Shown: positions 1-64,000 of the stretch, one piece after another
Layout of the letters: every line of letters begins with the position of its first letter
Numbering within the stretch: the stretch's first letter is position 1
Source: Desulfobacterales bacterium HSG16
Lineage (GTDB): Bacteria > Desulfobacterota > Desulfobacteria > Desulfobacterales > HSG16
Reading direction: 5' to 3'
NCBI GenBank assembly: GCA_030377965.1
Contig: JAUCGE010000003.1
Span: 1 to 64,000 of the forward strand
Length of the DNA: 64,000 bases
Notes under the pieces: generated by a model
Told to the model about the DNA's origin: nothing
The model's database searches: none
Seen by the model: the letters and a program-made list of their open reading frames with translations, nothing else
Translations under genes and position numbers: made by a program

Positions 1-31
1 ATATAGCTATATAGCCGTATTCTGTGTCGGG

Positions 32-74
32 GATCTTCTCTTATCGAACACGATTCAGATAAGAAAAGAAGATC
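32..74 (+). other. Imperfect inverted repeat upstream of the tRNA cluster
   Basis: The left arm (32-45) and the right arm (58-74) are complementary over about 14 pairs with a small bulge, and a T-rich stretch follows at 82-91. It could be the terminator of a gene lying before the window or a leader element of the tRNA operon; the T-run begins some 8 bases after the stem, so termination is uncertain. A TTGACA hexamer follows at 90-95, but no good -10 hexamer lies 16-18 bases from it, so no promoter is called. Confidence 0.4.
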
Positions 75-130
75 GCGGCAGTTTGTTTTTTGACATTATC
101 GGTTTTGTTTTAATCGGTAAAAATGGTTTG

Positions 131-206
131 GCCAGAGTAGCTCAGTTGGTAGAGCGCCTCACTTGTAATGAGGATGTCGCGGGTTCAACTCCTGTCTCTG
201 GCTCCA
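131..206 (+). tRNA. tRNA-Thr (anticodon TGT)
   Basis: The acceptor arm GCCAGAG pairs with CTCTGGC and the encoded CCA end is present. The anticodon stem CCTCA/TGAGG encloses the loop with TGT, which reads ACN threonine codons, and the T arm has GGTTCAACTCC. It is the first of four tRNA genes ahead of tuf, in the order Thr-Tyr-Gly-Thr that is also known from the tufB operon of E. coli. Confidence 0.97.
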
Positions 207-225
207 ATTAAGATGGTTGTAATAT

Positions 226-310
226 GGTGGGGTTCCCGAGTGGCCAAAGGGGGCAGACTGTAAATCTGTTGGCAACGCCTTCGGAGGTTCAAATCCTCCC
301 CCCACCACCA
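226..310 (+). tRNA. tRNA-Tyr (anticodon GTA)
   Basis: This is a class II tRNA of 85 nt with a long variable arm. The acceptor GGTGGGG pairs with CCCCACC, the anticodon stem is CAGA/TCTG around the GTA loop, and the CCA end is encoded. It is the second gene of the tRNA-tuf cluster. Confidence 0.97.
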
Positions 311-460
311 TTCACATAGTAAGTGTATGTAGGAGATTTTGAAATGGATTTTCAAAATCGATGAACTACATGGCTTCCTGCATAAGTCTTACTGTGCGTA
401 AATTATTGAAGAATGCATCTGGCCTTAATTTGTCATGGCCTGATTGAACATTTGCAAGAT

Positions 461-536
<76 letters not shown>

Positions 537-581
537 ATCTTGTCGATGTTTTTTTGTGCATTCATGGTTTGAGCATAAAAA

Positions 582-658
582 GCCCACGTAGCTCAGTAGG
601 TAGAGCGCTTCCTTGGTAAGGAAGAGGTTCACCGGTTCGACTCCGGTCGTGGGCTCCA
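582..658 (+). tRNA. tRNA-Thr (anticodon GGT)
   Basis: The acceptor GCCCACG pairs with CGTGGGC, the anticodon stem CTTCC/GGAAG surrounds the loop with GGT, and CCA is encoded. This second threonine tRNA reads ACC/ACT and is the last tRNA before tuf. About 90 bases of A/T-rich spacer separate it from the tuf start. Confidence 0.97.
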
Positions 659-748
659 CTGTTTTTGCAAATCGGTTTAGCTGATTTTCAAGAAAACGCA
701 TTTGTGATGGTTTCCTTTAAATGACGCACCTAAGGGGAGGTAAGAAAG

Positions 749-1942
749 ATGGCCAAGCAGAAGTTTGAGCGGACCAAGCCGCACGTGAATGTCGGTACAA
801 TCGGGCATATTGATCATGGAAAAACGACTTTGACCGCGGCGATCACCAAGCATAACGGGCTGAGAGGACGTGCTGAATTTATTCCTTTCGACCAGATAGA
901 CAAGGCCCCGGAGGAAAAGGAGCGCGGGATTACCATTGCGACCGCTCATGTCGAATATGAAACGGATAACCGCCATTATGCCCATGTGGACTGTCCGGGT
1001 CATGCTGACTATATTAAAAACATGATCACCGGAGCTGCCCAGATGGACGGGGCTATCCTGGTTGTGGGTGCGGATGACGGGCCAATGCCTCAGACCCGCG
1101 AGCATATTCTGCTTGCCCGCCAGGTTGGTGTTCCCCGGATTGTGGTTTTCCTTAATAAATGCGATATGGTCGATGATGAAGAGCTTATTGAGCTTGTCGA
1201 ACTTGAACTCAGGGAATTGCTTGATAAATACGAATTTCCCGGAGATGACACACCCATAGTAATGGGCAGTGCATTGAAGGCTCTTGAGAACGATGATCCT
1301 GACTCCGACGATGCAAAATGTATCTTCAATTTGATGGCGGCTATTGACGATTATATACCCGAACCCAAGCGTGATGTGGACAAACCTTTTCTGATGCCTA
1401 TAGAAGATGTGTTTTCCATTTCCGGTCGAGGCACTGTTGTGACTGGTCGTGTGGAGCGGGGTATCATTCATGTGAGTGATACGGTCGAAATCGTTGGTAT
1501 CCGACCGACAGTAAAAACAGTCTGTACTGGTGTGGAAATGTTCAGGAAGCTTCTGGATGAAGGCCAGGCCGGAGATAACGTTGGATTGTTACTGCGGGGA
1601 ACCAAGCGTGAAGATGTAGAACGCGGGCAGGTTATCGCTGTTCCGGGTACAATAAATCCCCATACCAAATTCAAGGCTGAAGTCTATATCCTGAGTAAAG
1701 AAGAAGGTGGTCGGCATACCCCGTTTTTCAGCGGATACCGCCCCCAGTTTTATTTCAGGACAACAGATGTGACGGGAATATTGACCCTGGAAGAAGGCGT
1801 CGAAATGGTTATGCCTGGGGATAATGTTGCGATAGTTGGTGCATTGATCACGCCAATTGCTATGGAAAAAGAATTGCGGTTTGCCATACGGGAAGGCGGA
1901 CGTACAGTTGGCGCCGGTGTGGTGAGCGAAATCATAGAATAA
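749..1942 (+). CDS. tuf: Elongation factor Tu, copy 1
   Basis: EF-Tu (397 aa) carries aminoacyl-tRNA to the ribosomal A site as a GTP complex. The G domain shows the P-loop GHIDHGKTT near residue 18, the DCPGH switch II motif, NKCD and the SAL motif; domains II and III follow at full length. The start is the ATG after a strong AGGGGAGG Shine-Dalgarno. The gene follows the tRNA cluster and precedes rpmG. A second copy lies at 16020-17213; the two proteins differ at eight positions, five of them within roughly residues 191-209 near the end of the G domain, so the copies are not being kept identical. Confidence 0.98.
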
Positions 1943-2005
1943 GGAAGTGAATGACTTTGTTTTGTCATTCGCGTTCATTATGTCGAAGAAAAAAGGAGTC
2001 TGTCT

Positions 2006-2155
2006 GTGAGAGTTATTGTGACGCTTGCATGTACGGAATGCAAAAGAAGAAATTATACAACGACGAAAAACAAGCGGACAACGCCTGATAAACTGGAATT
2101 CAATAAATATTGCAGATTCTGTAGGAAGCATTTGCCCCACAAGGAAAGCAAGTAA
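2006..2155 (+). CDS. rpmG: 50S ribosomal protein L33
   Basis: This 49-residue protein begins at a GTG preceded by AAGGAGTC. It shows the L33 pattern [16 protein letters not shown] and a C-terminal YCRFC, giving two CxxC pairs typical of the zinc-binding (C+) form of L33. Its place between tuf and tRNA-Trp/secE is common for rpmG in many bacteria. It is short enough to be missed by gene callers that use a 60-residue cutoff. Confidence 0.93.
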
Positions 2156-2195
2156 AAGGTTTTTCTGAAATTAAAAGGTTGTGCGGATGTTTTAC

Positions 2196-2271
2196 AGGCC
2201 AGTAGCTCTAATGGTAGAGCACCGGACTCCAAATCCGGGTGCTGGGGGTTCGAGTCCCTCCTGGCCTGCCA
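2196..2271 (+). tRNA. tRNA-Trp (anticodon CCA)
   Basis: The acceptor AGGCCAG pairs with CTGGCCT, the anticodon stem CCGGA/TCCGG holds the CCA loop, and the CCA end is encoded. The location between rpmG and secE is a conserved arrangement in bacteria. Confidence 0.97.
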
Positions 2272-2302
2272 GAACAGAGCGACATAATAATTGATAAAGT
2301 TC

Positions 2303-2378
2303 GAAAGCTCAAAGCTGACTATGAATCGGGCAGCTAATCTGCCTGATCGTTTGTGACTTTGAGCTTTCTATATTTTTT
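2303..2378 (+). terminator. Two-tier hairpin with T-tract between tRNA-Trp and secE
   Basis: A perfect 12-bp stem (2303-2314 with 2357-2368, arm GAAAGCTCAAAG) encloses an inner hairpin whose arms ATCGGGCAG and CTGCCTGAT pair with one wobble. The outer stem is followed by TATATTTTTT. The shape fits an intrinsic terminator or attenuator that would partly separate the tRNA-tuf-rpmG-trp transcript from secE-nusG. The outer loop is long, so activity is inferred from sequence only. Confidence 0.6.
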
Positions 2379-2399
2379 GAGCGATATATCAGGTGTAAA

Positions 2400-2750
2400 A
2401 TGGCACGGTTGCAGAAAAAAAAGAGTCCGGCAAAGAAGAAAGAACAGAAAAAAGATATCGATGTCCTCACTTCGGACAGCCTGAGTAAAAAGAAAGTCGA
2501 AACATCCGGTGAAGCACACAAAAAGTCGGGTGTTACAAAAAGCTCTTCAGGCCCCCGGAAGAAAAACTGGATCACGGATACCTTTCAGTTTTTGAGGGAA
2601 GTCAAAGCGGAATTGAAGAAAGTGACATGGCCTTCACGGAAACAGACTATGGGATCGACAATAGTCGTTATCGTTGTCGTGATGATTATCTCCTCTTTTC
2701 TGGCTCTTATTGATGCCGGCCTGTCCAGTCTCATCCAGTCGATTCTTTAA
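2400..2750 (+). CDS. secE: Preprotein translocase subunit SecE
   Basis: SecE is the small essential partner of SecY in the inner-membrane protein channel. The C-terminal part shows the conserved FLREVKAELKKVTWPSR segment (near residues 64-80), then one membrane helix (about 86-108). The first 55 or so residues are an extension very rich in lysine with little else, so the protein (116 aa) is longer than the single-helix core of about 60. nusG follows 20 bases later, the usual pairing. The ATG has a modest AGGTG upstream. Confidence 0.95.
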   Translation: MARLQKKKSPAKKKEQKKDIDVLTSDSLSKKKVETSGEAHKKSGVTKSSSGPRKKNWITDTFQFLREVKAELKKVTWPSRKQTMGSTIVVIVVVMIISSFLALIDAGLSSLIQSIL

Positions 2751-2770
2751 AAAAACAAAGTGAGGTAAAA

Positions 2771-3301
2771 GTGGCGTTTAAATGGTACATTGTTCATGTC
2801 TATTCGGGGTTTGAAACCAAGGTAAAAGCCGCCCTGGAGGAACGCATCGCTTCTACCCCTCAGGCCAAAAAATTCGGTGATATTCTGGTTCCAACCGAGC
2901 AGATAGTCGAGCTTGTAAAAGGAAAACGGAAGACATCCGAACGTAAGTTTTATCCTGGTTACATACTGGTTCGAATGGAACTGGACAACGATACATGGCA
3001 CATTGTCAATAATATGGACAAAGTGACCGGTTTTTTAGGCGGCAGGGAAAAACCTGCTCCTATTTCGGATGAAGAAGCCCAGCAGATTCTGAATCGTATG
3101 GAAGCCGGCAAGCTGAAGCCCAAGCCCAAATATTTCTTCGAAGCCGGGGATGAAGTTCGTGTCATTGATGGACCTTTTACGAATTTTAACGGAACCGTGG
3201 AAAGTGTGAATCCTGAAAAAGGGAAAATCAAGGTGCTGGTAAGCATTTTTGGCCGATCTACACCGGTGGAACTCGAATTTGTTCAGGTAACGAAGTTATG
3301 A
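2771..3301 (+). CDS. nusG: Transcription termination/antitermination protein NusG
   Basis: The 176-residue product opens with [11 protein letters not shown], the start of the NGN domain that binds the RNA polymerase clamp, and ends in a KOW domain with [19 protein letters not shown] near residues 125-145. The start is a GTG five bases after TGAGG. NusG suppresses pausing and links polymerase to Rho or to ribosomal protein S10, whose gene lies in the same superoperon. Length and spacing are normal for the family. Confidence 0.98.
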
Positions 3302-3398
3302 ATTAAAAATCTGATGATGTCCGCCGATGTTTTAATAGATAGCGTATTGAAAATATTGCTGAATCGTCAGAATTTGTTTTTAAGGAGTAAATTAGAAA

Positions 3399-3821
3399 AT
3401 GGCTAAAAAGGTTATGACGCAGATAAAACTGCAGGTTATGGCTGGAAAAGCGAATCCGTCTCCGCCAATCGGCCCTGCTCTCGGGCAGCATGGTGTCAAT
3501 ATAATGGATTTTTGCAAGGCATTCAATGCACGGACGGCCAATGACGAAGGAATGATCATTCCGGTTGTTATCACGGTCTTTCAGGACAGATCCTTCAAAT
3601 TCATTACCAAAACGCCCCCGGCATCTATCCTTTTGAAGAAAGCTGCCAAGATTGCCAAAGGTTCCGGTGATCCCAAAAGGAACAAAATTGGAAAGGTCAA
3701 CAGGGCGCAGGTTGAAGAGATTGCTAAACAAAAAATGGTGGATTTGAATGCCTATGATCTGGATGCCGCATGTAATATTATTGCAGGCACTGCCAGAAGC
3801 ATGGGAATCGATGTTGTGTAA
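3399..3821 (+). CDS. rplK: 50S ribosomal protein L11
   Basis: L11 (140 aa) forms the GTPase-associated center with 23S rRNA. The sequence has [20 protein letters not shown] near the N-terminus and the C-terminal RNA-binding segment with GTARSMGI. An AAGGAG lies 8-10 bases before the ATG. It opens the rplKA-rplJL-rpoBC set in the usual order. The 97-bp spacer from nusG may hold the L1 translational operator known in other bacteria, but I cannot define it. Confidence 0.98.
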
Positions 3822-3845
3822 AGAAAAAAGGAGAAATGTGTCAAG

Positions 3846-4553
3846 ATGCCAAAGCGGGGTAAGAAATATCTTGAAGCAAAAAAGAAACTGGAATCCGAAT
3901 CCATAGGCAGTTTCAACGATGCGATCCGGCTTACCGTCGAGTCATCCTATGTCGGCTTTGATGAAACCATTGATATCGCAGTCCGTCTCGGTGTAGATCC
4001 CAGGCACGCGGACCAGATGGTCCGGGGTACTGTTGTGTTGCCGAATGGCATCGGAAAAGATGTAAAAGTTCTGGTATTCGCAAAAGGGGAGAAAGAAAAA
4101 GAAGCTGTCGATGCAGGTGCTGACTTTGTCGGCAATGACGACATGATTGAAAAAATCAAAGAAGGCTGGTTCGGTTTTGATAAAGCCGTAGCAACCCCGG
4201 ATATGATGGGGACAGTCGGAAAGATAGGAAGGCTTCTTGGACCCAGAGGATTGATGCCGAATGCGAAAACCCAGACGGTAACTTTCGATATTGCAAGAGC
4301 CGTAAATGAGTTGAAGGCTGGAAAAATCGACTTCAGGGTGGAAAAGACCGGTATAATTCATGCACCTATGGGAAAAATTTCCTTTGGTGTGGAGAAACTG
4401 GTTGAAAACATCGTTGCGTTTTTAGAGACAGTCACTCGTTTGAAACCGGCCTCAAGCAAGGGAACTTATATGAAGGGGATCGGAATTTCCACGACAATGG
4501 GACCCGGACTCAAGGTCGATGTCGGGTTTGTCAAGGAATTGTTGAACGCCTGA
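3846..4553 (+). CDS. rplA: 50S ribosomal protein L1
   Basis: L1 (235 aa) builds the L1 stalk and, in other bacteria, represses rplK-rplA translation. The family signature appears around residues 118-150 as [19 protein letters not shown], followed by the segment [14 protein letters not shown]. The length is usual. It lies 24 bases after rplK, so co-translation is likely. Confidence 0.98.
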
Positions 4554-4659
4554 AAAAGAATTAAAATTTAAGTGTTTGGATTGCAGGCGTAAATTCAATA
4601 TCCGCGTCTGTAATTTTAGCATTGAAATAGCAGGCAAAATAAAAAATCTAAAAAATAAA

Positions 4660-4745
4660 TCTCTGTCAAAGACCGTAGGTGCAATTTTTACTGGCCAGAC
4701 TTTGCCTGTGCTTAAGCGGCATTACCGGCCTACCGAGACAGGAAG
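4660..4745 (+). promoter_or_regulatory. L10 leader (rplJL autoregulatory RNA)
   Basis: The 291-bp spacer between rplA and rplJ contains the paired elements that I recognise from the conserved L10 leader family: CTCTGTCAAAGACCGTAGGT on the 5' side and GCCTACCGAGACAGG on the 3' side, with a CTTAA between them. The outer pairing CTGTC/GACAG closes the structure. In known cases the L10(L12)4 complex binds here to repress its own translation. About 100 bases separate it from the rplJ start. Confidence 0.8.
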
Positions 4746-4844
4746 CGTTTTATTTTTATAAAATTTTAAAGTGCTTATAGTCTCCAATCATTGACTGCCG
4801 CAGGTTTTTGTAAAGATCCGTAAAGGGGGTGTCATTCCTTAAAG

Positions 4845-5378
4845 ATGAAAATCGAAAGAAAAAAAGAGATTGTCAAGCAGATGCACGAGTGCTTTGAAAA
4901 GTCCAAAGTAGTCATTACAGTAGATTACAAAGGGCTTAATGTTGCAGCCATCAGTGCGCTGAGACGAAAGCTGAAAGAATCTGAAATTGAATTCAAGGTT
5001 GTCAAGAATTCACTTCTGATACTCGCATCCGAAGAAACAGATACTGCCCTGATCAAAGACTCTTTTAAAGGACCTTCTGCTGTAGCTTTGAGTTACAGTG
5101 ATCCAGTAGCGTCCGCAAAAGTGTTGACCGAGTTTGCAAAAGAAAATGAAAAACTCGAAATCAAAGTCGGCGTGATGGATGGAAAAGTGCTTGACCTCGA
5201 CGCTATCAAGACCTTATCGAGTCTGCCATCGAAGGACGAACTCCTCGGACAGTTGCTTTCTGTCATAAATGGAGTACCAACTTCGTTTGTCAGAGCTGTA
5301 GCTGATGTGCCAAGGCGGATTGTCAACGTCTTGCAGGCCATCAAAGATCAAAAAGAACAAGTGGACGAAGCAGCGTAA
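4845..5378 (+). CDS. rplJ: 50S ribosomal protein L10
   Basis: L10 (177 aa) anchors L7/L12 dimers to the ribosome stalk. The N-terminal half has VDYKGLNVAAISALRRKLK and FKVVKNSL, the conserved rRNA-binding region; the C-terminal helix that binds L12 follows (VRAVADVPRRIVNVLQAIKD). The GGGGGTG upstream of the ATG is a good ribosome-binding site, and an L10 leader lies just upstream. Confidence 0.98.
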   Translation: MKIERKKEIVKQMHECFEKSKVVITVDYKGLNVAAISALRRKLKESEIEFKVVKNSLLILASEETDTALIKDSFKGPSAVALSYSDPVASAKVLTEFAKENEKLEIKVGVMDGKVLDLDAIKTLSSLPSKDELLGQLLSVINGVPTSFVRAVADVPRRIVNVLQAIKDQKEQVDEAA

Positions 5379-5459
5379 TAGATGCTGGATAAAGTTCTGT
5401 GTTCATAACTAAAAAATATTTAAAGATCAAAAGAATCAAAATGATTGGAGGAAAAATAC

Positions 5460-5840
5460 ATGGCTGATATTACAAAAGATGATGTAATCGAATTCATTGG
5501 TAATATGTCGGTTCTTGAGTTGTCGGAACTGGTCAAAGAAATGGAAGATAAATTCGGTGTTTCTGCTGCTGCTCCTATGGCTGTCGGTGTTGTTGCCGCG
5601 CCTGGAGGAGAAGCTGCTGCCGCTGAACAGACAGAATTTGATGTCGTCCTGACTGCTGCCGGGGATAAAAAGATCCAGGTCATCAAGGAAGTTCGCGCTA
5701 TTACAGGACTTGGCCTCAAAGAAGCCAAAGCACTGGTTGACAGCGCACCTGCCCCGGTCAAAGAAGGTATGCCAAAAGAAGATGCAGAAAAGATCCAGGC
5801 CCAGCTCGAAGAAGCAGGAGCTCAGGTCGAACTCAAATAA
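5460..5840 (+). CDS. rplL: 50S ribosomal protein L7/L12
   Basis: The 126-residue product begins [13 protein letters not shown]; the ATG at 5460 is preceded by TTGGAGG at a good distance, so I prefer it to an upstream in-frame ATG at 5445. It has the N-terminal dimerisation region, an Ala/Gly-rich hinge (about 36-55) and the C-terminal factor-binding domain with [20 protein letters not shown]. It recruits translation GTPases such as the EF-Tu encoded on both sides of this region. Confidence 0.97.
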
Positions 5841-5863
5841 GTTCAATTAAAGATTGTTCAAAA

Positions 5864-5948
5864 AAGACGAATAATATCATCGTCTTAGATAATAGTTGTG
5901 ATAATAAAGCAGGTATGGACACAAAATAATTTGTCCATACCTGCGTTT
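5864..5948 (+). terminator. Tandem hairpins in the rplL-rpoB spacer (attenuator)
   Basis: Two stem-loops stand in series. The first pairs AAGACGA (5864-5870) with TCGTCTT (5880-5886). The second is a perfect 13-bp stem, GCAGGTATGGACA (5909-5921) with TGTCCATACCTGC (5932-5944), followed by GTTTTC. The position matches the partial terminator and RNase III processing site known between rplL and rpoB in E. coli, which sets the ratio of ribosomal protein to polymerase. The short T-run suggests only partial termination. Confidence 0.65.
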
Positions 5949-6000
5949 TCGTATTGTCTCATCAAAATCTGTTTACCCCCCAATACCCTTTGGAGAAGCC

Positions 6001-9000
6001 ATGCCAGAAAGGCTTGATAAAGTAAGGCGGATCAGGAAAAATTTCGGCAAAATAAGAAAAATCGTTGAAATTCCGGATCTCATCGGAATGCAGCGGGAAT
6101 CATACAGCCGTTTCCTGCAGATCGATATTCCGCCGGAAAAGAGGGAAGATATCGGCTTGCAGGCCGTATTCAAATCGGTTTTTCCCATCAAGGATTTCAC
6201 CGGGAGTGCATCCCTTGAGTTCGTTTCATACAGGTTCGGTGAAATAAAACACAGTGTTGAAGAGTGCATCCACAGGGGAATGACCTACGAGTTACCGGTT
6301 CGGATCACTGTTCGCCTGGTTGTCTATGATGTTGATAAAGATACCGGAATTTCCAATATCAGAGATATCAAAGAGCAGGAAATCTATTTTGGTACAATTC
6401 CTCTGATGACCGAGAGAGGTACTTTTATTGTCAACGGAACCGAACGTGTTGTGGTCAGCCAGTTACATCGCTCGTCAGGAGTCTTTTTCGATCATGACAA
6501 AGGAAAATCTCATTCCAGCGGAAAAGTGATATATTCCTCCCGGATCATTCCTGTCCGAGGCTCATGGATTGATATGGAAATTGATCCTAAAGACATAGTT
6601 CATATAAGGATCGACCGCAGGCGCAAATTTCCGGTTACGCTCCTGTTCAAAGCTTTCGGATATACAACTGAAGACCTTCTGACCTATTTCTATAGAACTG
6701 AAAAATTTCTCGTTAAAAAAAGCGAATCAGGTCATGTACAGTATTATAGAGTTTTTAACGAAGACTTTCTCAAAGGACAGCGGGCAAGCCGCGATATTCT
6801 CGACCCGGAAACCAGTGAGCCTATCCTTAAAAAAGGCCGATTGTTCACTCAAAAGGCTATCCGTCAGTTGAAGGCTTCAGGCTTTGATCGTATTCCAATC
6901 GAAGCAGAAGAAATTCTTGAGAAATTCTTTGCCTTTACGATAAATAATCCCCAAACGGGTGATATAATCATAAAATCGAACGATATAGTAGATGATGATG
7001 CTCTTACGAGAATAAACGAATCTGGAATAGAGGAATTCGAGCTGCTCTTTATTGATGGTGTGACCAGTACAGAATCAGTTCGTAAAACTCTGGTAATGGA
7101 TAAGGTCGAAAATAAAGAAGAAGCTCTCATAGAGATATATCGTCGGCTCAGACCGGGCAATCCTGCAACTCCAGAAGTTGCTCAGGATTTTATCGACAAC
7201 CTGTTTTTCAAGTCCACCTATTATGATCTGTCAGGTGTAGGGCGTATGAAAATCAACCTGCGACTCGGGATCAATACCCCTGTATCGCTCAGAACTCTGC
7301 GTAAGGAAGATATTCTTCTGACAGCCAGAACTCTGGTCGTACTCAAGGATACTCAGGGCGTGGTGGATGATATAGATCATCTTGGCAACAGGCGGGTACG
7401 TGCAGTAGGTGAATTGCTGGAAAATCAGTATAGAATCGGACTGGTGCGTATGGAGCGGGCGATAAAAGAAAGAATGAGCCTTCAGGAAGTGGATGCGCTC
7501 ATGCCCCATGATCTGGTCAACCCCAAGCCGGTCTCGGCTGTGGTAAAAGAATTTTTCGGCACAAGTCAGTTGTCTCAGTTCATGGATCAGACCAATCCTC
7601 TGTCTGAAACTACCCATAAGCGCCGCCTGAGCGCCCTGGGTCCTGGCGGTCTGACAAGAGAACGTGCAGGATTTGAGGTTCGGGATGTGCATCCTTCACA
7701 TTATGGAAGAATCTGTCCCATAGAAACTCCTGAAGGCCCCAATATCGGCCTGATCGTCTCTTTAAGTACTTACGCAAGAGTGAATGATTTCGGATTTATT
7801 GAGACACCTTACAGCGTTGTCAAGGAAGCAACGCTGAGTGACGATGTTCGCTTTTTGAGCGCCTTTGAAGAAAAAGAACATCCCATAGCACAGGCAAACG
7901 CGCCACTCGGTGAAAATAGAAAATATATAAATCAACTCGTAACATCCCGTGTTGCCGGTGAATTCATGATGGTTGACAGGGAAGAAATCGAATTGATGGA
8001 TGTCTCTCCGAACCAGTTGGTAAGTGTTTCTGCCTCCCTGATTCCTTTTCTGGAAAACGATGATGCAAACCGTGCATTGATGGGATCGAACATGCAGAGA
8101 CAGGCAGTTCCTCTTATCGTAAGCCAGGCTCCTCTGGTCGGAACCGGTATTGAGAGTGTGGTTGCAAGAGATTCAGGTGTTGCTGTAGTATCACCCAGAG
8201 ACGGTGTTGTTGTTGATGTGGAAGCATCCCGTATCGTATTGAAGCATGATTTATCGCAGAGTATTCAGAAATTGAAAGTACCGGGTTATCATAGTTTTGA
8301 TATGAAATCGGTTTTTTCTTCCAAACCTGTCTCTATTTTCAATCTGTCCAAATTTATCAGGTCGAACCAGAATACCTGCTTTAATCAGCGGCCCATTGTT
8401 TCCAAAGGCCAGAGAGTCAAAGCAGGGGATATCATAGCGGACGGCCCTGCAACTGAGCAGGGAGAACTTGCCCTTGGCAAAAACGTGACAGTGGCATTCA
8501 TGCCCTGGGGCGGTTATAATTTCGAGGATTCGATTCTGGTCAGCGAAAGGCTTGTAAGAGACGGTGTTTATACGTCTGTACATATCGAAGAATTCGAAGT
8601 CATTGCAAGAGACACCAAGCTTGGCAAGGAAGAAGTCACTCGTGATATTCCCAATGTCGGAGAAGAAGCCCTCAGAAACCTGGATGACAGCGGGGTAGTC
8701 CGGCTTGGAGCAGAGGTCAGATCCAGCGATATTCTTGTTGGTAAAGTTACTCCAAAAGGGGAAACCCAGTTATCTCCGGAAGAAAAATTGCTCCGGGCTA
8801 TTTTTGGTGAAAAAGCAGGTGATGTAAAAGATACTTCTCTGCGAGTGCCGCCAGGTGTTGAAGGTACTGTGATAGATGCCAAGGTTTTCTCAAGGCGGGG
8901 CATAGATAAAGACGACCGTACCAGATCCATTGAAGATGAGGAGATCGCTGTTCTGGAAAGAGACCGGGATGATGAGTTGATCATTCTTGAAGATGTCATC

Positions 9001-10212
9001 AGAAATCAACTGGTCGAAATGCTGACAGGTCAAAAGTGTGCCGCTCCACTGAAGAAGCATAAAAGAGTGGTCATACCAGCAGGTCTTGAAATCGATGATA
9101 CCATCATCTCTCAGCTTTCAATTTCTACTTTCGAGAGCATCGTTCTGGAAGATTCGGAACGAACTGAAAAAATTCATGAGATGCTGGAATCTTACAATGA
9201 GAATCGTTCACGGGTGAAAAAAACCTTTGATAGAAAGGTAAACCGGTACGAAAAAGGAGATGATCTGCCACCAGGGGTCATCAAGATGGTCAAGATTTAT
9301 GTGGCCATGAAAAGAAAATTGTCCGTAGGCGATAAGATGGCTGGCAGGCACGGAAATAAAGGTGTTGTCTCAAGAATTCTGCCCCAGGAAGATATGCCCT
9401 ATTTCGAGAACGGAACCTCAGTGGATATGGTACTCAATCCTCTGGGTGTGCCTTCCCGTATGAACGTGGGCCAGATTCTGGAAATTCATCTGGGCAGAGC
9501 TGCCAAAGTTCTGGGAGAACAGCTCGAACAGATGGTAGAAGAAAATACCGTCAACGATCTCAGGGAAAAGTTCACGCGCATATTTTCAAGTTATTCCAAA
9601 GATAGCGCTTCTGTACAAAAATGGGATCAGAACATCACCGAAGCAAATAAAGAATTTTTCAATACGGCAGATGAAAAAGAACTGATAGATTTTGCCAGAT
9701 ATTATAAGGACGGAGTTCATATGGCAACTCCGGTCTTCGATGGAGCCAAAGAGTCGGAAATCAAGGCACTTCTGGAAGAAGCCGGTGTGGAACCTTCCGG
9801 ACAGACCACCTTGTACGATGGTAAAACCGGTAAGGCTTTTCAAGAAAAGATAACCGTTGGAACCATGTACATGCTCAAACTGCATCATCTGGTTGATGAC
9901 AAAATTCATGCCAGATCCATAGGACCGTATTCTCTCGTCACTCAGCAGCCTTTGGGCGGAAAAGCTCAGTTCGGAGGACAGAGACTCGGAGAAATGGAGG
10001 TCTGGGCAATGGAAGCATACGGATCTGCCCATGCCTTGCAGGAATTTTTGACGGTCAAGTCAGATGATATGGCAGGAAGAACCCGTATGTATGAAAAGAT
10101 CGTCAAAGGACAGAATGTTCTGGAACCCGGCATACCCGAGTCTTTTAAGGTGTTGACAAAGGAATTGCAGAGCCTGGGACTCAATATTACCCTCCTGGAG
10201 GGGGAGCAATAA
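6001..10212 (+). CDS. rpoB: RNA polymerase beta subunit
   Basis: RpoB (1403 aa) forms one jaw and much of the active-site cleft of RNA polymerase. The rifampicin region [19 protein letters not shown] and its continuation [12 protein letters not shown] keep the drug-contact Asp, His and Ser residues of the sensitive form. Later hallmarks include [39 protein letters not shown] and the C-terminal [18 protein letters not shown]-like segment (here with GS). The ATG follows TTTGGAG. Length is within the usual range and I see no large insertion, unlike its partner rpoC. Confidence 0.98.
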
Positions 10213-10247
10213 GTACCTGATCAAAAATTTGTAATATCTGTATTCTC

Positions 10248-10278
10248 GCAGGGCCTGCATAAAAAGTGCTGGCCCTGC
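10248..10278 (+). other. Hairpin in the rpoB-rpoC spacer
   Basis: GCAGGGCC (10248-10255) pairs perfectly with GGCCCTGC (10271-10278) around a 15-base loop. It lies in the 116-bp gap before the rpoC start and lacks a T-run, so an mRNA processing or stability role is more likely than termination. Confidence 0.5.
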
Positions 10279-10328
10279 AATGTAACAAAACTTTTGTACA
10301 GGCACTTAAAAGAAGGGGGAATAAAATT

Positions 10329-13300
10329 TTGGAAACGTTATACGATTTTTTTGCAAAACCGACGAATCCGAAACTTTATACCGGTGTTCAGATTTCTCTT
10401 GCCTCATCGGAGCAGGTTCGGCAATGGTCACATGGAGAAATAAAAAAACCGGAAACAATCAATTACCGAACTTTCAAGCCTGAAAGGGACGGTCTTTTCT
10501 GCGCCAAAATTTTTGGGCCTACAAAAGACTATGAATGTAATTGCGGTAAATACAAGCGCATGAAACACCGGGGCGTTATCTGTGAAAAATGCGGTGTGGA
10601 AGTCATTCAGTCAAAGGTTCGGCGCGAACGGATGGGCCATATTGATCTGGCAGCACCCGTGGCTCATATCTGGTTTTTAAAGAGTCTTCCGAGCAAAATA
10701 GGCAATCTTCTTGATATGACGCTCAAAAATATGGAGAAGGTACTCTATTTTGACTCTTATATCGTTATTGATCCCAAGGACACAGATTTAAGCAGAGGAG
10801 ATCTGCTGTCGGACGAAAAATACCTGGATGCCAGAGAAAAATACGGGGAAGGGAAGTTTACCGCCGGCATAGGCGCTGAAGCTGTAAAAGAGCTTTTGAG
10901 CGATATGGACCTTGAGGCCATATACGTCCAGTTGAGAACCGAAATCCGCCAGACAAAATCCATAGCCAAGCGTCAGAAGCTTGCCAAGCGTTTGAAGATT
11001 GTTGATGCGTTCAGACGCTCGGGAATTGAACCTGTGCGGATGATCATGGATGTAGTTCCAGTACTTCCTCCAGATTTAAGGCCACTGGTTCCTCTTGAAG
11101 GAGGCAGGTTTGCCACCTCTGATTTAAACGATCTGTACCGCAGAGTCATTAACCGTAACAACAGGTTGAAAAGACTTGTTGATCTGAATGCTCCTGATAT
11201 CATAGTCCGAAACGAAAAACGGATGCTGCAAGAATCTGTTGATGTTCTCTTTGACAACGGAAGACACGGTCGCGTTATTACAGGAACCAACAAACGCCCC
11301 TTGAAATCTTTGAGCGATACTCTCAAAGGCAAGCAGGGGCGGTTCCGGCAGAACCTGCTGGGTAAACGTGTCGATTATTCCGGGCGTACAGTCATTACAA
11401 CCGGCCCGACTTTAAGGCTTCACCAGTGCGGTCTGCCTAAAAAAATGGCCCTGGAACTGTTCAAGCCTTTTGTATATTATCGGCTTGAGGAAAAGGGGCT
11501 GGTTTCCACCGTAAAAAGTGCCAAAAAAATGGTGGAAAAGGAAACGCCGGAAGTATGGGATACCCTGGAAGAAGTGGTTAAAGAGTATCCTGTAATGCTC
11601 AATCGTGCCCCCACCCTGCACCGTCTGGGTATCCAGGCATTTGAGCCGACTCTTATAGAAGGAAAAGCTATCCAGCTGCATCCTCTGGTCTGTACGGCTT
11701 TTAATGCTGATTTTGATGGGGATCAGATGGCTGTACACATACCGCTCTCCGTTGAATCTCAGATAGAAGCCAGAATATTGATGCTTTCAAGCAACAATAT
11801 TCTTTCCCCTGCAAATGGTACACCAATCATTGTCCCAAGCCAGGACATTGTTCTTGGAACCTATTACATGACCAGGGAAGTGGTCGGCGGCAAAGGAAAT
11901 GACCGGGTTTTCGATGCCGAACCCGGAACAGAAACTGATTCTGCTGATTTAAGGCCGGAAGTTCGCAAAGCATATGAAAACGGAGAACTTGATCTGACTT
12001 CCCGTGTCTCTGTAAGAACGCCCGAAGGAATGATTTCAACTACGGTCAGCCACATACTTTTAAGATTCATTGATGTGGAAGAAGTCAGAAGAGCTTATGA
12101 CAGCGGTCAGCTTGAACTGCATGATGGTGTAAGTGTCATGATGGATGGTGACTATGTCAAGACTACCGTGGGCAGAATTTTGCTCTGGGAAATTATTCCC
12201 AAAGATAATCTTGTGACTTTAGCCCATCTCAAGGTAGAAAAGGAAGAAGAAGCCCGAAAGATTTATAAGTCAATTCAAAAAGGCGCTGACTTTTCCAAGA
12301 TGATAGAGACTCATTCCATAGCACCTGACCGTGTTAAAGGCGGAGTTCTTGGCCTCCTGAGAAATGATGAATTCAGGCGGGTGTACAGTTTGGATGATGA
12401 GGATGTCGAGACTGTTTTTTCCCTCAATGAAGGAGAAATCAGTGGTATCATTGAAGCAGATAAGGGCTATCATATCTTCAAGATCGTAAAAAAGCGCCCT
12501 CAGATAAAGTTTGAAATTGTAAATAAGGTAATGAATAAAAAATCCTTGAGAGATCTTGTCGATTACGTATATCGTACTCTCGGGGCAAAATCGACAGTGA
12601 TTCTGTCTGACAAACTCAAGGATCTCGGATACAAATATTCCACTGACGGGGGGCTGTCCATCTCTATTGATGCCATGCTGATACCCGAAACCAAGTGGGA
12701 AATTCTGAATCGTGCTGAACAGCAGGTTACCGAAATCGGCAGACAATATACCGAAGGGCTGATTACTCAGGGCGAAAAATACAACAAGGTTGTTGATATA
12801 TGGGCAAAGGCGACAGATGATGTGGCAAACGAGATGATGGATGCCATGAAAGCCGGGTTTGCCAGTAAGAAAGAACGAAATCCATACTCGCCAGGAACTC
12901 TGAATCCTATCTATATGATGGCGGATTCGGGTGCCAGAGGAAGTAAAGATCAGATGCGCCAGCTAGCTGGTATGCGCGGGCTGATGGCCAAGCCTTCAGG
13001 GGAAATTATTGAAACCCCCATCACAGCCAATTTCAGGGAAGGACTCTCTGTTCTTCAATATTTTATCTCCACTCACGGCGCAAGGAAAGGGCTGGCTGAT
13101 ACAGCACTTAAAACAGCTAACTCCGGATATTTGACCCGACGTCTTGCTGACGTGGCCCAGGATTGTACGGTTATGGAACACGACTGCGGAACAATGGGCG
13201 GTATGGAAGTGGAACCGCTGATGGAAGGTGGGGAAATCATCCAGCGCCTGGGGGAAAGAATTCTCGGAAGGATCGCCATTGAAGATATACTTGATCCTTT

Positions 13301-14855
13301 TACAGATGAAATCATAGTCGAAAAAGGCGAAGAGATCGTCGAGCAGATCGTGGAAAGAATCGATTCTTCTGGACTGACAAGCGTCAGGATCAGATCCGTT
13401 TTGACATGTAAGACCAAATACGGCGTATGTGCAAAGTGTTATGGTCGTGATCTCTCACACGGAAGGCTGGTGGAAATTGGCCAGGCTGTGGGAATTCTTT
13501 CAGCCCAGTCTATCGGAGAACCGGGAACACAGCTGACCATGCGAACCTTTCATATCGGCGGAACTGCCAGCAGGCGGGTTGAACAGGCTGATATCAGGGC
13601 AAGAATAGACGGAACCATCAAATTCACAGATCTTAATGTGGTGAAGAATGAATCAGGGGAATATGTGGTCATGACACGTCGGGGAGGTGAGTTTGTTATC
13701 GCAAACGAAGCCGGACGTGAACTTGAACGTTTTCCGGTCATCTATGGCGCTCATATACTTGTGGAAGATAACGAACCGGTCAAACAGGGAAAACTTCTGG
13801 CCAGGTGGGACCCTTTCACAACTCCGATTATCACAGAAGTCGATGGAACAGTTAAATTCGGTGAAATCACCCTCGGCAAAACCTTGCAGGAAAAGGTTGA
13901 TCCGGTAACTGGAAAATCGAGCCGAACTATTATCGAGTCGAAAACTTCTGAAATCAGGCCCCGGATTTCCATCAAGGACAAAGATGGAAAAACAGCTAAA
14001 ATTTCTGGAGGCATGGCCAGATACACCCTTCCTGTGGATGCGATCCTGCTTGTGGAGGAAGGTGATTCGGTAAAGGCCGGTGATGTGGTTGCAAAACTTC
14101 CGAGAGCCACCACAAAAACAAAGGATATTACAGGTGGTCTTCCCAGGGTGGCAGAGCTTTTTGAAGTGAGAAAGCCAAAAGAAACTGCTGTCCTGAGTGC
14201 AATTGATGGTTTTGTTTCCATTGCAAAAGGAACCAAGGGTAAACAGAAAGTTCTGGTTACTCCCGTGGATGTGGGTGAGAAAAAGGAATATCTGATACCC
14301 AGAGGCAAGCATGTGAATGTCTATGACGGAGATTATATACGTGCAGGAGAACCCCTGGTTTCAGGATCGGCAGTTCCCCAGGATATTCTCAATATCAAAG
14401 GAGAGATATCTCTGGCCCGCTATCTTGTCGATGAAGTTCAGGAAGTCTATCGGCTCCAGGGTGTCCGGATCAATGATAAGCATATTGAGGTTATTGTGCG
14501 TCAGATGATGCGGCGTGTGAAGGTGATGAACTCCGGTGATACTGATTTCATTACCGAGGAGCAGGTGGATCGAACCCGATTCGAGATAGCGAATCAGGAG
14601 GTGATTGCAAGCGGTGGAGAGCCTGCTGTAGCAGAACCTTTGATCCTGGGAATCACCAAAGCATCTTTGAGTACAGACAGCTTTATATCGGCAGCTTCAT
14701 TTCAGGAAACCACTAAGGTTCTGACTGAAGCAAGCATCGGTGGTAAGGTGGATAATCTTAAAGGGTTGAAGGAAAATGTGATTATGGGGCGGTTGGTACC
14801 AGCAGGAACCGGTTTTCCGAAATATCATGATATTGATGTGGATCTGGCCTATTGA
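10329..14855 (+). CDS. rpoC: RNA polymerase beta' subunit with an inserted parvulin-like domain
   Basis: I place the start at TTG 10329 ([14 protein letters not shown] follows), eight bases after an AAGGGGGA; an upstream in-frame ATG lacks this. The 1508-residue protein has the N-terminal zinc ribbon ([20 protein letters not shown]), [12 protein letters not shown] with the catalytic aspartates near residue 460, the trigger loop [11 protein letters not shown] near 1068 and a second zinc site. Against E. coli it has about 140 extra residues in one place. First, a segment ending TTVSHILL (about 540-581) is repeated as a segment ending TTVGRILL (about 582-624). Then residues about 628-726 form a PpiC/parvulin-like domain with [24 protein letters not shown] and GYHIFKI. 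After it the normal sequence resumes at [11 protein letters not shown]. Confidence 0.97.
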
Positions 14856-14883
14856 GAAAGTTAAGAAAAAATTAAGAAAGTCC

Positions 14884-14912
14884 TTGACAGAAAAAATTAA
14901 ACTGGATATAAA
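14884..14912 (+). promoter_or_regulatory. Sigma70-type promoter for rpsL
   Basis: TTGACA (14884-14889) and TATAAA (14907-14912) are separated by exactly 17 bases. It lies just after rpoC and 58 bases before the rpsL start, so the rpsL-rpsG-tuf-S10 block can be transcribed independently of rpoBC. No intrinsic terminator is visible after rpoC, so read-through is also expected. Confidence 0.8.
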
Positions 14913-14914
14913 TC

Positions 14915-14957
14915 CTCATTTTGCGTTTGCAGCAGAATGACTACGGGACAAAATGAG
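14915..14957 (+). other. Inverted repeat in the rpsL leader
   Basis: CTCATTTTG (14915-14923) and CAAAATGAG (14949-14957) are perfectly complementary and close a 25-base loop. The element starts at the expected transcription start of the rpsL promoter and ends just before the AGAGGA ribosome-binding site, so folding could hide or expose that site. It may be a ribosomal-protein operator; no known family is recognised. Confidence 0.5.
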
Positions 14958-14970
14958 ATAAGAGGATACG

Positions 14971-15342
14971 ATGCCGACCATAAACCAGCTAGTGAGAAAA
15001 GGAAGAAAACGGGTGAAGAAGAAGGGGAATACACCCGCTCTCAAGGGAGCGCCCCAGAAAAGAGGGGTATGCACCAGAGTGTATACGTCTACACCCAAAA
15101 AGCCTAATTCCGCTTTAAGGAAAGTAGCAAGAGTGCGTTTAACTACCGGTGTGGAAGTTACCGCATATATTCCCGGTATCGGACACAACCTTCAGGAGCA
15201 TTCGGTCGTGCTGGTAAGAGGTGGGCGTGTAAAAGATTTGCCCGGTGTCAGATATCATGTTGTCAGAGGAACTTTGGATACCCTTGGAGTCGAGGATAGA
15301 AGGCGGGGTCGGTCCAAGTACGGAGCGAAAAAGCCTAAATAA
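14971..15342 (+). CDS. rpsL: 30S ribosomal protein S12
   Basis: S12 (123 aa) sits at the decoding center. The sequence has [13 protein letters not shown] at the start and the [13 protein letters not shown] and [11 protein letters not shown] regions; the streptomycin-contact lysine in TPKKPNSA is of the sensitive type. It has its own strong promoter and a leader hairpin. rpsG follows 71 bases later. Confidence 0.98.
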
Positions 15343-15413
15343 TAACATAATAATAACTATTGCGGGTGTCGGATTTTTCTGATGGCCCGCGATGTTTTTA
15401 ATGGTGCAAAAGT

Positions 15414-15884
15414 ATGCCGAGAAGAAGAGAAGTACCCGAACGCCTGGTTATTCCCGATCCCAAATATAAAAGCACACTGGTAGCCAAGTTTATCAAGTCT
15501 GTCATGCGGGATGGTAAGAAGAGTACTGCTGAGTCATTGATTTACGGTGCCTTCGATATTATGGAAAGCAAGACCAAAGATGAACCGCTGAAATTGTTTG
15601 AGCAGGCAATGGAAAATGTCAAGCCTATGATTGAAGTGAAGTCGAGACGTGTTGGTGGATCTACATATCAGATTCCAACCGATATTCGTTCTTCCCGTCA
15701 GATGGCTCTTGCGATTCGATGGTTGATCGCTTTTTCCAGAAAACGTTCGGAAAAAGGAATGGCCGGAAAACTGGCTGGAGAGTTGCTGGATGCAGCGAAC
15801 AATCGGGGTGCTTCCGTAAAGAAAAAGGAAGATACCCATAAAATGGCTGACGCCAATAAGGCATTTGCACATTTTCGCTGGTAG
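15414..15884 (+). CDS. rpsG: 30S ribosomal protein S7
   Basis: S7 (156 aa) organises the 3' domain of 16S rRNA. It begins [18 protein letters not shown] and contains [13 protein letters not shown] and [14 protein letters not shown], all family hallmarks. The ATG has no clear Shine-Dalgarno, which may mean coupling to rpsL. In most bacteria fusA comes next; here a hairpin and then tuf follow at once, so EF-G must be encoded elsewhere. Confidence 0.97.
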
Positions 15885-15934
15885 AAGTTGCCGTATGGCA
15901 CATACTGTTTTATAGCATAGAGACTTTTTTGATG

Positions 15935-15965
15935 ACAACCCTGCTTTATTATTTTACAGGGTTGT
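15935..15965 (+). other. Hairpin between rpsG and tuf copy 2
   Basis: ACAACCCTG (15935-15943) pairs perfectly with CAGGGTTGT (15957-15965) around a 13-base A/T-rich loop. It lies in the 135-bp gap where fusA is found in most bacteria. There is no T-run after it, so it is more likely a processing or stability element of the tuf mRNA than a terminator. Confidence 0.5.
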
Positions 15966-16019
15966 TCGATCTTTGAAAGACGAAAACGTTACCCGCTTTT
16001 CAGGGGAGGATGAGAGGAC

Positions 16020-17213
16020 ATGGCAAAGCAGAAATTTGAACGAACAAAACCGCATGTCAATGTAGGCACCATTGGACATATTGATCATGGGAAAACTACG
16101 CTGACAGCGGCTATAACGAAACATAACGGACTCAAAGGGCGCGCTGAATTCATTCCCTTCGATCAGATTGACAAAGCGCCTGAAGAAAAAGAACGTGGAA
16201 TTACAATCGCAACGGCTCATGTCGAATATGAAACTGATAATCGCCATTACGCTCATGTGGATTGTCCTGGACATGCCGATTATATCAAAAATATGATCAC
16301 CGGTGCTGCTCAGATGGACGGAGCAATTCTGGTGGTGGGAGCCGATGATGGACCTATGCCTCAGACTCGTGAGCATATCCTTCTCGCCCGCCAGGTCGGA
16401 GTTCCCCGGATCGTTGTTTTCCTCAACAAGTGCGATATGGTCGATGATGAAGAGTTGATCGAACTTGTCGAACTCGAATTGAGAGAACTTCTTGATAAAT
16501 ATGAGTTTCCCGGAGATGACACTCCCATAGTCATGGGAAGTGCGTTGAAGGCTCTTGAAAACGATGATCCAGAATCCGATGATGCAAAGTGCATTTTTGA
16601 GTTGATGGAAGCCATTGACAGTTATATACCCGAACCTGAACGTGATGTGGATAAACCTTTTCTGATGCCTATAGAAGATGTGTTTTCCATTTCCGGTCGT
16701 GGCACAGTTGTTACAGGCCGTGTAGAGCGGGGTATCATACATGTAAGTGATACGGTAGAAATAGTCGGTATCCGTCCGACAACCAAGACCGTCTGTACTG
16801 GCGTGGAAATGTTCAGAAAACTTCTGGACGAAGGCCAGGCCGGAGACAATGTAGGGTTGTTGCTGAGAGGCACGAAGCGTGAAGATGTCGAGCGTGGTCA
16901 GGTAATAGCAGTTCCCGGGACAATTAACCCTCATACTAAATTCAAAGCGGAAGTTTATATTCTGAGTAAAGAAGAAGGCGGCAGACATACACCTTTTTTC
17001 AGCGGATATCGTCCTCAGTTTTACTTTAGAACCACCGATGTGACCGGTATCCTGACCCTGGAAGATGGTGTTGAGATGGTTATGCCCGGTGATAATGTGG
17101 CCATTGTGGGAGCACTGATCACACCTATCGCTATGGAGAAGGAACTGCGATTTGCCATTCGTGAAGGCGGACGTACAGTAGGCGCAGGTGTAGTGAGCGA
17201 AATCATAGAATAA
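16020..17213 (+). CDS. tuf: Elongation factor Tu, copy 2
   Basis: This second EF-Tu gene (397 aa) keeps all GTP-binding motifs listed for the first copy and starts at the ATG after AGGGGAGGATGAG. It heads the S10 ribosomal cluster. It differs from copy 1 at eight residues (for example Lys for Arg in the GLKGRAEF segment, and five changes near [20 protein letters not shown]), and the DNA shows many synonymous differences, so gene conversion between the copies has been weak or has stopped. Confidence 0.98.
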
Positions 17214-17228
17214 AGAGAGATATGTGCC

Positions 17229-17540
17229 ATGATGATGAACACTAAAATCAGGATTCGGCTCAAGGCTTATGACCACAAGCTCCTCGATCAATCGTCGACG
17301 GATATTGTGGATACTGCCAATAAAACCGGCGCAAAAGTCGTGGGTCCGATCCCGCTTCCGACGACCATCAATAAATATTGTGTTCTCCGGTCGCCGCATA
17401 TCGACAAGAAGTCGAGGGAGCAGTTCGAGATGAGAACTCACAAGCGCCTGCTCGATATACTGGAACCTACACAACAGACCGTGGATGCTTTGATGAAGCT
17501 TGATCTTTCCCCGGGAGTGGATGTGGAAATTAAATTGTAG
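17229..17540 (+). CDS. rpsJ: 30S ribosomal protein S10
   Basis: S10 (103 aa) begins after three consecutive ATG codons, any of which could serve; GAGAG lies about nine bases before the first. [16 protein letters not shown] and the loop [10 protein letters not shown] are typical. Besides its ribosomal role it is NusE, the partner of NusB and NusG in antitermination. It is first of the S10 cluster, 15 bases after tuf. Confidence 0.97.
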
Positions 17541-17558
17541 ACAGGGACGGTAATCGCC

Positions 17559-18185
17559 ATGTGTAAAGGATTGATAGGAAAAAAAATTGGTATGACCAGC
17601 CTGTTTATGCCGGATGGCAGTTATGTTCCTGCTACGGTTTTGCAGGTAGGTCCCTGTGTCGTGACCCAGGTCAAAAACAGGGCAACTGACGGCTATGATG
17701 CCCTCCAGTTGGGATTTGGCGAGAAAAAAGAAAAGCATGTCAGAAAACCCTTGAAAGGTCATTTTGAGAAAAGCGGCAGTAAATATTTTGCCCACCTTAA
17801 AGAATTTAAGGTCGATAATCCTGATGACTATAGTCCGGGGCAGGAGATCTGCGCTGATCACTTTGTAATCGGAGAACGAGTGGATGTGACCGGTACTACA
17901 AAAGGACGCGGTTTTTCAGGTGTCATGAAACGCCATGGGTTTGCCGGAGGAAGAAAAACTCACGGTAGTCACAGCCATAGAATTCCGGGTTCCGTAGGAT
18001 GTAGTGCATGGCCTGCCAAGATTATAAAAGGCAAAAAAATGCCCGGTCATTACGGAAATGAGAGAAAGACCGTCAAGAATCTGGAAATTTTGGATATTCG
18101 CGTCGAAGAAAACCTGATTATGGTTAAAGGTGCTGTACCGGGTTCGAGATCAGGGCTGGTTGCTTTGAATAAACGGAAAAAATAA
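17559..18185 (+). CDS. rplC: 50S ribosomal protein L3
   Basis: L3 (208 aa) reaches the peptidyl transferase center. It opens CKGLIGKKIGMTSLF and has the family signature around GRGFSGVMKRHGFAGG and THGSHSHRIPGSVG. Length is normal. It lies 18 bases after rpsJ; the 80-bp spacer to rplD is the longest gap in the S10 cluster. Confidence 0.98.
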   Translation: MCKGLIGKKIGMTSLFMPDGSYVPATVLQVGPCVVTQVKNRATDGYDALQLGFGEKKEKHVRKPLKGHFEKSGSKYFAHLKEFKVDNPDDYSPGQEICADHFVIGERVDVTGTTKGRGFSGVMKRHGFAGGRKTHGSHSHRIPGSVGCSAWPAKIIKGKKMPGHYGNERKTVKNLEILDIRVEENLIMVKGAVPGSRSGLVALNKRKK

Positions 18186-18265
18186 AACACAGATCATCAT
18201 ATCCAAATTCGGTGACTGAATAGAATTGCAGATGCCTGTGTGAGTCATGGCTGACGAGGGAAATT

Positions 18266-18889
18266 ATGGCCGTTGTAGATGTAATGAATAAAAATGGAGA
18301 AAAAGTTTCACAGACGGAACTCAATAATGAGATTTTTGATGTTTCTGTGAAATCCGATGTCCTTCATGAGGTTGTCAGGATGCAGTTGGCTTGCAGACGA
18401 TCCGGTACGGCATCTGTAAAACATCGTTCCGATGTCAGGGGCAGCACTAAAAAGCTGTTCAGACAGAAAGGAACTGGCAGGGCGCGTCGCGGAGATATTA
18501 AAGCTCCATTATTGAGAGGCGGCGGGTCTATATTCGGTCCCGATCCTAGAAGTTACGCTTATAAAGTTCCTAAAAAAGTCAGGAAACTGGCTTTGAAGAT
18601 GGCTTTGAGCAGTAAGCTGAAAGAAGATGCACTCATAATTGTCGATAATCTGGATATGGATAGAATAAAGACAAAAGATATGATTGGGGTGCTTGATGCT
18701 TTGAACAGAGAGAATGTTTTGATCATAACAGATGAAAAGAATGATAATCTGGAATTGTCAGCTCGAAATATTCCTCGCGTTAAAGTACTCAGAACGGACG
18801 GTTTGAATGTTTATGACATTCTGAAATATAATAATCTCGTTCTGGTGGAATCTTCTATCGGAGCTATCGAAGGGAGGCTTGTTGGATGA
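18266..18889 (+). CDS. rplD: 50S ribosomal protein L4
   Basis: L4 (207 aa) lines the peptide exit tunnel. The loop region shows [20 protein letters not shown] and [12 protein letters not shown], typical of the family. The ATG is preceded by GAGGGAAATT. Its stop overlaps the start of rplW by four bases (ATGA), indicating coupled translation. Confidence 0.97.
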
Positions 18890-19173
18890 TAGATTATGAT
18901 ATCATAAAAAAGCCTTTGATCACTGAAAAGACAACGCTTCAAAAAGATGAGCATAACCAGATCACTTTTGAGGTTGATCGGAAGGCGAATCGGGTAGAGA
19001 TAAAAAAAGCTGTCGAAAGAATTTTCAATGTTCATGTTGCTGGTGTCCGAACCATGCAGGTTACGGGTAAAGTCAAGCGGCGGGGCAAGATACTGGGAAA
19101 GCGAAGTGACTGGAAGAAAGCTATAGTCAAGCTTATGCCGGATGAGAGAATCGATTTTTTCGAGGGCGCTTAA
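18886..19173 (+). CDS. rplW: 50S ribosomal protein L23
   Basis: L23 (95 aa) sits at the tunnel exit and docks trigger factor and SRP. The sequence has [11 protein letters not shown] at the start, [17 protein letters not shown] and a basic [19 protein letters not shown]. The start codon overlaps the rplD stop. Confidence 0.97.
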
Positions 19174-19233
19174 AAAGATTATGCTTAATTGGTCTTTTAC
19201 GAGGTCGATTATAAATAATAACTGGAGTATGTG

Positions 19234-20073
19234 ATGGCTGTAGTAAAGAAGATCAAACCGACATCGCCAGGACGACGGTTTCAGGGATATGCCACATTTG
19301 AGGAAATCACCAGTACGAAACCGGAAAAAAGTCTGTTGCGGGCTAACCGGAAAACAGGCGGGCGCAATGTTAATGGGCGGATCACATGTCGGCATCGCGG
19401 TGGCGGACACAAGCGTCACTACCGCATCATCGATTTCAAACGGGATAAAATTGATATACCCGCAAAGGTAGCGTCAATAGAATATGATCCCAATAGAAGT
19501 GCAAGAATTGCACTTCTGCATTATGTCGATGGTGAAAAACGTTATATAATTGCGCCGCTGAATTTGTCTGTTGGAGATACGGTAAAGGCGGGACCCAAGG
19601 CTGATATTAAACCCGGAAATTCACTTCCGCTGAAAAATATTCCCCTTGGAACCCATATTCACAATATCGAACTTCGCATCGGTAAAGGTGGGCAGATTGT
19701 AAGAAGTGCAGGTGGATTCGCCCAGTTAATGGCCAAGGAAGGAAGATACGCTCTTGTCAAACTTCCTTCCAGCGAGGTACGTATGGTTCTTGCAGAATGT
19801 GTGGCGACAGTTGGTCAGATAGGTAATGTCATGCATGAAAACATACCTCTTGGCAAGGCTGGCAGGAAACGATGGCTCGGAAGACGTCCTCATGTAAGAG
19901 GTGTTGCCATGAATCCGGTGGATCATCCTATGGGCGGTGGTGAAGGCCGATCTTCGGGTGGCCGCCATCCTTGTTCTCCGTGGGGAATGCCTTCAAAAGG
20001 TTTCAGAACACGAAAGAATAAGAGCAGCGACCGATACATCGTGAAGAGACGGACGATAAGAAAAAAGAAGTAA
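19234..20073 (+). CDS. rplB: 50S ribosomal protein L2
   Basis: L2 (279 aa) is needed for subunit joining and lies near the peptidyl transferase center. Hallmarks are [28 protein letters not shown] and the C-terminal [19 protein letters not shown] choose ATG 19234, six bases after GGAG, over the adjacent GTG at 19231. Confidence 0.97.
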
Positions 20074-20132
20074 TATTTAAGTATGTTTCCGGTAAAAATT
20101 GAAATTTTTGCCGGTGTCAAACAGGAGACATT

Positions 20133-20414
20133 ATGCCAAGATCGTTGAAAAAAGGTCCATATATCGAGCAGGCACTGATGAAAAAAGTCATGATCGCCCA
20201 GCAAACTCGAAGTAACAAGGTGATAAAGACCTGGTCGAGGAGATCCACGATCTTTCCGGAAATGGTAGGTATTACCCTTGCTGTTCATAACGGGAAAAAA
20301 TTTGTTCCGGTGTTCGTGACAGAAAATATGGTAGGCCATAAACTGGGTGAATTCTCGCCGACGCGGACTTTTTACGGACACGCCGGGGATAAGAAATCCA
20401 AACTGAAGAAATAG
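20133..20414 (+). CDS. rpsS: 30S ribosomal protein S19
   Basis: S19 (93 aa) is a small-subunit head protein. It opens [16 protein letters not shown] and has [13 protein letters not shown] and [13 protein letters not shown]. The ATG follows an AGGAGA. Normal length and place. Confidence 0.98.
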
Positions 20415-20453
20415 TTATCCAAAAAATATACGGTTAGAAGAGGAATGTCTGCA

Positions 20454-20786
20454 ATGGAGGTTAAAGCTGTATTAAGGCATGTGCGTATATCCCCTCAAAA
20501 AGTCCGCAAACTGGTCGGTGCTGTAAAAGGGGAACCGGTTGAGATCGGTTTAAGCAAGTTAAAGTTTATGCCGCAGAAGGCGGCCGGTATCGTGAGAAAG
20601 ATTGTTCGTTCAGCTTTAGCGAATGCCGACCAGCATCCGGATATTGATGTGGATTCACTGGTGATTTCCAATATCATCACGGACCAGGGGCCCATGTTGA
20701 AACGATTCAGAGCCAGGGCGCGTGGAAGAGGAACGCGTATTTTGAAAAGAAGCTCTCATATTACGGTTATTTTAGCAGAAGCATAA
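20454..20786 (+). CDS. rplV: 50S ribosomal protein L22
   Basis: L22 (110 aa from this start) contributes to the exit tunnel. [19 protein letters not shown] and the hairpin with [16 protein letters not shown] are typical. Two in-frame ATGs are possible; AGAAGAGGA touches the first (20445) but stands about nine bases before the second, so I prefer 20454. Confidence 0.93.
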
Positions 20787-20801
20787 GCAAGGAGGGAAAG
20801 C

Positions 20802-21452
20802 TTGGGCCAGAAAGTAAATCCGATAGGATTGAGATTGGGAATTGTAAAAACATGGGAATCCAGATGGTATGCAGGTAAGAGTTACCCGGATTATATCCTG
20901 GAAGATTACAATATCCGGAAGTATATAAAAAAAAAGTTATCTCATGCAGGCATTGCCAAAATAGAAATCGAACGCTCATCCAAGCGTGTTCGGCTTAGAA
21001 TTTACACTGCCAGACCGGGTATCGTCATAGGAAAAAAAGGGGCTGAGATCGAACAACTCAAAAAAGAGTTGGAAAAAATTGTGTCCCATGAGGTACTCAT
21101 TGATATTCAGGAAGTCAGAAAGCCTGAGATTGATGCCCAGCTTGTTGCAGAAAACGTGGCACTCCAGATAGTAAGAAGAGTAGCGTTTCGTCGAGCTATG
21201 AAACGTGGAGTTTCTTCTGCCATGAGATTTGGAGCAAAGGGTGTCAAAATTATCTGTTCAGGCCGCCTCGGCGGAGCTGAAATGGCAAGAACCGAGTGGT
21301 ACCGTGAAGGTCGAGTGCCGTTGCATACTCTTCGTGCCGACATTGATTACGGAGTTACCGAAGCTGCCACGACATATGGTATCGTAGGAGTCAAGGTCTT
21401 TATTTTTAAAGGCGAGATACTGAAAAAAGACAGTACCGAAAAACTTGGCTAA
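20802..21452 (+). CDS. rpsC: 30S ribosomal protein S3
   Basis: S3 (216 aa) begins at a TTG ([12 protein letters not shown] follows) after AAGGAGGGAAAGC. The KH domain has the motif [15 protein letters not shown], and the C-terminal half shows [15 protein letters not shown]3 surrounds the mRNA entry channel. Only 15 bases separate it from rplV. Confidence 0.97.
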
Positions 21453-21482
21453 CAGGCGTCGGGCGATAGGAGAATATTAAAG

Positions 21483-21896
21483 ATGCTCAGTCCAAAGAAA
21501 GTAAAATTTAGAAAACAGCAGACCGGGAGAATGAGAGGCAAGGCATACCGGGGGAGTGATCTGAATTTCGGAGAATTCGGACTTCAGGCCGTGGAATGCG
21601 GACGGATTTCTTCCAAGCAGATCGAAGCTGCCCGTATCGCCATGACCCGTCATGTTAAAAGAGGCGGAAAAATGTGGATCAGAATTTTTCCGGATAAACC
21701 AATAAGCAAAAAACCGGCAGAAGTCAGGATGGGTAAAGGAAAAGGCGCTCCAGAGGGTTGGGTAGCGGTTATTCGGCCCGGAAAAATCCTCTATGAGATG
21801 GAAGGTGTCTCAAAGGAAATGGCGAAGGAAGCGCTTCGTCTGGCATCACATAAACTGCCAATCAAGACAAGGTTTATTGAGAGGAGTGATATCTGA
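21483..21896 (+). CDS. rplP: 50S ribosomal protein L16
   Basis: L16 (137 aa) helps place A-site tRNA. It opens [19 protein letters not shown] and has [14 protein letters not shown] and [15 protein letters not shown]. Its TGA stop shares a base with the ATG of rpmC (TGATG), suggesting translational coupling. Confidence 0.98.
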
Positions 21897-22090
21897 TGAA
21901 TGCGAGCGAAATCAGAGAGATGACTGTAGAAGAATCTGCACGTAAAGTCATCGAACTCAAAGAAGAGCTTTTCAATCTGCGATTTCAGCATGGAGCTGGA
22001 CAATTGGAAAACACGCAGAAATTGAAGCAGACCAAGCATGATTTGGCAAGGGTCAAGACAATCATCAGGGAAGTTGCCGGTAACAATTAG
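21896..22090 (+). CDS. rpmC: 50S ribosomal protein L29
   Basis: L29 (64 aa) is a two-helix protein at the tunnel exit next to L23. [20 protein letters not shown] and the C-terminal [14 protein letters not shown] are typical. It starts inside the rplP stop. Confidence 0.96.
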
Positions 22091-22110
22091 AGAGAATAAA
22101 AGTAACTGCC

Positions 22111-22368
22111 ATGAAAAAGCGAGGAATAAAAAGACAGTTGACCGGGGTGGTGGTCAGTGACAAGATGGATAAAACCGCTGTCGTTCTGGTTGAAAGACTG
22201 GTCAAACATCAATTTTACCACAAATATGTTAAAAGGCGCGCAAAGTTCGCGGCACATGATGAAGGCAATGTGTGCAATATTGGCGACAAGGTGCTTATTA
22301 CCGAATCCCGCCCCATCAGCAAAATGAAAAGATGGCGTGTGAGCAGGGTTGTGGCAAAAGCGGTTTGA
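22111..22368 (+). CDS. rpsQ: 30S ribosomal protein S17
   Basis: S17 (85 aa) has the OB fold. It shows [29 protein letters not shown] and the terminal [15 protein letters not shown]. Normal length and place after rpmC. Confidence 0.97.
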
Positions 22369-22385
22369 CAATAAGGAAATAAAAG

Positions 22386-22754
22386 ATGATACAGACAGAA
22401 ACCAGGTTGACAGTAGCAGACAATTCAGGGGCAAAAGTTTTATATTGCATAAAAGTCCTTGGAGGGTCCAGAAGGCGTTATGCCAGCATCGGCGATATCA
22501 TCGTTGTATCTGTCAAGGAAGCCATACCCAATGCCAAGGTTAAAAAAGGCGAAGTGTTAAAGGCCGTAGTGGTGCGTACAAGCAAAGAAATCAAACGGCC
22601 TGACGGATCTTATATTCGCTTTGATGATAATTCAGCGGTATTGATAAATGCCAGCAATGAACCCATTGGAACCCGTATTTTCGGACCTGTCGCAAGGGAG
22701 TTGAGAGCAAAGCGCTTTATGAAAATTATTTCCTTGGCGCCGGAGGTTCTGTAA
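22386..22754 (+). CDS. rplN: 50S ribosomal protein L14
   Basis: L14 (122 aa) forms part of the subunit interface. It opens [17 protein letters not shown] and has the segment [15 protein letters not shown] and [13 protein letters not shown]. Normal length. Confidence 0.98.
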
Positions 22755-22810
22755 GTAAGAATCTTCCTGTTTCCTTGAGATAAGGTGGGTCGTTCTGTGG
22801 AGAAAAAGTT

Positions 22811-23140
22811 ATGATGATTGATAAAATCAAAACTCGTATTAAAAAAGAAGATAAGGTCAAGATAATCGCTGGTAAGGATAATGATAAGGTCGGCAAGGTG
22901 CTGAGAGTTTTCAAAAACGGTAACCGTGTCCTGGTCGAAAATATCAATATGGCTAAATGTCATGTTCGTCCTAATGCCCAGAATCGACAGGGCGGGATTA
23001 TCGAAAAAGAGATGCCGATCCACCTGTCCAATGTCATGCTGATGTGCGATAAATGCATGTCTCCGGTACGCGTTAAGATGCTGCGGCTTGAGGATGGAAA
23101 AAAAGTGCGTATGTGCAGGAAGTGTGATGAAATAATATGA
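22811..23140 (+). CDS. rplX: 50S ribosomal protein L24 with C-terminal zinc ribbon
   Basis: L24 (109 aa) starts 50S assembly. The N-terminal KOW part has VKIIAGKDNDKVGKVLRVFK. The C-terminal region carries two CxxC pairs, MCDKC and MCRKC, that can form a zinc ribbon; E. coli L24 lacks these. The second ATG (22814) could be the start instead. It is one of five zinc-type ribosomal proteins in this window. Confidence 0.96.
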   Translation: MMIDKIKTRIKKEDKVKIIAGKDNDKVGKVLRVFKNGNRVLVENINMAKCHVRPNAQNRQGGIIEKEMPIHLSNVMLMCDKCMSPVRVKMLRLEDGKKVRMCRKCDEII

Positions 23141-23171
23141 TAACTTCAGGGTCGGGAGTGCAAGATAAATC

Positions 23172-23711
23172 ATGTCACAGTTAAAAACCCATTATGAAGA
23201 AGAAATCGCTCCAAAGCTGATGGAAAAATTCGGTTATAAAAACCGGATGCAGGTGCCTAAGATTGAGAAGGTCGTGCTGAATGTCGGCTTAGGAGAGGCG
23301 ATTCACAATATGAAGTTGATGGATGCTGCTGTAGAAGAACTCAAGACTATAGCAGGCCAGCAGCCGGTGGTGACCCGCGCCAAAAAATCGATTGCCGCGT
23401 TCAAGCTCAGAGAAGGCATGCCGGTAGGATGTCGGGTGACGCTTCGACGCAAAAGGATGTATGATTTTTTATACAAACTGGTAAATATCGCCCTTCCCCG
23501 TGTTCGGGATTTCAGGGGAGTTTCCAAAAAGGCAATGGACGGCCGCGGTAACTATACCCTTGGAATAAAAGAGCAGATCATCTTTCCGGAGATAGATTAT
23601 GACAAGATCGACAAGGTCAAGGGGCTGAATATATCCATCGTTACTACGGCTAAAACAGATGAAGAAGGCAGGGAACTGCTTAAATTGCTGGGTATGCCGT
23701 TCAGAAACTAA
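23172..23711 (+). CDS. rplE: 50S ribosomal protein L5
   Basis: L5 (179 aa) binds 5S rRNA and contacts the P-site t[17 protein letters not shown], the segment [19 protein letters not shown] and [19 protein letters not shown] are hallmarks. Normal length. Confidence 0.98.
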
Positions 23712-23723
23712 GGAGGACGAAAC

Positions 23724-23909
23724 TTGGCCAAACAATCGCTGAGAACGAAGGCTAGCAGACCCCACAAATTCAAGGTCAGGGCATATAATCGTTGCCCGAT
23801 CTGCGGCAGACCGAGAGGATACATGAGAAAATTCGGAATTTGTCGTATCTGTTTCAGAAACCTTGCTTCCCAGGGCCGGTTGCCCGGTGTCATTAAATCG
23901 AGTTGGTAA
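23724..23909 (+). CDS. rpsN: 30S ribosomal protein S14, zinc type
   Basis: This 61-residue S14 is the short zinc-binding form, with [20 protein letters not shown] giving two CxxC pairs. The start is a TTG after AAGGAGGACGAAAC. S14 lies in the small-subunit head near S3 and S10. Confidence 0.97.
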
Positions 23910-23949
23910 GCAGAACTAAATAAATCCATTATATATCTGGAGATAAGGC

Positions 23950-24342
23950 ATGAGTGATCCGATTGCGGACATGCTGACACGAATCAGAAACGCGGGAAAA
24001 GCTAAATTCAAGAGTACTGATATTCCCGGATCGAATCTGAAGATAGAGTTGGCAAAGGTATTAAAACAAGAAGGCTACATAAAGAACTATAAGTTCACCA
24101 AGGACGGAAAACAGGGGATATTACGAGTCTACCTGAAATACGACCAGAAACAGACACATGCCATCTACAAAATCGAACGGGTCAGCAAACCCAGCAGACG
24201 TGTCTATGTCAAGGGCAATGATATTCAGTCATATTACAACGGACTGGGTGTGGTTGTGTTATCGACTTCCAGGGGCATAATGACGGACAAGCGGGCCAGG
24301 AAAGAAAACATAGGTGGAGAATTGCTTTGCAGGGTATATTGA
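23950..24342 (+). CDS. rpsH: 30S ribosomal protein S8
   Basis: S8 (130 aa) binds helix 21 of 16S rRNA and in E. coli represses the spc operon. It opens MSDPIADMLTRIRNA and ends with the signature around VVVLSTSRGIMTDKRARKEN and GGELLCRVY. Normal length. Confidence 0.98.
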   Translation: MSDPIADMLTRIRNAGKAKFKSTDIPGSNLKIELAKVLKQEGYIKNYKFTKDGKQGILRVYLKYDQKQTHAIYKIERVSKPSRRVYVKGNDIQSYYNGLGVVVLSTSRGIMTDKRARKENIGGELLCRVY

Positions 24343-24378
24343 TAATCTGCAAAACAATATATTACTAAGGAGCGAATA

Positions 24379-24918
24379 ATGTCTCGAGTAGGCAAGAAAC
24401 CGGTTCCAATTCCCGGCAAAGCGAGTGTGACGTACAAGGACAGAGTGTTCAGCGTCAAGGGAGAAAAAGGGACACTCTCAAGGACCATACATCCGAAGGT
24501 AGATCTTGACATTGATGATGCAAAGATCTGCGTGAAGATAGAATCTGAAAATCGTGTGGACAGGGCATTTCAGGGTATGACCCGGAGCCTGATAAATAAC
24601 ATGGTTATCGGCGTGAGTAATGGATTTGAGAGAGTTCTTGAAATTAACGGTATCGGATACCGTGCTGAAGTAAGTGGTAAACAGGTCATTTTCAATCTTG
24701 GCTATTCACATCCGATAAACTTCGATATTCCAGAAGGCATTTCAGTCAGCATCGACAAAAGCAATGCTGTTAAGTTGTCTGGAATTGATAAGGAGTTACT
24801 TGGACATACGGCTGCTGCTATTCGTCGGTTGAGGCCTCCTGAACCCTATAAAGGGAAAGGGATCAAATACGCTGAAGAATATGTTCAGCGCAAGGCCGGA
24901 AAAACCGGAACAAAATAG
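24379..24918 (+). CDS. rplF: 50S ribosomal protein L6
   Basis: L6 (179 aa) opens MSRVGKKPVPIPGKASV and ends with the signature RPPEPYKGKGIKYAEE. The stop codon TAG (24916-24918) lies inside the first copy of a three-unit 18-bp tandem repeat that fills the gap to rplR. Confidence 0.97.
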   Translation: MSRVGKKPVPIPGKASVTYKDRVFSVKGEKGTLSRTIHPKVDLDIDDAKICVKIESENRVDRAFQGMTRSLINNMVIGVSNGFERVLEINGIGYRAEVSGKQVIFNLGYSHPINFDIPEGISVSIDKSNAVKLSGIDKELLGHTAAAIRRLRPPEPYKGKGIKYAEEYVQRKAGKTGTK

Positions 24919-24968
24919 TCGTGATGAGCCGGATAATCATGATGAACCAGATAGTCGTGATGAAATAG
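24915..24968 (+). repeat. Three tandem 18-bp repeats between rplF and rplR
   Basis: Units begin at 24915, 24933 and 24951 with the consensus ATAGTCGTGATGAACCGG and a few changes per copy. The first includes the rplF stop. In the frame of rplR the units read as an acidic hexapeptide (S/N)(R/H)DE(P/I)D, which is open into rplR but lacks a convincing start. The last copy ends 14 bases before the rplR ATG, just ahead of its CGAGGA ribosome-binding site. Confidence 0.85.
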
Positions 24969-24982
24969 ATCGAGGAAAACGA

Positions 24983-25369
24983 ATGGGAACAATGAATTCA
25001 AAAAAACAGGCGTGGATAAAACGAAAAAAACGCATTAGAAAAAGCGTTTTGGGTACATCCGAACGGCCAAGATTGAGTGTCTTCAGAAGTGCTGTGCATA
25101 TTTATGCTCAGGTGATAGACGATACTCGCGGTCATACGATAGCCAGCGCGTCCAGCATGGAGAAAAATGTCGAGATTCAGCCGACTCCAGAAGGGGAGAA
25201 AGCTCTCTCAAACAAGATCGGGATAGCGGATGCCGTAGGCAGAATGCTTGGAAAACGCGCCAGTGAAAAAGGCGTGAAGCAGATAGTGTTCGACAGGAAC
25301 GGTTTTTTGTACCACGGCCGTGTAAAAGCTCTTTCAGAAGGGGCGCGTAAGGCCGGACTCGATTTTTAA
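24983..25369 (+). CDS. rplR: 50S ribosomal protein L18
   Basis: L18 (128 aa) binds 5S rRNA. From the chosen ATG (after CGAGGAAAACG) it opens [20 protein letters not shown], then shows [20 protein letters not shown] and the terminal [20 protein letters not shown]. The reading frame is open further upstream through the 18-bp repeats, but the ribosome-binding site and family length support this start. Confidence 0.95.
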
Positions 25370-25446
25370 TACGGATTTTTTTACCTCAATACCTGTTTTT
25401 GCCGACATACGGATCGGTAAAAGGCAGGGACCAAGGAGACAGGCCC

Positions 25447-25944
25447 TTGTTCAGGAAAGATACAACAGATGAAAACCAGTTGATCGACAAGGTCGTTCAT
25501 ATCAATCGTGTGGCCAAAGTTGTAAAAGGCGGTCGTCGGTTCAGCTTCAGTGCCATAGTCGTAGTCGGTGACGGGAAAGGAAGTGTAGGCTTCGGACTTG
25601 GAAAAGCCGGAGAAGTTCCCGAAGCGATTCGTAAAGGCGTTGATAAGGCAAAGAAAACGATGACCAGCGTTCCACTGACCAACGGAACCATTCCTTTTGA
25701 AGTTATCGGAAAATTTGGCGCAGGAAGGGTTTTATTGAAGCCAGCGTCAGAAGGAACCGGTGTGATTGCCGGAGGTGCTGTACGCGCTGTACTCGAAGCA
25801 GCAGGGGTTCAGAATATCCTGACCAAGTGCCTCGGAACGCATAACCCTCACAATGTGGTAAAAGCGACTCTGGAAGGACTCACACGTCTGGAAAGTCGCG
25901 AGCAAATCGCCGCCAGACGGGGAATAAAGGTCGAAGATCTATAA
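25447..25944 (+). CDS. rpsE: 30S ribosomal protein S5
   Basis: S5 (165 aa) starts at a TTG eight bases after AAGGAGA; the frame is open upstream but with no ribosome-binding site. [20 protein letters not shown] and [20 protein letters not shown] belong to the S5 N-terminal domain, and the [19 protein letters not shown] segment to the C-terminal one. It shapes the mRNA entry site with S3 and S4. Confidence 0.96.
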
Positions 25945-25979
25945 AATTATTCCCTTTGCAAGGAGAAGGTGACCAGAAG

Positions 25980-26168
25980 ATGTTGAAAGTAAAGCTCGTC
26001 AGGAGCATGATAGGCCGTCCAGAAAAACATCGCAAGGTATTGCGCGGAATGGGCCTGACAAAAATGAATAAAACTGTGGTTTTAGAAGATACCCCTGCGA
26101 TTCGGGGGATGATAAATAAAGTATCTCATCTTGTGAAGGCTGAGGAGAAAAACGATGAAACTGCATGA
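25980..26168 (+). CDS. rpmD: 50S ribosomal protein L30
   Basis: L30 (62 aa) shows [20 protein letters not shown] and [20 protein letters not shown], family hallmarks. ATG 25980 follows AAGGAGAAGG at about twelve bases. Its 3' end overlaps the start of rplO by 14 bases. Confidence 0.94.
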
Positions 26169-26673
26169 ATTGTCACCATCTGCGGGATCGCGGAAGAATA
26201 GAAAACGTCTGGGACGAGGTGTTGGCTCAGGAAGCGGCAAAACTGCGGGCAGAGGTACAAAAGGTCATAGGAGCCGTTCCGGCGGTGGCGTAAGACCTGG
26301 ATTCGAAGGCGGACAGATGCCTATTCACCGCCGTCTGCCAAAACGGGGCTTTACAAATATATTCAAAAAAGAATTTGCTATTGTCAACACTGGTGATCTG
26401 GCTTGTTTCGAACAAGATCAGATAGTTGATGAAGCGGCTCTGGTTCGAATCGGCAAAGTAAGAGGAAAAAGAGATGGCGTCAAATTGCTTGGAAATGGTG
26501 AAATATCCGTTCCCCTGACCATAAAACTGGACAGAATAAGCAAAGGAGCGCGTAATAAAATAGAAGCTGCCGGCGGAAACATCATCGAACCGGATACTGT
26601 AAAATCCGATGCTGTAAAATCCGATGTTGCACAGCCAGATACAGCAAAACCAGATACAGCGAATCAGGAATAG
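26155..26673 (+). CDS. rplO: 50S ribosomal protein L15 with repetitive C-terminal tail
   Basis: L15 (172 aa) shows the N-terminal [20 protein letters not shown] with the glycine-rich loop and [18 protein letters not shown]. After the conserved domain ends near residue 145, a tail of five pentapeptides of the form (P/S)D-x-(V/A)-(K/Q/N) follows, encoded by 15-bp tandem repeats at 26590-26664. E. coli L15 (144 aa) has no such tail. Confidence 0.96.
26590..26664 (+). repeat. Five tandem 15-bp units in the 3' end of rplO
   Basis: Units read CCGGATACTGTAAAA, TCCGATGCTGTAAAA, TCCGATGTTGCACAG, CCAGATACAGCAAAA and CCAGATACAGCGAAT. Neighbouring copies are most alike, as expected from slippage. They stay in frame and encode the acidic/basic alternating tail of L15. 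Confidence 0.85.
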
Positions 26674-26688
26674 AAAAAGGGGCGTAAA

Positions 26689-28002
26689 ATGGTTGGTGGG
26701 TTTCAAAACATATTCAAAATTCCCGAACTGAAGCGAAGGATTTTGTTGACATTCGCGCTTCTGGCTGTTTACCGGGTCGGTGTTAATGTTCCGACTCCCG
26801 GAATTGACGGCGCTGCTTTAAGATCAATTTTCGATGCAGCAAAGGGAACACTGCTCGATGTGGTCAATATGTTTTCGGGCGGAGCGATGGAACAACTGTC
26901 CGTTTTTGCCCTGGGTATAATGCCCTATATCAGCGCTTCTATTATCCTTCAATTGCTGACAGTTGTGTCTCCGCACCTGGAAAGGCTTTCAAAAGAAGGC
27001 GAACAGGGACGCAAGAAAATCACTCAATATACAAGATACGGAACGGTCGTTTTAAGCGTTATACAGGGACTTGCAATAAGCATCGGACTTGAAAACATGA
27101 CATCACCTGGAGGTGCTGCCATTGTCATAGATCCGGGATGGCAGTTCAGGTTTATGACAGTCTTAACTCTGACCGCAGGAACAGCTTTTATAATGTGGCT
27201 GGGTGAGCAGATAACAGAACGAGGAATAGGAAACGGCATTTCTCTGATCATATTCGCTGGTATTGTAGCAAGAATGCCAGCGGCCATAGCCAATACCATA
27301 CGCCTTATGTCAACAGGTGAAATGGGCATTTTCTTTATATTGTTGCTGGTTATTGCTATGGTTGGTACTGTAGCCGTCATCGTTTTTGTAGAGACCGGGC
27401 AGAGACGAATATCCGTACAATACGCAAAGCGTGTGGTAGGACGAAGGATGTACGGAGGCCAGAACACTCATCTGCCTTTGAAAATAAATACATCTGGAGT
27501 TATACCGCCTATCTTTGCTTCATCAGTGATAATGTTTCCTGCGACACTTGCTAACTTTATCAAGGTTGACTGGGTGCAAAATTTTGCAGCAGCCATGATG
27601 CCGGGCAAGATCGCCTACGAGTTGACATATATAGCATTTATATTCTTTTTCTGCTATTTTTATACTGCCGTAACTTTCAACTCCGCTGATGTTGCTGACA
27701 ATATGAAAAAACAAGGCGGTTACATTCCCGGAATTCGTCCGGGCAAGCGCACAGCCGATTATATAGATCGGGTATTGAACAGAATTACATTAGGAGGCGC
27801 AATCTATGTATCCGCAGTTTGTGTTTTACCCTCGATTTTAATGACAAAGTTTAATGTTCCTTTTTACTTTGGAGGCACTGCGCTGCTGATCGTGGTCGGC
27901 GTTGCCATAGATACGGTCGCCCAGATGGAATCGCATATGCTGACACGTCATTATGAAGGTTTTCTTAAAAAAGGCGGCGGAAAGATGAAGGGCCGACGCT
28001 AG
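26689..28002 (+). CDS. secY: Preprotein translocase subunit SecY
   Basis: SecY (437 aa) is the channel of the Sec translocase, working with the SecE encoded near the start of the window. Ten membrane helices can be followed. Signatures include VGVNVPTPGIDGAALR, the plug region near GGAMEQLSVFALGIMPYISA, and the cytosolic loop with PLKINTSGVIPPIFASS. The C-terminus is basic (GGGKMKGRR). In most bacteria adk or map follows; here infA comes next after a 72-bp gap. Confidence 0.98.
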   Translation: MVGGFQNIFKIPELKRRILLTFALLAVYRVGVNVPTPGIDGAALRSIFDAAKGTLLDVVNMFSGGAMEQLSVFALGIMPYISASIILQLLTVVSPHLERLSKEGEQGRKKITQYTRYGTVVLSVIQGLAISIGLENMTSPGGAAIVIDPGWQFRFMTVLTLTAGTAFIMWLGEQITERGIGNGISLIIFAGIVARMPAAIANTIRLMSTGEMGIFFILLLVIAMVGTVAVIVFVETGQRRISVQYAKRVVGRRMYGGQNTHLPLKINTSGVIPPIFASSVIMFPATLANFIKVDWVQNFAAAMMPGKIAYELTYIAFIFFFCYFYTAVTFNSADVADNMKKQGGYIPGIRPGKRTADYIDRVLNRITLGGAIYVSAVCVLPSILMTKFNVPFYFGGTALLIVVGVAIDTVAQMESHMLTRHYEGFLKKGGGKMKGRR

Positions 28003-28074
28003 AAAAGATATATATCATCAAAATAAACGGTACGTGCAGCAGTCGATAATTTTACAAACGGAGGGATGACACAT

Positions 28075-28293
28075 ATGGCAAAAGAGGAAGCGATAAAGGT
28101 ACAAGGCAAGGTTATAGAAACTCTGCCAAATGCCATGTTTAAGGTTGAACTGGAAAATAAGCATCAGATTCTTGCCCACATATCAGGCAAGATGCGTATG
28201 CATTTTATCAAGATATTACCCGGAGATACGGTTACTGTCGAGCTTTCACCATATGATCTTTCAAGAGGCCGTATCACTTACAGATCAAAATAG
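28075..28293 (+). CDS. infA: Translation initiation factor IF-1
   Basis: IF-1 (72 aa) has the S1/OB fold and blocks the A site during initiation. [20 protein letters not shown] and the terminal [12 protein letters not shown] are hallmarks. ATG 28075 is preceded by GGAGGGATGAC; an earlier in-frame ATG (28066) lies too close to that site. Confidence 0.97.
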
Positions 28294-28351
28294 ACGATTG
28301 TCAGGACGCATAGATGGCTATTATTTCATTTTTTTATAAAGGAGTATTTCG

Positions 28352-28465
28352 ATGAAAGTAAGGGCGTCTGTAAAAAAGATATGCAGCAAATGCAAGGTAA
28401 TCCGGAGAAAAGGTGTTGTGAGGATTATCTGCGAAAACAAAAGGCACAAACAGAGGCAGGGATAA
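28352..28465 (+). CDS. rpmJ: 50S ribosomal protein L36
   Basis: The 37-residue product reads [20 protein letters not shown] and continues to KRHKQRQG. It keeps the zinc ligands CxxC, a later Cys and His of the C+ form. An AAGGAG lies eight bases before the ATG. Its place between infA and rpsM is the standard one, and it is too short for most ORF cutoffs. Confidence 0.96.
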
Positions 28466-28478
28466 AGGAGGATAAACC

Positions 28479-28865
28479 TTGGCACGTATTGCGGGCGTAG
28501 ATTTACCGAAGCGTAAGCGGATTGATATTGGGCTGACCTATATTTACGGAATCGGCCGAACTTCATCCAGAACCATATTGGAAAAACTGGATATCGGTCT
28601 TGAGATCAAGACAGACGACCTGACACAAGCTCAAATCAATGCGATCCGCAAAGTGATCGACAGCGAGTACAAGGTTGAAGGGGAGCTTCGCACAGAAGTT
28701 TCCATGAATATCAAACGCTTGATGGATCTTGGATGTTACAGGGGCTTGAGGCACAGGAGAGGATTGCCTGTCAGGGGACAGCGAACGTGTACGAATGCCC
28801 GAACCCGAAAAGGGCCTAAACGGGCAGCCGTAAAGAAAAAGGGCGCAGCCACCAAGAAAAAGTAA
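28479..28865 (+). CDS. rpsM: 30S ribosomal protein S13
   Basis: S13 (128 aa) starts at a TTG after AAAGGAGGATAAACC. It shows [20 protein letters not shown] and the C-terminal [19 protein letters not shown] signature, ending in a lysine-rich tail. It contacts P-site tRNA. First of the alpha-operon set S13-S11-S4-alpha-L17. Confidence 0.98.
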
Positions 28866-28893
28866 AATAAAATTATGACAGGAATACTAATAC

Positions 28894-29280
28894 ATGGCTA
28901 AGAGAACTCGTACCAAAAAAAAGGAAAAAAAGAATATTTCGACCGGTGTCGTCCATATTCAATCAACGTTTAATAATACGATAGTGACTATTACAGACCC
29001 TGGCGGAAACATCGTCTCATGGTCAAGCGCCGGTGTTCAGGGTTTCAAAGGATCGAGAAAGAGTACGCCTTTCGCTGCCCAGCTAGCAGCCGAAGATGCG
29101 GCTAAAAAAGCCCAGGAACATGGGATGAAAAATGTGGAAGTCTATGTCAAAGGTCCGGGTGCAGGGAGAGAATCTGCGTTACGGTCCCTGCAAGCTTCGG
29201 GATTCAATATCCTGATGATCAGAGACGTCACTCCAATTCCCCATAATGGATGCAGGCCGCCTAAAAGACGCAGGGTATAA
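28894..29280 (+). CDS. rpsK: 30S ribosomal protein S11
   Basis: S11 (128 aa) shows [38 protein letters not shown] and the terminal [20 protein letters not shown]. It lies on the platform near the E site. Spacing to neighbours is about 30-40 bases. Confidence 0.98.
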
Positions 29281-29319
29281 AAAAAGAGATAAAAAAATTA
29301 TCCAACAAGGAGGAACAAG

Positions 29320-29949
29320 TTGGCACGTTATATAGGTTCTGTCTGCCGGCTCTGCCGACGTGAAAATCTGAAGATGTTTTTAAAAGGTGATCGGTGCTAT
29401 TCCGACAAATGCGCCTTTGATCGTCGAAGCTATCCCCCGGGACAGCACGGTCAGCGCCGTCGAGGAAAAATATCTGACTACGGGATTCAGCTCAGAGAAA
29501 AGCAGAAAGTCAAACGCATGTACGGTCTTTCAGAAAAACAGTTCAGGCTGTTTTTTGCAAGAGCCGACCGAAAAAAGGGAATCACCGGAAGTAATCTGCT
29601 GGTAATGCTCGAAACTCGGCTGGACAATGTCGTATATCGTTGCGGTTTTGTAAATTCCAGAACTCAGGGGCGTCACTATGTAAGACACGGCCATTTCCTG
29701 ATCAACGGAAAAAAGGTGAATATTCCCTCCTACATAGTAAAAGTCGGAGATGTGATAGAATTGCGGGAGAAAAGCCGAAAAATTCAATCCATTCAAGACT
29801 CTCTTGATGCGGTAGTGCGTCGGGGTGTGCCTCAGTGGATCGATCTGGATAAGGAAAATCTGAAAGGATCTGTTACGGCAGTTCCGGTTCGCGAAGATCT
29901 GACTATGCCGATGCAGGAACAATTGATCGTGGAGCTTTACTCCAAGTAA
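29320..29949 (+). CDS. rpsD: 30S ribosomal protein S4, zinc type
   Basis: S4 (209 aa) starts at a TTG after CAAGGAGGAACAAG. The N-terminus carries the zinc ligands CRLC and CYSDKC of the C+ form, and the S4 RNA-binding domain appears as [14 protein letters not shown] and ARQ-like [19 protein letters not shown]4 begins 16S folding and in E. coli represses the alpha operon. A 12-bp inverted repeat follows before rpoA. Confidence 0.97.
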
Positions 29950-29953
29950 CGAA

Positions 29954-30036
29954 AAAAGATCGCTGCTGCGTTACAGAATTTATCAACCATCGAATCTGTT
30001 TATGAATGACCGTAAAATGGTATTCAGCGATCTTTT
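29954..30036 (+). other. 12-bp inverted repeat spanning the rpsD-rpoA gap
   Basis: AAAAGATCGCTG (29954-29965) and CAGCGATCTTTT (30025-30036) are perfect complements with 59 bases between them. They take up most of the 110-bp gap and the right arm ends before the TGGAG ribosome-binding site of rpoA. It could act as an attenuator or set the ratio of polymerase alpha to ribosomal proteins; no named family is recognised. Confidence 0.55.
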
Positions 30037-30059
30037 GCAAATAATCTGGAGTTGTCATA

Positions 30060-31097
30060 ATGTCATCGACAAATGAACTCATGTATATGAACTGGCAGGA
30101 AATGATCCGCCCGGAACGAGTCCAGGCCAGTTTCAAACAGATCGGCGGCAAGCCCGGCTACGGCAAGTTCGTTTGCGAGCCTCTGGAGAGGGGATTCGGT
30201 ATCACCATAGGAAATTCCCTTCGACGTATCATCCTTTCTTCCCTGTACGGTACGGGCATAGTGTCTGTGAAAATTGAAGGAGTCATGCACGAATTCAGCG
30301 TGATTCCCGGGGTGATAGAAGATGTTACCGAAATTATTCTGAATCTGAAAGAGGTTCGTTTCAAGGTGGACGATGCGGAGCCAAGAACAGTTCACATCGA
30401 AACCAGCGGAGAACGAGTTGTAACGGCAGCGGATATTATAAGTGGTGATGGAAAGGCTGAAGTTTTAAACCCTTCCCAGCGCATAGCCACTTTGTCCGCG
30501 GATGCAAAACTGAATATGTCCATGACCGTGAAAGTCGGAAAAGGGTATGCCTTGTCCGAAGCGAACAAGGACGAAAACGATGCTGTAGGGACTATTCCCA
30601 TTGATTCGGTTTTTTCTCCAATAAAACGTGTCAAATATACGGTCGGAAACGCTCGTGTGGGTCAGAAGACCGACTATGACAAACTGACTTTGGAAGTATG
30701 GACAGACGGAAGCTTAGGGCCTGAAGACGCTGTAGCATATGCTGCAAAGATTTTAAAAGAACAGATGACCATTTTCATCAATTTTGATGAAGACCTTGAG
30801 CCGGAGCCGGAGAAAAAGGCCGAAGAAGACCAGAAACCGAAATTCAATGAACATCTGTATCGAAGCGTGGAAGAACTCGAACTTTCTGTCCGGAGTGCCA
30901 ACTGTCTCAAGAACGCAGATATCTTGAAGATCTATCAGCTAGTCAACAGGACTGAGGCTGAAATGCTTAAAACAAAGAATTTTGGCAGGAAGTCCTTGAA
31001 TGAAATAAAGGACGTCTTGAGCGATATGGGCCTTTCTCTCGGGATGAAATTAGAGGGATTTGTGCCGCCTGAAGAAGACAGAGAGGAAGGAGAGTAA
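30060..31097 (+). CDS. rpoA: RNA polymerase alpha subunit
   Basis: Alpha (345 aa) dimerises to start polymerase assembly and its C-terminal domain binds UP elements and activators. The N-terminal domain shows [20 protein letters not shown]-like sequence (here with II) and [16 protein letters not shown]. An acidic, charged linker (about 240-265) leads to the C-terminal domain with [17 protein letters not shown] and [16 protein letters not shown]. The ATG follows TGGAGTTGTCATA. Confidence 0.98.
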
Positions 31098-31101
31098 AGC
31101 C

Positions 31102-31674
31102 ATGAGACACAGAAAAGCCGGTGTGAAGCTGGGCAGAACAAGCAGTCACAGGAAGGCCATGTTCAGAAACATGGTGACATCCTTATTTAAATATGAAAGA
31201 ATTCGTACAACCAATCCCAAAGCAAAAGCCCTGAGAGGCTGGGCAGACCATCTGATCACCCTTGCAAAAAGAGGGGATCTGCACGCCAGGCGTCAGGCTC
31301 TTGCTATTGTACGGGAAAAAAATGTTGTACATAAGCTTTTTGAAGAAGCGCCTGAACGATATGGGAAGATCAAAGGCGGTTATACAAGAATTATTAAGCT
31401 TGGTCATCGTCCGGGAGACGCAGCACCGGTTTCTATGATCGAACTTGTGAATGCCAAAGATATTACGCCAAAGAAAAAGACAAAACAAGACGAAAGTCTA
31501 TCTGAAGAAGTAAAAGCTGCAGCAACCGAAGCAGCAGAAAAATCGGCAGACTCCGCGGCAGAAACGACACCTGAAGATGAATCTGGAACTCTTGCTGAAA
31601 AAGAAGTTGAAGCGGCACCTGAAGCAGAAACTAAATCTGAGCCTGAACTTGAAGTGAAAAAAGAAGCTGAATAG
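31102..31674 (+). CDS. rplQ: 50S ribosomal protein L17 with long acidic tail
   Basis: L17 (190 aa from ATG 31102, after AAGGAGAGTAAAGCC) begins [20 protein letters not shown] and keeps the core to about residue 125. The remaining 65 residues are almost only Glu, Ala, Lys and Ser, an extension that the E. coli protein (127 aa) lacks. It is the last gene of the superoperon, four bases after rpoA and followed by a strong terminator. Confidence 0.97.
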
Positions 31675-31712
31675 CGACAAATTCGAAGTTCGTTTCAAAA
31701 GCGGTTATTTTA

Positions 31713-31746
31713 AAAAGCCCTGTCTCATTTGAGACAGGGCTTTTTT
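31713..31746 (+). terminator. Intrinsic terminator after rplQ
   Basis: The perfect stem GCCCTGTCTCA (31717-31727) with TGAGACAGGGC (31730-31740) is flanked by an A-run and followed by six Ts. It closes the ribosomal superoperon and, because of the flanking A and T runs, could work in both directions. Confidence 0.93.
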
Positions 31747-31837
31747 ATTTCGAAAATATAACATATGCTTGTTTCCAGCTTGAAATAAGGATGCCGGATT
31801 GATAGTTTATTGTTGAAAATTTTATAAGGAGATAACA

Positions 31838-33073
31838 ATGAAGAAAAAAAATCGAAAGTTTTTATGGCTGTATATAATGGCAGTCATTTCTATTGTCTCA
31901 GGATGCGTAGAAGGAATTCAGGAACCGGAATGGGCAAAGGATTTTCAGCGAAAATACAATCAAGAGCCTGTTTCCGATGCAGAGCAGGAATATGATTCCC
32001 GCATGAAAAGTCAGGCTATACTGAAACAGCCATCTGTGAGGGCTGCCGGAGAATTTATGGGGCAGGAATTGTATGATCAGTGGCTAAACAGAGGAAAACC
32101 ATCTGTACTTGTGACTTTTTTCAAGACTGCTGATGGAACGCGAAACAAATTGTGTCAACAACTGGAAGATCATATAGCCAATAATCTGAAATGCTCCCAG
32201 ACATATGAAACCTATGAGGAATTGAAAAAATACTGGAAGCCGGTAAAAAATGATGAGTCTGATTCACAGAAAGAAAAATCAGAAATTCTTAATGCCCAAT
32301 GCCTGATTACCGGAAAATTATATAAAATGGAAAATGAGAAGGTTATAGAAGTTCTCATAAAGGGAGTAGATACTCGTACCAACGAAGGGATTTTATCGAG
32401 CAGATGCTATCTGAATATGAACAATATAGACGTGGAAGTCGGGTGGCATAATGAGTCGGATTTTAAAATTTATTCTGGCATTTATGCTCAAACAGATCAA
32501 GGAACTGTCGATTACAGCAGATCAAATCAATTTTCCATGAAATCTTTCCAGGGGTTTACGATATATATAGAACCTACGGAAACAGCATATATCTATATGG
32601 CTGATTTTGACTCCAGAGGCAATGGAACAGCTCTTTTTCCGAACCAGTGTCCCAAAGGATTTGCAGATAATCCGATTCCGGCTGGACAGACTTTCCGGTT
32701 TCCACAGGGAGATACCCCATATCAACTTGATGATCGTACAGGTAAAGAGGAAATTTTTATTTTTGCCAGCCGTACACCAAGGCCAGATATAGAACATCTG
32801 CTCTATAATTTGACCGATGTGTGCCTGAATAAAGTTGTAGCCCCCAGCGATCCTGCCAAAAAATTTCAAGAACCTTCAGGCGGATATCGTGTGGAAGCAT
32901 CAGGAAATAAGGTTCGGGGAATTTTTAAACAACTATCGATAAAAGGTATGTTTTTAAATTCGGATACCAGTATTATGACAACAGACGGGGGCAGGATATC
33001 GAAAGTACGCGCTCAATTGCTCAAAGGATCGAAAGGGCTGGTCTCAAGAAGGTTTGTTATTGATCATCACTGA
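31838..33073 (+). CDS. Lipoprotein with DUF4384-like domain
   Basis: The 411-residue product has a signal peptide ending in the lipobox VSGC (Cys23), so it is likely anchored in a membrane facing the periplasm. Residues about 60-190 resemble the nucleotide-fold part of FlgO/CsgG-like lipoproteins (FIX-type reading is weak). Residues about 230-330 match the pattern I know as DUF4384: FTIYIEPTETAYIYMADFDS, then LFPNQ, PAGQTFRFP and EEIFIFAS. The ATG follows AAGGAGATAAC. It is a single-gene unit between the superoperon terminator and dapB. The exact function is unknown. Confidence 0.75.
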   Translation: MKKKNRKFLWLYIMAVISIVSGCVEGIQEPEWAKDFQRKYNQEPVSDAEQEYDSRMKSQAILKQPSVRAAGEFMGQELYDQWLNRGKPSVLVTFFKTADGTRNKLCQQLEDHIANNLKCSQTYETYEELKKYWKPVKNDESDSQKEKSEILNAQCLITGKLYKMENEKVIEVLIKGVDTRTNEGILSSRCYLNMNNIDVEVGWHNESDFKIYSGIYAQTDQGTVDYSRSNQFSMKSFQGFTIYIEPTETAYIYMADFDSRGNGTALFPNQCPKGFADNPIPAGQTFRFPQGDTPYQLDDRTGKEEIFIFASRTPRPDIEHLLYNLTDVCLNKVVAPSDPAKKFQEPSGGYRVEASGNKVRGIFKQLSIKGMFLNSDTSIMTTDGGRISKVRAQLLKGSKGLVSRRFVIDHH

Positions 33074-33289
33074 CTGATTTTCGAATAAATACCTTAAATT
33101 TGCTTGTATTGTTCTCCTTCATCCCTCACTTGGAGGCAGTGATCTCTTGGATGCAAAAGATGTTAAAGGGTGAATATGTTTACTGGAATTCTTGTAGACA
33201 TAGATGCAAAAAAAATCATAAAATTGTGTTGGATTTTCCTCCGAAAATCTTCTGAAAAAATAGCTGTACAAAAAAAGAAAGGATTGAAT

Positions 33290-34123
33290 ATGAACAGAGT
33301 GAAAATCATGATCAACGGTATGCCCGGTAATATGGCTGTCCGGGTGGCAACAATGGCAGCAGAAGACAAACGCTTTGAAATTCTGCCCTATAGTCTTACT
33401 GGTCCTGAGATAAACGATCTTGAATGCAGGGTCAGCAATATGAATGTCAGTCTGATTTCTCCGAAAAAAAAAGATGATGAAATAAAAAAGATAAAAGCAA
33501 TAAACCCTGAATTTATCAGCATAGATTACACCCATCCTCTGGCTGTACTTGAAAATGCCGAATTTTACTGCAAAAATATGATGCCATTTGTCATGGGTAC
33601 CACAGGCTCAGATCGGGATAAGCTGGAAAAGATGGTCTCATCGTACGATCTTTACTCTGTGATAGCCCCGAATATGGCAAAGCAGATAGTGGGATTTCAG
33701 GCCATGATGGAATGGGCTGCTGACACATTCCCTGGTTTGTTCGATGGATATTCTCTGACAATTGAAGAAAGTCATCAGCAGGGCAAAGCTGATACTTCTG
33801 GAACTGCAAAAGCTATGGCCGGGTATTTCAATGATTTAGGGCTTACCCAGTTCAGTCAGTCCGATATAATACAGGAAAGAAACCCGGAAGTTCAGCAGCA
33901 GAAATGGCAGATTCCCACCGAATTTTTAAATGGCCATGCCTGGCACACATATTCACTGGTTTCCGATGACAATACCGTAAAATTTCGGTTCGATCATAAT
34001 GTGAACGGCCGGGATGTATATGTAAGAGGTACGTTGGATGCTGTAAACTATCTTGCTGAAAAGATACGGACAGGGGCTGACGCGCGAATTTATACTATGA
34101 TAGATGTATTGAAGCAGGTCTGA
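33290..34123 (+). CDS. dapB: 4-hydroxy-tetrahydrodipicolinate reductase, plant-type
   Basis: DapB (277 aa) reduces the dihydrodipicolinate precursor with NAD(P)H in the lysine and diaminopimelate pathway. The N-terminal Rossmann motif reads INGMPGNMAVRVA; then PFVMGTTGSDRDKL and APNMAKQIVGFQAMMEWAA follow, and the substrate motif reads EESHQQGKADTSGTAKAM. The pattern is closer to the plant-type group than to E. coli DapB. I use ATG 33290, seven bases after AGAAAGGA; a longer in-frame start gives an N-terminal extension with no family match. No other lys gene lies nearby. Confidence 0.85.
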   Translation: MNRVKIMINGMPGNMAVRVATMAAEDKRFEILPYSLTGPEINDLECRVSNMNVSLISPKKKDDEIKKIKAINPEFISIDYTHPLAVLENAEFYCKNMMPFVMGTTGSDRDKLEKMVSSYDLYSVIAPNMAKQIVGFQAMMEWAADTFPGLFDGYSLTIEESHQQGKADTSGTAKAMAGYFNDLGLTQFSQSDIIQERNPEVQQQKWQIPTEFLNGHAWHTYSLVSDDNTVKFRFDHNVNGRDVYVRGTLDAVNYLAEKIRTGADARIYTMIDVLKQV

Positions 34124-34172
34124 TTATTCCAGACAGCCAGAATATGGCTTAACAAAATACAGGAGTGATCAT

Positions 34173-34364
34173 CTGAAATATGGAGGGCGGGGTTTCAAAC
34201 TCGCCCTTATCCTGTCAAAGGATATCGAAAGGCTCCCTAACTCCCTGCGAAAAAATGTCATGGAATTTTTGCACAGGTACTATATCGTGTGGGCGGACAT
34301 CTCAAAAACAAGAGGCTGGCTGATCGACAATATGATTGATGCTGGTTTATTCAATACCAGATGA
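34173..34364 (+). CDS. Possible 63-residue protein with a CTG start
   Basis: An open frame after dapB has no ATG, GTG or TTG, but an AGGAG stands seven bases before a CTG. The translation begins with KYGGRGFKLALILSKDIE and ends WLIDNMIDAGLFNTR, a mixed polar and hydrophobic pattern that looks protein-like, with no family that I recognise. The 5' part is built from a GC-rich hairpin repeat. It converges with and overlaps the 3' end of the HIT gene by 18 bases. It may equally be a remnant of a larger gene. Confidence 0.3.
   Translation: MKYGGRGFKLALILSKDIERLPNSLRKNVMEFLHRYYIVWADISKTRGWLIDNMIDAGLFNTR
34184..34207 (+). repeat. GC-rich hairpin repeat, copy A
   Basis: GAGGGCG (34184 on) pairs with CGCCCTT, and GTTT/AAAC extends the stem inward. 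The core AGGGCGGGGTT recurs on the minus strand at 42277-42298, between arcC and the GTPase gene, so this may belong to a dispersed palindromic family. Confidence 0.5.
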
Positions 34365-34766
34365 AATTTTTTCACCGATTTGTTTTATTTTTTCCATATC
34401 CCCTGGTTTGAGTTCCCAGTCCGTCATCATAAGTTCGGGGCCGCCCGGAAGTCGGGGGATCAGGTGAAAATGGTAATGCATGACTACCTGATTCACGGCT
34501 CTGCCATTGAGCTGGAGACATGCAATGCCGTCCGGGTTTATGGCCTTTTTGATTGCAACAGCTATTTTTTTTGATGCTATGTGAATCGCAGCAAGATCTT
34601 CTTCTGATATTTCCCATATGTTTTCTGCATGGGCCTTGGGAATTATAAGCGTATGACCATCAGAGATGGGATTTATGTCTTCAAAGGCAAAAACCCGCTC
34701 ATCTTCATACACTTTTATGCTGGGAATTTCTCCTTTAACGATTTTGCAGAAGATACAGTCATCCAT
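34347..34766 (-). CDS. HIT family nucleotide hydrolase (HINT-like)
   Basis: The 139-residue protein begins MDDCIFCKIVKGEIPSIKVY and has the histidine triad as HYHFHLIPR near residue 100. HINT proteins hydrolyse purine nucleoside phosphoramidates and adenylated lysines. I choose the ATG at 34766, which has AAAGGA nine bases before it; an in-frame ATG five codons upstream lacks this. A CIFC pair near the start is common in this family and may bind zinc. Next upstream gene on the same strand is the cold-shock gene. Confidence 0.93.
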   Translation of the reverse strand: MDDCIFCKIVKGEIPSIKVYEDERVFAFEDINPISDGHTLIIPKAHAENIWEISEEDLAAIHIASKKIAVAIKKAINPDGIACLQLNGRAVNQVVMHYHFHLIPRLPGGPELMMTDWELKPGDMEKIKQIGEKISSGIE

Positions 34767-34833
34767 TTGTTTTCCTTTCATAAGAACACAAGGTTGCTAT
34801 AGACTTCATGATTACACAAAAAAGATTTTTACA

Positions 34834-34873
34834 AAAAGGGCATATCACCGATTGGCAGACATACCCTTTTATG
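34834..34873 (-). terminator. Possible terminator after the cold-shock gene
   Basis: On the minus strand AAAAGGG pairs with CCCTTTT across a loop of about 26 bases, and T-rich sequence follows. The long loop lowers confidence. It would separate the cold-shock gene from the HIT gene. Confidence 0.4.
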
Positions 34874-34886
34874 GTTGTATTTTATA

Positions 34887-35087
34887 TTAAACGACTTTGA
34901 CATTCACCGCAGCAGGCCCTTTTTGTCCCTGCTCAATATCAAACGATACCCTGTCTCCTTCTTCAAGAGACTTGAAACCCGAACCATCAATTCCTGAATG
35001 ATGTACAAAAACATCTGGCCCGTCTTCCTGCTCAATGAATCCAAAGCCTTTCTGGTTACTAAACCATTTAACAATACCATCAGCCAT
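34887..35087 (-). CDS. Cold-shock domain protein
   Basis: This 66-residue CspA-family protein has the RNA-binding motifs KGFGFIEQ (RNP1) and DVFVHHS (RNP2) on a single OB-fold domain. Such proteins melt secondary structure in mRNA. AAGGAGGGAAGTCACG precedes the ATG. A promoter some 130 bases upstream and a hairpin in the leader are visible, in line with the long regulated leaders of cold-shock genes. Confidence 0.96.
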
Positions 35088-35183
35088 CGTGACTTCCCTC
35101 CTTCAGTTAATAATTCTTGCGGTTCCAAACACTTTCAGGCTGTGCCACTTTGACAAATGGTATTTCCTTTAAGAGCGAAACCG

Positions 35184-35205
35184 GCACGATTTATTTAAAC
35201 CGTGC
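35184..35205 (-). promoter_or_regulatory. Hairpin in the cold-shock gene leader
   Basis: Read on the minus strand, GCACG and CGTGC pair, with TTT/AAA continuing inward, in the 5' part of the leader about 100 bases before the start codon. Long structured leaders that change fold with temperature are known for cspA-type genes; a thermosensor role here is inference. Confidence 0.45.
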
Positions 35206-35219
35206 GTTGATTTGGCAGT

Positions 35220-35248
35220 TGTATAATCTCTTTTTAATTTGAAATCAA
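35220..35248 (-). promoter_or_regulatory. Sigma70-type promoter for the cold-shock gene
   Basis: On the minus strand TTGATT (35248-35243) and TATACA (35225-35220) are 17 bases apart. Transcription would begin near 35213, giving a leader of about 125 nt before the ATG at 35087. Confidence 0.65.
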
Positions 35249-35294
35249 GTTATTTCGGAACATAAGAAAGGATGATAGTTATATTATTGCCTGA

Positions 35295-35957
35295 TTAATT
35301 TGAATATACGGTTGATAAAAGATCAGATTGAAACATCCGGGCAGGTGATATCACTGGCTCATTGACCGGAATTTGAGTCTTGAACCTTTGATCAAGCTTG
35401 GCCCTGACTTCTACATGATCAAGATCGAAATCCGATAATTTCTGCAATTTGCCTATCTCAATGCCAAGAGTTTTTTTATATATTTTCCATACAAGTTCGG
35501 AACAATACATACGGGTATCCGACCATTCGAAAAAAAGATCGTAATCCTTACCTTTATATGCCTGGCCGATTTTCTTCATTTTTGTAAGTGTTCCGGCTGT
35601 TAAAAGCCGATCTGCATTTTTAAGACGCTTCACTACAAAATGGCCGTTTTCTCCTCTTTGAATCCATTTATCCAGGGGAGTCAGCTTCACGGGCTGAACT
35701 GCTTCGAACACAAAGGGATTGCCGCTTACAATATATACGATACCCATGTGGCTGTATTTCGAACGGGTCGCTATACGGATAGCCCTGCTTTGTGATGATT
35801 TCGATGTCTGAAAAATGATATCACCGTTTTTCAGCCCGGACCTGATATTGTCGAAACACCCCTGGCAGAACAAGGATAGAAGTCCGACAAATATCAGAAA
35901 ATTGATAATTGTGATCCTGCTGCCCTTAGGTCTGGTTGTAAATTTACAACCAGGCAT
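35295..35957 (-). CDS. YiiX-like permuted NlpC/P60 amidase
   Basis: The 220-residue product has an N-terminal hydrophobic segment (about 17-34) ending near a Cys, so it may be exported or membrane-tethered. It then shows GDIIFQTSKSSQSRAI, YSHMGIVYI with a candidate catalytic His, and RMYCSELVWK with a candidate Cys nucleophile. This order (His before Cys) is that of the permuted papain-like group YiiX/YaeF, thought to cleave amide or ester bonds in cell-wall or lipid substrates. Its start overlaps the 3' end of the next upstream gene by 14 bases. Confidence 0.75.
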   Translation of the reverse strand: MPGCKFTTRPKGSRITIINFLIFVGLLSLFCQGCFDNIRSGLKNGDIIFQTSKSSQSRAIRIATRSKYSHMGIVYIVSGNPFVFEAVQPVKLTPLDKWIQRGENGHFVVKRLKNADRLLTAGTLTKMKKIGQAYKGKDYDLFFEWSDTRMYCSELVWKIYKKTLGIEIGKLQKLSDFDLDHVEVRAKLDQRFKTQIPVNEPVISPARMFQSDLLSTVYSN

Positions 35958-36435
35958 ATGGTTTTCCTCGAAAAGGTATCCAGCTATCTATGCCGTGCTT
36001 TTTTATCTGCTTTATGTTCTGAGATAAAGCTTTTCCCCATATGGGTTTAAGAAAATCTGCCTTAACGCATGATTCAAACTCATCACATTCCCAGCATCCT
36101 TCAAGCTCTCTGCCTGCAACACATATTTTTACCGGGCATGCACCCTCACATCCGTCACTTCCAGCCCGGCAAGGGGTTTTGCATTCCTGCCGGGTTATGT
36201 TTTCTATAACGGACAAAAACGTTTTGAATTGATCGTAACTGGAAATGTCGTGGATGTTGCCAGCAGTAATTTTGTGCTTCATACGGACATATTGATCGAA
36301 TTCCGAATTTTCGATTTCACGGGCTAGTTTACCTGCCAGTGTCATGATTTTGTTTTGAAACCTGTAGCAGTCACCACAGTAATAGCCACAACAGGCTGTC
36401 AGATCTTTTGATGAATATTGTTTTGAATCAGACAT
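35944..36435 (-). CDS. Cys-rich DUF3795-like protein
   Basis: The 163-residue product opens MSDSKQYSSKDLTACCGYYC and has 15 or more cysteines in pairs (CCGYYCGDC, ECKTPCRAGSDGCEGACPV, CWECDEFESC). The pattern is that of DUF3795 proteins, which are probably metal-binding and of unknown role. I use ATG 36435, about ten bases after AAGGA; a TTG three codons earlier is too close to that site. The C-terminus overlaps the YiiX-like gene. Confidence 0.7.
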   Translation of the reverse strand: MSDSKQYSSKDLTACCGYYCGDCYRFQNKIMTLAGKLAREIENSEFDQYVRMKHKITAGNIHDISSYDQFKTFLSVIENITRQECKTPCRAGSDGCEGACPVKICVAGRELEGCWECDEFESCVKADFLKPIWGKALSQNIKQIKKHGIDSWIPFRGKPYAWL

Positions 36436-36491
36436 TGGAAACAATCCTTTTTTTAAAGAATATAAAAATCAGGGCTTATTCTCTGGCCCAA

Positions 36492-36920
36492 TCAATCTTT
36501 GCTGTTTGATGTTTTTTTTGCAACAGCCGCCTTGAATTTATCCGCCTCAATCACGAAACGTTCATGGAAGCCTCTGGATATTTTATCCACGCCATCAAAA
36601 GCTTCAATGGAGAATGTCAGCTTGCGGCCTTCCACTTTTTCAAGTGTTCCTTTGATTGTCACCATAAATCCTGGGGGTGTTGCAGCCGTGTGATTTATAT
36701 CGACTGCGATTCCAACTGTCTGTTCCTCCGGCCATTCAATATGGGGATTGATGAAATCGATGCATGCAAATTCGATCAGGCCGACCAGATATCCTGTGGC
36801 AAATACTTCGGGCATTACTCTGCCTTCGGGAATTTCAGGGAAAAGATGGGGTACGGTCTTGTTTTCAGGAACCTTGTAGGAATACTCAAATGTCAGTCCG
36901 GGTTTCAAAGTCTCTTTCAT
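36492..36920 (-). CDS. FlK-like hot-dog thioesterase
   Basis: The 142-residue product matches the single hot-dog fold of FlK (fluoroacetyl-CoA thioesterase) and its relatives: MKETLKPGLTFEYSYKVPEN, VMPEVFATGYLVGLIEFACI, VDINHTAATPPGFMVTIKGT and GFHERFVIE. The Thr, Glu and His positions used in FlK catalysis appear to be present in VFATGY, IEFAC and NHTAATPPG. The likely substrate here is an acyl-CoA; fluoroacetate itself is not implied. The ATG follows AAGGAGATTGAAA. Confidence 0.8.
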   Translation of the reverse strand: MKETLKPGLTFEYSYKVPENKTVPHLFPEIPEGRVMPEVFATGYLVGLIEFACIDFINPHIEWPEEQTVGIAVDINHTAATPPGFMVTIKGTLEKVEGRKLTFSIEAFDGVDKISRGFHERFVIEADKFKAAVAKKTSNSKD

Positions 36921-36932
36921 TTTCAATCTCCT

Positions 36933-37637
36933 TTATAAATCCTTATGAACCGGGTTCCAGGATAGTACGCTGAATCCGGAGCCGAAAGCCTCCTGTGCTT
37001 TTTTAAGAGTCTTTGCTTCAGGGTTGATAAAATATTTAAACTCGCATTCGGCAAGCATCGGAATATCGGATGCACAGTCTGTATAACCATATTGCCAATT
37101 ATCGACAGGCCATCCATGAGCTTTTGCCGCAACCACTTTTTTTTCTCTCTTGCAATAGGATGCGTATATCATACCTCCAAAAAATTTTTTCAATTCCGAG
37201 CCAATCACCGGTATATCATCCGAAAATATGAATTTTACGAGTTGGTCAACCATGACACCGGGTGATGCTGAAATCACCAGGATTTTTCGACCCGCACGTT
37301 TGTGTTCCTCAATCGATTCAATGGCCTGTTCATAAACCTTACCACCTGACTCGGTTGAAAAATAAATTTGGGGGAAATCTCTGAAAACAGCATCGATTTC
37401 ATCCTGCTTCATCCCGACAGTACCTCCCCACAAAAAAATCGAAAGACCGATTCTCCTGAAATTTCCCATGAAAAGAAAGGGGAGGCCAAAAGGTAAAAGC
37501 CCTGAAGCTAAAAGCATTCTGAATTTGTTTTTAAAGATGAGATGCCTGAACAGGCAGGAAGCTGAATCCCTGGCTACTATGGTCAGGTCAAAGTCGTAAA
37601 CCGCTATTGTTTTTTTATTGTCTTTATCCATAGGCAT
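36933..37637 (-). CDS. HAD-superfamily phosphatase, SerB-like
   Basis: The 234-residue protein has motif I VYDFDLTIVARDS, motif II ISASPG, a later Lys and motif IV YTDCASDIPML, all typical of HAD subfamily IB (phosphoserine phosphatase-like). A hydrophobic segment follows motif I (about 36-60). The substrate cannot be told. The start ATG overlaps the stop of a short upstream frame as TAATG; there is no good ribosome-binding site, so coupling to that frame is possible. Confidence 0.8.
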   Translation of the reverse strand: MPMDKDNKKTIAVYDFDLTIVARDSASCLFRHLIFKNKFRMLLASGLLPFGLPFLFMGNFRRIGLSIFLWGGTVGMKQDEIDAVFRDFPQIYFSTESGGKVYEQAIESIEEHKRAGRKILVISASPGVMVDQLVKFIFSDDIPVIGSELKKFFGGMIYASYCKREKKVVAAKAHGWPVDNWQYGYTDCASDIPMLAECEFKYFINPEAKTLKKAQEAFGSGFSVLSWNPVHKDL

Positions 37638-37799
37638 TATGGTAAATCAGAATCTTTTGCAAAAATCAAGCCCCAGATTTTTTTGGTCATCTTATTGAAT
37701 GCATCGCTCAATCCGGATATTAATTCTGCTGGCGTGGGCGGAAAATGGGATTTATCGATTTCATAAGGCGTGGTAATCCCCTCAATGTTATTTCTATTT
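37637..37799 (-). pseudogene. Remnant related to the adjacent PD-(D/E)XK-like gene
   Basis: On the minus strand this stretch reads NNIEGITTPYEIDKSHFPPT and on to a stop at 37637-37639, with no start codon at its head and a stop just before it. NNIEGITTPY resembles YNLEGVTMPY in the neighbouring gene, and the DNA matches at 23 of 27 bases there (37764-37790 against the neighbour near 38155-38181). It is probably the tail of a decayed paralog. Its stop overlaps the HAD gene start. Confidence 0.4.
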
Positions 37800-37829
37800 C
37801 ACACCGCCTCAAGACAAGAAATGGCAAAT

Positions 37830-38762
37830 TTATTTTTTCTTCGCTATGTCAATCTCTTCGCATTTCAAGTCTGATAATGGATCTTTCATAAATTTTATCA
37901 AGTCATCTTTGGAAATTCCTTTCAAAATATCGTTTGGGGAGAAAATTTCAAAGAAATCCTCCGGTGAAAGTCCCTCTTTCAAATCCTTTGGCGAAAATAC
38001 CTTTCGTAAGTCCTTTGGTGAAAGCATTTTTCTCAAATCCTCTGGCGAAAACACCTTGCTTAAATCCTTTGGTGAAAATAGTTTTCTTAGATCTTCTGGC
38101 GGTAATTTTCTCGCTTGCTCCAATGCACGATCTCTTTGATAATCTTCGACTGTATAAGGCATGGTAACCCCCTCTAAGTTATATTTTTGAAAAAGGTCAT
38201 TGACTACAGAACTCGTGTTCGATGTTTGCCAGTGATATTGCGAAGCCCCGTCTTTCACCTTTTCCGGTTTTGCACTGAACATCTGCCATATGGCGTTTTC
38301 TTTCTTTGCAGGAATCCGGCTGAGAACAATCAAACGGATTATCTGGCTTCCCCACTCTATTTCAAACACCCCATCGCTCACGGATTTGAAATCATATTTC
38401 TCCATAAGCTTTTTCGGATACCGAGTGCTGATGGCATACAATTGAAAATCTTCGATTGGAAGCAGATTATCAAAAGATGGGCTGGCCTGTTTCCGATAGT
38501 TGACAAAATGTCCGATCAGTTCATTGAATGACCAGGCATTCATGGACTGTTGATGGGATTTGTATGTTATCAGGTTGTGAGCAGCTAAATTGTCAAGACC
38601 ATCTGGCAATTTTTGGGGTTTCGGTCCTTTCTTTTGTTCAATGATTAACACATCAAGCATTTGCTGTTTGATGGACAAATCTTTTTCGAGACTGACATCA
38701 TAAGAGGAATCAGTAAAAAAATCTATGAGAATGAGTCCGAGTAACCTGTGCCATTCGATCAT
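37830..38762 (-). CDS. Rpn/PD-(D/E)XK-like protein with nonapeptide repeats
   Basis: The 310-residue protein opens MIEWHRLLGLILIDFFTDSS and SYDVSLEKDLSIKQQMLDVL, which resembles families of putative PD-(D/E)XK nucleases common in cyanobacteria and some Deltaproteobacteria (D..(V)SLEKD and LDVLIIE fit the core). Residues about 221-292 are eight repeats of nine residues with consensus SPKDLRKVF. It has a mobile-element flavour, with a related remnant and a long palindrome next to it. A nuclease role is inference from the fold pattern. Confidence 0.6.
   Translation of the reverse strand: MIEWHRLLGLILIDFFTDSSYDVSLEKDLSIKQQMLDVLIIEQKKGPKPQKLPDGLDNLAAHNLITYKSHQQSMNAWSFNELIGHFVNYRKQASPSFDNLLPIEDFQLYAISTRYPKKLMEKYDFKSVSDGVFEIEWGSQIIRLIVLSRIPAKKENAIWQMFSAKPEKVKDGASQYHWQTSNTSSVVNDLFQKYNLEGVTMPYTVEDYQRDRALEQARKLPPEDLRKLFSPKDLSKVFSPEDLRKMLSPKDLRKVFSPKDLKEGLSPEDFFEIFSPNDILKGISKDDLIKFMKDPLSDLKCEEIDIAKKK
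37887..38102 (-). repeat. Eight 27-bp coding tandem repeats
   Basis: The block encodes eight nine-residue units, first PPEDLRKLF and last SKDDLIKFM, in the C-terminal part of the PD-(D/E)XK-like protein. Units near the 5' end are most alike and later ones diverge. Similar SPEERLKGL-type tails are seen in related proteins, where copy number varies. Confidence 0.9.
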
Positions 38763-39252
38763 GGTTATAGCTCCCTGTGTACTCTTGTTTCAAATTTATC
38801 CGGTAATCCCGATGCATTTAAATATTTATATCAAATTATCAGGATGAAATCAATAGATGAATGAACCAAGAAATTTGGAATAACGGGTGGCAGCGTTTCA
38901 TTTTTGACTTCCTTTATTCTTTCGCAGGCTCTTTATCTGGCGAATATTTGTATCGTTCATTTTAGCTTTATATGAAAGTTTACTGAGATGCTGTTATTTC
39001 AAAATGTTTTGAATGGGTTTATCATTTAGCCATTCAAGGCTTGACTCAAAAACCTCTGAACCGTATTGCAAGGATTGAAGGATTACATGATTACAAAATC
39101 AGGAAATCATTTAATCCTTTTAATCAGGGTTCAAAGCTTTCATTGTTCGTTGTGACCATAAGGTCATGGGAGTTTATCAATTTGATTGTCTTTATACCAA
39201 TTTTCTGTTATGAAAACGAATAATTTGAAAGCGAACTGGATAAAAAAATGAC
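38763..39252. other. 490-bp gap with a long palindromic repeat
   Basis: No gene is visible here. The notable content is an imperfect palindrome at 39058-39132, annotated separately. The rest is A/T-rich and holds the start regions of the two flanking divergent genes; I could not define a promoter for either. Confidence 0.6.
39058..39132 (+). repeat. 75-bp imperfect palindrome, REP-like
   Basis: Outer arms GAACC and GGTTC, then AAGGATT (39078-39084) with AATCCTT (39113-39119), then ATGATT (39087-39092) with AATCAT (39105-39110) pair around a short loop. The wording (AATCCTTTTAATCAGGGTTC) resembles dispersed intergenic elements that I have seen in cyanobacterial and desulfobacterial genomes. 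It lies beside the PD-(D/E)XK-like gene. Confidence 0.6.
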
Positions 39253-40107
39253 ATGGATCGGAAGAGCGAAAACATGAAAACACATCAAAAATTGATTATC
39301 GAACATTATCGGCAGGCAAATCTGGAAGAAACAATAACTGCCGCTTATGAACGTGCAGGCATGAACCAGATTTCTCACGATGACACAGCACCGTTAGATG
39401 AGTTTCATATACGGGGACGTGCAGCTACCAGGGAACTTGCTGAACTGGCCGGATTGAAGCCGGGGATGAAGGTGCTTGATCTTGGATGCGGCGTGGGAGG
39501 CCCGGCTCGAACCCTGGCAGCCGAATATGGCTGTAATGTGACAGGGGTGGATATTATCGAAGAATATATTCACACTGCGAAAATGTTGACAGACCGCGTG
39601 GGAGTAAATGACAAAACCACGTTTCTTCATCGGGATATGATGGAGTATCCTTTTGAAAATGAAACCTTTGATGCTGTATGGACTCTCCACACCACTATGA
39701 ATATTGAGAATAAGGCTGAATTGTTTAAAAACATTCGTCGAGCATTGAAACCTGAAGGTATTTTCATCCTTTATGAAATCTGTTCAGGATCTGTATCACC
39801 GCCGGTTTATCCGGTTCCCTGGGCCAGCGATGCATCCATAAATTTTATCGTAGATGGAGAAGAACTTCAAAAACTGCTGAAAAACGCAGGACTGGAAAAA
39901 GTGTATTGGCAAGATGTCACGGAATCTTCCCTGCAATGGTATAAAAAACTTGTTTCCCAGCCGAAGAAAAAAACAGGGCATAAGCGAAAGCCCGGGATTA
40001 ATCTGGTTATGGGCGATACTGCCAGGGACAAAATGAAAAATGTAGTTTTAAATATGAAAGAAAATCGGATTCGTGTAATCCAGGGAGTAGTACGGAAAAA
40101 ATCCTGA
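39253..40107 (+). CDS. SAM-dependent methyltransferase, class I
   Basis: The 284-residue protein has motif I VLDLGCGVGGPARTLA (about 73-88), the acidic ribose-binding Asp in VTGVDIIEEY, and FDAVWTLHTTMNIENKAELF as motif II to post-II, the pattern of Methyltransf_11 enzymes of the UbiE/tocopherol group. The substrate is unknown. An in-frame ATG 11 codons downstream is an alternative start; neither has a strong ribosome-binding site. It precedes a WYL regulator on the same strand by 140 bases. Confidence 0.8.
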   Translation: MDRKSENMKTHQKLIIEHYRQANLEETITAAYERAGMNQISHDDTAPLDEFHIRGRAATRELAELAGLKPGMKVLDLGCGVGGPARTLAAEYGCNVTGVDIIEEYIHTAKMLTDRVGVNDKTTFLHRDMMEYPFENETFDAVWTLHTTMNIENKAELFKNIRRALKPEGIFILYEICSGSVSPPVYPVPWASDASINFIVDGEELQKLLKNAGLEKVYWQDVTESSLQWYKKLVSQPKKKTGHKRKPGINLVMGDTARDKMKNVVLNMKENRIRVIQGVVRKKS

Positions 40108-40247
40108 CGTTTTTCTTTCTATCAAAGCTTTTGAATTACGTTCATAGTATTGGATGAAAAAATATATAAATATGTTTCAGAATGAAAAATGTTATAAGGG
40201 ATCCCTAAAGTTTATGTACGGATACTAATTGCAAAAAAGGAGAGAAT

Positions 40248-41231
40248 ATGGCAAGAGGCGATCAACTAGGCAGGCAGTGGAAGATTTTAAACCTGCTGCT
40301 CTCTTCACAAAAAGGGAAAACAGCAGCGGAGATTTCACAGGCGATTGAATGCCATCAAAGAACCGTCTATCGCGACCTTGAAGCCCTTCAGGTAGCTGGA
40401 TTTCCTATCTATACGGACAGGCTGGATGGTAAAAACCTCTGGTCTTTACTTGATACGGTCAAAAAAAATATTCCGATTCCCGTGAGCCTGACAGAGCTTG
40501 TTGCCCTGTATTTTAGCAGAGACATGTTGAAATTTTTAAAAGAAACCGTTTTTTATGATTCCATAGAATCATTTTTTCAAAAAGTGAAAACGACCTTACC
40601 TCCTCAATATCTCAAATATCTTGAGAAGCTGGAACAGACTTTTCTGGTAAATGTCGGGCCATATGGAAAATATGGAGAGTATCGGGAAATAATAAATCAG
40701 GTCAATGAAGCTGCTATAGACAGGAATTATATCGATATAGTTTATTTTGCCCAGAGCAGGCAGGCCAGAACAAAGCGCAGGGTAGCTCCGTACAGGATAT
40801 TTTTTTATGACCAGGTTTTTTATATGATCGGGCATTGTATGCTCAGGCAGGGAATCAGAATTTTTGCCCTGGACAGGATAGAATCCATTGAAAACACAGA
40901 TAAAAATTTCGATGTCCCGGAAGATTTCAGTTTCGAGCAGTTCATGAAATCAAGTTTTGGCGTTTTTACAGGAAAAGCGCGAAAGGTAAAGATCAAGTTT
41001 TCATCTGATATTGCGGGGTATATACAGGAAAAAATCTGGCATGAAACCCAGAAAATCGAGCCATGCGGTGACGGTTCAATAATTTTTGAGGCAGATGTGG
41101 CAATTACCGATGAATTGAAATCCTGGATCATGAAATGGGGAGCAAAGGCTATGGTTCAAGAACCTGAGTCTTTGAAAAAGAAGATCGAAAATGAGGCAAT
41201 CAGGATGCTTGCACAATACAGACAGGGTTGA
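40248..41231 (+). CDS. WYL-domain transcriptional regulator
   Basis: The 327-residue protein has an N-terminal HTH_11 (QLGRQWKILNLLLSSQKGKT and TVYRDLEALQVAGFPIY) and a WYL domain around residues 160-220 (IDIVYFAQSRQARTKRRVAP, then FYDQVFYMIGHCMLRQGIR and LDRIESIE), then a WCX-type C-terminus. Such regulators often sense nucleic-acid ligands or stress. AAGGAGAGAAT precedes the ATG. It may control the methyltransferase just upstream; that is only positional inference. Confidence 0.88.
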   Translation: MARGDQLGRQWKILNLLLSSQKGKTAAEISQAIECHQRTVYRDLEALQVAGFPIYTDRLDGKNLWSLLDTVKKNIPIPVSLTELVALYFSRDMLKFLKETVFYDSIESFFQKVKTTLPPQYLKYLEKLEQTFLVNVGPYGKYGEYREIINQVNEAAIDRNYIDIVYFAQSRQARTKRRVAPYRIFFYDQVFYMIGHCMLRQGIRIFALDRIESIENTDKNFDVPEDFSFEQFMKSSFGVFTGKARKVKIKFSSDIAGYIQEKIWHETQKIEPCGDGSIIFEADVAITDELKSWIMKWGAKAMVQEPESLKKKIENEAIRMLAQYRQG

Positions 41232-41234
41232 ACT

Positions 41235-41270
41235 GGCAGGTTCCTGATCTATTGCACTTCCAAACCTGCC
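41235..41270. terminator. Hairpin between convergent WYL and arcC genes
   Basis: GGCAGGTT (41235-41242) and AACCTGCC (41263-41270) form a perfect 8-bp stem with a 20-base loop in the 54-bp gap between convergent genes. It lacks T-runs, so termination is weakly supported. Confidence 0.35.
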
Positions 41271-41285
41271 CTGCCTCCAATTATC

Positions 41286-42224
41286 TTATTTCTGGCCCAG
41301 AATTATTGTACCTGCGTTTCCGCTCACTGCCTTTTCAATATCCATGATAGAACCGATAACAGCCATATGGCCGCTTTTTTCTATGAATTCGATTGCTGCC
41401 TCTACTTTTGGTTTCATTGATCCTGGAGGAAACTGGCCTTCATTCATGTATTGTTTTGCCTGATCTGTGGTGATTTTTCCTAAGAATTTTTGTCTGTCCG
41501 TACCAAAATTTATGGCAGCCCCCTCAACATCGGATGCTATCATGAAAATATCTACACCTACTTCCTCAGCAAGCCTGGCGCTGGCAAGATCCTTGTCGAT
41601 CACAGCATCTACGCCGTTGAATGCACGTCCTTCACGAATTACGGGAATTCCGCCGCCGCCACAGCAGATAACTATAAAATCCATATCTATCAACTTTTTA
41701 ATTTCTGCTTTTTCCACTATGGTAACAGGTCTGGGAGAGACCACCACCCGTCGGTATCCTTTTGCTGTTTTTTTGGTAGGGTAGGGGACTTTATCAGCCT
41801 GTTCTTCAGTATATACAGGGCCGATAGGTTTTGACGGGTCCAAAAAAGCCGGGTCATTTTCATCCACCACCACATAGCTGATAAGACTGACAAAATGTTT
41901 GTCATAAATTCCGAGAGTCATTAATTCGGTATCAAGGGTGGATTCGATCATATAACCCAACTGGCCCTGGGTCTGGGCCACCAGAATTTCCAATGGCATT
42001 TTGGCTATGTCATTACAGCATTCCTGCTGCAATAAAAGGTTCCCCACCTGGGGGCCGTTTCCGTGAGTTATGATGATATTGTATTTTTTCGACAGCCTGG
42101 CAATCTGGCTAATGGGGATTTTAAGATTATCCATTTGTTCACTGGCTTCACCGCTCTGCCCCTTTCTGATAAGTGCGTTTCCGCCCAGAGCTACCAGCAG
42201 AGTTTCTTTTTTTTGTTTGTCCAT
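41286..42224 (-). CDS. arcC: Carbamate kinase
   Basis: ArcC (312 aa) converts carbamoyl phosphate and ADP to ATP, CO2 and ammonia. Typical segments are LLVALGGNALIRKGQ, ITHGNGPQVGNLLLQ, the substrate region AGPVYTEEQA-like (here IGPVYTEEQADKV), VICCGGGGIPVI and AVIDKDLASARLA. It is the last gene of the - strand operon with the GTPase, carbamoyltransferase and aminotransferase genes, in keeping with energy gain from citrulline. Confidence 0.95.
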   Translation of the reverse strand: MDKQKKETLLVALGGNALIRKGQSGEASEQMDNLKIPISQIARLSKKYNIIITHGNGPQVGNLLLQQECCNDIAKMPLEILVAQTQGQLGYMIESTLDTELMTLGIYDKHFVSLISYVVVDENDPAFLDPSKPIGPVYTEEQADKVPYPTKKTAKGYRRVVVSPRPVTIVEKAEIKKLIDMDFIVICCGGGGIPVIREGRAFNGVDAVIDKDLASARLAEEVGVDIFMIASDVEGAAINFGTDRQKFLGKITTDQAKQYMNEGQFPPGSMKPKVEAAIEFIEKSGHMAVIGSIMDIEKAVSGNAGTIILGQK

Positions 42225-42276
42225 AATAACTACCCGTGCATAAAATTTATAACATTTTTCCAGATTGAAGAAAGAT

Positions 42277-42296
42277 GGCGGGGACGGAACCCCGCC
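42277..42296 (-). repeat. GC-rich hairpin repeat, copy B
   Basis: GGCGGGG pairs perfectly with CCCCGCC around a six-base loop in the 106-bp gap between the GTPase gene and arcC. On the minus strand the core reads AGGGCGGGGTT, as in the copy at 34184. It could reduce read-through into arcC or stabilise the upstream mRNA. Confidence 0.6.
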
Positions 42297-42330
42297 CTAC
42301 CATCAGGTTTTTTATTAATTAGGAAATCTC

Positions 42331-43668
42331 TTATTTGAGTTTTTCTCTCAATATCTGTTCCAGAGTCGGTTCAGCGGCATCCTTATATTCATATCTAACT
42401 CTGACAGTCGGTTTTTTGATATCAAGGATACTGGTCAGATCTATCGGAGTTGCAAACAATACGAGATCGCATTCGCTGTCATTTATCGTATTTTCCATAT
42501 CCTTAATCTGTTCCGGGCTGTATCCCATTGCAGGCAGCAATACTCCAATGTCTGGATAATCGGCAAAAGTCTGTTTCAATGTGCCGCTCAACCAGGGCCT
42601 TGGATCGACAAGAGTTTTTGCTCCATACCTTTTTGCAGCAATTGTTCCTGCACCATAGGCCATTTCACCATGTGTCAGTGTCGGGCCGTCTTCGATCACA
42701 AGAACGCTTTTACCCTTTATCTTTTCTTCATCATCGGCAAGAACTGCGGATTCAGCCATGACGATTTTTGCGTCAGGATTATTTGCAGTAATGGTCTGTC
42801 TGACCTGTTCTACTTTTTCAGGCTCTGCGCTGTCAATCTTGTTGATGACTGCAATATCAGCCATATGCATATTTGTTTCACCCGGATGATAGAGAGTTTC
42901 ATGGCCTGCCCGATGAGGATCGAACACGACTATCTGAACATCTGAACGATAAAAAGGCGTGTCATTGTTTCCGCCGTCCCAGATGATTACATCTGCTTCT
43001 TTTTCAGCTTCTCTGAGTATCTTTTCATAGTCAATTCCAGCGTAAATCACAGCACCCATAGTCACTACCGGCTCATATTCTTCTCTTTCTTCGATAGTGC
43101 AATTGTGTTTGGCTATGTCTTCGATGGTTTCAAATCTCTGGACAATCTGTTTTGTCAGATCTCCGTAAGGCATTGGGTGGCGGACAAGTACTACTTTTTT
43201 ACCCATTTTCTGCAAAATCTGGCATACCTTTCTGCTTGTCTGGGATTTACCGCAACCGGTTCTTACAGCGCATACGGAAACGATCTTTTTTTCCGATTCT
43301 ATCATTGTATAGGACGCGCCGATCATTATAAAATCTGCTCCGTTCGCAGTTACGATAGATGCCTTATGCATGACTTCAAGATGGGGAACGTCGCTGTAGG
43401 AAAATGCCACAAGATCCACATCGTTTTCCCGGATCAACTGGGCAAGTTTTTCATCGGAATGAATCGGAATTCCTTCAGGATACATTTCTCCTGCCAGTTC
43501 TGCAGGATAAAGTCTGCCTTCTATATCCGGGATCTGAGTGGCTGTGAATCCGATTACTTTATATCGGGGATTATCCCTGAAATATACATTGAAATTATGA
43601 AAATCCCGTCCTGCCGCACCCATTATGATGACTTTTTCCAGATGTTCGCCTTTTTTATCTTGAAACAT
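42331..43668 (-). CDS. COG2403-type GTPase related to cyclic 2,3-diphosphoglycerate synthetase
   Basis: The 445-residue protein has an N-terminal region with KVIIMGAAGRDFHNFNVYFR, a P-loop AVRTGCGKSQTSRKV (about 134-148), VIIWDGGNNDTPFYRSD, and a nucleotide-base motif VINKID. The order fits COG2403 predicted GTPases, which share ancestry with the archaeal cyclic 2,3-diphosphoglycerate synthetase. Bacterial members are often found beside carbamate kinase and ornithine carbamoyltransferase, as here, but their reaction is not settled. AGGAGTAATC precedes the ATG. Confidence 0.8.
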   Translation of the reverse strand: MFQDKKGEHLEKVIIMGAAGRDFHNFNVYFRDNPRYKVIGFTATQIPDIEGRLYPAELAGEMYPEGIPIHSDEKLAQLIRENDVDLVAFSYSDVPHLEVMHKASIVTANGADFIMIGASYTMIESEKKIVSVCAVRTGCGKSQTSRKVCQILQKMGKKVVLVRHPMPYGDLTKQIVQRFETIEDIAKHNCTIEEREEYEPVVTMGAVIYAGIDYEKILREAEKEADVIIWDGGNNDTPFYRSDVQIVVFDPHRAGHETLYHPGETNMHMADIAVINKIDSAEPEKVEQVRQTITANNPDAKIVMAESAVLADDEEKIKGKSVLVIEDGPTLTHGEMAYGAGTIAAKRYGAKTLVDPRPWLSGTLKQTFADYPDIGVLLPAMGYSPEQIKDMENTINDSECDLVLFATPIDLTSILDIKKPTVRVRYEYKDAAEPTLEQILREKLK

Positions 43669-43707
43669 GATTACTCCTCAGTTTATTTACTAAATAGATA
43701 GATCAAT

Positions 43708-44631
<924 letters not shown>

Positions 44632-44648
44632 TTATGCCTCCGGAAGAA

Positions 44649-45848
44649 TTATTTGAAAACCGGTTCGATCTGCTCCATTGCCCAGCCTATGTCAGATTTT
44701 TGAATCACCAGAGGAGGTGCGATGCGAATAATATGCTCATGAGTTTCCTTACAGAGCATCCCGCGTTTCATCAATTCCACACAAAATCTTCTGGCTCCTC
44801 CTGCTTCCTTGTGCAGTTCGATCCCGATCATCAAACCCCTGCCCCTGATTTCTTTGACATGGGGGCTATTGATTTTTGCAAGTTCTGTTATGAAATATTT
44901 ACCCATTTCATCAGCATTTTCGATGAGTTTTTCTTCTACAAGTATCTTCAACGCTGTCCGTGCTATGGCGCAGGCAAGAGGATTGCCTCCAAAGGTGGAG
45001 CCGTGTTCTCCAGGCTGCAGAACATCCATGACTTCCGAGTTGGACAATACAGCCGAAACCGGATAATACCCGCCTGAAAGAGCCTTGCCCACCAGGGTCA
45101 GATCCGATTCAATCCCGTCATGCTCTTCAGCCAGCATTCTGCCGGTTCTGCCAAGACCTGTCTGGATTTCGTCCAAGATCATCATTACATTGTTTTTACT
45201 GCAAATTTCCCGTGCAGACTTGAGATATCCGTCCGGCGGGATGATTACACCCGCTTCACCCTGAACAGGCTCGGCCATGAATGCTACCGTATTTTTGGTT
45301 ATAGCTTTTTCCAGTGCGTCCGCATCGCCAAAGGGGATGACTTTAAATCCCGGTGTGAACGGACCAAACCCGTCTCTGGCTGTAGGATCTGTGGAAAATC
45401 CCACTATCGTTATGGTTCGACCATGAAAATTGTTGGCACAGACTATTATCTCCGCTTTGTCTTCCTCAACGCCTTTGACCTTGTAACCCCATTTACGAGC
45501 AACTTTGATTGCCGTTTCAACGGCTTCCGCCCCGCTGTTCATAGGCAGTACTTTGTGAGAGTTGGTCAGTTCACAGATTTCTTTATAAAACAGGCCCAGT
45601 TGATCGTTTCGAAACGCACGGGAAGTCAAGGTGAGGCTTTTTGCCTGTGAAACCATAGCGTCCATTATTTTGGGATGGCAATGACCCTGGTTGACAGCAG
45701 AATAGGCTGACAGGCAATCCATATATTTATTGCCTTCCACATCCCATACCCATATACCCTGGCCCTTGTTTAATACTGCATCCAGAGGTTTGTAATTATG
45801 GGCACCATATTGTTCTTCCATTTCCATATAATATTCATTATTCGGCAT
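44649..45848 (-). CDS. rocD: Ornithine aminotransferase
   Basis: The 399-residue PLP enzyme (class III) opens [20 protein letters not shown] and continues to [20 protein letters not shown], like ornithine--oxo-acid transaminases. [35 protein letters not shown] and [17 protein letters not shown] (with the PLP Lys) are typical. It forms glutamate semialdehyde from ornithine. AGGAGG precedes the ATG, and the start overlaps the gntR end by 11 bases. Confidence 0.9.
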
Positions 45849-46605
45849 TTTTTTTCCTCCTGTTGTATTTTTTTTGCTCTTTTATCATATATTTATTGAA
45901 TCTTCGCACATGATCTTGAACCAGGCTGCGTGCTTTTTCAGGATCTTTTTTCTCAATGGCATCAACGATTTCACAAAAGTCGATGTAATTTTGTTTTTGT
46001 ATTTTGGTATCCCGAATAAGAAGTTGTTCATAATATTGGTGCATGTTATAATGAACAGTGCGAAGCACCAGGTTGTACACAGTGTTTCCAGCTATTTCGC
46101 CAATAGCCACATGAAGTTCCTTATCCAGTTGTTCCGATTGTTCCCAATGTTTTTCGCTGTCACCGAACTGATTTTCGCGGGTTTGATCCAAAAGAGCTTT
46201 CAGACGCTTTATATCTTTTTTTTTGGCCCGCACAGCAGCGAGTGCAGCCACGTTTCCTTCCACCCCTTCCCTGAATTCCCCCAATTCTTCGATGGAAACT
46301 TTCTGATGACGGATCAAAAGCTCAAGCCCTTCGCTGACCGGCTTTGTACTCATATCCTTTACTATGGCCCCGCCAGAAACACCGAGCTTGATATCGATAA
46401 GCCCTTTTTGTTCAAGAACCCGTAAAGCTTCTCTCAGGGTTCCCCGGCTGGTCTGAAACGTTTCCTGCAACTCCCGTTGAGAAGGCAGACGATCTCCGGC
46501 CTTCAACCTGCCTTCCAAAATAGCTTTTTCTATCTGTTCGACCAGATTTTCGTATATCCGGTTGACTTTTGTTTTCTGAAACATAGCTGCGAACACTCTT
46601 TTCAC
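45838..46605 (-). CDS. GntR/FadR-family regulator
   Basis: The 255-residue protein has the winged helix [20 protein letters not shown] and [17 protein letters not shown], then an FCD-type all-helical ligand domain (about 100-230). It is the first gene of the ornithine operon and probably regulates it in response to an amino acid or derivative. The start is unclear: GTG 46605 has GAGAG before it, and ATG 46584 gives a protein seven residues shorter that begins at [13 protein letters not shown]. Confidence 0.88.
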
Positions 46606-46947
46606 ACGCTCTCATTTCGCATGTTTTTTTGTGAACATATTATATCAATCTTTTAATTATTGAATGGATCACCCATTTCATATATGGAACATCATGTCAA
46701 GAAAATAAAAAATATTTTTCAGAACCATAATGTATCCAAAAATCTGGACAGTGTTCTCGGCGTTCGGGCTGCTCCTCAGCGTTGCCCTATCCTCCAGGCT
46801 GGCAAATATACTTGATGAGATAGGAGCTGCTGCATCTATCCACCTTAAAAAAGCTTCATTTTTGTGTTGACAATGGGGTACACATTATATAGAGTAGTCG
46901 GTTGAACTGAAGAACGAAACCCAATCTACATGAGACTGTGAGTAAAA
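46606..46947. other. 342-bp divergent gap
   Basis: No gene is visible. The half next to gntR is A/T-rich and would hold its promoter and operator; I see no clear TGGTnnnnACCA-type site. A GC-richer stretch at about 46740-46850 differs in tone, and on the minus strand reads WIDAAAPISSSIFASLEDRA without a start, which could be a gene remnant. A promoter candidate for the + strand gene is listed separately. Confidence 0.5.
46867..46893 (+). promoter_or_regulatory. Candidate promoter for the secreted Cys/His/Asp protein
   Basis: TTGACA (46867-46872) is followed after 15 bases by TATAGA (46888-46893). The -35 is perfect, but the spacer is short. The start codon lies 55 bases downstream. Confidence 0.4.
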
Positions 46948-47721
46948 ATGAAATTTTATGTTGTGATATGTTGCATGTTTTTTTTGCTCTGTGGTTTTTC
47001 AGCCCAAACATCAAATCACACTCCTGATTTTGTCACCTTCCGGCAATTAATTATGGAATTGGAAAAAATTGCCCAAAATAATTTAGAACCTTCAAAAATT
47101 TTACAGAGCGAATTTGCTAAATTGCAAAAGACTCATGGGATTGCTGGTGATAAAAAAAACTACCGGGATTTTGTGAGGGTACGGTTGGCATTTGAGGCCA
47201 CGCGTGATTCCGGGTTGTGGCAAATCCGTTGGACAATCACTGACAATGAGCCGAACTCAGATGCAATCTGGCATCAATGGCAAAAACAGACTGCCCCACA
47301 GTTTAAAAGTGAAGAAAACGCAGAAGCGACAGCTATTGCCGAGTGCGACGAACTTTCTGCCCTTTTTGCTTTCACAGCTCGAAGTTTAGGGGTCAAAAAA
47401 GTTGGACTTTTTTGGCCTGCCTGGAATCATACAGTGGCGGTTTGGACTTCGATGGATAAACGTGGCAAACCGGTTCGGATTGTTGTCCCTACGTCACAAA
47501 TTTTCATTGATGCAAATGCAACCCTGGGTACAAAAGAGTTTGATACAGGTAAGCAAAAAAATATCTATGATTATAGCCGCAAAGATGTGATACCTACATA
47601 TAAAATCCCAGGCCCATTAGCGCGAATGATGATTACACAAGCGAAAAAACTTGGTGGTAAATCGGCTGTATATTTACAGGCTCGACGAAATCGTTTGTCT
47701 AAAAAATTTGGTGGTTCTTAG
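46948..47721 (+). CDS. Secreted protein with transglutaminase-like Cys-His-Asp pattern
   Basis: The 257-residue product has a signal peptide (MKFYVVICCMFFLLCGFSA, cut near residue 19). The only recognisable core is ECDELSALFAFTARSLGVKK, then WNHTVAVW and IFIDAN, where Cys, His and Asp fall in the order of the transglutaminase/papain-like superfamily. I know no named family for it. It is a lone + strand gene between two - strand blocks; its codon use looks like that of its neighbours. Confidence 0.55.
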   Translation: MKFYVVICCMFFLLCGFSAQTSNHTPDFVTFRQLIMELEKIAQNNLEPSKILQSEFAKLQKTHGIAGDKKNYRDFVRVRLAFEATRDSGLWQIRWTITDNEPNSDAIWHQWQKQTAPQFKSEENAEATAIAECDELSALFAFTARSLGVKKVGLFWPAWNHTVAVWTSMDKRGKPVRIVVPTSQIFIDANATLGTKEFDTGKQKNIYDYSRKDVIPTYKIPGPLARMMITQAKKLGGKSAVYLQARRNRLSKKFGGS

Positions 47722-47778
47722 GTCATTTATCAACCTCGCTGTGACAAAAGTACATCACTTCTATCGCGTCTGCTCGAA

Positions 47779-48303
47779 TCATTTTAAAAACAATTGCCGA
47801 ATAAAGGACAAAAGCCAATTTTTCAAATCAACCATCGCTCTCTTCTTCAAAAACCAATCCAACCGCTGAAACAAGCCCTGAATCTCTTTAATCCGATCAA
47901 TAATCAAAGTATCATCACTGCAAAAAGAAAGGATACAAACCTCTGGCATGGAATGAGAAGGAAAAATACAGGGGCCTTCCCCGTTTTCAAGAAAAATACA
48001 GTTTGCTGAGAAAAAAAGAACCTCGTTTTCAAGGCATTGTTCAATCATTGGCTGCAACTGGCTTTCCATCGTCAGAATATAAAGAAAGTCTGTACAGCCG
48101 AGAATCGCATTGATATCAATATTCCGGCAGCACATGCCTTTGCATTGTGTCCGGCATTTTTTAAAGACTGGTTCTCCTTCCGTCAGCAGACGCTCTTCGG
48201 CCTTTTGAATTTCTTTGCAGATATTTATCAGGTTTCTTCTGTCTTCAGCAGACAGTTTTTCCAGAATACCCGAAGCATGCTTGTATTTGTGCAGTAATGC
48301 CAT
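47779..48303 (-). CDS. Cys-rich protein, YkgJ-like metal-binding cluster
   Basis: The 174-residue protein has a central block of cysteines: CRTQCKGMCCRNIDINAILG, then FFSANCIFLENGEGPC and VCILSFC. The spacing resembles the zinc- or iron-chelating YkgJ/UPF0153 domain. Helical segments flank it. The function is unknown. It has no partner; its start lies next to a gap before a - strand operon. Confidence 0.55.
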   Translation of the reverse strand: MALLHKYKHASGILEKLSAEDRRNLINICKEIQKAEERLLTEGEPVFKKCRTQCKGMCCRNIDINAILGCTDFLYILTMESQLQPMIEQCLENEVLFFSANCIFLENGEGPCIFPSHSMPEVCILSFCSDDTLIIDRIKEIQGLFQRLDWFLKKRAMVDLKNWLLSFIRQLFLK

Positions 48304-48363
48304 ATGAAACGAGTATAAGCTAAAAATGAAAAATGGACAGTCCCTATGTTAGGGTTTTGTTCC

Positions 48364-49080
48364 TCAGCCTAACCTGCATGACTTTTGCTCTATATGAACA
48401 ATAATGTTTTTAAAATGTTGAAGCCATTCTTTATAGTTCTGGCCGGAAAGAATTCCCCGCACTTCCAGACGGATTAGACCGTCAGAGTCCAGTCCCAGGA
48501 CAAATACAGGAAGCTGTTTCTGCTTTATGATAAAATCTGACATGCCCTCAGATTTAAAAAGCTCAACCGTTTTTTCAAAGCTGTTTCCCAATAAAAGGTA
48601 TTCGTAATCAAAACCTTCATGGTCAATTTTTATTCTCTCCAAATCATTGTATCGGAATAAAAAATACCGAATTTGTCTTGTTGACACAAACAGACGGGAA
48701 AGAACTCTTTTAAGTCTGTCTGAGAAATTTATTGGGAATTTAGATTGAAATATAACATGTTCCAGATTTAAAAATGAACATGGTGTCAAACAAAATTGAA
48801 ATTTTTCATAATTGCTCAATCTTGCAGTAAGTACCGAATGGCTTAAATAAGGTCTGTTCCACCAATTGTATCTGAAACACAGCTCAATTTTTTTATTATT
48901 ATAGTGATAAGTGACAACAGGCATCTTTAAGCAGAAGGTTTCCCTGTATGCTGCGCCTGTTTCTCCCGCAGCTATTTTCCAATCTCTTCTCAAATCCTTT
49001 ATCCAATTTTGTGCTTCTGCTGAAGACAACTCGATTTGTCTGAGCATATGCCTCATTTTTTTCACATCTTCAATTCCCAT
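48364..49080 (-). CDS. Hypothetical protein downstream of the V4R-like gene
   Basis: The 238-residue product has no signal peptide or membrane segment and no family that I recognise. It is rich in aromatic residues (FRYNWWNRPY, TRQIRYFLFRYNDLE) and has a C-terminal GLDSDGLIRLEVRGIL that looks like a beta region. It follows the tandem V4R-like gene by 15 bases on the same strand, so the two are probably co-transcribed. Confidence 0.6.
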   Translation of the reverse strand: MGIEDVKKMRHMLRQIELSSAEAQNWIKDLRRDWKIAAGETGAAYRETFCLKMPVVTYHYNNKKIELCFRYNWWNRPYLSHSVLTARLSNYEKFQFCLTPCSFLNLEHVIFQSKFPINFSDRLKRVLSRLFVSTRQIRYFLFRYNDLERIKIDHEGFDYEYLLLGNSFEKTVELFKSEGMSDFIIKQKQLPVFVLGLDSDGLIRLEVRGILSGQNYKEWLQHFKNIIVHIEQKSCRLG

Positions 49081-49095
49081 TCAAAATCATTCAAT

Positions 49096-50286
49096 TTATT
49101 TTGGAGTAACAACAAATTCCCCATAGTCATCTCCTGTCTCGATTCCTTTTGTCTGATTACACTTAAAAGTACGCAAACTTTTTTGTCCAGCAGGATCATA
49201 TTCTCCGCCATAGGCTAAATCCATAAAACCAGCGCAGACTCCCTGAATCATGTAAGCTGATGGACGAACTGAAGGTAGATCTGCTTCATAATAATCATAT
49301 GCACGTACTATCATTTTTTCACCTGGTATCAATTCAATAATTTCAGACATTGCCCATCCCCAGGCAGTAAACACAGCAAATGCTCCGTGCAGAATATCTT
49401 CTGGAATCTGTTTAATCATGGGCGAAACATATTTATTCCATGCATCACTGTTGATGATGCCATGGCCAGTATGATAACCACATTCATGAGCAGCATTTAT
49501 CAATAAGAATTCAGCTGTTTCAACTAAGTTTTCTGAAACATTGTTTATCAGGTTACGAGCAAATATATTCCAAAAGTCAGCCGGAAGTTGCTGAACATAT
49601 ACACTAAAAGCTTCGATTATACCTTGGTTATTTGGTGAAATACATATTTGGGACATATTTTTTATAACACTGATACGATCAATATTGGTAGGCAAGATTA
49701 GAGAAAGCTCTTTAGGTTGACGGGTTTTTGTATCTGTGCTGAGTATTAATTGAGAATCAGATTCTGGCGATGGATCAGGTATTGCTTCAAAGGCTGATAC
49801 ATTATCTCCGCACACCAGTCCTTTAATTTCTTGAACTTGAAAACTCTGGGGAGGTTTTTTATTCACTAAAGCAGCTACAGCCGCAACAAATCCTGCAGTA
49901 ATATGATTTACAGGTTTTTCGCGACTCCCCCATTTTTTTAACCAGCCTTCATCAATATGAGAATAGAACATTTCTGCTGTGATTACTTCTTTTTTTATCT
50001 CAAAAGAAATCAGGCCCATTCCAACTATTCGCCAATAATCTTCTGCAACAATTCTCCGTTCCTCATCATTATTAATATCTTCCTGAGTGAAATAATCATG
50101 AAGAACCCTGTAAAAAATATTTTCTGAAGTTTCCTTAAGAATCTTTTCCCCTTCAAAATGAGATGCGTCTTCTGCCAGTTGTGTGTATAATGTAGCATAA
50201 TGATGGCAATGAATCACAGAGCAAACATTGTTTAAATAATGACGGTTTCTTATTGAATCAAATTTATGTTTTGAATTGAACTGCAT
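49096..50286 (-). CDS. Protein with two V4R-like domains
   Basis: The 396-residue protein seems to hold two related halves. The first has helices, then HITAGFVAAVAALV and QEIKGLVCGDNVSAFEAIPD (about 128-170). The second has AYDYYEADLPSVRPSAYMIQ, GVCAGFMDLAYGG and GIETGDDYGEFVVTP. Both endings follow the V4R (4-vinyl reductase-like) plan, in which a helix GF..GL precedes a C.A.GD..CEF strand pair. V4R domains bind small hydrophobic ligands. It belongs to the group of genes near the SpoIIE phosphatase. The assignment is by pattern only. Confidence 0.55.
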   Translation of the reverse strand: MQFNSKHKFDSIRNRHYLNNVCSVIHCHHYATLYTQLAEDASHFEGEKILKETSENIFYRVLHDYFTQEDINNDEERRIVAEDYWRIVGMGLISFEIKKEVITAEMFYSHIDEGWLKKWGSREKPVNHITAGFVAAVAALVNKKPPQSFQVQEIKGLVCGDNVSAFEAIPDPSPESDSQLILSTDTKTRQPKELSLILPTNIDRISVIKNMSQICISPNNQGIIEAFSVYVQQLPADFWNIFARNLINNVSENLVETAEFLLINAAHECGYHTGHGIINSDAWNKYVSPMIKQIPEDILHGAFAVFTAWGWAMSEIIELIPGEKMIVRAYDYYEADLPSVRPSAYMIQGVCAGFMDLAYGGEYDPAGQKSLRTFKCNQTKGIETGDDYGEFVVTPK

Positions 50287-50311
50287 AATTTTCCACCTTC
50301 ATATTTAGGGT

Positions 50312-50527
50312 TTAACGAATTGATTTAATTAGTAAATCAATTTTATCGTTATGACCGGTCAGGACTTCTTTGATTGCAGCCTCCATTTTAGAAATATTTT
50401 CTGGACTGTCAGGTATCTCTTTTGATGTGGATGAGGGAATATTAGAAATCATTGATATTCTCATTCGCTCATACAGACCAAAGTTATTATGTATTATTTC
50501 AAAAGCTCTGAAAATTTTTTGTCCCAT
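50312..50527 (-). CDS. Small protein of 71 residues
   Basis: The short product MGQKIFRAFEIIHNNFGLYE with a Ser/Thr/Pro-rich middle and a helical end (ENISKMEAAIKEVLTGHNDK) has no family that I recognise. An AAGGAG lies about seven bases before the ATG, which supports it as a real gene. It is the first of three co-directed genes (with 49096 and 48364), with 25 bases to the next. Confidence 0.6.
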   Translation of the reverse strand: MGQKIFRAFEIIHNNFGLYERMRISMISNIPSSTSKEIPDSPENISKMEAAIKEVLTGHNDKIDLLIKSIR

Positions 50528-50716
50528 AATGACTCCTTTTTGAATAATTATTTGCTGGAAAATACGAACGGTTTATTAAATTTTCAATAAATTATAGTCA
50601 GATAGGCGAGGGATTTTTGAGTGGTGTCAGCAATGTCAGCCGAAACTCCTGTCTGTTAGCCAGGCATGATAAATTTGAGGATAAACCGAACTGATTGGAT
50701 TCAAGCCCTGCGAGTA

Positions 50717-51892
50717 TTAACCAATTTCAAATCCGACGACCAAAATATCATCCACCTGTTTTTCATCTTTCATCCATGCCTTTAAATTCTGTTCCAGTAT
50801 TTCTTCCTGATTTTTCATGGGTTCTTTATGAATTGTACGAAATAATTGTTTCAATCGTTTTCTTGTAAATTTTTTTGATGAGTCGCCTCCGAACTGATCC
50901 GAATAGCCATCTGACGACATATAACATCTTGTCTTTTGGGAAATATCATATGAATGAGAATGGAGGGTAAAAAGATTTTCTTTCAAACGTCGTCGTCGTC
51001 CTCCGATAGATAACCTGTCTCCTTTTATTTCATGTAGATTATCATCCTGTATAACGATGAGAAAATTATTGGCACCAGCAAACTCCACTCTTTTTTGTTG
51101 ATTATCAATCATGCAGAGAGCAATATCCATACCGTCTTTGTTATGAGTTTTCTCCTGCTTCAATGCTCTGAAAATATTTGAATTCAGCGCGTTCAGCATC
51201 TTGTCCGGCTGATAAAGCACTTTTCCATTGAGTATTTCGTTTAAAAAGCTGATTCCCAGCATTGACATAAATGCGCCCGGAACTCCGTGTCCTGTGCAGT
51301 CTGCCGCAGCGATAAAAATTTTTTCATCTTTTTGGTCAAACCAGTAAAAATCTCCGCTGACAATATCACGAGGTTTAAAAAGGATAAATGATTCAGGAAG
51401 TGCGGATTGAATTCGCTCTTTCTGGGGCAGCAATGCTTCCTGAATTCTTTTGGCATAAGCGATGCTTGCTGTGATATCCTTGTTTTTTTGTTCAATTTCC
51501 AGAAAAGTATCTTTCAACTGCTGGGTCATCTGGTTGAATGCTTTGGAAAAATCCCCCATGAAATCGACTTTCTGGCTGAAATCTCCTTTTGCAATCTCCT
51601 GGGTTTTCCACGTCAGATGCCTTAAATTGGACTGAAGTGATTTAAAAGATTGGACAACCTTCATTTTTCCTTTCGGAGGTTGATAATCAAGTTCACCCCT
51701 GGCAATGGAATACATAAACTCAGAAAATTTGGCGTATTCTGTAATAAACTGGTTAAGATAGCCTGTCATCTGGCTGATTTCATTATCTGGAAAATCATCT
51801 GGCAGGACAATTAATGGGGGAATATCGCCTTTTAAAATCAGGTATATTGCTTCGGTTATTTTATCGATATATTTTTCAGCAACGGTTAGCAT
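50717..51892 (-). CDS. HAMP-SpoIIE family PP2C phosphatase
   Basis: The 391-residue protein has an N-terminal helical part, a HAMP-like region (GDFSQKVDFMGDFSKAFNQM, about 103-122), a coiled coil, and a SpoIIE PP2C domain from about residue 165 (SGDFYWFDQKDEKIFIAAAD, CTGHGVPGAFMSMLG, GMDIALCMID, MSSDGYSDQFGG). The metal-binding Asp residues of PP2C are present. Such proteins dephosphorylate STAS-domain antagonists. No membrane segment is visible. It starts one base after the V4R gene stop, which points to a V4R-sensor and phosphatase pair. Confidence 0.9.
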   Translation of the reverse strand: MLTVAEKYIDKITEAIYLILKGDIPPLIVLPDDFPDNEISQMTGYLNQFITEYAKFSEFMYSIARGELDYQPPKGKMKVVQSFKSLQSNLRHLTWKTQEIAKGDFSQKVDFMGDFSKAFNQMTQQLKDTFLEIEQKNKDITASIAYAKRIQEALLPQKERIQSALPESFILFKPRDIVSGDFYWFDQKDEKIFIAAADCTGHGVPGAFMSMLGISFLNEILNGKVLYQPDKMLNALNSNIFRALKQEKTHNKDGMDIALCMIDNQQKRVEFAGANNFLIVIQDDNLHEIKGDRLSIGGRRRRLKENLFTLHSHSYDISQKTRCYMSSDGYSDQFGGDSSKKFTRKRLKQLFRTIHKEPMKNQEEILEQNLKAWMKDEKQVDDILVVGFEIG

Positions 51893-51893
51893 T

Positions 51894-52418
51894 TTAAGTC
51901 GATTTCACTTCAAATCTGCAAACTCTGTCTCCCGAACACCAGCAATCCACCTCTTGAACTGTAAAATTATGTCCGGTATGAGTAGAAAGGATTCCCTCAA
52001 TAAAGCCTTCATCATACGTACAAATTTCTTCGGAGCAGACAGGAATGCCGGAACAATCCAGATCTTCTGCAATGACCATCGTAAAATTCATTTTTTCCAA
52101 ATCTGCCGTTTCAATCTTCAAGACTCCGATTTTCAAGTCTTTCAATATCTTCTGAACCTCAGCGACGAATTCGTTGAAATTTTCTTTTTTCGGAATAAGG
52201 TGTTTGTAAAGCTCTTCCCCAGCTTTTTTCCCTGCTTCATAGAACATTCTATCCGCTTTTTCAACACCGATCTCTTTGATAAGAACATCCCTCAAGGTAA
52301 ACTGCATCAGCCGATACACTGCAACTTCGGTAGTCGTTCCGAGGTTCGGACGGCCTAATTTGATATCGCCTATCATATTCCAGTCAAATTGAGATTCTTC
52401 TCTTTCTTCTTTAAACAT
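51894..52418 (-). CDS. V4R-domain sensor protein
   Basis: The 174-residue product shows LGTTTEVAVYRLMQFTLRDV and CTYDEGFIEGILSTHTGHNF followed by VDCWCSGDRVCRFEV, a textbook V4R C-terminus with Cys residues placed for ligand or metal. V4R proteins bind hydrophobic small molecules in several signalling systems. It is directly upstream of the SpoIIE phosphatase (one-base gap) and downstream of the MCP. Confidence 0.85.
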   Translation of the reverse strand: MFKEEREESQFDWNMIGDIKLGRPNLGTTTEVAVYRLMQFTLRDVLIKEIGVEKADRMFYEAGKKAGEELYKHLIPKKENFNEFVAEVQKILKDLKIGVLKIETADLEKMNFTMVIAEDLDCSGIPVCSEEICTYDEGFIEGILSTHTGHNFTVQEVDCWCSGDRVCRFEVKST

Positions 52419-52546
52419 ATTTGTTTCTCCGAATAAAAGTATAGCAAGGTACTATCGCTTACCAGATAGAAGTTTATTATGCTGTATCAGAAAAACACAT
52501 GGAACACAAGCTGCATGTAACCATCACATCTCTGCGATGCCTAAAA

Positions 52547-53668
52547 TTAAAAAAACTCTACATCTTCATCATTGACCTGCACGTTGTCCACTGCAGTTTC
52601 CTCGACAGCATAATCGATTCTTTTGGCTTGATTGTTTTCTATCCTGGATTGCTGTCCATCTCCATATTCGAGTAATTTGTTAGCATTTTCAAACCGGTGC
52701 TTGAATTCTGCCATAGATGAATTGATATTATCTATTTCCTGATTGATCACATCCTGAAACTGGAGAGATATCGTAGCGCCTTCAATGTCTTTTGAAATTA
52801 TCTGATAATTTTTTGTTAATACATCAATGGCTTCCGATATATGACTTATTGATTGCTTAAAATGACCGAATGCTGCTTTCAGCTCTTTTTCGGTATTGTC
52901 AATCTCAGAAGCTCCCACATTACCCTGCTCATCCAGGCTGGCTTTTATTTCTCCCACAATCTGCATGGATTCGGTCACGGTGCTGTTTATGTTCAAAGCT
53001 GTTTGAACAGACCTGTCGGCAAGCGTCCGTACCTCATCTGCCACAACAGAAAAGCCAAGGCCGCTTTCCCCTGCCCTGGCTGCCTCAATAGCAGCGTTCA
53101 AAGCCAGAATTCTGGTTTGAAACGCTATTTTGTCAATCTCTGATACAAATTTGCTGACAGCTTCGATTTTGCTGAAAATTTTTGTGAGATTGTCCAAAAA
53201 AGTTTTGTTGGTTTCCCCGATTGTTCTAAAAAGGCTGCAGGCTTTGTCCACAGCAGATTCATTTTTCAGGATCATACGGGAAATATAGCTGGCTCCGAAT
53301 GCCTCGTTTTCATTGCCATCGCTGCCTGCCATGAAATAATCCACCACAGCATCAGCTTCTTCTGAACCCTCTTTACTCCTTCTTATAATTGACTGTAAAA
53401 GAGATATTATATTGATGGTTTCTTTTTCGGTTGTTTCCTTAACCTGGGCAAGCCTCTGTACGATCTCATTCATGCTGGCATGAGACCCGCTCATCAACTT
53501 CCGCATTTTTCTTTTATAAAAGACAAGGGCAGTTCCGACGCTGAAAATGACAATCAGCAGTCCGATAAGGGCATATGTATAATCAAGGACTGTGAAAAAA
53601 AAAACTGATATTGGAACAACGATTATGATCAGCGGAACTGATAATTCACTATTGGTTTTTACTTTCAT
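52547..53668 (-). CDS. Sensorless membrane MCP with CheZ-like motif
   Basis: The 373-residue protein has two close membrane helices (about 10-48) with almost nothing between them, then a cytoplasmic MCP signalling hairpin with IAFQTRILALNAAIEAARAG and FSVVADEVRTLADRS. So no periplasmic sensor domain is present. After the hairpin, a helix with SLQFQDVINQEIDNINSS contains DxxxQ, the catalytic spacing of CheZ. The C-terminus NDEDVEFF is acidic and ends in FF. It may be a scaffold and CheY phosphatase rather than a receptor. Confidence 0.88.
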   Translation of the reverse strand: MKVKTNSELSVPLIIIVVPISVFFFTVLDYTYALIGLLIVIFSVGTALVFYKRKMRKLMSGSHASMNEIVQRLAQVKETTEKETINIISLLQSIIRRSKEGSEEADAVVDYFMAGSDGNENEAFGASYISRMILKNESAVDKACSLFRTIGETNKTFLDNLTKIFSKIEAVSKFVSEIDKIAFQTRILALNAAIEAARAGESGLGFSVVADEVRTLADRSVQTALNINSTVTESMQIVGEIKASLDEQGNVGASEIDNTEKELKAAFGHFKQSISHISEAIDVLTKNYQIISKDIEGATISLQFQDVINQEIDNINSSMAEFKHRFENANKLLEYGDGQQSRIENNQAKRIDYAVEETAVDNVQVNDEDVEFF

Positions 53669-53716
53669 GATGCTGCTTCTTTCGTTATGTTGCTCGAAAA
53701 ATAATTGAAAAATCTT

Positions 53717-56443
53717 TCAAAATAAGTTGTCCGGGTTTATCACAAGAAAAACTTTTCCATCCCCCATGATGGTAACTCCGCTTATGATATCTATCTTTGC
53801 CAGGGCCATAGGTGGCGGTTTAATGGCGACTTCCATATTTTTTCCAAGGCGATCAATTATCAGACCGAACTTTCCGTGAATAGTTTTTACAATTACTATA
53901 GAACAATTCTCGGTGGATTTACGTTCCAGTTCTTGAAAATCATTGAGACCTGAAATTCGATTCGCCAGAAGGGCTTCAAGGCTTTTAGCGGGCAGAACCT
54001 CACCACGGTGATGAAAAATCCTCTGTTTCCCTGCTTTTTTTAATTTTTCCCAGGGAAGTTTCAAGATTTCCACAATGTTTTCAAGAGGAAAAGCGTATAG
54101 GGTCTTGCCTGCTTCCACAAAAAGAACTGTGTCTATTCCAAAGGTTATGGGAATGGAAAGAGTCGCTTCCATTCCCTGTCCTTCATTGGAAACCAGCCTG
54201 ACCGAACCACCCAGGGAACGTACCGTGGTTTTTACGACATCAAGTCCTACTCCCCTTCCAGAGATATCTGAAACTTCGGAGCTGGTTGATAATCCGGGGG
54301 TAAATACCAGATCATGGAAAGAAGAATCTTCCAAAGCCTCTGTCTCTATGCCTAAGCTTTGAGCTTTTTCATATAGTTTCTGCCTGTCAATCCCTCTGCC
54401 ATCATCTATAACGCTGATGCACAGGTTGGTTCCTTCGTGGGATGCCCTGATAATGACGCTTCCTTTTTCAGGTTTGTTAGCCATTCTTCTTTGCTCAGGC
54501 AGTTCTATTCCATGGTCGCAAGCATTTCTGACCATGTGTACCAGTGGATCGGAAAGCATATCTGCCACTTTCTTGTCGATCTCTATCTCTTCGCCGTCCA
54601 TAAAAAGCTGAATCGATTTTTTCTGTTTTCTGCTGATATCCCGGACAACCCTGTTGAATCTACGGAATATTCTTCTTACGGGAATCATTCTCAAAGACAT
54701 GACCCCATGATGGATATCACTTGTCAGACTGGAAAAAAGATGAAGGTTGTCTTTTAGAGCTTTTATTGTTTTCCGGGCAGGTCCTTCAATGTCCGCCACC
54801 TGGCTTAAAAGATGCTCATAGGTATTTCGCGCGATAAGAAGCTCGCCAATCATATTAGTAAAATGATCCACCTTCCGCTCATCGACTCTCATGGTCCGAG
54901 CTTCTGTTGAAGTATCCTTTTGCAGGGTTTTATCCTGCCTGATCACAATGTTTGAAACAGGCTCCGGTTCTTTTCCCGGTTCCAGGCTGTTTAGAAAAGC
55001 GATGATTCTTTCAAGAGCCTCGGACAATCCCCCATCATTCTTCATCAAGGCATCAATCGCTTTTTCAGCCTGAGAACCAAGAGATGCAAGTCCGACAAAT
55101 CCTGAAGCCCTGGTAATCCCCTTCAAAGCCCGCTTAATGATTTTCGCTTCCCCCCTGTCCAGGGGCATGGTGCTTGAATGTTTTTCCAGAATTTCTTTGT
55201 ATTGAAGTGCCTGCTCGTTAAAAACTTCTCTCAAATCTGCTGAGATGTCCTGTAATATGTCCTGTTTACGACCGAGTTCTTCTTTTACGGAAGAATAATA
55301 TTTAAGGGTCTCAAAAACAGGCGGAAAATCGGGTATCTGTATACCCTGCTCCAGCTTTATTACACATTGACGCAGGAAATCAACGGATTGCAAGATTGCA
55401 TCGACCAGAGCGAATGTACGCTGAATAGCCCCGGAACGAAGACGCTCAAGCAGGGTTTCCAGAGCGTGGGCAAATAGAGTTATGTTCTCAAGGCCCACCA
55501 TATCCGCATCGCCTTTGAGATTATGCACTGCTCTGAAGATTTCATTGAGAGCCTCACGAGACCCGCTCGTTTCATAATCGATAACCGTCTTTTCCATGGA
55601 TTCGAGCAGTTCGACCGCGCCGTCTATAAACTCGTTCAAGGGTTCGGAATTCAGTTTGTCCAGTTTTACATAGACAGGCTCGACAACGATCAGAGAAGGG
55701 TCAAAGGTCAGATCCATGATTTCTTCAGCAGATAATGCAGTTGCTACGTATAAAAACGGGTAGAGATAAAGCCGCAATGGGTTGAATTCATCTATGGGTA
55801 CAACCTCAGAATCGGTTATATCGGCATAGTAAAAAGTGCAGGACTGTTTCAAATTATTTAGAAAAATCATGGGATCATAGCCGTTTTCAAAAAGATCCGA
55901 CGAATATTTCACCTTGACTCTGAACACATAAAGTCCTAGACCTGCAGCTTCTTTGAACCCTTCTTCCACTTCAGGATGGAGGGGAATGTATATGGCTTTC
56001 GATCCCCCGTGCATGAGATGCGTATCAGGCGTGTCAACCTGAGTTTCCGATTTTTTTGTTTTTGAAAAAGATTCGAGCCTTTTTATCAGGTCCCGGTCAA
56101 TATCTGCTTTTCCGCCTGATTCATAGTCTTCGATCATTTTGTTTATATGATCGGTTCCGGCAAGAATCACATCCACGAGATCAGGTTCGAGGGGAATCTT
56201 CCTGTCACGCAAAGCACTTAGAACACTTTCGAGATAATGGGTAAAATCTGAAATATCTTCAAGCTCAAAAGAGCCTGCACTGCCCTTTATGGTATGAATC
56301 CCCCTGAAAACGGAATTTATCAATTCCTGATTATCGGGATCGGCCTCAACCTGAAGAATTTCATTATTAGCCTTCTCAAGGATGTCCTTTGCTTCCTGAT
56401 AGAATTGTCTTCGATATTGTTCGGTAAATTTATCCACAGGCAA
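53717..56443 (-). CDS. cheA: Chemotaxis histidine kinase CheA with multiple Hpt domains
   Basis: The 908-residue kinase has an Hpt domain at 1-100 (RGIHTIKGSAGSF, His50), a P2-like region at about 170-260, a second Hpt at about 265-365 (RAVHNLKGDADMVG, His307), and a third Hpt-like domain at about 400-490 in which Arg438 replaces the phospho-His. The P3 dimerisation region (about 515-600), P4 ATPase (HMVRNACDHG, DDGRGID, GRGVGLDVVK) and a CheW-like P5 domain (768-908) follow. No separate CheW is encoded in the window. Three CheY genes lie just upstream. Confidence 0.95.
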   Translation of the reverse strand: MPVDKFTEQYRRQFYQEAKDILEKANNEILQVEADPDNQELINSVFRGIHTIKGSAGSFELEDISDFTHYLESVLSALRDRKIPLEPDLVDVILAGTDHINKMIEDYESGGKADIDRDLIKRLESFSKTKKSETQVDTPDTHLMHGGSKAIYIPLHPEVEEGFKEAAGLGLYVFRVKVKYSSDLFENGYDPMIFLNNLKQSCTFYYADITDSEVVPIDEFNPLRLYLYPFLYVATALSAEEIMDLTFDPSLIVVEPVYVKLDKLNSEPLNEFIDGAVELLESMEKTVIDYETSGSREALNEIFRAVHNLKGDADMVGLENITLFAHALETLLERLRSGAIQRTFALVDAILQSVDFLRQCVIKLEQGIQIPDFPPVFETLKYYSSVKEELGRKQDILQDISADLREVFNEQALQYKEILEKHSSTMPLDRGEAKIIKRALKGITRASGFVGLASLGSQAEKAIDALMKNDGGLSEALERIIAFLNSLEPGKEPEPVSNIVIRQDKTLQKDTSTEARTMRVDERKVDHFTNMIGELLIARNTYEHLLSQVADIEGPARKTIKALKDNLHLFSSLTSDIHHGVMSLRMIPVRRIFRRFNRVVRDISRKQKKSIQLFMDGEEIEIDKKVADMLSDPLVHMVRNACDHGIELPEQRRMANKPEKGSVIIRASHEGTNLCISVIDDGRGIDRQKLYEKAQSLGIETEALEDSSFHDLVFTPGLSTSSEVSDISGRGVGLDVVKTTVRSLGGSVRLVSNEGQGMEATLSIPITFGIDTVLFVEAGKTLYAFPLENIVEILKLPWEKLKKAGKQRIFHHRGEVLPAKSLEALLANRISGLNDFQELERKSTENCSIVIVKTIHGKFGLIIDRLGKNMEVAIKPPPMALAKIDIISGVTIMGDGKVFLVINPDNLF

Positions 56444-56445
56444 CT

Positions 56446-56811
56446 TTATCCGATTATTTTTTGAACGACATTTAAAATAGTTTTAGGCTTGAAAGGTTTG
56501 TTGATCCATGCCTTTGCGCCTGATGCCTGACCCTGCCGCTTGAGTTCTGGCTCATTTTCCTTGGTCAGTATGACAACCGGAATGAACTTATATTTGGAAT
56601 TTGTTTTCAGGGTCTTTATCAGCTCTATTCCGCCCATATTGGGCATGTTTATATCAGTGATCACCATATTAACTTTTTGTTCAGAAATTTTATCAAGAGC
56701 ATTTTTCCCATCACAAGCCTCTATGACCTTATATCCTGAATTTTCCAGGGTCATTGATGCCAGGCCTCGAATTGACACAGCATCATCAACGATCATTACA
56801 GTTTTTGACAT
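56446..56811 (-). CDS. cheY: CheY-like response regulator 1
   Basis: This single receiver domain (121 aa from ATG 56811, which has GGAG six bases upstream; an earlier ATG touches that site) shows VMIVDDAVSIRG, the phospho-Asp in ITDINMPNMGG, the switch Thr in VVILTKE and the Lys in INKPFKP. Trp replaces the usual aromatic Tyr before it. It is three bases upstream of cheA and closely resembles the next receiver, so the two arose by tandem duplication. Confidence 0.92.
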   Translation of the reverse strand: MSKTVMIVDDAVSIRGLASMTLENSGYKVIEACDGKNALDKISEQKVNMVITDINMPNMGGIELIKTLKTNSKYKFIPVVILTKENEPELKRQGQASGAKAWINKPFKPKTILNVVQKIIG

Positions 56812-56905
56812 TTTCATCTCCGTTTTTTCAATTATTGATACTTACATATCGGTCATACACAAAACAGGCGCAGGAGTGGGGAGTAATAATTTCAGCACTC
56901 TTGTA

Positions 56906-57274
56906 TCAACCGATTATTTTTTGCACAACATTTACGATTGTCTCAGGTTTAAAAGGTTTTACAACCCATGCTTTCGCGCCTGCGGCCTGCCCTTCCCGTT
57001 TCATGGCAGGATCGCTTTCCTTTGTAAGCACAACTATGGGAATGAATTTGTGTTTAGGACTCGCTTTCAAAGCTTTTATAAATTCCATGCCTCCCATATT
57101 GGGCATGTACAGATCGACAAATATTAAATGCAGCGATTTCAGCGTTGATACTTTGTTCAGGGCATCTTTGCCGTCACAGGCTTCTGCAACTTTATACCCA
57201 GAACCTTCCAGAGTCATTTTCAGCAATCCTCTGACTGACAGTGCATCATCCACGATCAGAATTGTTTTTTGCAT
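56906..57274 (-). CDS. cheY: CheY-like response regulator 2
   Basis: This receiver (122 aa) shows ILIVDDALSVRG, phospho-Asp in FVDLYMPNMGG, IVVLTKE and VVKPFKP. It shares its ending (VNVVQKIIG) and much of its length with response regulator 1, 95 bases downstream. Confidence 0.92.
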   Translation of the reverse strand: MQKTILIVDDALSVRGLLKMTLEGSGYKVAEACDGKDALNKVSTLKSLHLIFVDLYMPNMGGMEFIKALKASPKHKFIPIVVLTKESDPAMKREGQAAGAKAWVVKPFKPETIVNVVQKIIG

Positions 57275-57341
57275 AGTTGTTACCTTTGTTGGAAACTTGA
57301 AAAAAGATGCTTGTGACCTGTCTTTTGCAAATAATAATTTT

Positions 57342-57650
57342 TCAGGTTTTCAGTTTCAATTTTCGAGTTTCAAATTTAACTCCGTATAATTCGCAAAGCT
57401 TCTGGGCCTGGGGGGAAATTTCGGAAACGTGAAAAGAAATTTTTTCCCTGTCCGCGAAAGCTCTCAAAGATAAAAGCATCTGCAGATAAGCAGTGTCCAT
57501 ATCTTCCACTCCCCGTGCCAGAATATCGATTTGTTCAAGATCATTCGAAACAAGAGAACTGATTTTTTCAGTATCTGCTTCTGCACATACTATAGTACAC
57601 TCAGAAGATAGCTCAATGCTCAATATTTTTTCTTTTGTATCAGCTTTCAT
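57342..57650 (-). CDS. STAS-domain protein
   Basis: The 102-residue product has the STAS fold, with VEDMDTAYLQMLLSLRAFAD at the site where SpoIIAA/RsbV-type antagonists carry the phosphorylated Ser or Thr (Thr in MDTAY). It overlaps the CheY gene upstream by 11 bases. It could be the substrate of the RsbT-like kinases and the PP2C phosphatases of the same locus, and so join the stressosome to the chemosensory part; this is inference. Confidence 0.8.
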   Translation of the reverse strand: MKADTKEKILSIELSSECTIVCAEADTEKISSLVSNDLEQIDILARGVEDMDTAYLQMLLSLRAFADREKISFHVSEISPQAQKLCELYGVKFETRKLKLKT

Positions 57651-58011
57651 CCTGACCTCCGGTGAGAAGCTTGATATGCAGTATAAGTTTATCCGGTTTG
57701 ACAGGCTTTACAAGATATAGATTAGCACCTGCCTTGTATCCTTTTTCTTTGTGTATGTCATCTTCCTGTGTGGTCAGAATTATTACAGGCGCATTTTCGT
57801 CCAGTTCTCTATACCGCTCGATAAACGTAAGCCCGTCCATGTTGGGCATGTTGATGTCACATAGGATAAGGCTGTAAGATGTGATCAGAGCCTTTTCCAG
57901 GGCTTCCACACCGTCCGATGCCCCGTCAGCCATAAACCCTGACATCTTTAAAATATTCGTATGAAAGCTCCTTACAACAGGAGAATCGTCAACCACCAGA
58001 ATTTTTTTCAT
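57640..58011 (-). CDS. cheY: CheY-like response regulator 3
   Basis: The 123-residue receiver shows ILVVDDSPVVRS, phospho-Asp in LCDINMPNMDG, VIILTTQ and LVKPVKP. It is less like receivers 1 and 2 than they are like each other. It overlaps the STAS gene, indicating coupled translation. Confidence 0.92.
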   Translation of the reverse strand: MKKILVVDDSPVVRSFHTNILKMSGFMADGASDGVEALEKALITSYSLILCDINMPNMDGLTFIERYRELDENAPVIILTTQEDDIHKEKGYKAGANLYLVKPVKPDKLILHIKLLTGGQDES

Positions 58012-58048
58012 TTTTCAATCAGCTCCTTTTGAAACTTCAAAATACAGA

Positions 58049-59014
58049 CTAAAAAAAGATAACTTCTTCATCATCATCTTGCTCTGAATCAGCTGCTGTC
58101 AATGCTGCCTGTTTTTCTTCCTCTCCAATTTCAACCAGATCATCTTTTACGACACCTGCAATGTCCAGGCCATTCAGGTCATCCATGACCGATGACAGAA
58201 TGTTGATAGTATATTCGGATAATTCATTGCATATATCTTCGCATTGGAGATTTACGACTATTGCGTTTATTTCATCACCTACCGAAGAGGATTCTCCCAG
58301 AGTGCTGTCCATAAGGGAATTCAATTGAACAAAAGAATCGACCAGTGATAAAATGAGATCCTGTAAAAGCAGCATTGTGGACTGCATAAAACTGGATTCA
58401 ATATTGATCGCATCTTTCAAAGACGCAACAACAGAATTCCCGTCAGACTCTGCTGATTCACCCGGTTGTCCCGTCATCATCGCCATTATTTTGTCGAGCC
58501 TGGCCAGATCTTCCTGCTTTTGTGCAGTAATAAGTGATAACTGCTCCATTACATCTTTAATCAGTTGTTCATATCTTTTTCGGGTTTCTTCCGCTGAAGC
58601 CTTACCGGGTTTTTTCCCCATTATATTCTTGACCAGACTCAACGAAATTTTTATGCCCATAAGATCCAGGATTTCCCTGGTTTTGCCTGTGGTCTTATGC
58701 AATCGTTCAATCAGGTTCGAAAACTGCCGTATCGAATCTTCCGTTGCCCCCCCAATTTTGTCGCTCCCGGAAATATGCAGGTTCTTTATCCGCTCGACCT
58801 TAGCAGCTACATCCCGATATATTTTCAAAATTCTATCTTGATCTTCTGACAGGTCAACAGATTTGTCAGGAATTACATGAGAATCTTCCTGATGCCCGGA
58901 TTTATGATCAGCGCCTGCCTGCATCCTTCTCCCTGCCACATAGAACAAGACCAGCCCCAGCAAGAAAAACAGGATATTAAATGTGGTCATTATTATGGTC
59001 ATTATATTCGTCAC
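58049..59014 (-). CDS. Membrane-anchored helical protein, CheZ-like
   Basis: The 321-residue product has one N-terminal membrane helix (about 8-27, FNILFFLLGLVLFYVAG), then is almost all helical and cytoplasmic. Near residues 255-275 it reads VVNLQCEDICNELSEYTINI, which aligns with the helix holding DxxxQ in CheZ and with LQFQDVINQ of the MCP here, but with Glu in the Gln position. The C-terminus is DDDEEVIFF, like the tail of the MCP. I infer a CheY-binding or phosphatase role; no named family is certain. Confidence 0.6.
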   Translation of the reverse strand: MTNIMTIIMTTFNILFFLLGLVLFYVAGRRMQAGADHKSGHQEDSHVIPDKSVDLSEDQDRILKIYRDVAAKVERIKNLHISGSDKIGGATEDSIRQFSNLIERLHKTTGKTREILDLMGIKISLSLVKNIMGKKPGKASAEETRKRYEQLIKDVMEQLSLITAQKQEDLARLDKIMAMMTGQPGESAESDGNSVVASLKDAINIESSFMQSTMLLLQDLILSLVDSFVQLNSLMDSTLGESSSVGDEINAIVVNLQCEDICNELSEYTINILSSVMDDLNGLDIAGVVKDDLVEIGEEEKQAALTAADSEQDDDEEVIFF

Positions 59015-59031
59015 TTCCTTCTATTCCTGCT

Positions 59032-60021
59032 TCACTTCACAACAAGAACAGTTGCATCGTCATAATTTTTGGCATATCCAGTAAAAATATAGTTACTTAT
59101 CTCCTGAGGTGACTTTCTCAGCAGACCTTGCTCAATCTCAAATTTATTAGATATCCCATCAGAAAACATCACAATGCATGAGTTTTTTGAATAAGGATAT
59201 ACATTTATACGTGCGTTTTCCATGATAAGACCCATAGTTCCGTTGGTACAGACTGGTTTGATGGGAGAAGGGGTTCCATAGACCCTGGTTTCCACATTAC
59301 CGATGCTGACATGCTGAAAATTATTTGTTTTGAAATCAATCATACCTATTGACATGGCGGCCCCCCTTGATCCTTTCAAACCCTCATGACACCGTTTAAT
59401 AATGGATAGAAGCGAGTCCTGAAAATTGTTTTCAAGAATGTTGAGAGCATGCTTGGCAACCTGATGAGCGTGAAAACCATGCCCAAGTGCATCAATCACG
59501 CTGAAAATGACATAGGACGGAAGATGTTTGAAAAAATAGTCGTCACCTGACACTGTTTCTCCCAGCTTGGGTTTGGAAAGCACCGAACAGTGTTTTTTCG
59601 ATTTGTAATCTGTTTTGATCCATTTTTTTGAACGGATAACAGTTCCTCTGCCCTTACCTGTCTTGAATTCAAGCTCATCCATGAGCCTTTTCACACCAGA
59701 AAGACCAATTCCAAGGGTGTTTGTGCTTGATATACCGTCTTTTATCATAGCCTCGACATTGTCCATTCCAGCCCCCTGATCTCGTGCTGTTATCTCAATG
59801 CCTCTGACATACCCATCTTTCACAGACTGAAAAAGCATGCTTCCTCTGCCGCCCGCATGTTTGATAATATTGGTTCCCAGTTCTGAAATGACAATCTCAA
59901 TCTCAGCTACACCAATTTCACCAAAACCTGTGGCAAAAGCAATTTTTTTGCCAAGCAGCCTGGCTTTGATGACATCTGTTTCATTGTTAATAGCAATTTT
60001 GCTCTTATTTGTCACAACCAT
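59032..60021 (-). CDS. RsbT-like kinase fused to PP2C phosphatase
   Basis: The 329-residue protein joins two enzymes. Residues 1-135 are a GHKL ATPase of the RsbT type (EIVISELGTNIIKHAGGRGS, ARDQGAGMDN, GIGLSGVKRLMDE). Residues about 145-329 are a SpoIIE/RsbX-type PP2C (GDDYFFKHLPSYVIFSVIDA with LGHGFHAHQVAKHAL, and MFSDGISNKF, NYDDATVLVV). In stressosomes RsbT phosphorylates RsbR and RsbS and RsbX reverses this. It overlaps the rsbT gene by 10 bases. Confidence 0.9.
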   Translation of the reverse strand: MVVTNKSKIAINNETDVIKARLLGKKIAFATGFGEIGVAEIEIVISELGTNIIKHAGGRGSMLFQSVKDGYVRGIEITARDQGAGMDNVEAMIKDGISSTNTLGIGLSGVKRLMDELEFKTGKGRGTVIRSKKWIKTDYKSKKHCSVLSKPKLGETVSGDDYFFKHLPSYVIFSVIDALGHGFHAHQVAKHALNILENNFQDSLLSIIKRCHEGLKGSRGAAMSIGMIDFKTNNFQHVSIGNVETRVYGTPSPIKPVCTNGTMGLIMENARINVYPYSKNSCIVMFSDGISNKFEIEQGLLRKSPQEISNYIFTGYAKNYDDATVLVVK

Positions 60022-60431
60022 TCGATTATGGATATACTTGTCCCTTTCCCTGGAACAGACTCGATTTTAAACTCATTGCAAAGTTTTTTTGCGCCTCCCA
60101 GCCCCAGGCCCAGGGAGTTTGCCGTGCTGAATCCCTCCTGCATGGCTTCGTCAATATTCTGTATCCCCGGGCCTTTGTCCTCAAATATACATTTCAATCC
60201 CCTGGTCTTTCTTTTTCCATCAACCTGAAACAAAGTCATTTTTCCCTGGCCTGCATGGGTAACCATATTTCTGGCAAGCTCCGATACAGCTGTGACAATT
60301 CGTGTCTGAGCAAGTAAGGAAAAACACATTTCTCCCATTAAAAATTTGACTTTCTGCCGTGCAAGAATGATATCTTCGAAATTTGAGATCATTATTTCAA
60401 AAGATTCGCTATTCTGTCTTGAATTTGGCAT
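60012..60431 (-). CDS. rsbT: RsbT-like serine/threonine protein kinase
   Basis: The 139-residue GHKL protein starts at the ATG after AAGGGAGGTCTC. The N-box reads VSELARNMVTHAGQGKM, then EDKGPGIQNIDEAMQEG and GLGLGGAKKLCNEF. RsbT phosphorylates RsbS and RsbR in the stressosome and is released to activate a partner phosphatase. It overlaps rsbS by 23 bases, the standard R-S-T gene order. Confidence 0.92.
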   Translation of the reverse strand: MPNSRQNSESFEIMISNFEDIILARQKVKFLMGEMCFSLLAQTRIVTAVSELARNMVTHAGQGKMTLFQVDGKRKTRGLKCIFEDKGPGIQNIDEAMQEGFSTANSLGLGLGGAKKLCNEFKIESVPGKGTSISIIEWL

Positions 60432-60810
60432 GAGACCTCCCTTGCAGAAAACGGTTCGAAACCATAGTCTCCAAAAGGGCCAGACCATCTTCAATGTTGA
60501 GTGCTGTGTGAAGATCCTGCATTTTCAACCCGAGTTGTATCAATGTTAGGACAACCTCTTTTTTCATGCCCACAAGAACCGTTTCGGTTCCCATGAGCCT
60601 GACCATTTTAGCGGTTTCCACTAAAAGCCTTCCAAGGAAGCTGTCAACAATATTTACGGCAGAAACATCAATCAACAGACCTTTTACGCCTGTACGCTCT
60701 ATCCTTCTTAATATTTCTGTCTGAAGTTCCCTGGCCGCATTGTCATGAAGCTCTGTTTGAATCGGAACAATGATATTATTACCAATTTTCAGAATCGTAA
60801 CGTCTCCCAT
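60409..60810 (-). CDS. rsbS: RsbS-like STAS antagonist
   Basis: The 133-residue STAS protein has VNIVDSFLGRLLVETAKMVR with Ser in the RsbS phosphorylation position, and the segment VLVGMKKEVVLTLIQLGLK, as in RsbS. It binds RsbT and, with RsbR, makes the icosahedral core. It lies between rsbR (18 bases upstream) and rsbT. Confidence 0.92.
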   Translation of the reverse strand: MGDVTILKIGNNIIVPIQTELHDNAARELQTEILRRIERTGVKGLLIDVSAVNIVDSFLGRLLVETAKMVRLMGTETVLVGMKKEVVLTLIQLGLKMQDLHTALNIEDGLALLETMVSNRFLQGRSHAKFKTE

Positions 60811-60828
60811 ATCTCATTTCCCCCTGAT

Positions 60829-61665
60829 TCAGTGCATCTGTTGATCAGTCAGTTCAAGGGCGAGCTGAAGGCCGTCTGCCATCGTTGTTCTGGTGACAAC
60901 TCCGCCAAGATCGACACCAAGTTGTACCAGAGTCTGAGCAATCCTTGCCCTGACACCTGTGATTATACATTCTGCTCCCATGAGTTGCGCTGCTGAAGCT
61001 GCTGTTATCAGGTGTCTTGCCACCAGAGTGTCTACAACTGGAATGCCTGAAATATCGAGAATAGCCACTTTAGATTGACTGTTTTCCAGAGCTTCAAGAA
61101 GTATTTCCATCATCATCTGAGTTCGTTCACTGTCAAGCATTCCGATCAGAGGAATCATTATAATTCTGTCCCAAACTTTGACAACAGGAACTGAAACCTC
61201 CTTGAATGCCTGCTGCTGCTCATTAATAATTTCTTCCCTTGACTCCAGATATGTTTCAAAAGTATTGATTCCAAGCAGATCAATTAACTGGTTAACTGCC
61301 ATAATGGCATCGGCAAGTTTTTTTTCATCAAATTCATCCTGGAGAACCGGAAATATCGAATTTTTCATGGAAAACACGAAAATAGCGGTTTCGGAAGGTG
61401 TGATGTTCTGAAGAGTCATTTTACGGCTCATGGCTGCAAGTATCTTCAATACCTTCTGATAGGAGTCATTAGCCTGATCGTCCTGGTCCGGCATGACATT
61501 AATGAAATGCCCCAGAATATCCAGAGTCATTTGTTTTGTTTCATCAATACCCACGGCTTCCACAAGAGATCTGGCGCGAAGGATGAGCTGCTTGTTCCAC
61601 AACTCAAAAATTTTCTCCCGGTGTTTTGATAAAAGTAACGATACTTCTTTGTTCAATGCTTTCAT
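60829..61665 (-). CDS. rsbR: RsbR-like stressosome scaffold/sensor
   Basis: The 278-residue protein has a helical N-terminal domain (KALNKEVSLLLSKHREKIFE) of the RsbRD type rather than a globin, and a C-terminal STAS domain (about 160-270) with SGIPVVDTLVARHLITAASA carrying the DT phospho-site and IITGVRARIAQTLVQLGVDL, then TRTTMADGL. It would form the stressosome core with RsbS and present the sensory turret. What it senses is not evident. Confidence 0.92.
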   Translation of the reverse strand: MKALNKEVSLLLSKHREKIFELWNKQLILRARSLVEAVGIDETKQMTLDILGHFINVMPDQDDQANDSYQKVLKILAAMSRKMTLQNITPSETAIFVFSMKNSIFPVLQDEFDEKKLADAIMAVNQLIDLLGINTFETYLESREEIINEQQQAFKEVSVPVVKVWDRIIMIPLIGMLDSERTQMMMEILLEALENSQSKVAILDISGIPVVDTLVARHLITAASAAQLMGAECIITGVRARIAQTLVQLGVDLGGVVTRTTMADGLQLALELTDQQMH

Positions 61666-61776
61666 TTACACGATCCTCCCCTGTATCCAGATATTTGCAT
61701 TTTTGTTATTAAAAGCTTCATTGGTTTTGAAGCTGTATTTGATTAATAGGCTTATCGTTAAGTCTATCCAATTATT

Positions 61777-62610
61777 TTATTTGTAATAGACAATATAGCC
61801 GCCTGCTCTTTTGAGCTTGAAAGCTGTGCTGATTCTTCCCGGAGACTCGCTGGAACCCAGGAAGACATAGCCGCCCTCGTTGAGGGCAACATAAAATTGA
61901 TCCACCAGGCGCTTTCTTGAAATATCATCAAAATATATTAACAGATTCCTGCAGAAAATAAAATCAAATCCTCTTTTTTTTCTTATTTCTTTTTTTTCAG
62001 AAAGATTTACATGTTCAAACTGCACCATTTTCTTGACTTTTTTTTGCAGAACATATGATTCGCTATCTTTTTTTATAAAATAGCGGTCAAGGTATTCCTG
62101 GGGTACATCTCTCAAGCTCCTTTTCCCATAAACCGCTTGTTTTGCCTTACTGAGAACCGTCAAGTCTATGTCGTTTGCAATAATCTCGATCTTCCAGGTG
62201 GAAAAATAATTAAGCATTTCAAGCAGGATGATGGCTATGGTATAAGGCTCTTCGCCTGTTGAACATCCAGCAGACCAGATTCGGATTGTATTATCTTTTA
62301 CAGCGTTTTTTTTCTTTTCGACTTCGGACAGGCAATGTTCGGCAAATGCCTGCAATTGAGGGAAATCTCGAAAAAAATAGGTTTCGTTTATGGTCAGAAG
62401 ATCAGTCAGCTTCTGGAATTCCTGATTGACAGGATCTGCAAATCTGAGCATCCGGATGTATTCCGCAACCGTCTCTACGCCCAGTTCATCTATTCTTTTC
62501 CCGATTCGCTTTGAAATAAAATAGAGCTTTCTGGACTCAAAACGTATCCCTGTCTTTTTGTAGATAAAATCGCTCAGAGTATCAAATTCTTCGGCTGTAA
62601 TATTTGCCAC
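61777..62610 (-). CDS. cheR: Chemotaxis protein methyltransferase CheR
   Basis: The 277-residue enzyme uses SAM to methylate glutamates of MCPs. The N-terminal helical domain is followed by LLTINETYFFRDFPQLQAF, the SAM motif IWSAGCSTGEEPYTIA and FIFCRNLLIYFD. No pentapeptide-tethered TPR is present. It lies 111 bases upstream of rsbR; that gap contains the only clear break in the run from cheB to cheA where a new promoter might lie. Confidence 0.96.
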   Translation of the reverse strand: MANITAEEFDTLSDFIYKKTGIRFESRKLYFISKRIGKRIDELGVETVAEYIRMLRFADPVNQEFQKLTDLLTINETYFFRDFPQLQAFAEHCLSEVEKKKNAVKDNTIRIWSAGCSTGEEPYTIAIILLEMLNYFSTWKIEIIANDIDLTVLSKAKQAVYGKRSLRDVPQEYLDRYFIKKDSESYVLQKKVKKMVQFEHVNLSEKKEIRKKRGFDFIFCRNLLIYFDDISRKRLVDQFYVALNEGGYVFLGSSESPGRISTAFKLKRAGGYIVYYK

Positions 62611-62666
62611 GCAATCTCCCTTGGAATTGAAAACTGAAAATCGTTTGAATTTTCAGTTGACAATCA

Positions 62667-63533
62667 TCAGTCCATAAGTTCTTCACATAATAAACGCAGT
62701 TCGTCATTTTCCGTTGCCTGCATAATTTTTCCCATTATTTCAAGCACACAATCTTCCTTTATGAATTCTTCATAAATCCTGTCTGCCTGCTCAATTGCGT
62801 AAACAATGTCTTCTGCATAGATATTGATATCAGCTATCGTATTGACAATGCTACACAATGATTCCGCATCGCCGGTCTTTGATGAAAGGCGTATCATATG
62901 GGGAAGATAGAGAGGGTCCATCAGAGAAAAATCCCCGTATGGGGCCAGAATTGAAACAAAGTCTTCGGCATCTGTTTTCCGGCATTCGATCTGACAGAGC
63001 ATCTCCAGTATGGCTGTTCGCAGCATGGCCTCTGTTTCGTTGGAAAAAATTTCAAGCATTATTTCAACACTTTCCCTGTCTTCCAGACGGCCAAGATATT
63101 CTACTGCCGTTATTTTCACATTTACTGACGGATCACGCAGACCTTTCCGAATAGCTGGTAATGCACCAGGAACCCCGGTTGCAAAGAGAGCGTCAAGGAT
63201 AAGCTTTCTCACTTCTCCATCAGCATGATCCATGTGCGACTCCAGAAAAAAGATAGCCTCATTACCTTCAGATCCGAATATATCAATGGTGGAATTTCTT
63301 AAATATGGGTCAGAGGAGCTGAACAAGTCAAAAATTTTTTCATAATTCCCGGAGCATGACAGATTGTTGAGAGAAAATACTATAGCATCTCTTACCGCCT
63401 GAGACCCTTCGATCTGAAGCCGGTCTATGAGGTGTATCGACATATTGGGATTTTTTGTTTCTGCAATATCCTGGGCTGCGTAAATTCTCTCCGTTTCATC
63501 GGGATCATTCAACGCCTTTGCAAATTCATCCAT
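62667..63533 (-). CDS. HEAT-repeat protein between cheB and cheR
   Basis: The 288-residue protein is built of HEAT repeats (for example DPDETERIYAAQDIAETKNP, SQAVRDAIVFSLNNLS, LRNSTIDIFGSEGNEAI, LRDPSVNVKITAVEYLGRLE) across at least residues 8-200. Such proteins act as scaffolds. HEAT proteins are found in some chemosensory operons of Deltaproteobacteria; the partner here is unknown. It has no signal peptide. Confidence 0.85.
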   Translation of the reverse strand: MDEFAKALNDPDETERIYAAQDIAETKNPNMSIHLIDRLQIEGSQAVRDAIVFSLNNLSCSGNYEKIFDLFSSSDPYLRNSTIDIFGSEGNEAIFFLESHMDHADGEVRKLILDALFATGVPGALPAIRKGLRDPSVNVKITAVEYLGRLEDRESVEIMLEIFSNETEAMLRTAILEMLCQIECRKTDAEDFVSILAPYGDFSLMDPLYLPHMIRLSSKTGDAESLCSIVNTIADINIYAEDIVYAIEQADRIYEEFIKEDCVLEIMGKIMQATENDELRLLCEELMD

Positions 63534-63562
63534 TATATATAGCCTCCGATTATCAACTCAGC

Positions 63563-64000
63563 CTATCCCACAGCTTTTATAATTTTGTCTGCAATTTCCC
63601 AGCTAGGCACAACAATCTCGGCTCCGCCTCTCTGGATAGCCTCATTGGGCATTCCGAATACAATTGCACTTTCTTCACTTTCCGCAATGGTAATGCCCCC
63701 CGCATCTCTGATTTTAACCATGCCGTCCGCTCCGTCTGCTCCCATGCCTGTCATCAATACTCCAATTGTGTCCTGTCCGAAAACGTCAGCAACCGAATTC
63801 ATCATAATATCTACGGAAGGCATGAAAGTATGATGGGGCCTTCTTGGTGCCCTGATTACAATCTTTCCATTCAGTTTCCGGAACAGTATCATATGATGCC
63901 CTCCCTTTGCCAGATATATTTTTCCAGGTTCCACAATCATTCCAAGATCGGTTTCCATGCATTGCATGGAGCTGTGTGCATCAATTCTCTGTGCATAGGT
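63563..64000 (-). CDS. cheB: Chemotaxis methylesterase CheB, C-terminal part
   Basis: The frame is open to the window edge, so the start and the receiver domain, if any, lie outside. The 145 residues seen are the C-terminal part of the CheB catalytic domain: GMIVEPGKIYLAKGGHHMIL, HHTFMPSVDIMMNSVADVFG, LMTGMGADGADGMVKI with the catalytic Asp, and AESEESAIVFGMPNEAI. CheB removes methyl groups placed by CheR, encoded two genes downstream. Confidence 0.93.
   Translation of the reverse strand, partial: TYAQRIDAHSSMQCMETDLGMIVEPGKIYLAKGGHHMILFRKLNGKIVIRAPRRPHHTFMPSVDIMMNSVADVFGQDTIGVLMTGMGADGADGMVKIRDAGGITIAESEESAIVFGMPNEAIQRGGAEIVVPSWEIADKIIKAVG

Follow-up and report, generated by a model that had tools for sequence, protein, structure and literature searches.

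A composite sensory operon in Desulfobacterales bacterium HSG16 that may wire a stressosome into a chemosensory system

Gene content and extent of the operon

The window analysed here is the whole stretch of 64,000 nucleotides at positions 1-64,000 of contig JAUCGE010000003.1 from Desulfobacterales bacterium HSG16, and window and contig coordinates are identical. An earlier note on this DNA had listed a run of genes on one strand from cheB through a SpoIIE phosphatase, and this order was borne out on the minus strand, reading down from 64000. The run begins with cheB (contig 63563-64672, of which the 3' part, 63563..64000, lies in the window; the full protein has PF01339 and PF00072), a gene for a HEAT-repeat protein that is conserved between cheB and cheR (62667..63533; PF13646, 1e-17, and a family alignment) and the methyltransferase gene cheR (61777..62610; PF01739, 2.5e-58). 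The stressosome genes follow, namely rsbR (60829..61665), rsbS (60409..60810), rsbT (60012..60431, overlapping rsbS, with a start inferred from homologues) and a fused rsbT'-PP2C gene (59032..60021). Next are a gene for a CheZ-like membrane-anchored coiled coil (58049..59014), cheY1 (57640..58011; PF00072, 4.2e-29), a gene for a STAS-only protein that overlaps cheY1 (57342..57650), cheY2 (56906..57274) and cheY3 (56446..56817), both with PF00072, then cheA (53717..56443) and an MCP gene (52547..53668), which is the last conserved gene of the operon. They are followed by the genes for a V4R protein (51894..52418; PF02830) and its partner, a HAMP-like/SpoIIE phosphatase (50717..51892; PF07228). 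From cheB to the MCP the spacing between neighbours is -23 to 111 nt, in agreement with the short gaps and overlaps described before, and the proposed domains all reach the Pfam cut-offs, the sole exception being the CheZ-like protein, for which Pfam gives no significant match.

The operon extends on the contig beyond the window edge at 64000, with the full cheB, a gene for a 673 aa protein with three CheW domains (contig 64945-66966), one for a cytoplasmic MCP that has two signalling domains (67011-68957), and an Hsp70-like gene (69031-70545). Therefore the statement that there is no CheW is true inside the window alone and wrong for the operon as a whole, which has this CheW-domain protein upstream and a CheW-like domain at the end of CheA. 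All parts of a CheA chemosensory system (CheA, CheW, MCP, CheY and CheB/CheR) are present. On the other hand, rsbV, rsbW and sigB, the genes of a sigma-B module, were not found in the conserved operon, as the earlier note had said of sigma and anti-sigma genes.

Further upstream are TPR and ParA-like genes, which adjoin the operon directly in Desulfobacter latus and in the genomes G116 and G175. In HSG16 a divergent second che cluster intervenes between the TPR and Hsp70 genes (L009:11050-17319, plus strand), encoding CheA, CheY, two CheX/CheC-like proteins and a PAS-GAF-SpoIIE-HATPase protein; the CheA-CheY-CheX part of this cluster has relatives that lie within the same operon in Desulfonema magnum, G143 and G148. 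The upstream pairing of a ParA-like gene with a cytoplasmic MCP resembles that of the Rhodobacter PpfA/TlpT cytoplasmic receptor cluster, but the latter is not known to include stressosome genes and a positioning role for the HSG16-type operon would be an analogy only. Promoter and terminator scans (43 versus 36 and 17 versus 12.5) were both near chance and uninformative about transcript ends. At the far end of the window, five tRNA genes are clustered at 131-2271.

The genes rsbR, rsbS and rsbT (together RST) are adjacent, and each product has the right domains for a stressosome. RsbR carries an RsbRD_N sensor domain (PF14361, 1.7e-13) and a STAS domain (PF01740), and the alignment shows conservation of both threonines that occupy the known phospho-site positions (VVDT, AQT). 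RsbS, a single STAS domain, keeps the DSF serine and matches a solved stressosome RsbS (6jhk, 2.7e-23). The assignment of these phospho-sites presumes that the known biology of B. subtilis applies. The N and G boxes for ATP binding are intact in RsbT (PF02518), for which a comparison with the PDB gave no match. In the RsbT'-RsbX fusion (PF13581, PF07228) the HATPase and PP2C motifs are both intact in the alignment, and in the PDB comparison its PP2C half was closest to 3zt9 and to RsbX 3w40. An assignment as RsbU was thus rejected in favour of RsbX; judged by its sequence, the fusion looks like an RsbX-type reset phosphatase instead of the phosphatase acting on STAS that had been proposed.

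In the alignment and the HMM scan, the usual phospho-site of the STAS-only protein (PF13466/PF01740) is occupied by an invariant D-T pair, at the position which we take to be where anti-sigma antagonists carry the phosphorylated residue. The protein was present in every RST-linked che operon in which the interval from cheY1 to the following cheY was covered. A small-ORF scan found it, again with the D-T pair, in the RST-less che operons of G568 and G725 as well, so the idea that this protein occurs only with RST was rejected and its role cannot depend on RST. No match to it was found among plasmids. CheA has two Hpt domains besides its dimerisation, ATPase and CheW-like domains (Pfam). That the MCP (PF00015) is without a sensor domain was confirmed; it has hydrophobic N-terminal segments, an LQFQDVINQ motif and a DEDVEFF tail, and the CheZ-like protein has an LQCED-xxx-E motif and a C-terminal EEVIFF tail. 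Both proteins share the pattern LQ-x-[QE]D-xxx-[QE] together with a C-terminal acidic-V-x-FF tail, and a tail survey found the latter again on MCP-like proteins encoded at the loci of the KSB1 and Leptospiraceae bacteria. In our reading this tail is a docking peptide, with CheY as its possible partner on the analogy of CheZ. The CheZ profile PF04344 matched neither the CheZ-like protein nor the sensorless MCP, the resemblance of the former to CheZ consisting only of a DxxxQ/E-like motif and the acidic-hydrophobic tail, and its AlphaFold2 model has a mean pLDDT of 43.

The V4R and SpoIIE genes had been counted as the end of the operon, with V4R as a possible input, and both fall outside the range 52547-64000 given for it. 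V4R is far from the operon in the complete genomes of D. magnum and G116, for which reason the two genes were rejected as parts of the operon. They are a separate cassette (50717-52418) that is not conserved with the operon, and the same holds for V4R as its input. Among 276 genomes of the order, 27 have V4R, a protein that resembles the MsvR regulator; the cassette is elsewhere unlinked to che-RST and also adjoins another RST locus (G434, L124). Downstream of SpoIIE, three further minus-strand ORFs at 47779-50286 (396, 238 and 174 aa) have no Pfam match.

Distribution and inheritance of the linkage

The sample comprised about 390 genomes from the order and 395 from the phylum. Linkage of RST with che genes was found in at least ten other Desulfobacterales genomes, in one KSB1 bacterium and in one Leptospiraceae bacterium. 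The gene order of the window, which the earlier note had proposed to look for in relatives, is present in D. magnum (complete genome), Desulfatirhabdium, the Desulfobacteraceae MAG bin_101 and G148, and in G032 for as much as its contig holds. In a second arrangement RST follows cheA (D. latus, the KSB1 bacterium, G238 and G331), and in the Leptospiraceae MAG the two sets are near each other on opposite strands. RST or its neighbours are on contigs separate from some che genes in G175 and G362; the former is rearranged, yet it is still counted as linked. Some genes are at contig ends in G075, G205, G143, G362 and G032, and the linkage there is therefore incomplete. Because the association recurs in many genomes and in several arrangements, it is more than chance and not accidental.

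Four che operons of the same type are without RST (G643, G575, G568 and G725), and no credible RsbT was found elsewhere in these genomes. HSG16 itself has a second RsbR-S-T-X locus (L106, G000:C371), which is without che genes and adjoins REC-containing proteins, and most RST loci in the phylum sample are without che genes too. The earlier note had held that unlinked rsb and che parts in related genomes would speak against the association. This is seen in part, in the four RST-less operons and the che-less locus of HSG16, on account of which RST is an optional add-on to the che operon and not an accident.

In the tree of RsbR, RsbS and RsbT combined, eleven che-linked sets form one clade with support of 100/100, and G116 and G663, the che operon of the latter being very divergent, form a second che-linked lineage. 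A quick tree of the che proteins places the window-type and D. latus-type operons as sister groups, with G116 and G075 among them. Of 8 splits, 4 are common to the RST tree and the che tree, where 0.25 would be expected and 2 of 5000 shuffles reach as many; the Mantel r of 0.89 was reached by none of 5000 permutations. The two trees are congruent; since congruence is also expected from shared vertical descent, this shows co-inheritance, not interaction. The che operon of G116 is nested among RST-linked che operons, yet its RST is from the other lineage, and this second lineage lies beside the same che operon in both G116 and G075. The simplest reading is replacement, because no close relative of the first RsbT was found in the complete genome of G116, and the second lineage probably replaced the first at this operon.

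Fusions join the two gene sets in a few genomes. The che locus of G032 encodes an MCP carrying RsbRD_N (L017:10281-11840; 36.5 bits versus a cut-off of 24.3; hhalign probability 94.9%), a paralogue of the operon MCP with 43% identity in which RsbRD_N replaces the membrane segments. In G075 an RsbX-type PP2C is fused to CheC, and G116 has a homologue that is 55% identical over its length (L220:11800-12987 and L162:7335-8528); from its domains this protein is possibly a dual phosphatase. Each fusion is known from one or two genomes, two of the three assemblies being drafts. Genes for an AccI-like restriction endonuclease and a methylase are inserted between the two MCP genes at L017:7300-9738.

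Routes of coupling and their rivals

The core claim of the earlier note, that Ser/Thr partner switching is joined here with a CheA phosphorelay, is well supported by the genomics. Bearing on it are linkage across three phyla and several gene arrangements, the single RST clade, the agreement between the RST and che trees, the second RST lineage and the two fusions. As distant relatives keep both gene sets together, the two machines probably work as one, and these sequence comparisons make functional coupling of the stressosome and the chemosensory system quite likely. Taken as a whole, the data seem best explained if the operon is a conserved composite unit for sensing, with its stressosome wired to the chemosensory system, a reading to which we give a probability of roughly 0.55.

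In this composite operon, the stressosome would consist of an RsbR/RsbS scaffold, the kinase RsbT and the reset enzyme RsbT'-RsbX. The chemosensory side would comprise a cytoplasmic and a membrane MCP, a multi-CheW coupler, the two-Hpt CheA, three CheYs and CheB/CheR, along with the CheS-like STAS protein and the CheZ-like phosphatase candidates. Under stress RsbT would phosphorylate RsbR and RsbS and then leave the scaffold, and RsbT'-X would reverse this phosphorylation. Once freed, RsbT may alter the phosphorylation state of the STAS protein, acting on it directly or by way of an RsbU-type SpoIIE phosphatase. STAS on CheA may in turn bias how phosphoryl groups are shared out between the three CheYs, the part that CheS plays in Sinorhizobium, so that the stressosome would set either the gain of the CheA relay or the branch it takes. 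Encoded beside cheY1 and placed like CheS, the STAS protein is the best candidate for the junction, and it is possible that RsbT and two phosphatases set it to act on CheA, as the earlier note had suggested. The route through STAS and CheA is itself tentative. A single integrated machine, with RsbR-type sensors on MCPs, an RsbT/PP2C-switched STAS steering CheA, and RsbX-CheC resetting both Ser/Thr-P and CheY-P, is a somewhat more doubtful proposition.

The main rival holds that the two systems converge at the output, both controlling a common partner-switching module (STAS with SpoIIE-HATPase) without acting on each other: RsbT would switch an RsbU-type phosphatase and CheA would phosphorylate a REC-SpoIIE-HATPase regulator, for which Shewanella CrsR/CrsA is a precedent (PMC9855816). 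Such genes do adjoin the operon in several relatives. An RsbU_N-PAS-SpoIIE-HATPase gene is located between the MCP and rsbR in G116 and G075, accompanied in G075 by a STAS gene; a REC-SpoIIE-HATPase gene comes directly after the MCP in G148; and in G032 a STAS gene and a REC-PAS-SpoIIE-HATPase gene adjoin that of the RsbRD_N-MCP. However, no module of this kind adjoins the operon in D. magnum, and the SpoIIE nearest to the operon in the window has neither REC nor RsbU_N and belongs to the V4R cassette. We consider convergence a real but minority possibility.

Shared input, in which parallel sensors with the same class of sensory domain are merely co-regulated with no downstream cross-talk, would account for the presence of RsbRD_N both in RsbR and in an MCP of G032. 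It appears improbable, since an RsbRD_N-MCP was found in one genome only and the RsbX-CheC fusion of G116 and G075 points to coupled resetting beyond shared sensing. Least probable is neutral or selfish clustering, whereby RST entered a che operon fortuitously and was then carried along as the operon spread. The related che operons without RST and a likely transfer across phyla would fit such a history, but the linkage outlasts rearrangement, a second RST lineage established it anew or took the place of the first, and there are two fusions, which leaves this reading very little weight.

Parts of the composite operon resemble known systems. Gram-negative (Vibrio vulnificus, V. brasiliensis) and Moorella stressosomes also combine RsbR/RsbS/RsbT with an RsbX-type phosphatase and no sigma-B, and their output module varies by lineage. 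Unlike them, RST is here surrounded by a complete CheA/CheB/CheR/CheW/MCP system, and its RsbX is joined in one protein with a second RsbT-like domain. Gene neighbourhoods have led others to suggest that stressosomes and taxis are connected (PMC4976288, PMC4260858), one example being a link to aerotaxis in V. brasiliensis, based on a neighbouring CheY-like gene (PMC4976288). Chemosensory control of partner switching is known in Shewanella, where the operon of Che1-CrsR-CrsA likewise carries partner-switching proteins (PMC9855816); that operon is without RsbR/RsbS/RsbT and partner switching is its output, whereas the HSG16 operon includes the stressosome core. CheS of Sinorhizobium and Agrobacterium is a small protein with STAS as its sole domain and its gene in a che operon, and the HSG16 protein is like it by position alone; CheS binds CheA and affects the choice of CheY (PMC12654446), and it has no reported link to RST. 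In the literature searched, mostly open-access papers, no description of a complete che operon that contains an RST module was found.

Output and significance

FliG was not found in any of the seven genomes tested that have the window's gene order or belong to the sister lineage, namely HSG16 (80% complete), the complete D. magnum and G116 and four drafts in which the gene order is that of the window. D. latus, the KSB1 bacterium, G175, G238 and the Leptospiraceae bacterium do have FliG. A flagellar output is improbable because of this absence, and the relay of the window lineage probably does not end at a flagellum. PilT-family matches were obtained in all 11 genomes tested, and CheAs with multiple Hpt domains are mostly of the ACF/Tfp class (PMC10782961). 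Type IV pilus motility, gliding motility or another cell function is a more likely output than the flagellar motor.

To our knowledge, little has been established about what stressosomes control in bacteria other than those with sigma-B, and stressosomes and chemoreceptor arrays are customarily treated as separate machines. The conserved operon and the fusions offer specific candidate contacts between them (RsbT-STAS-CheA, RsbRD_N-MCP and RsbX-CheC), which bear on how signals from a Ser/Thr switch could adjust a His-Asp relay.
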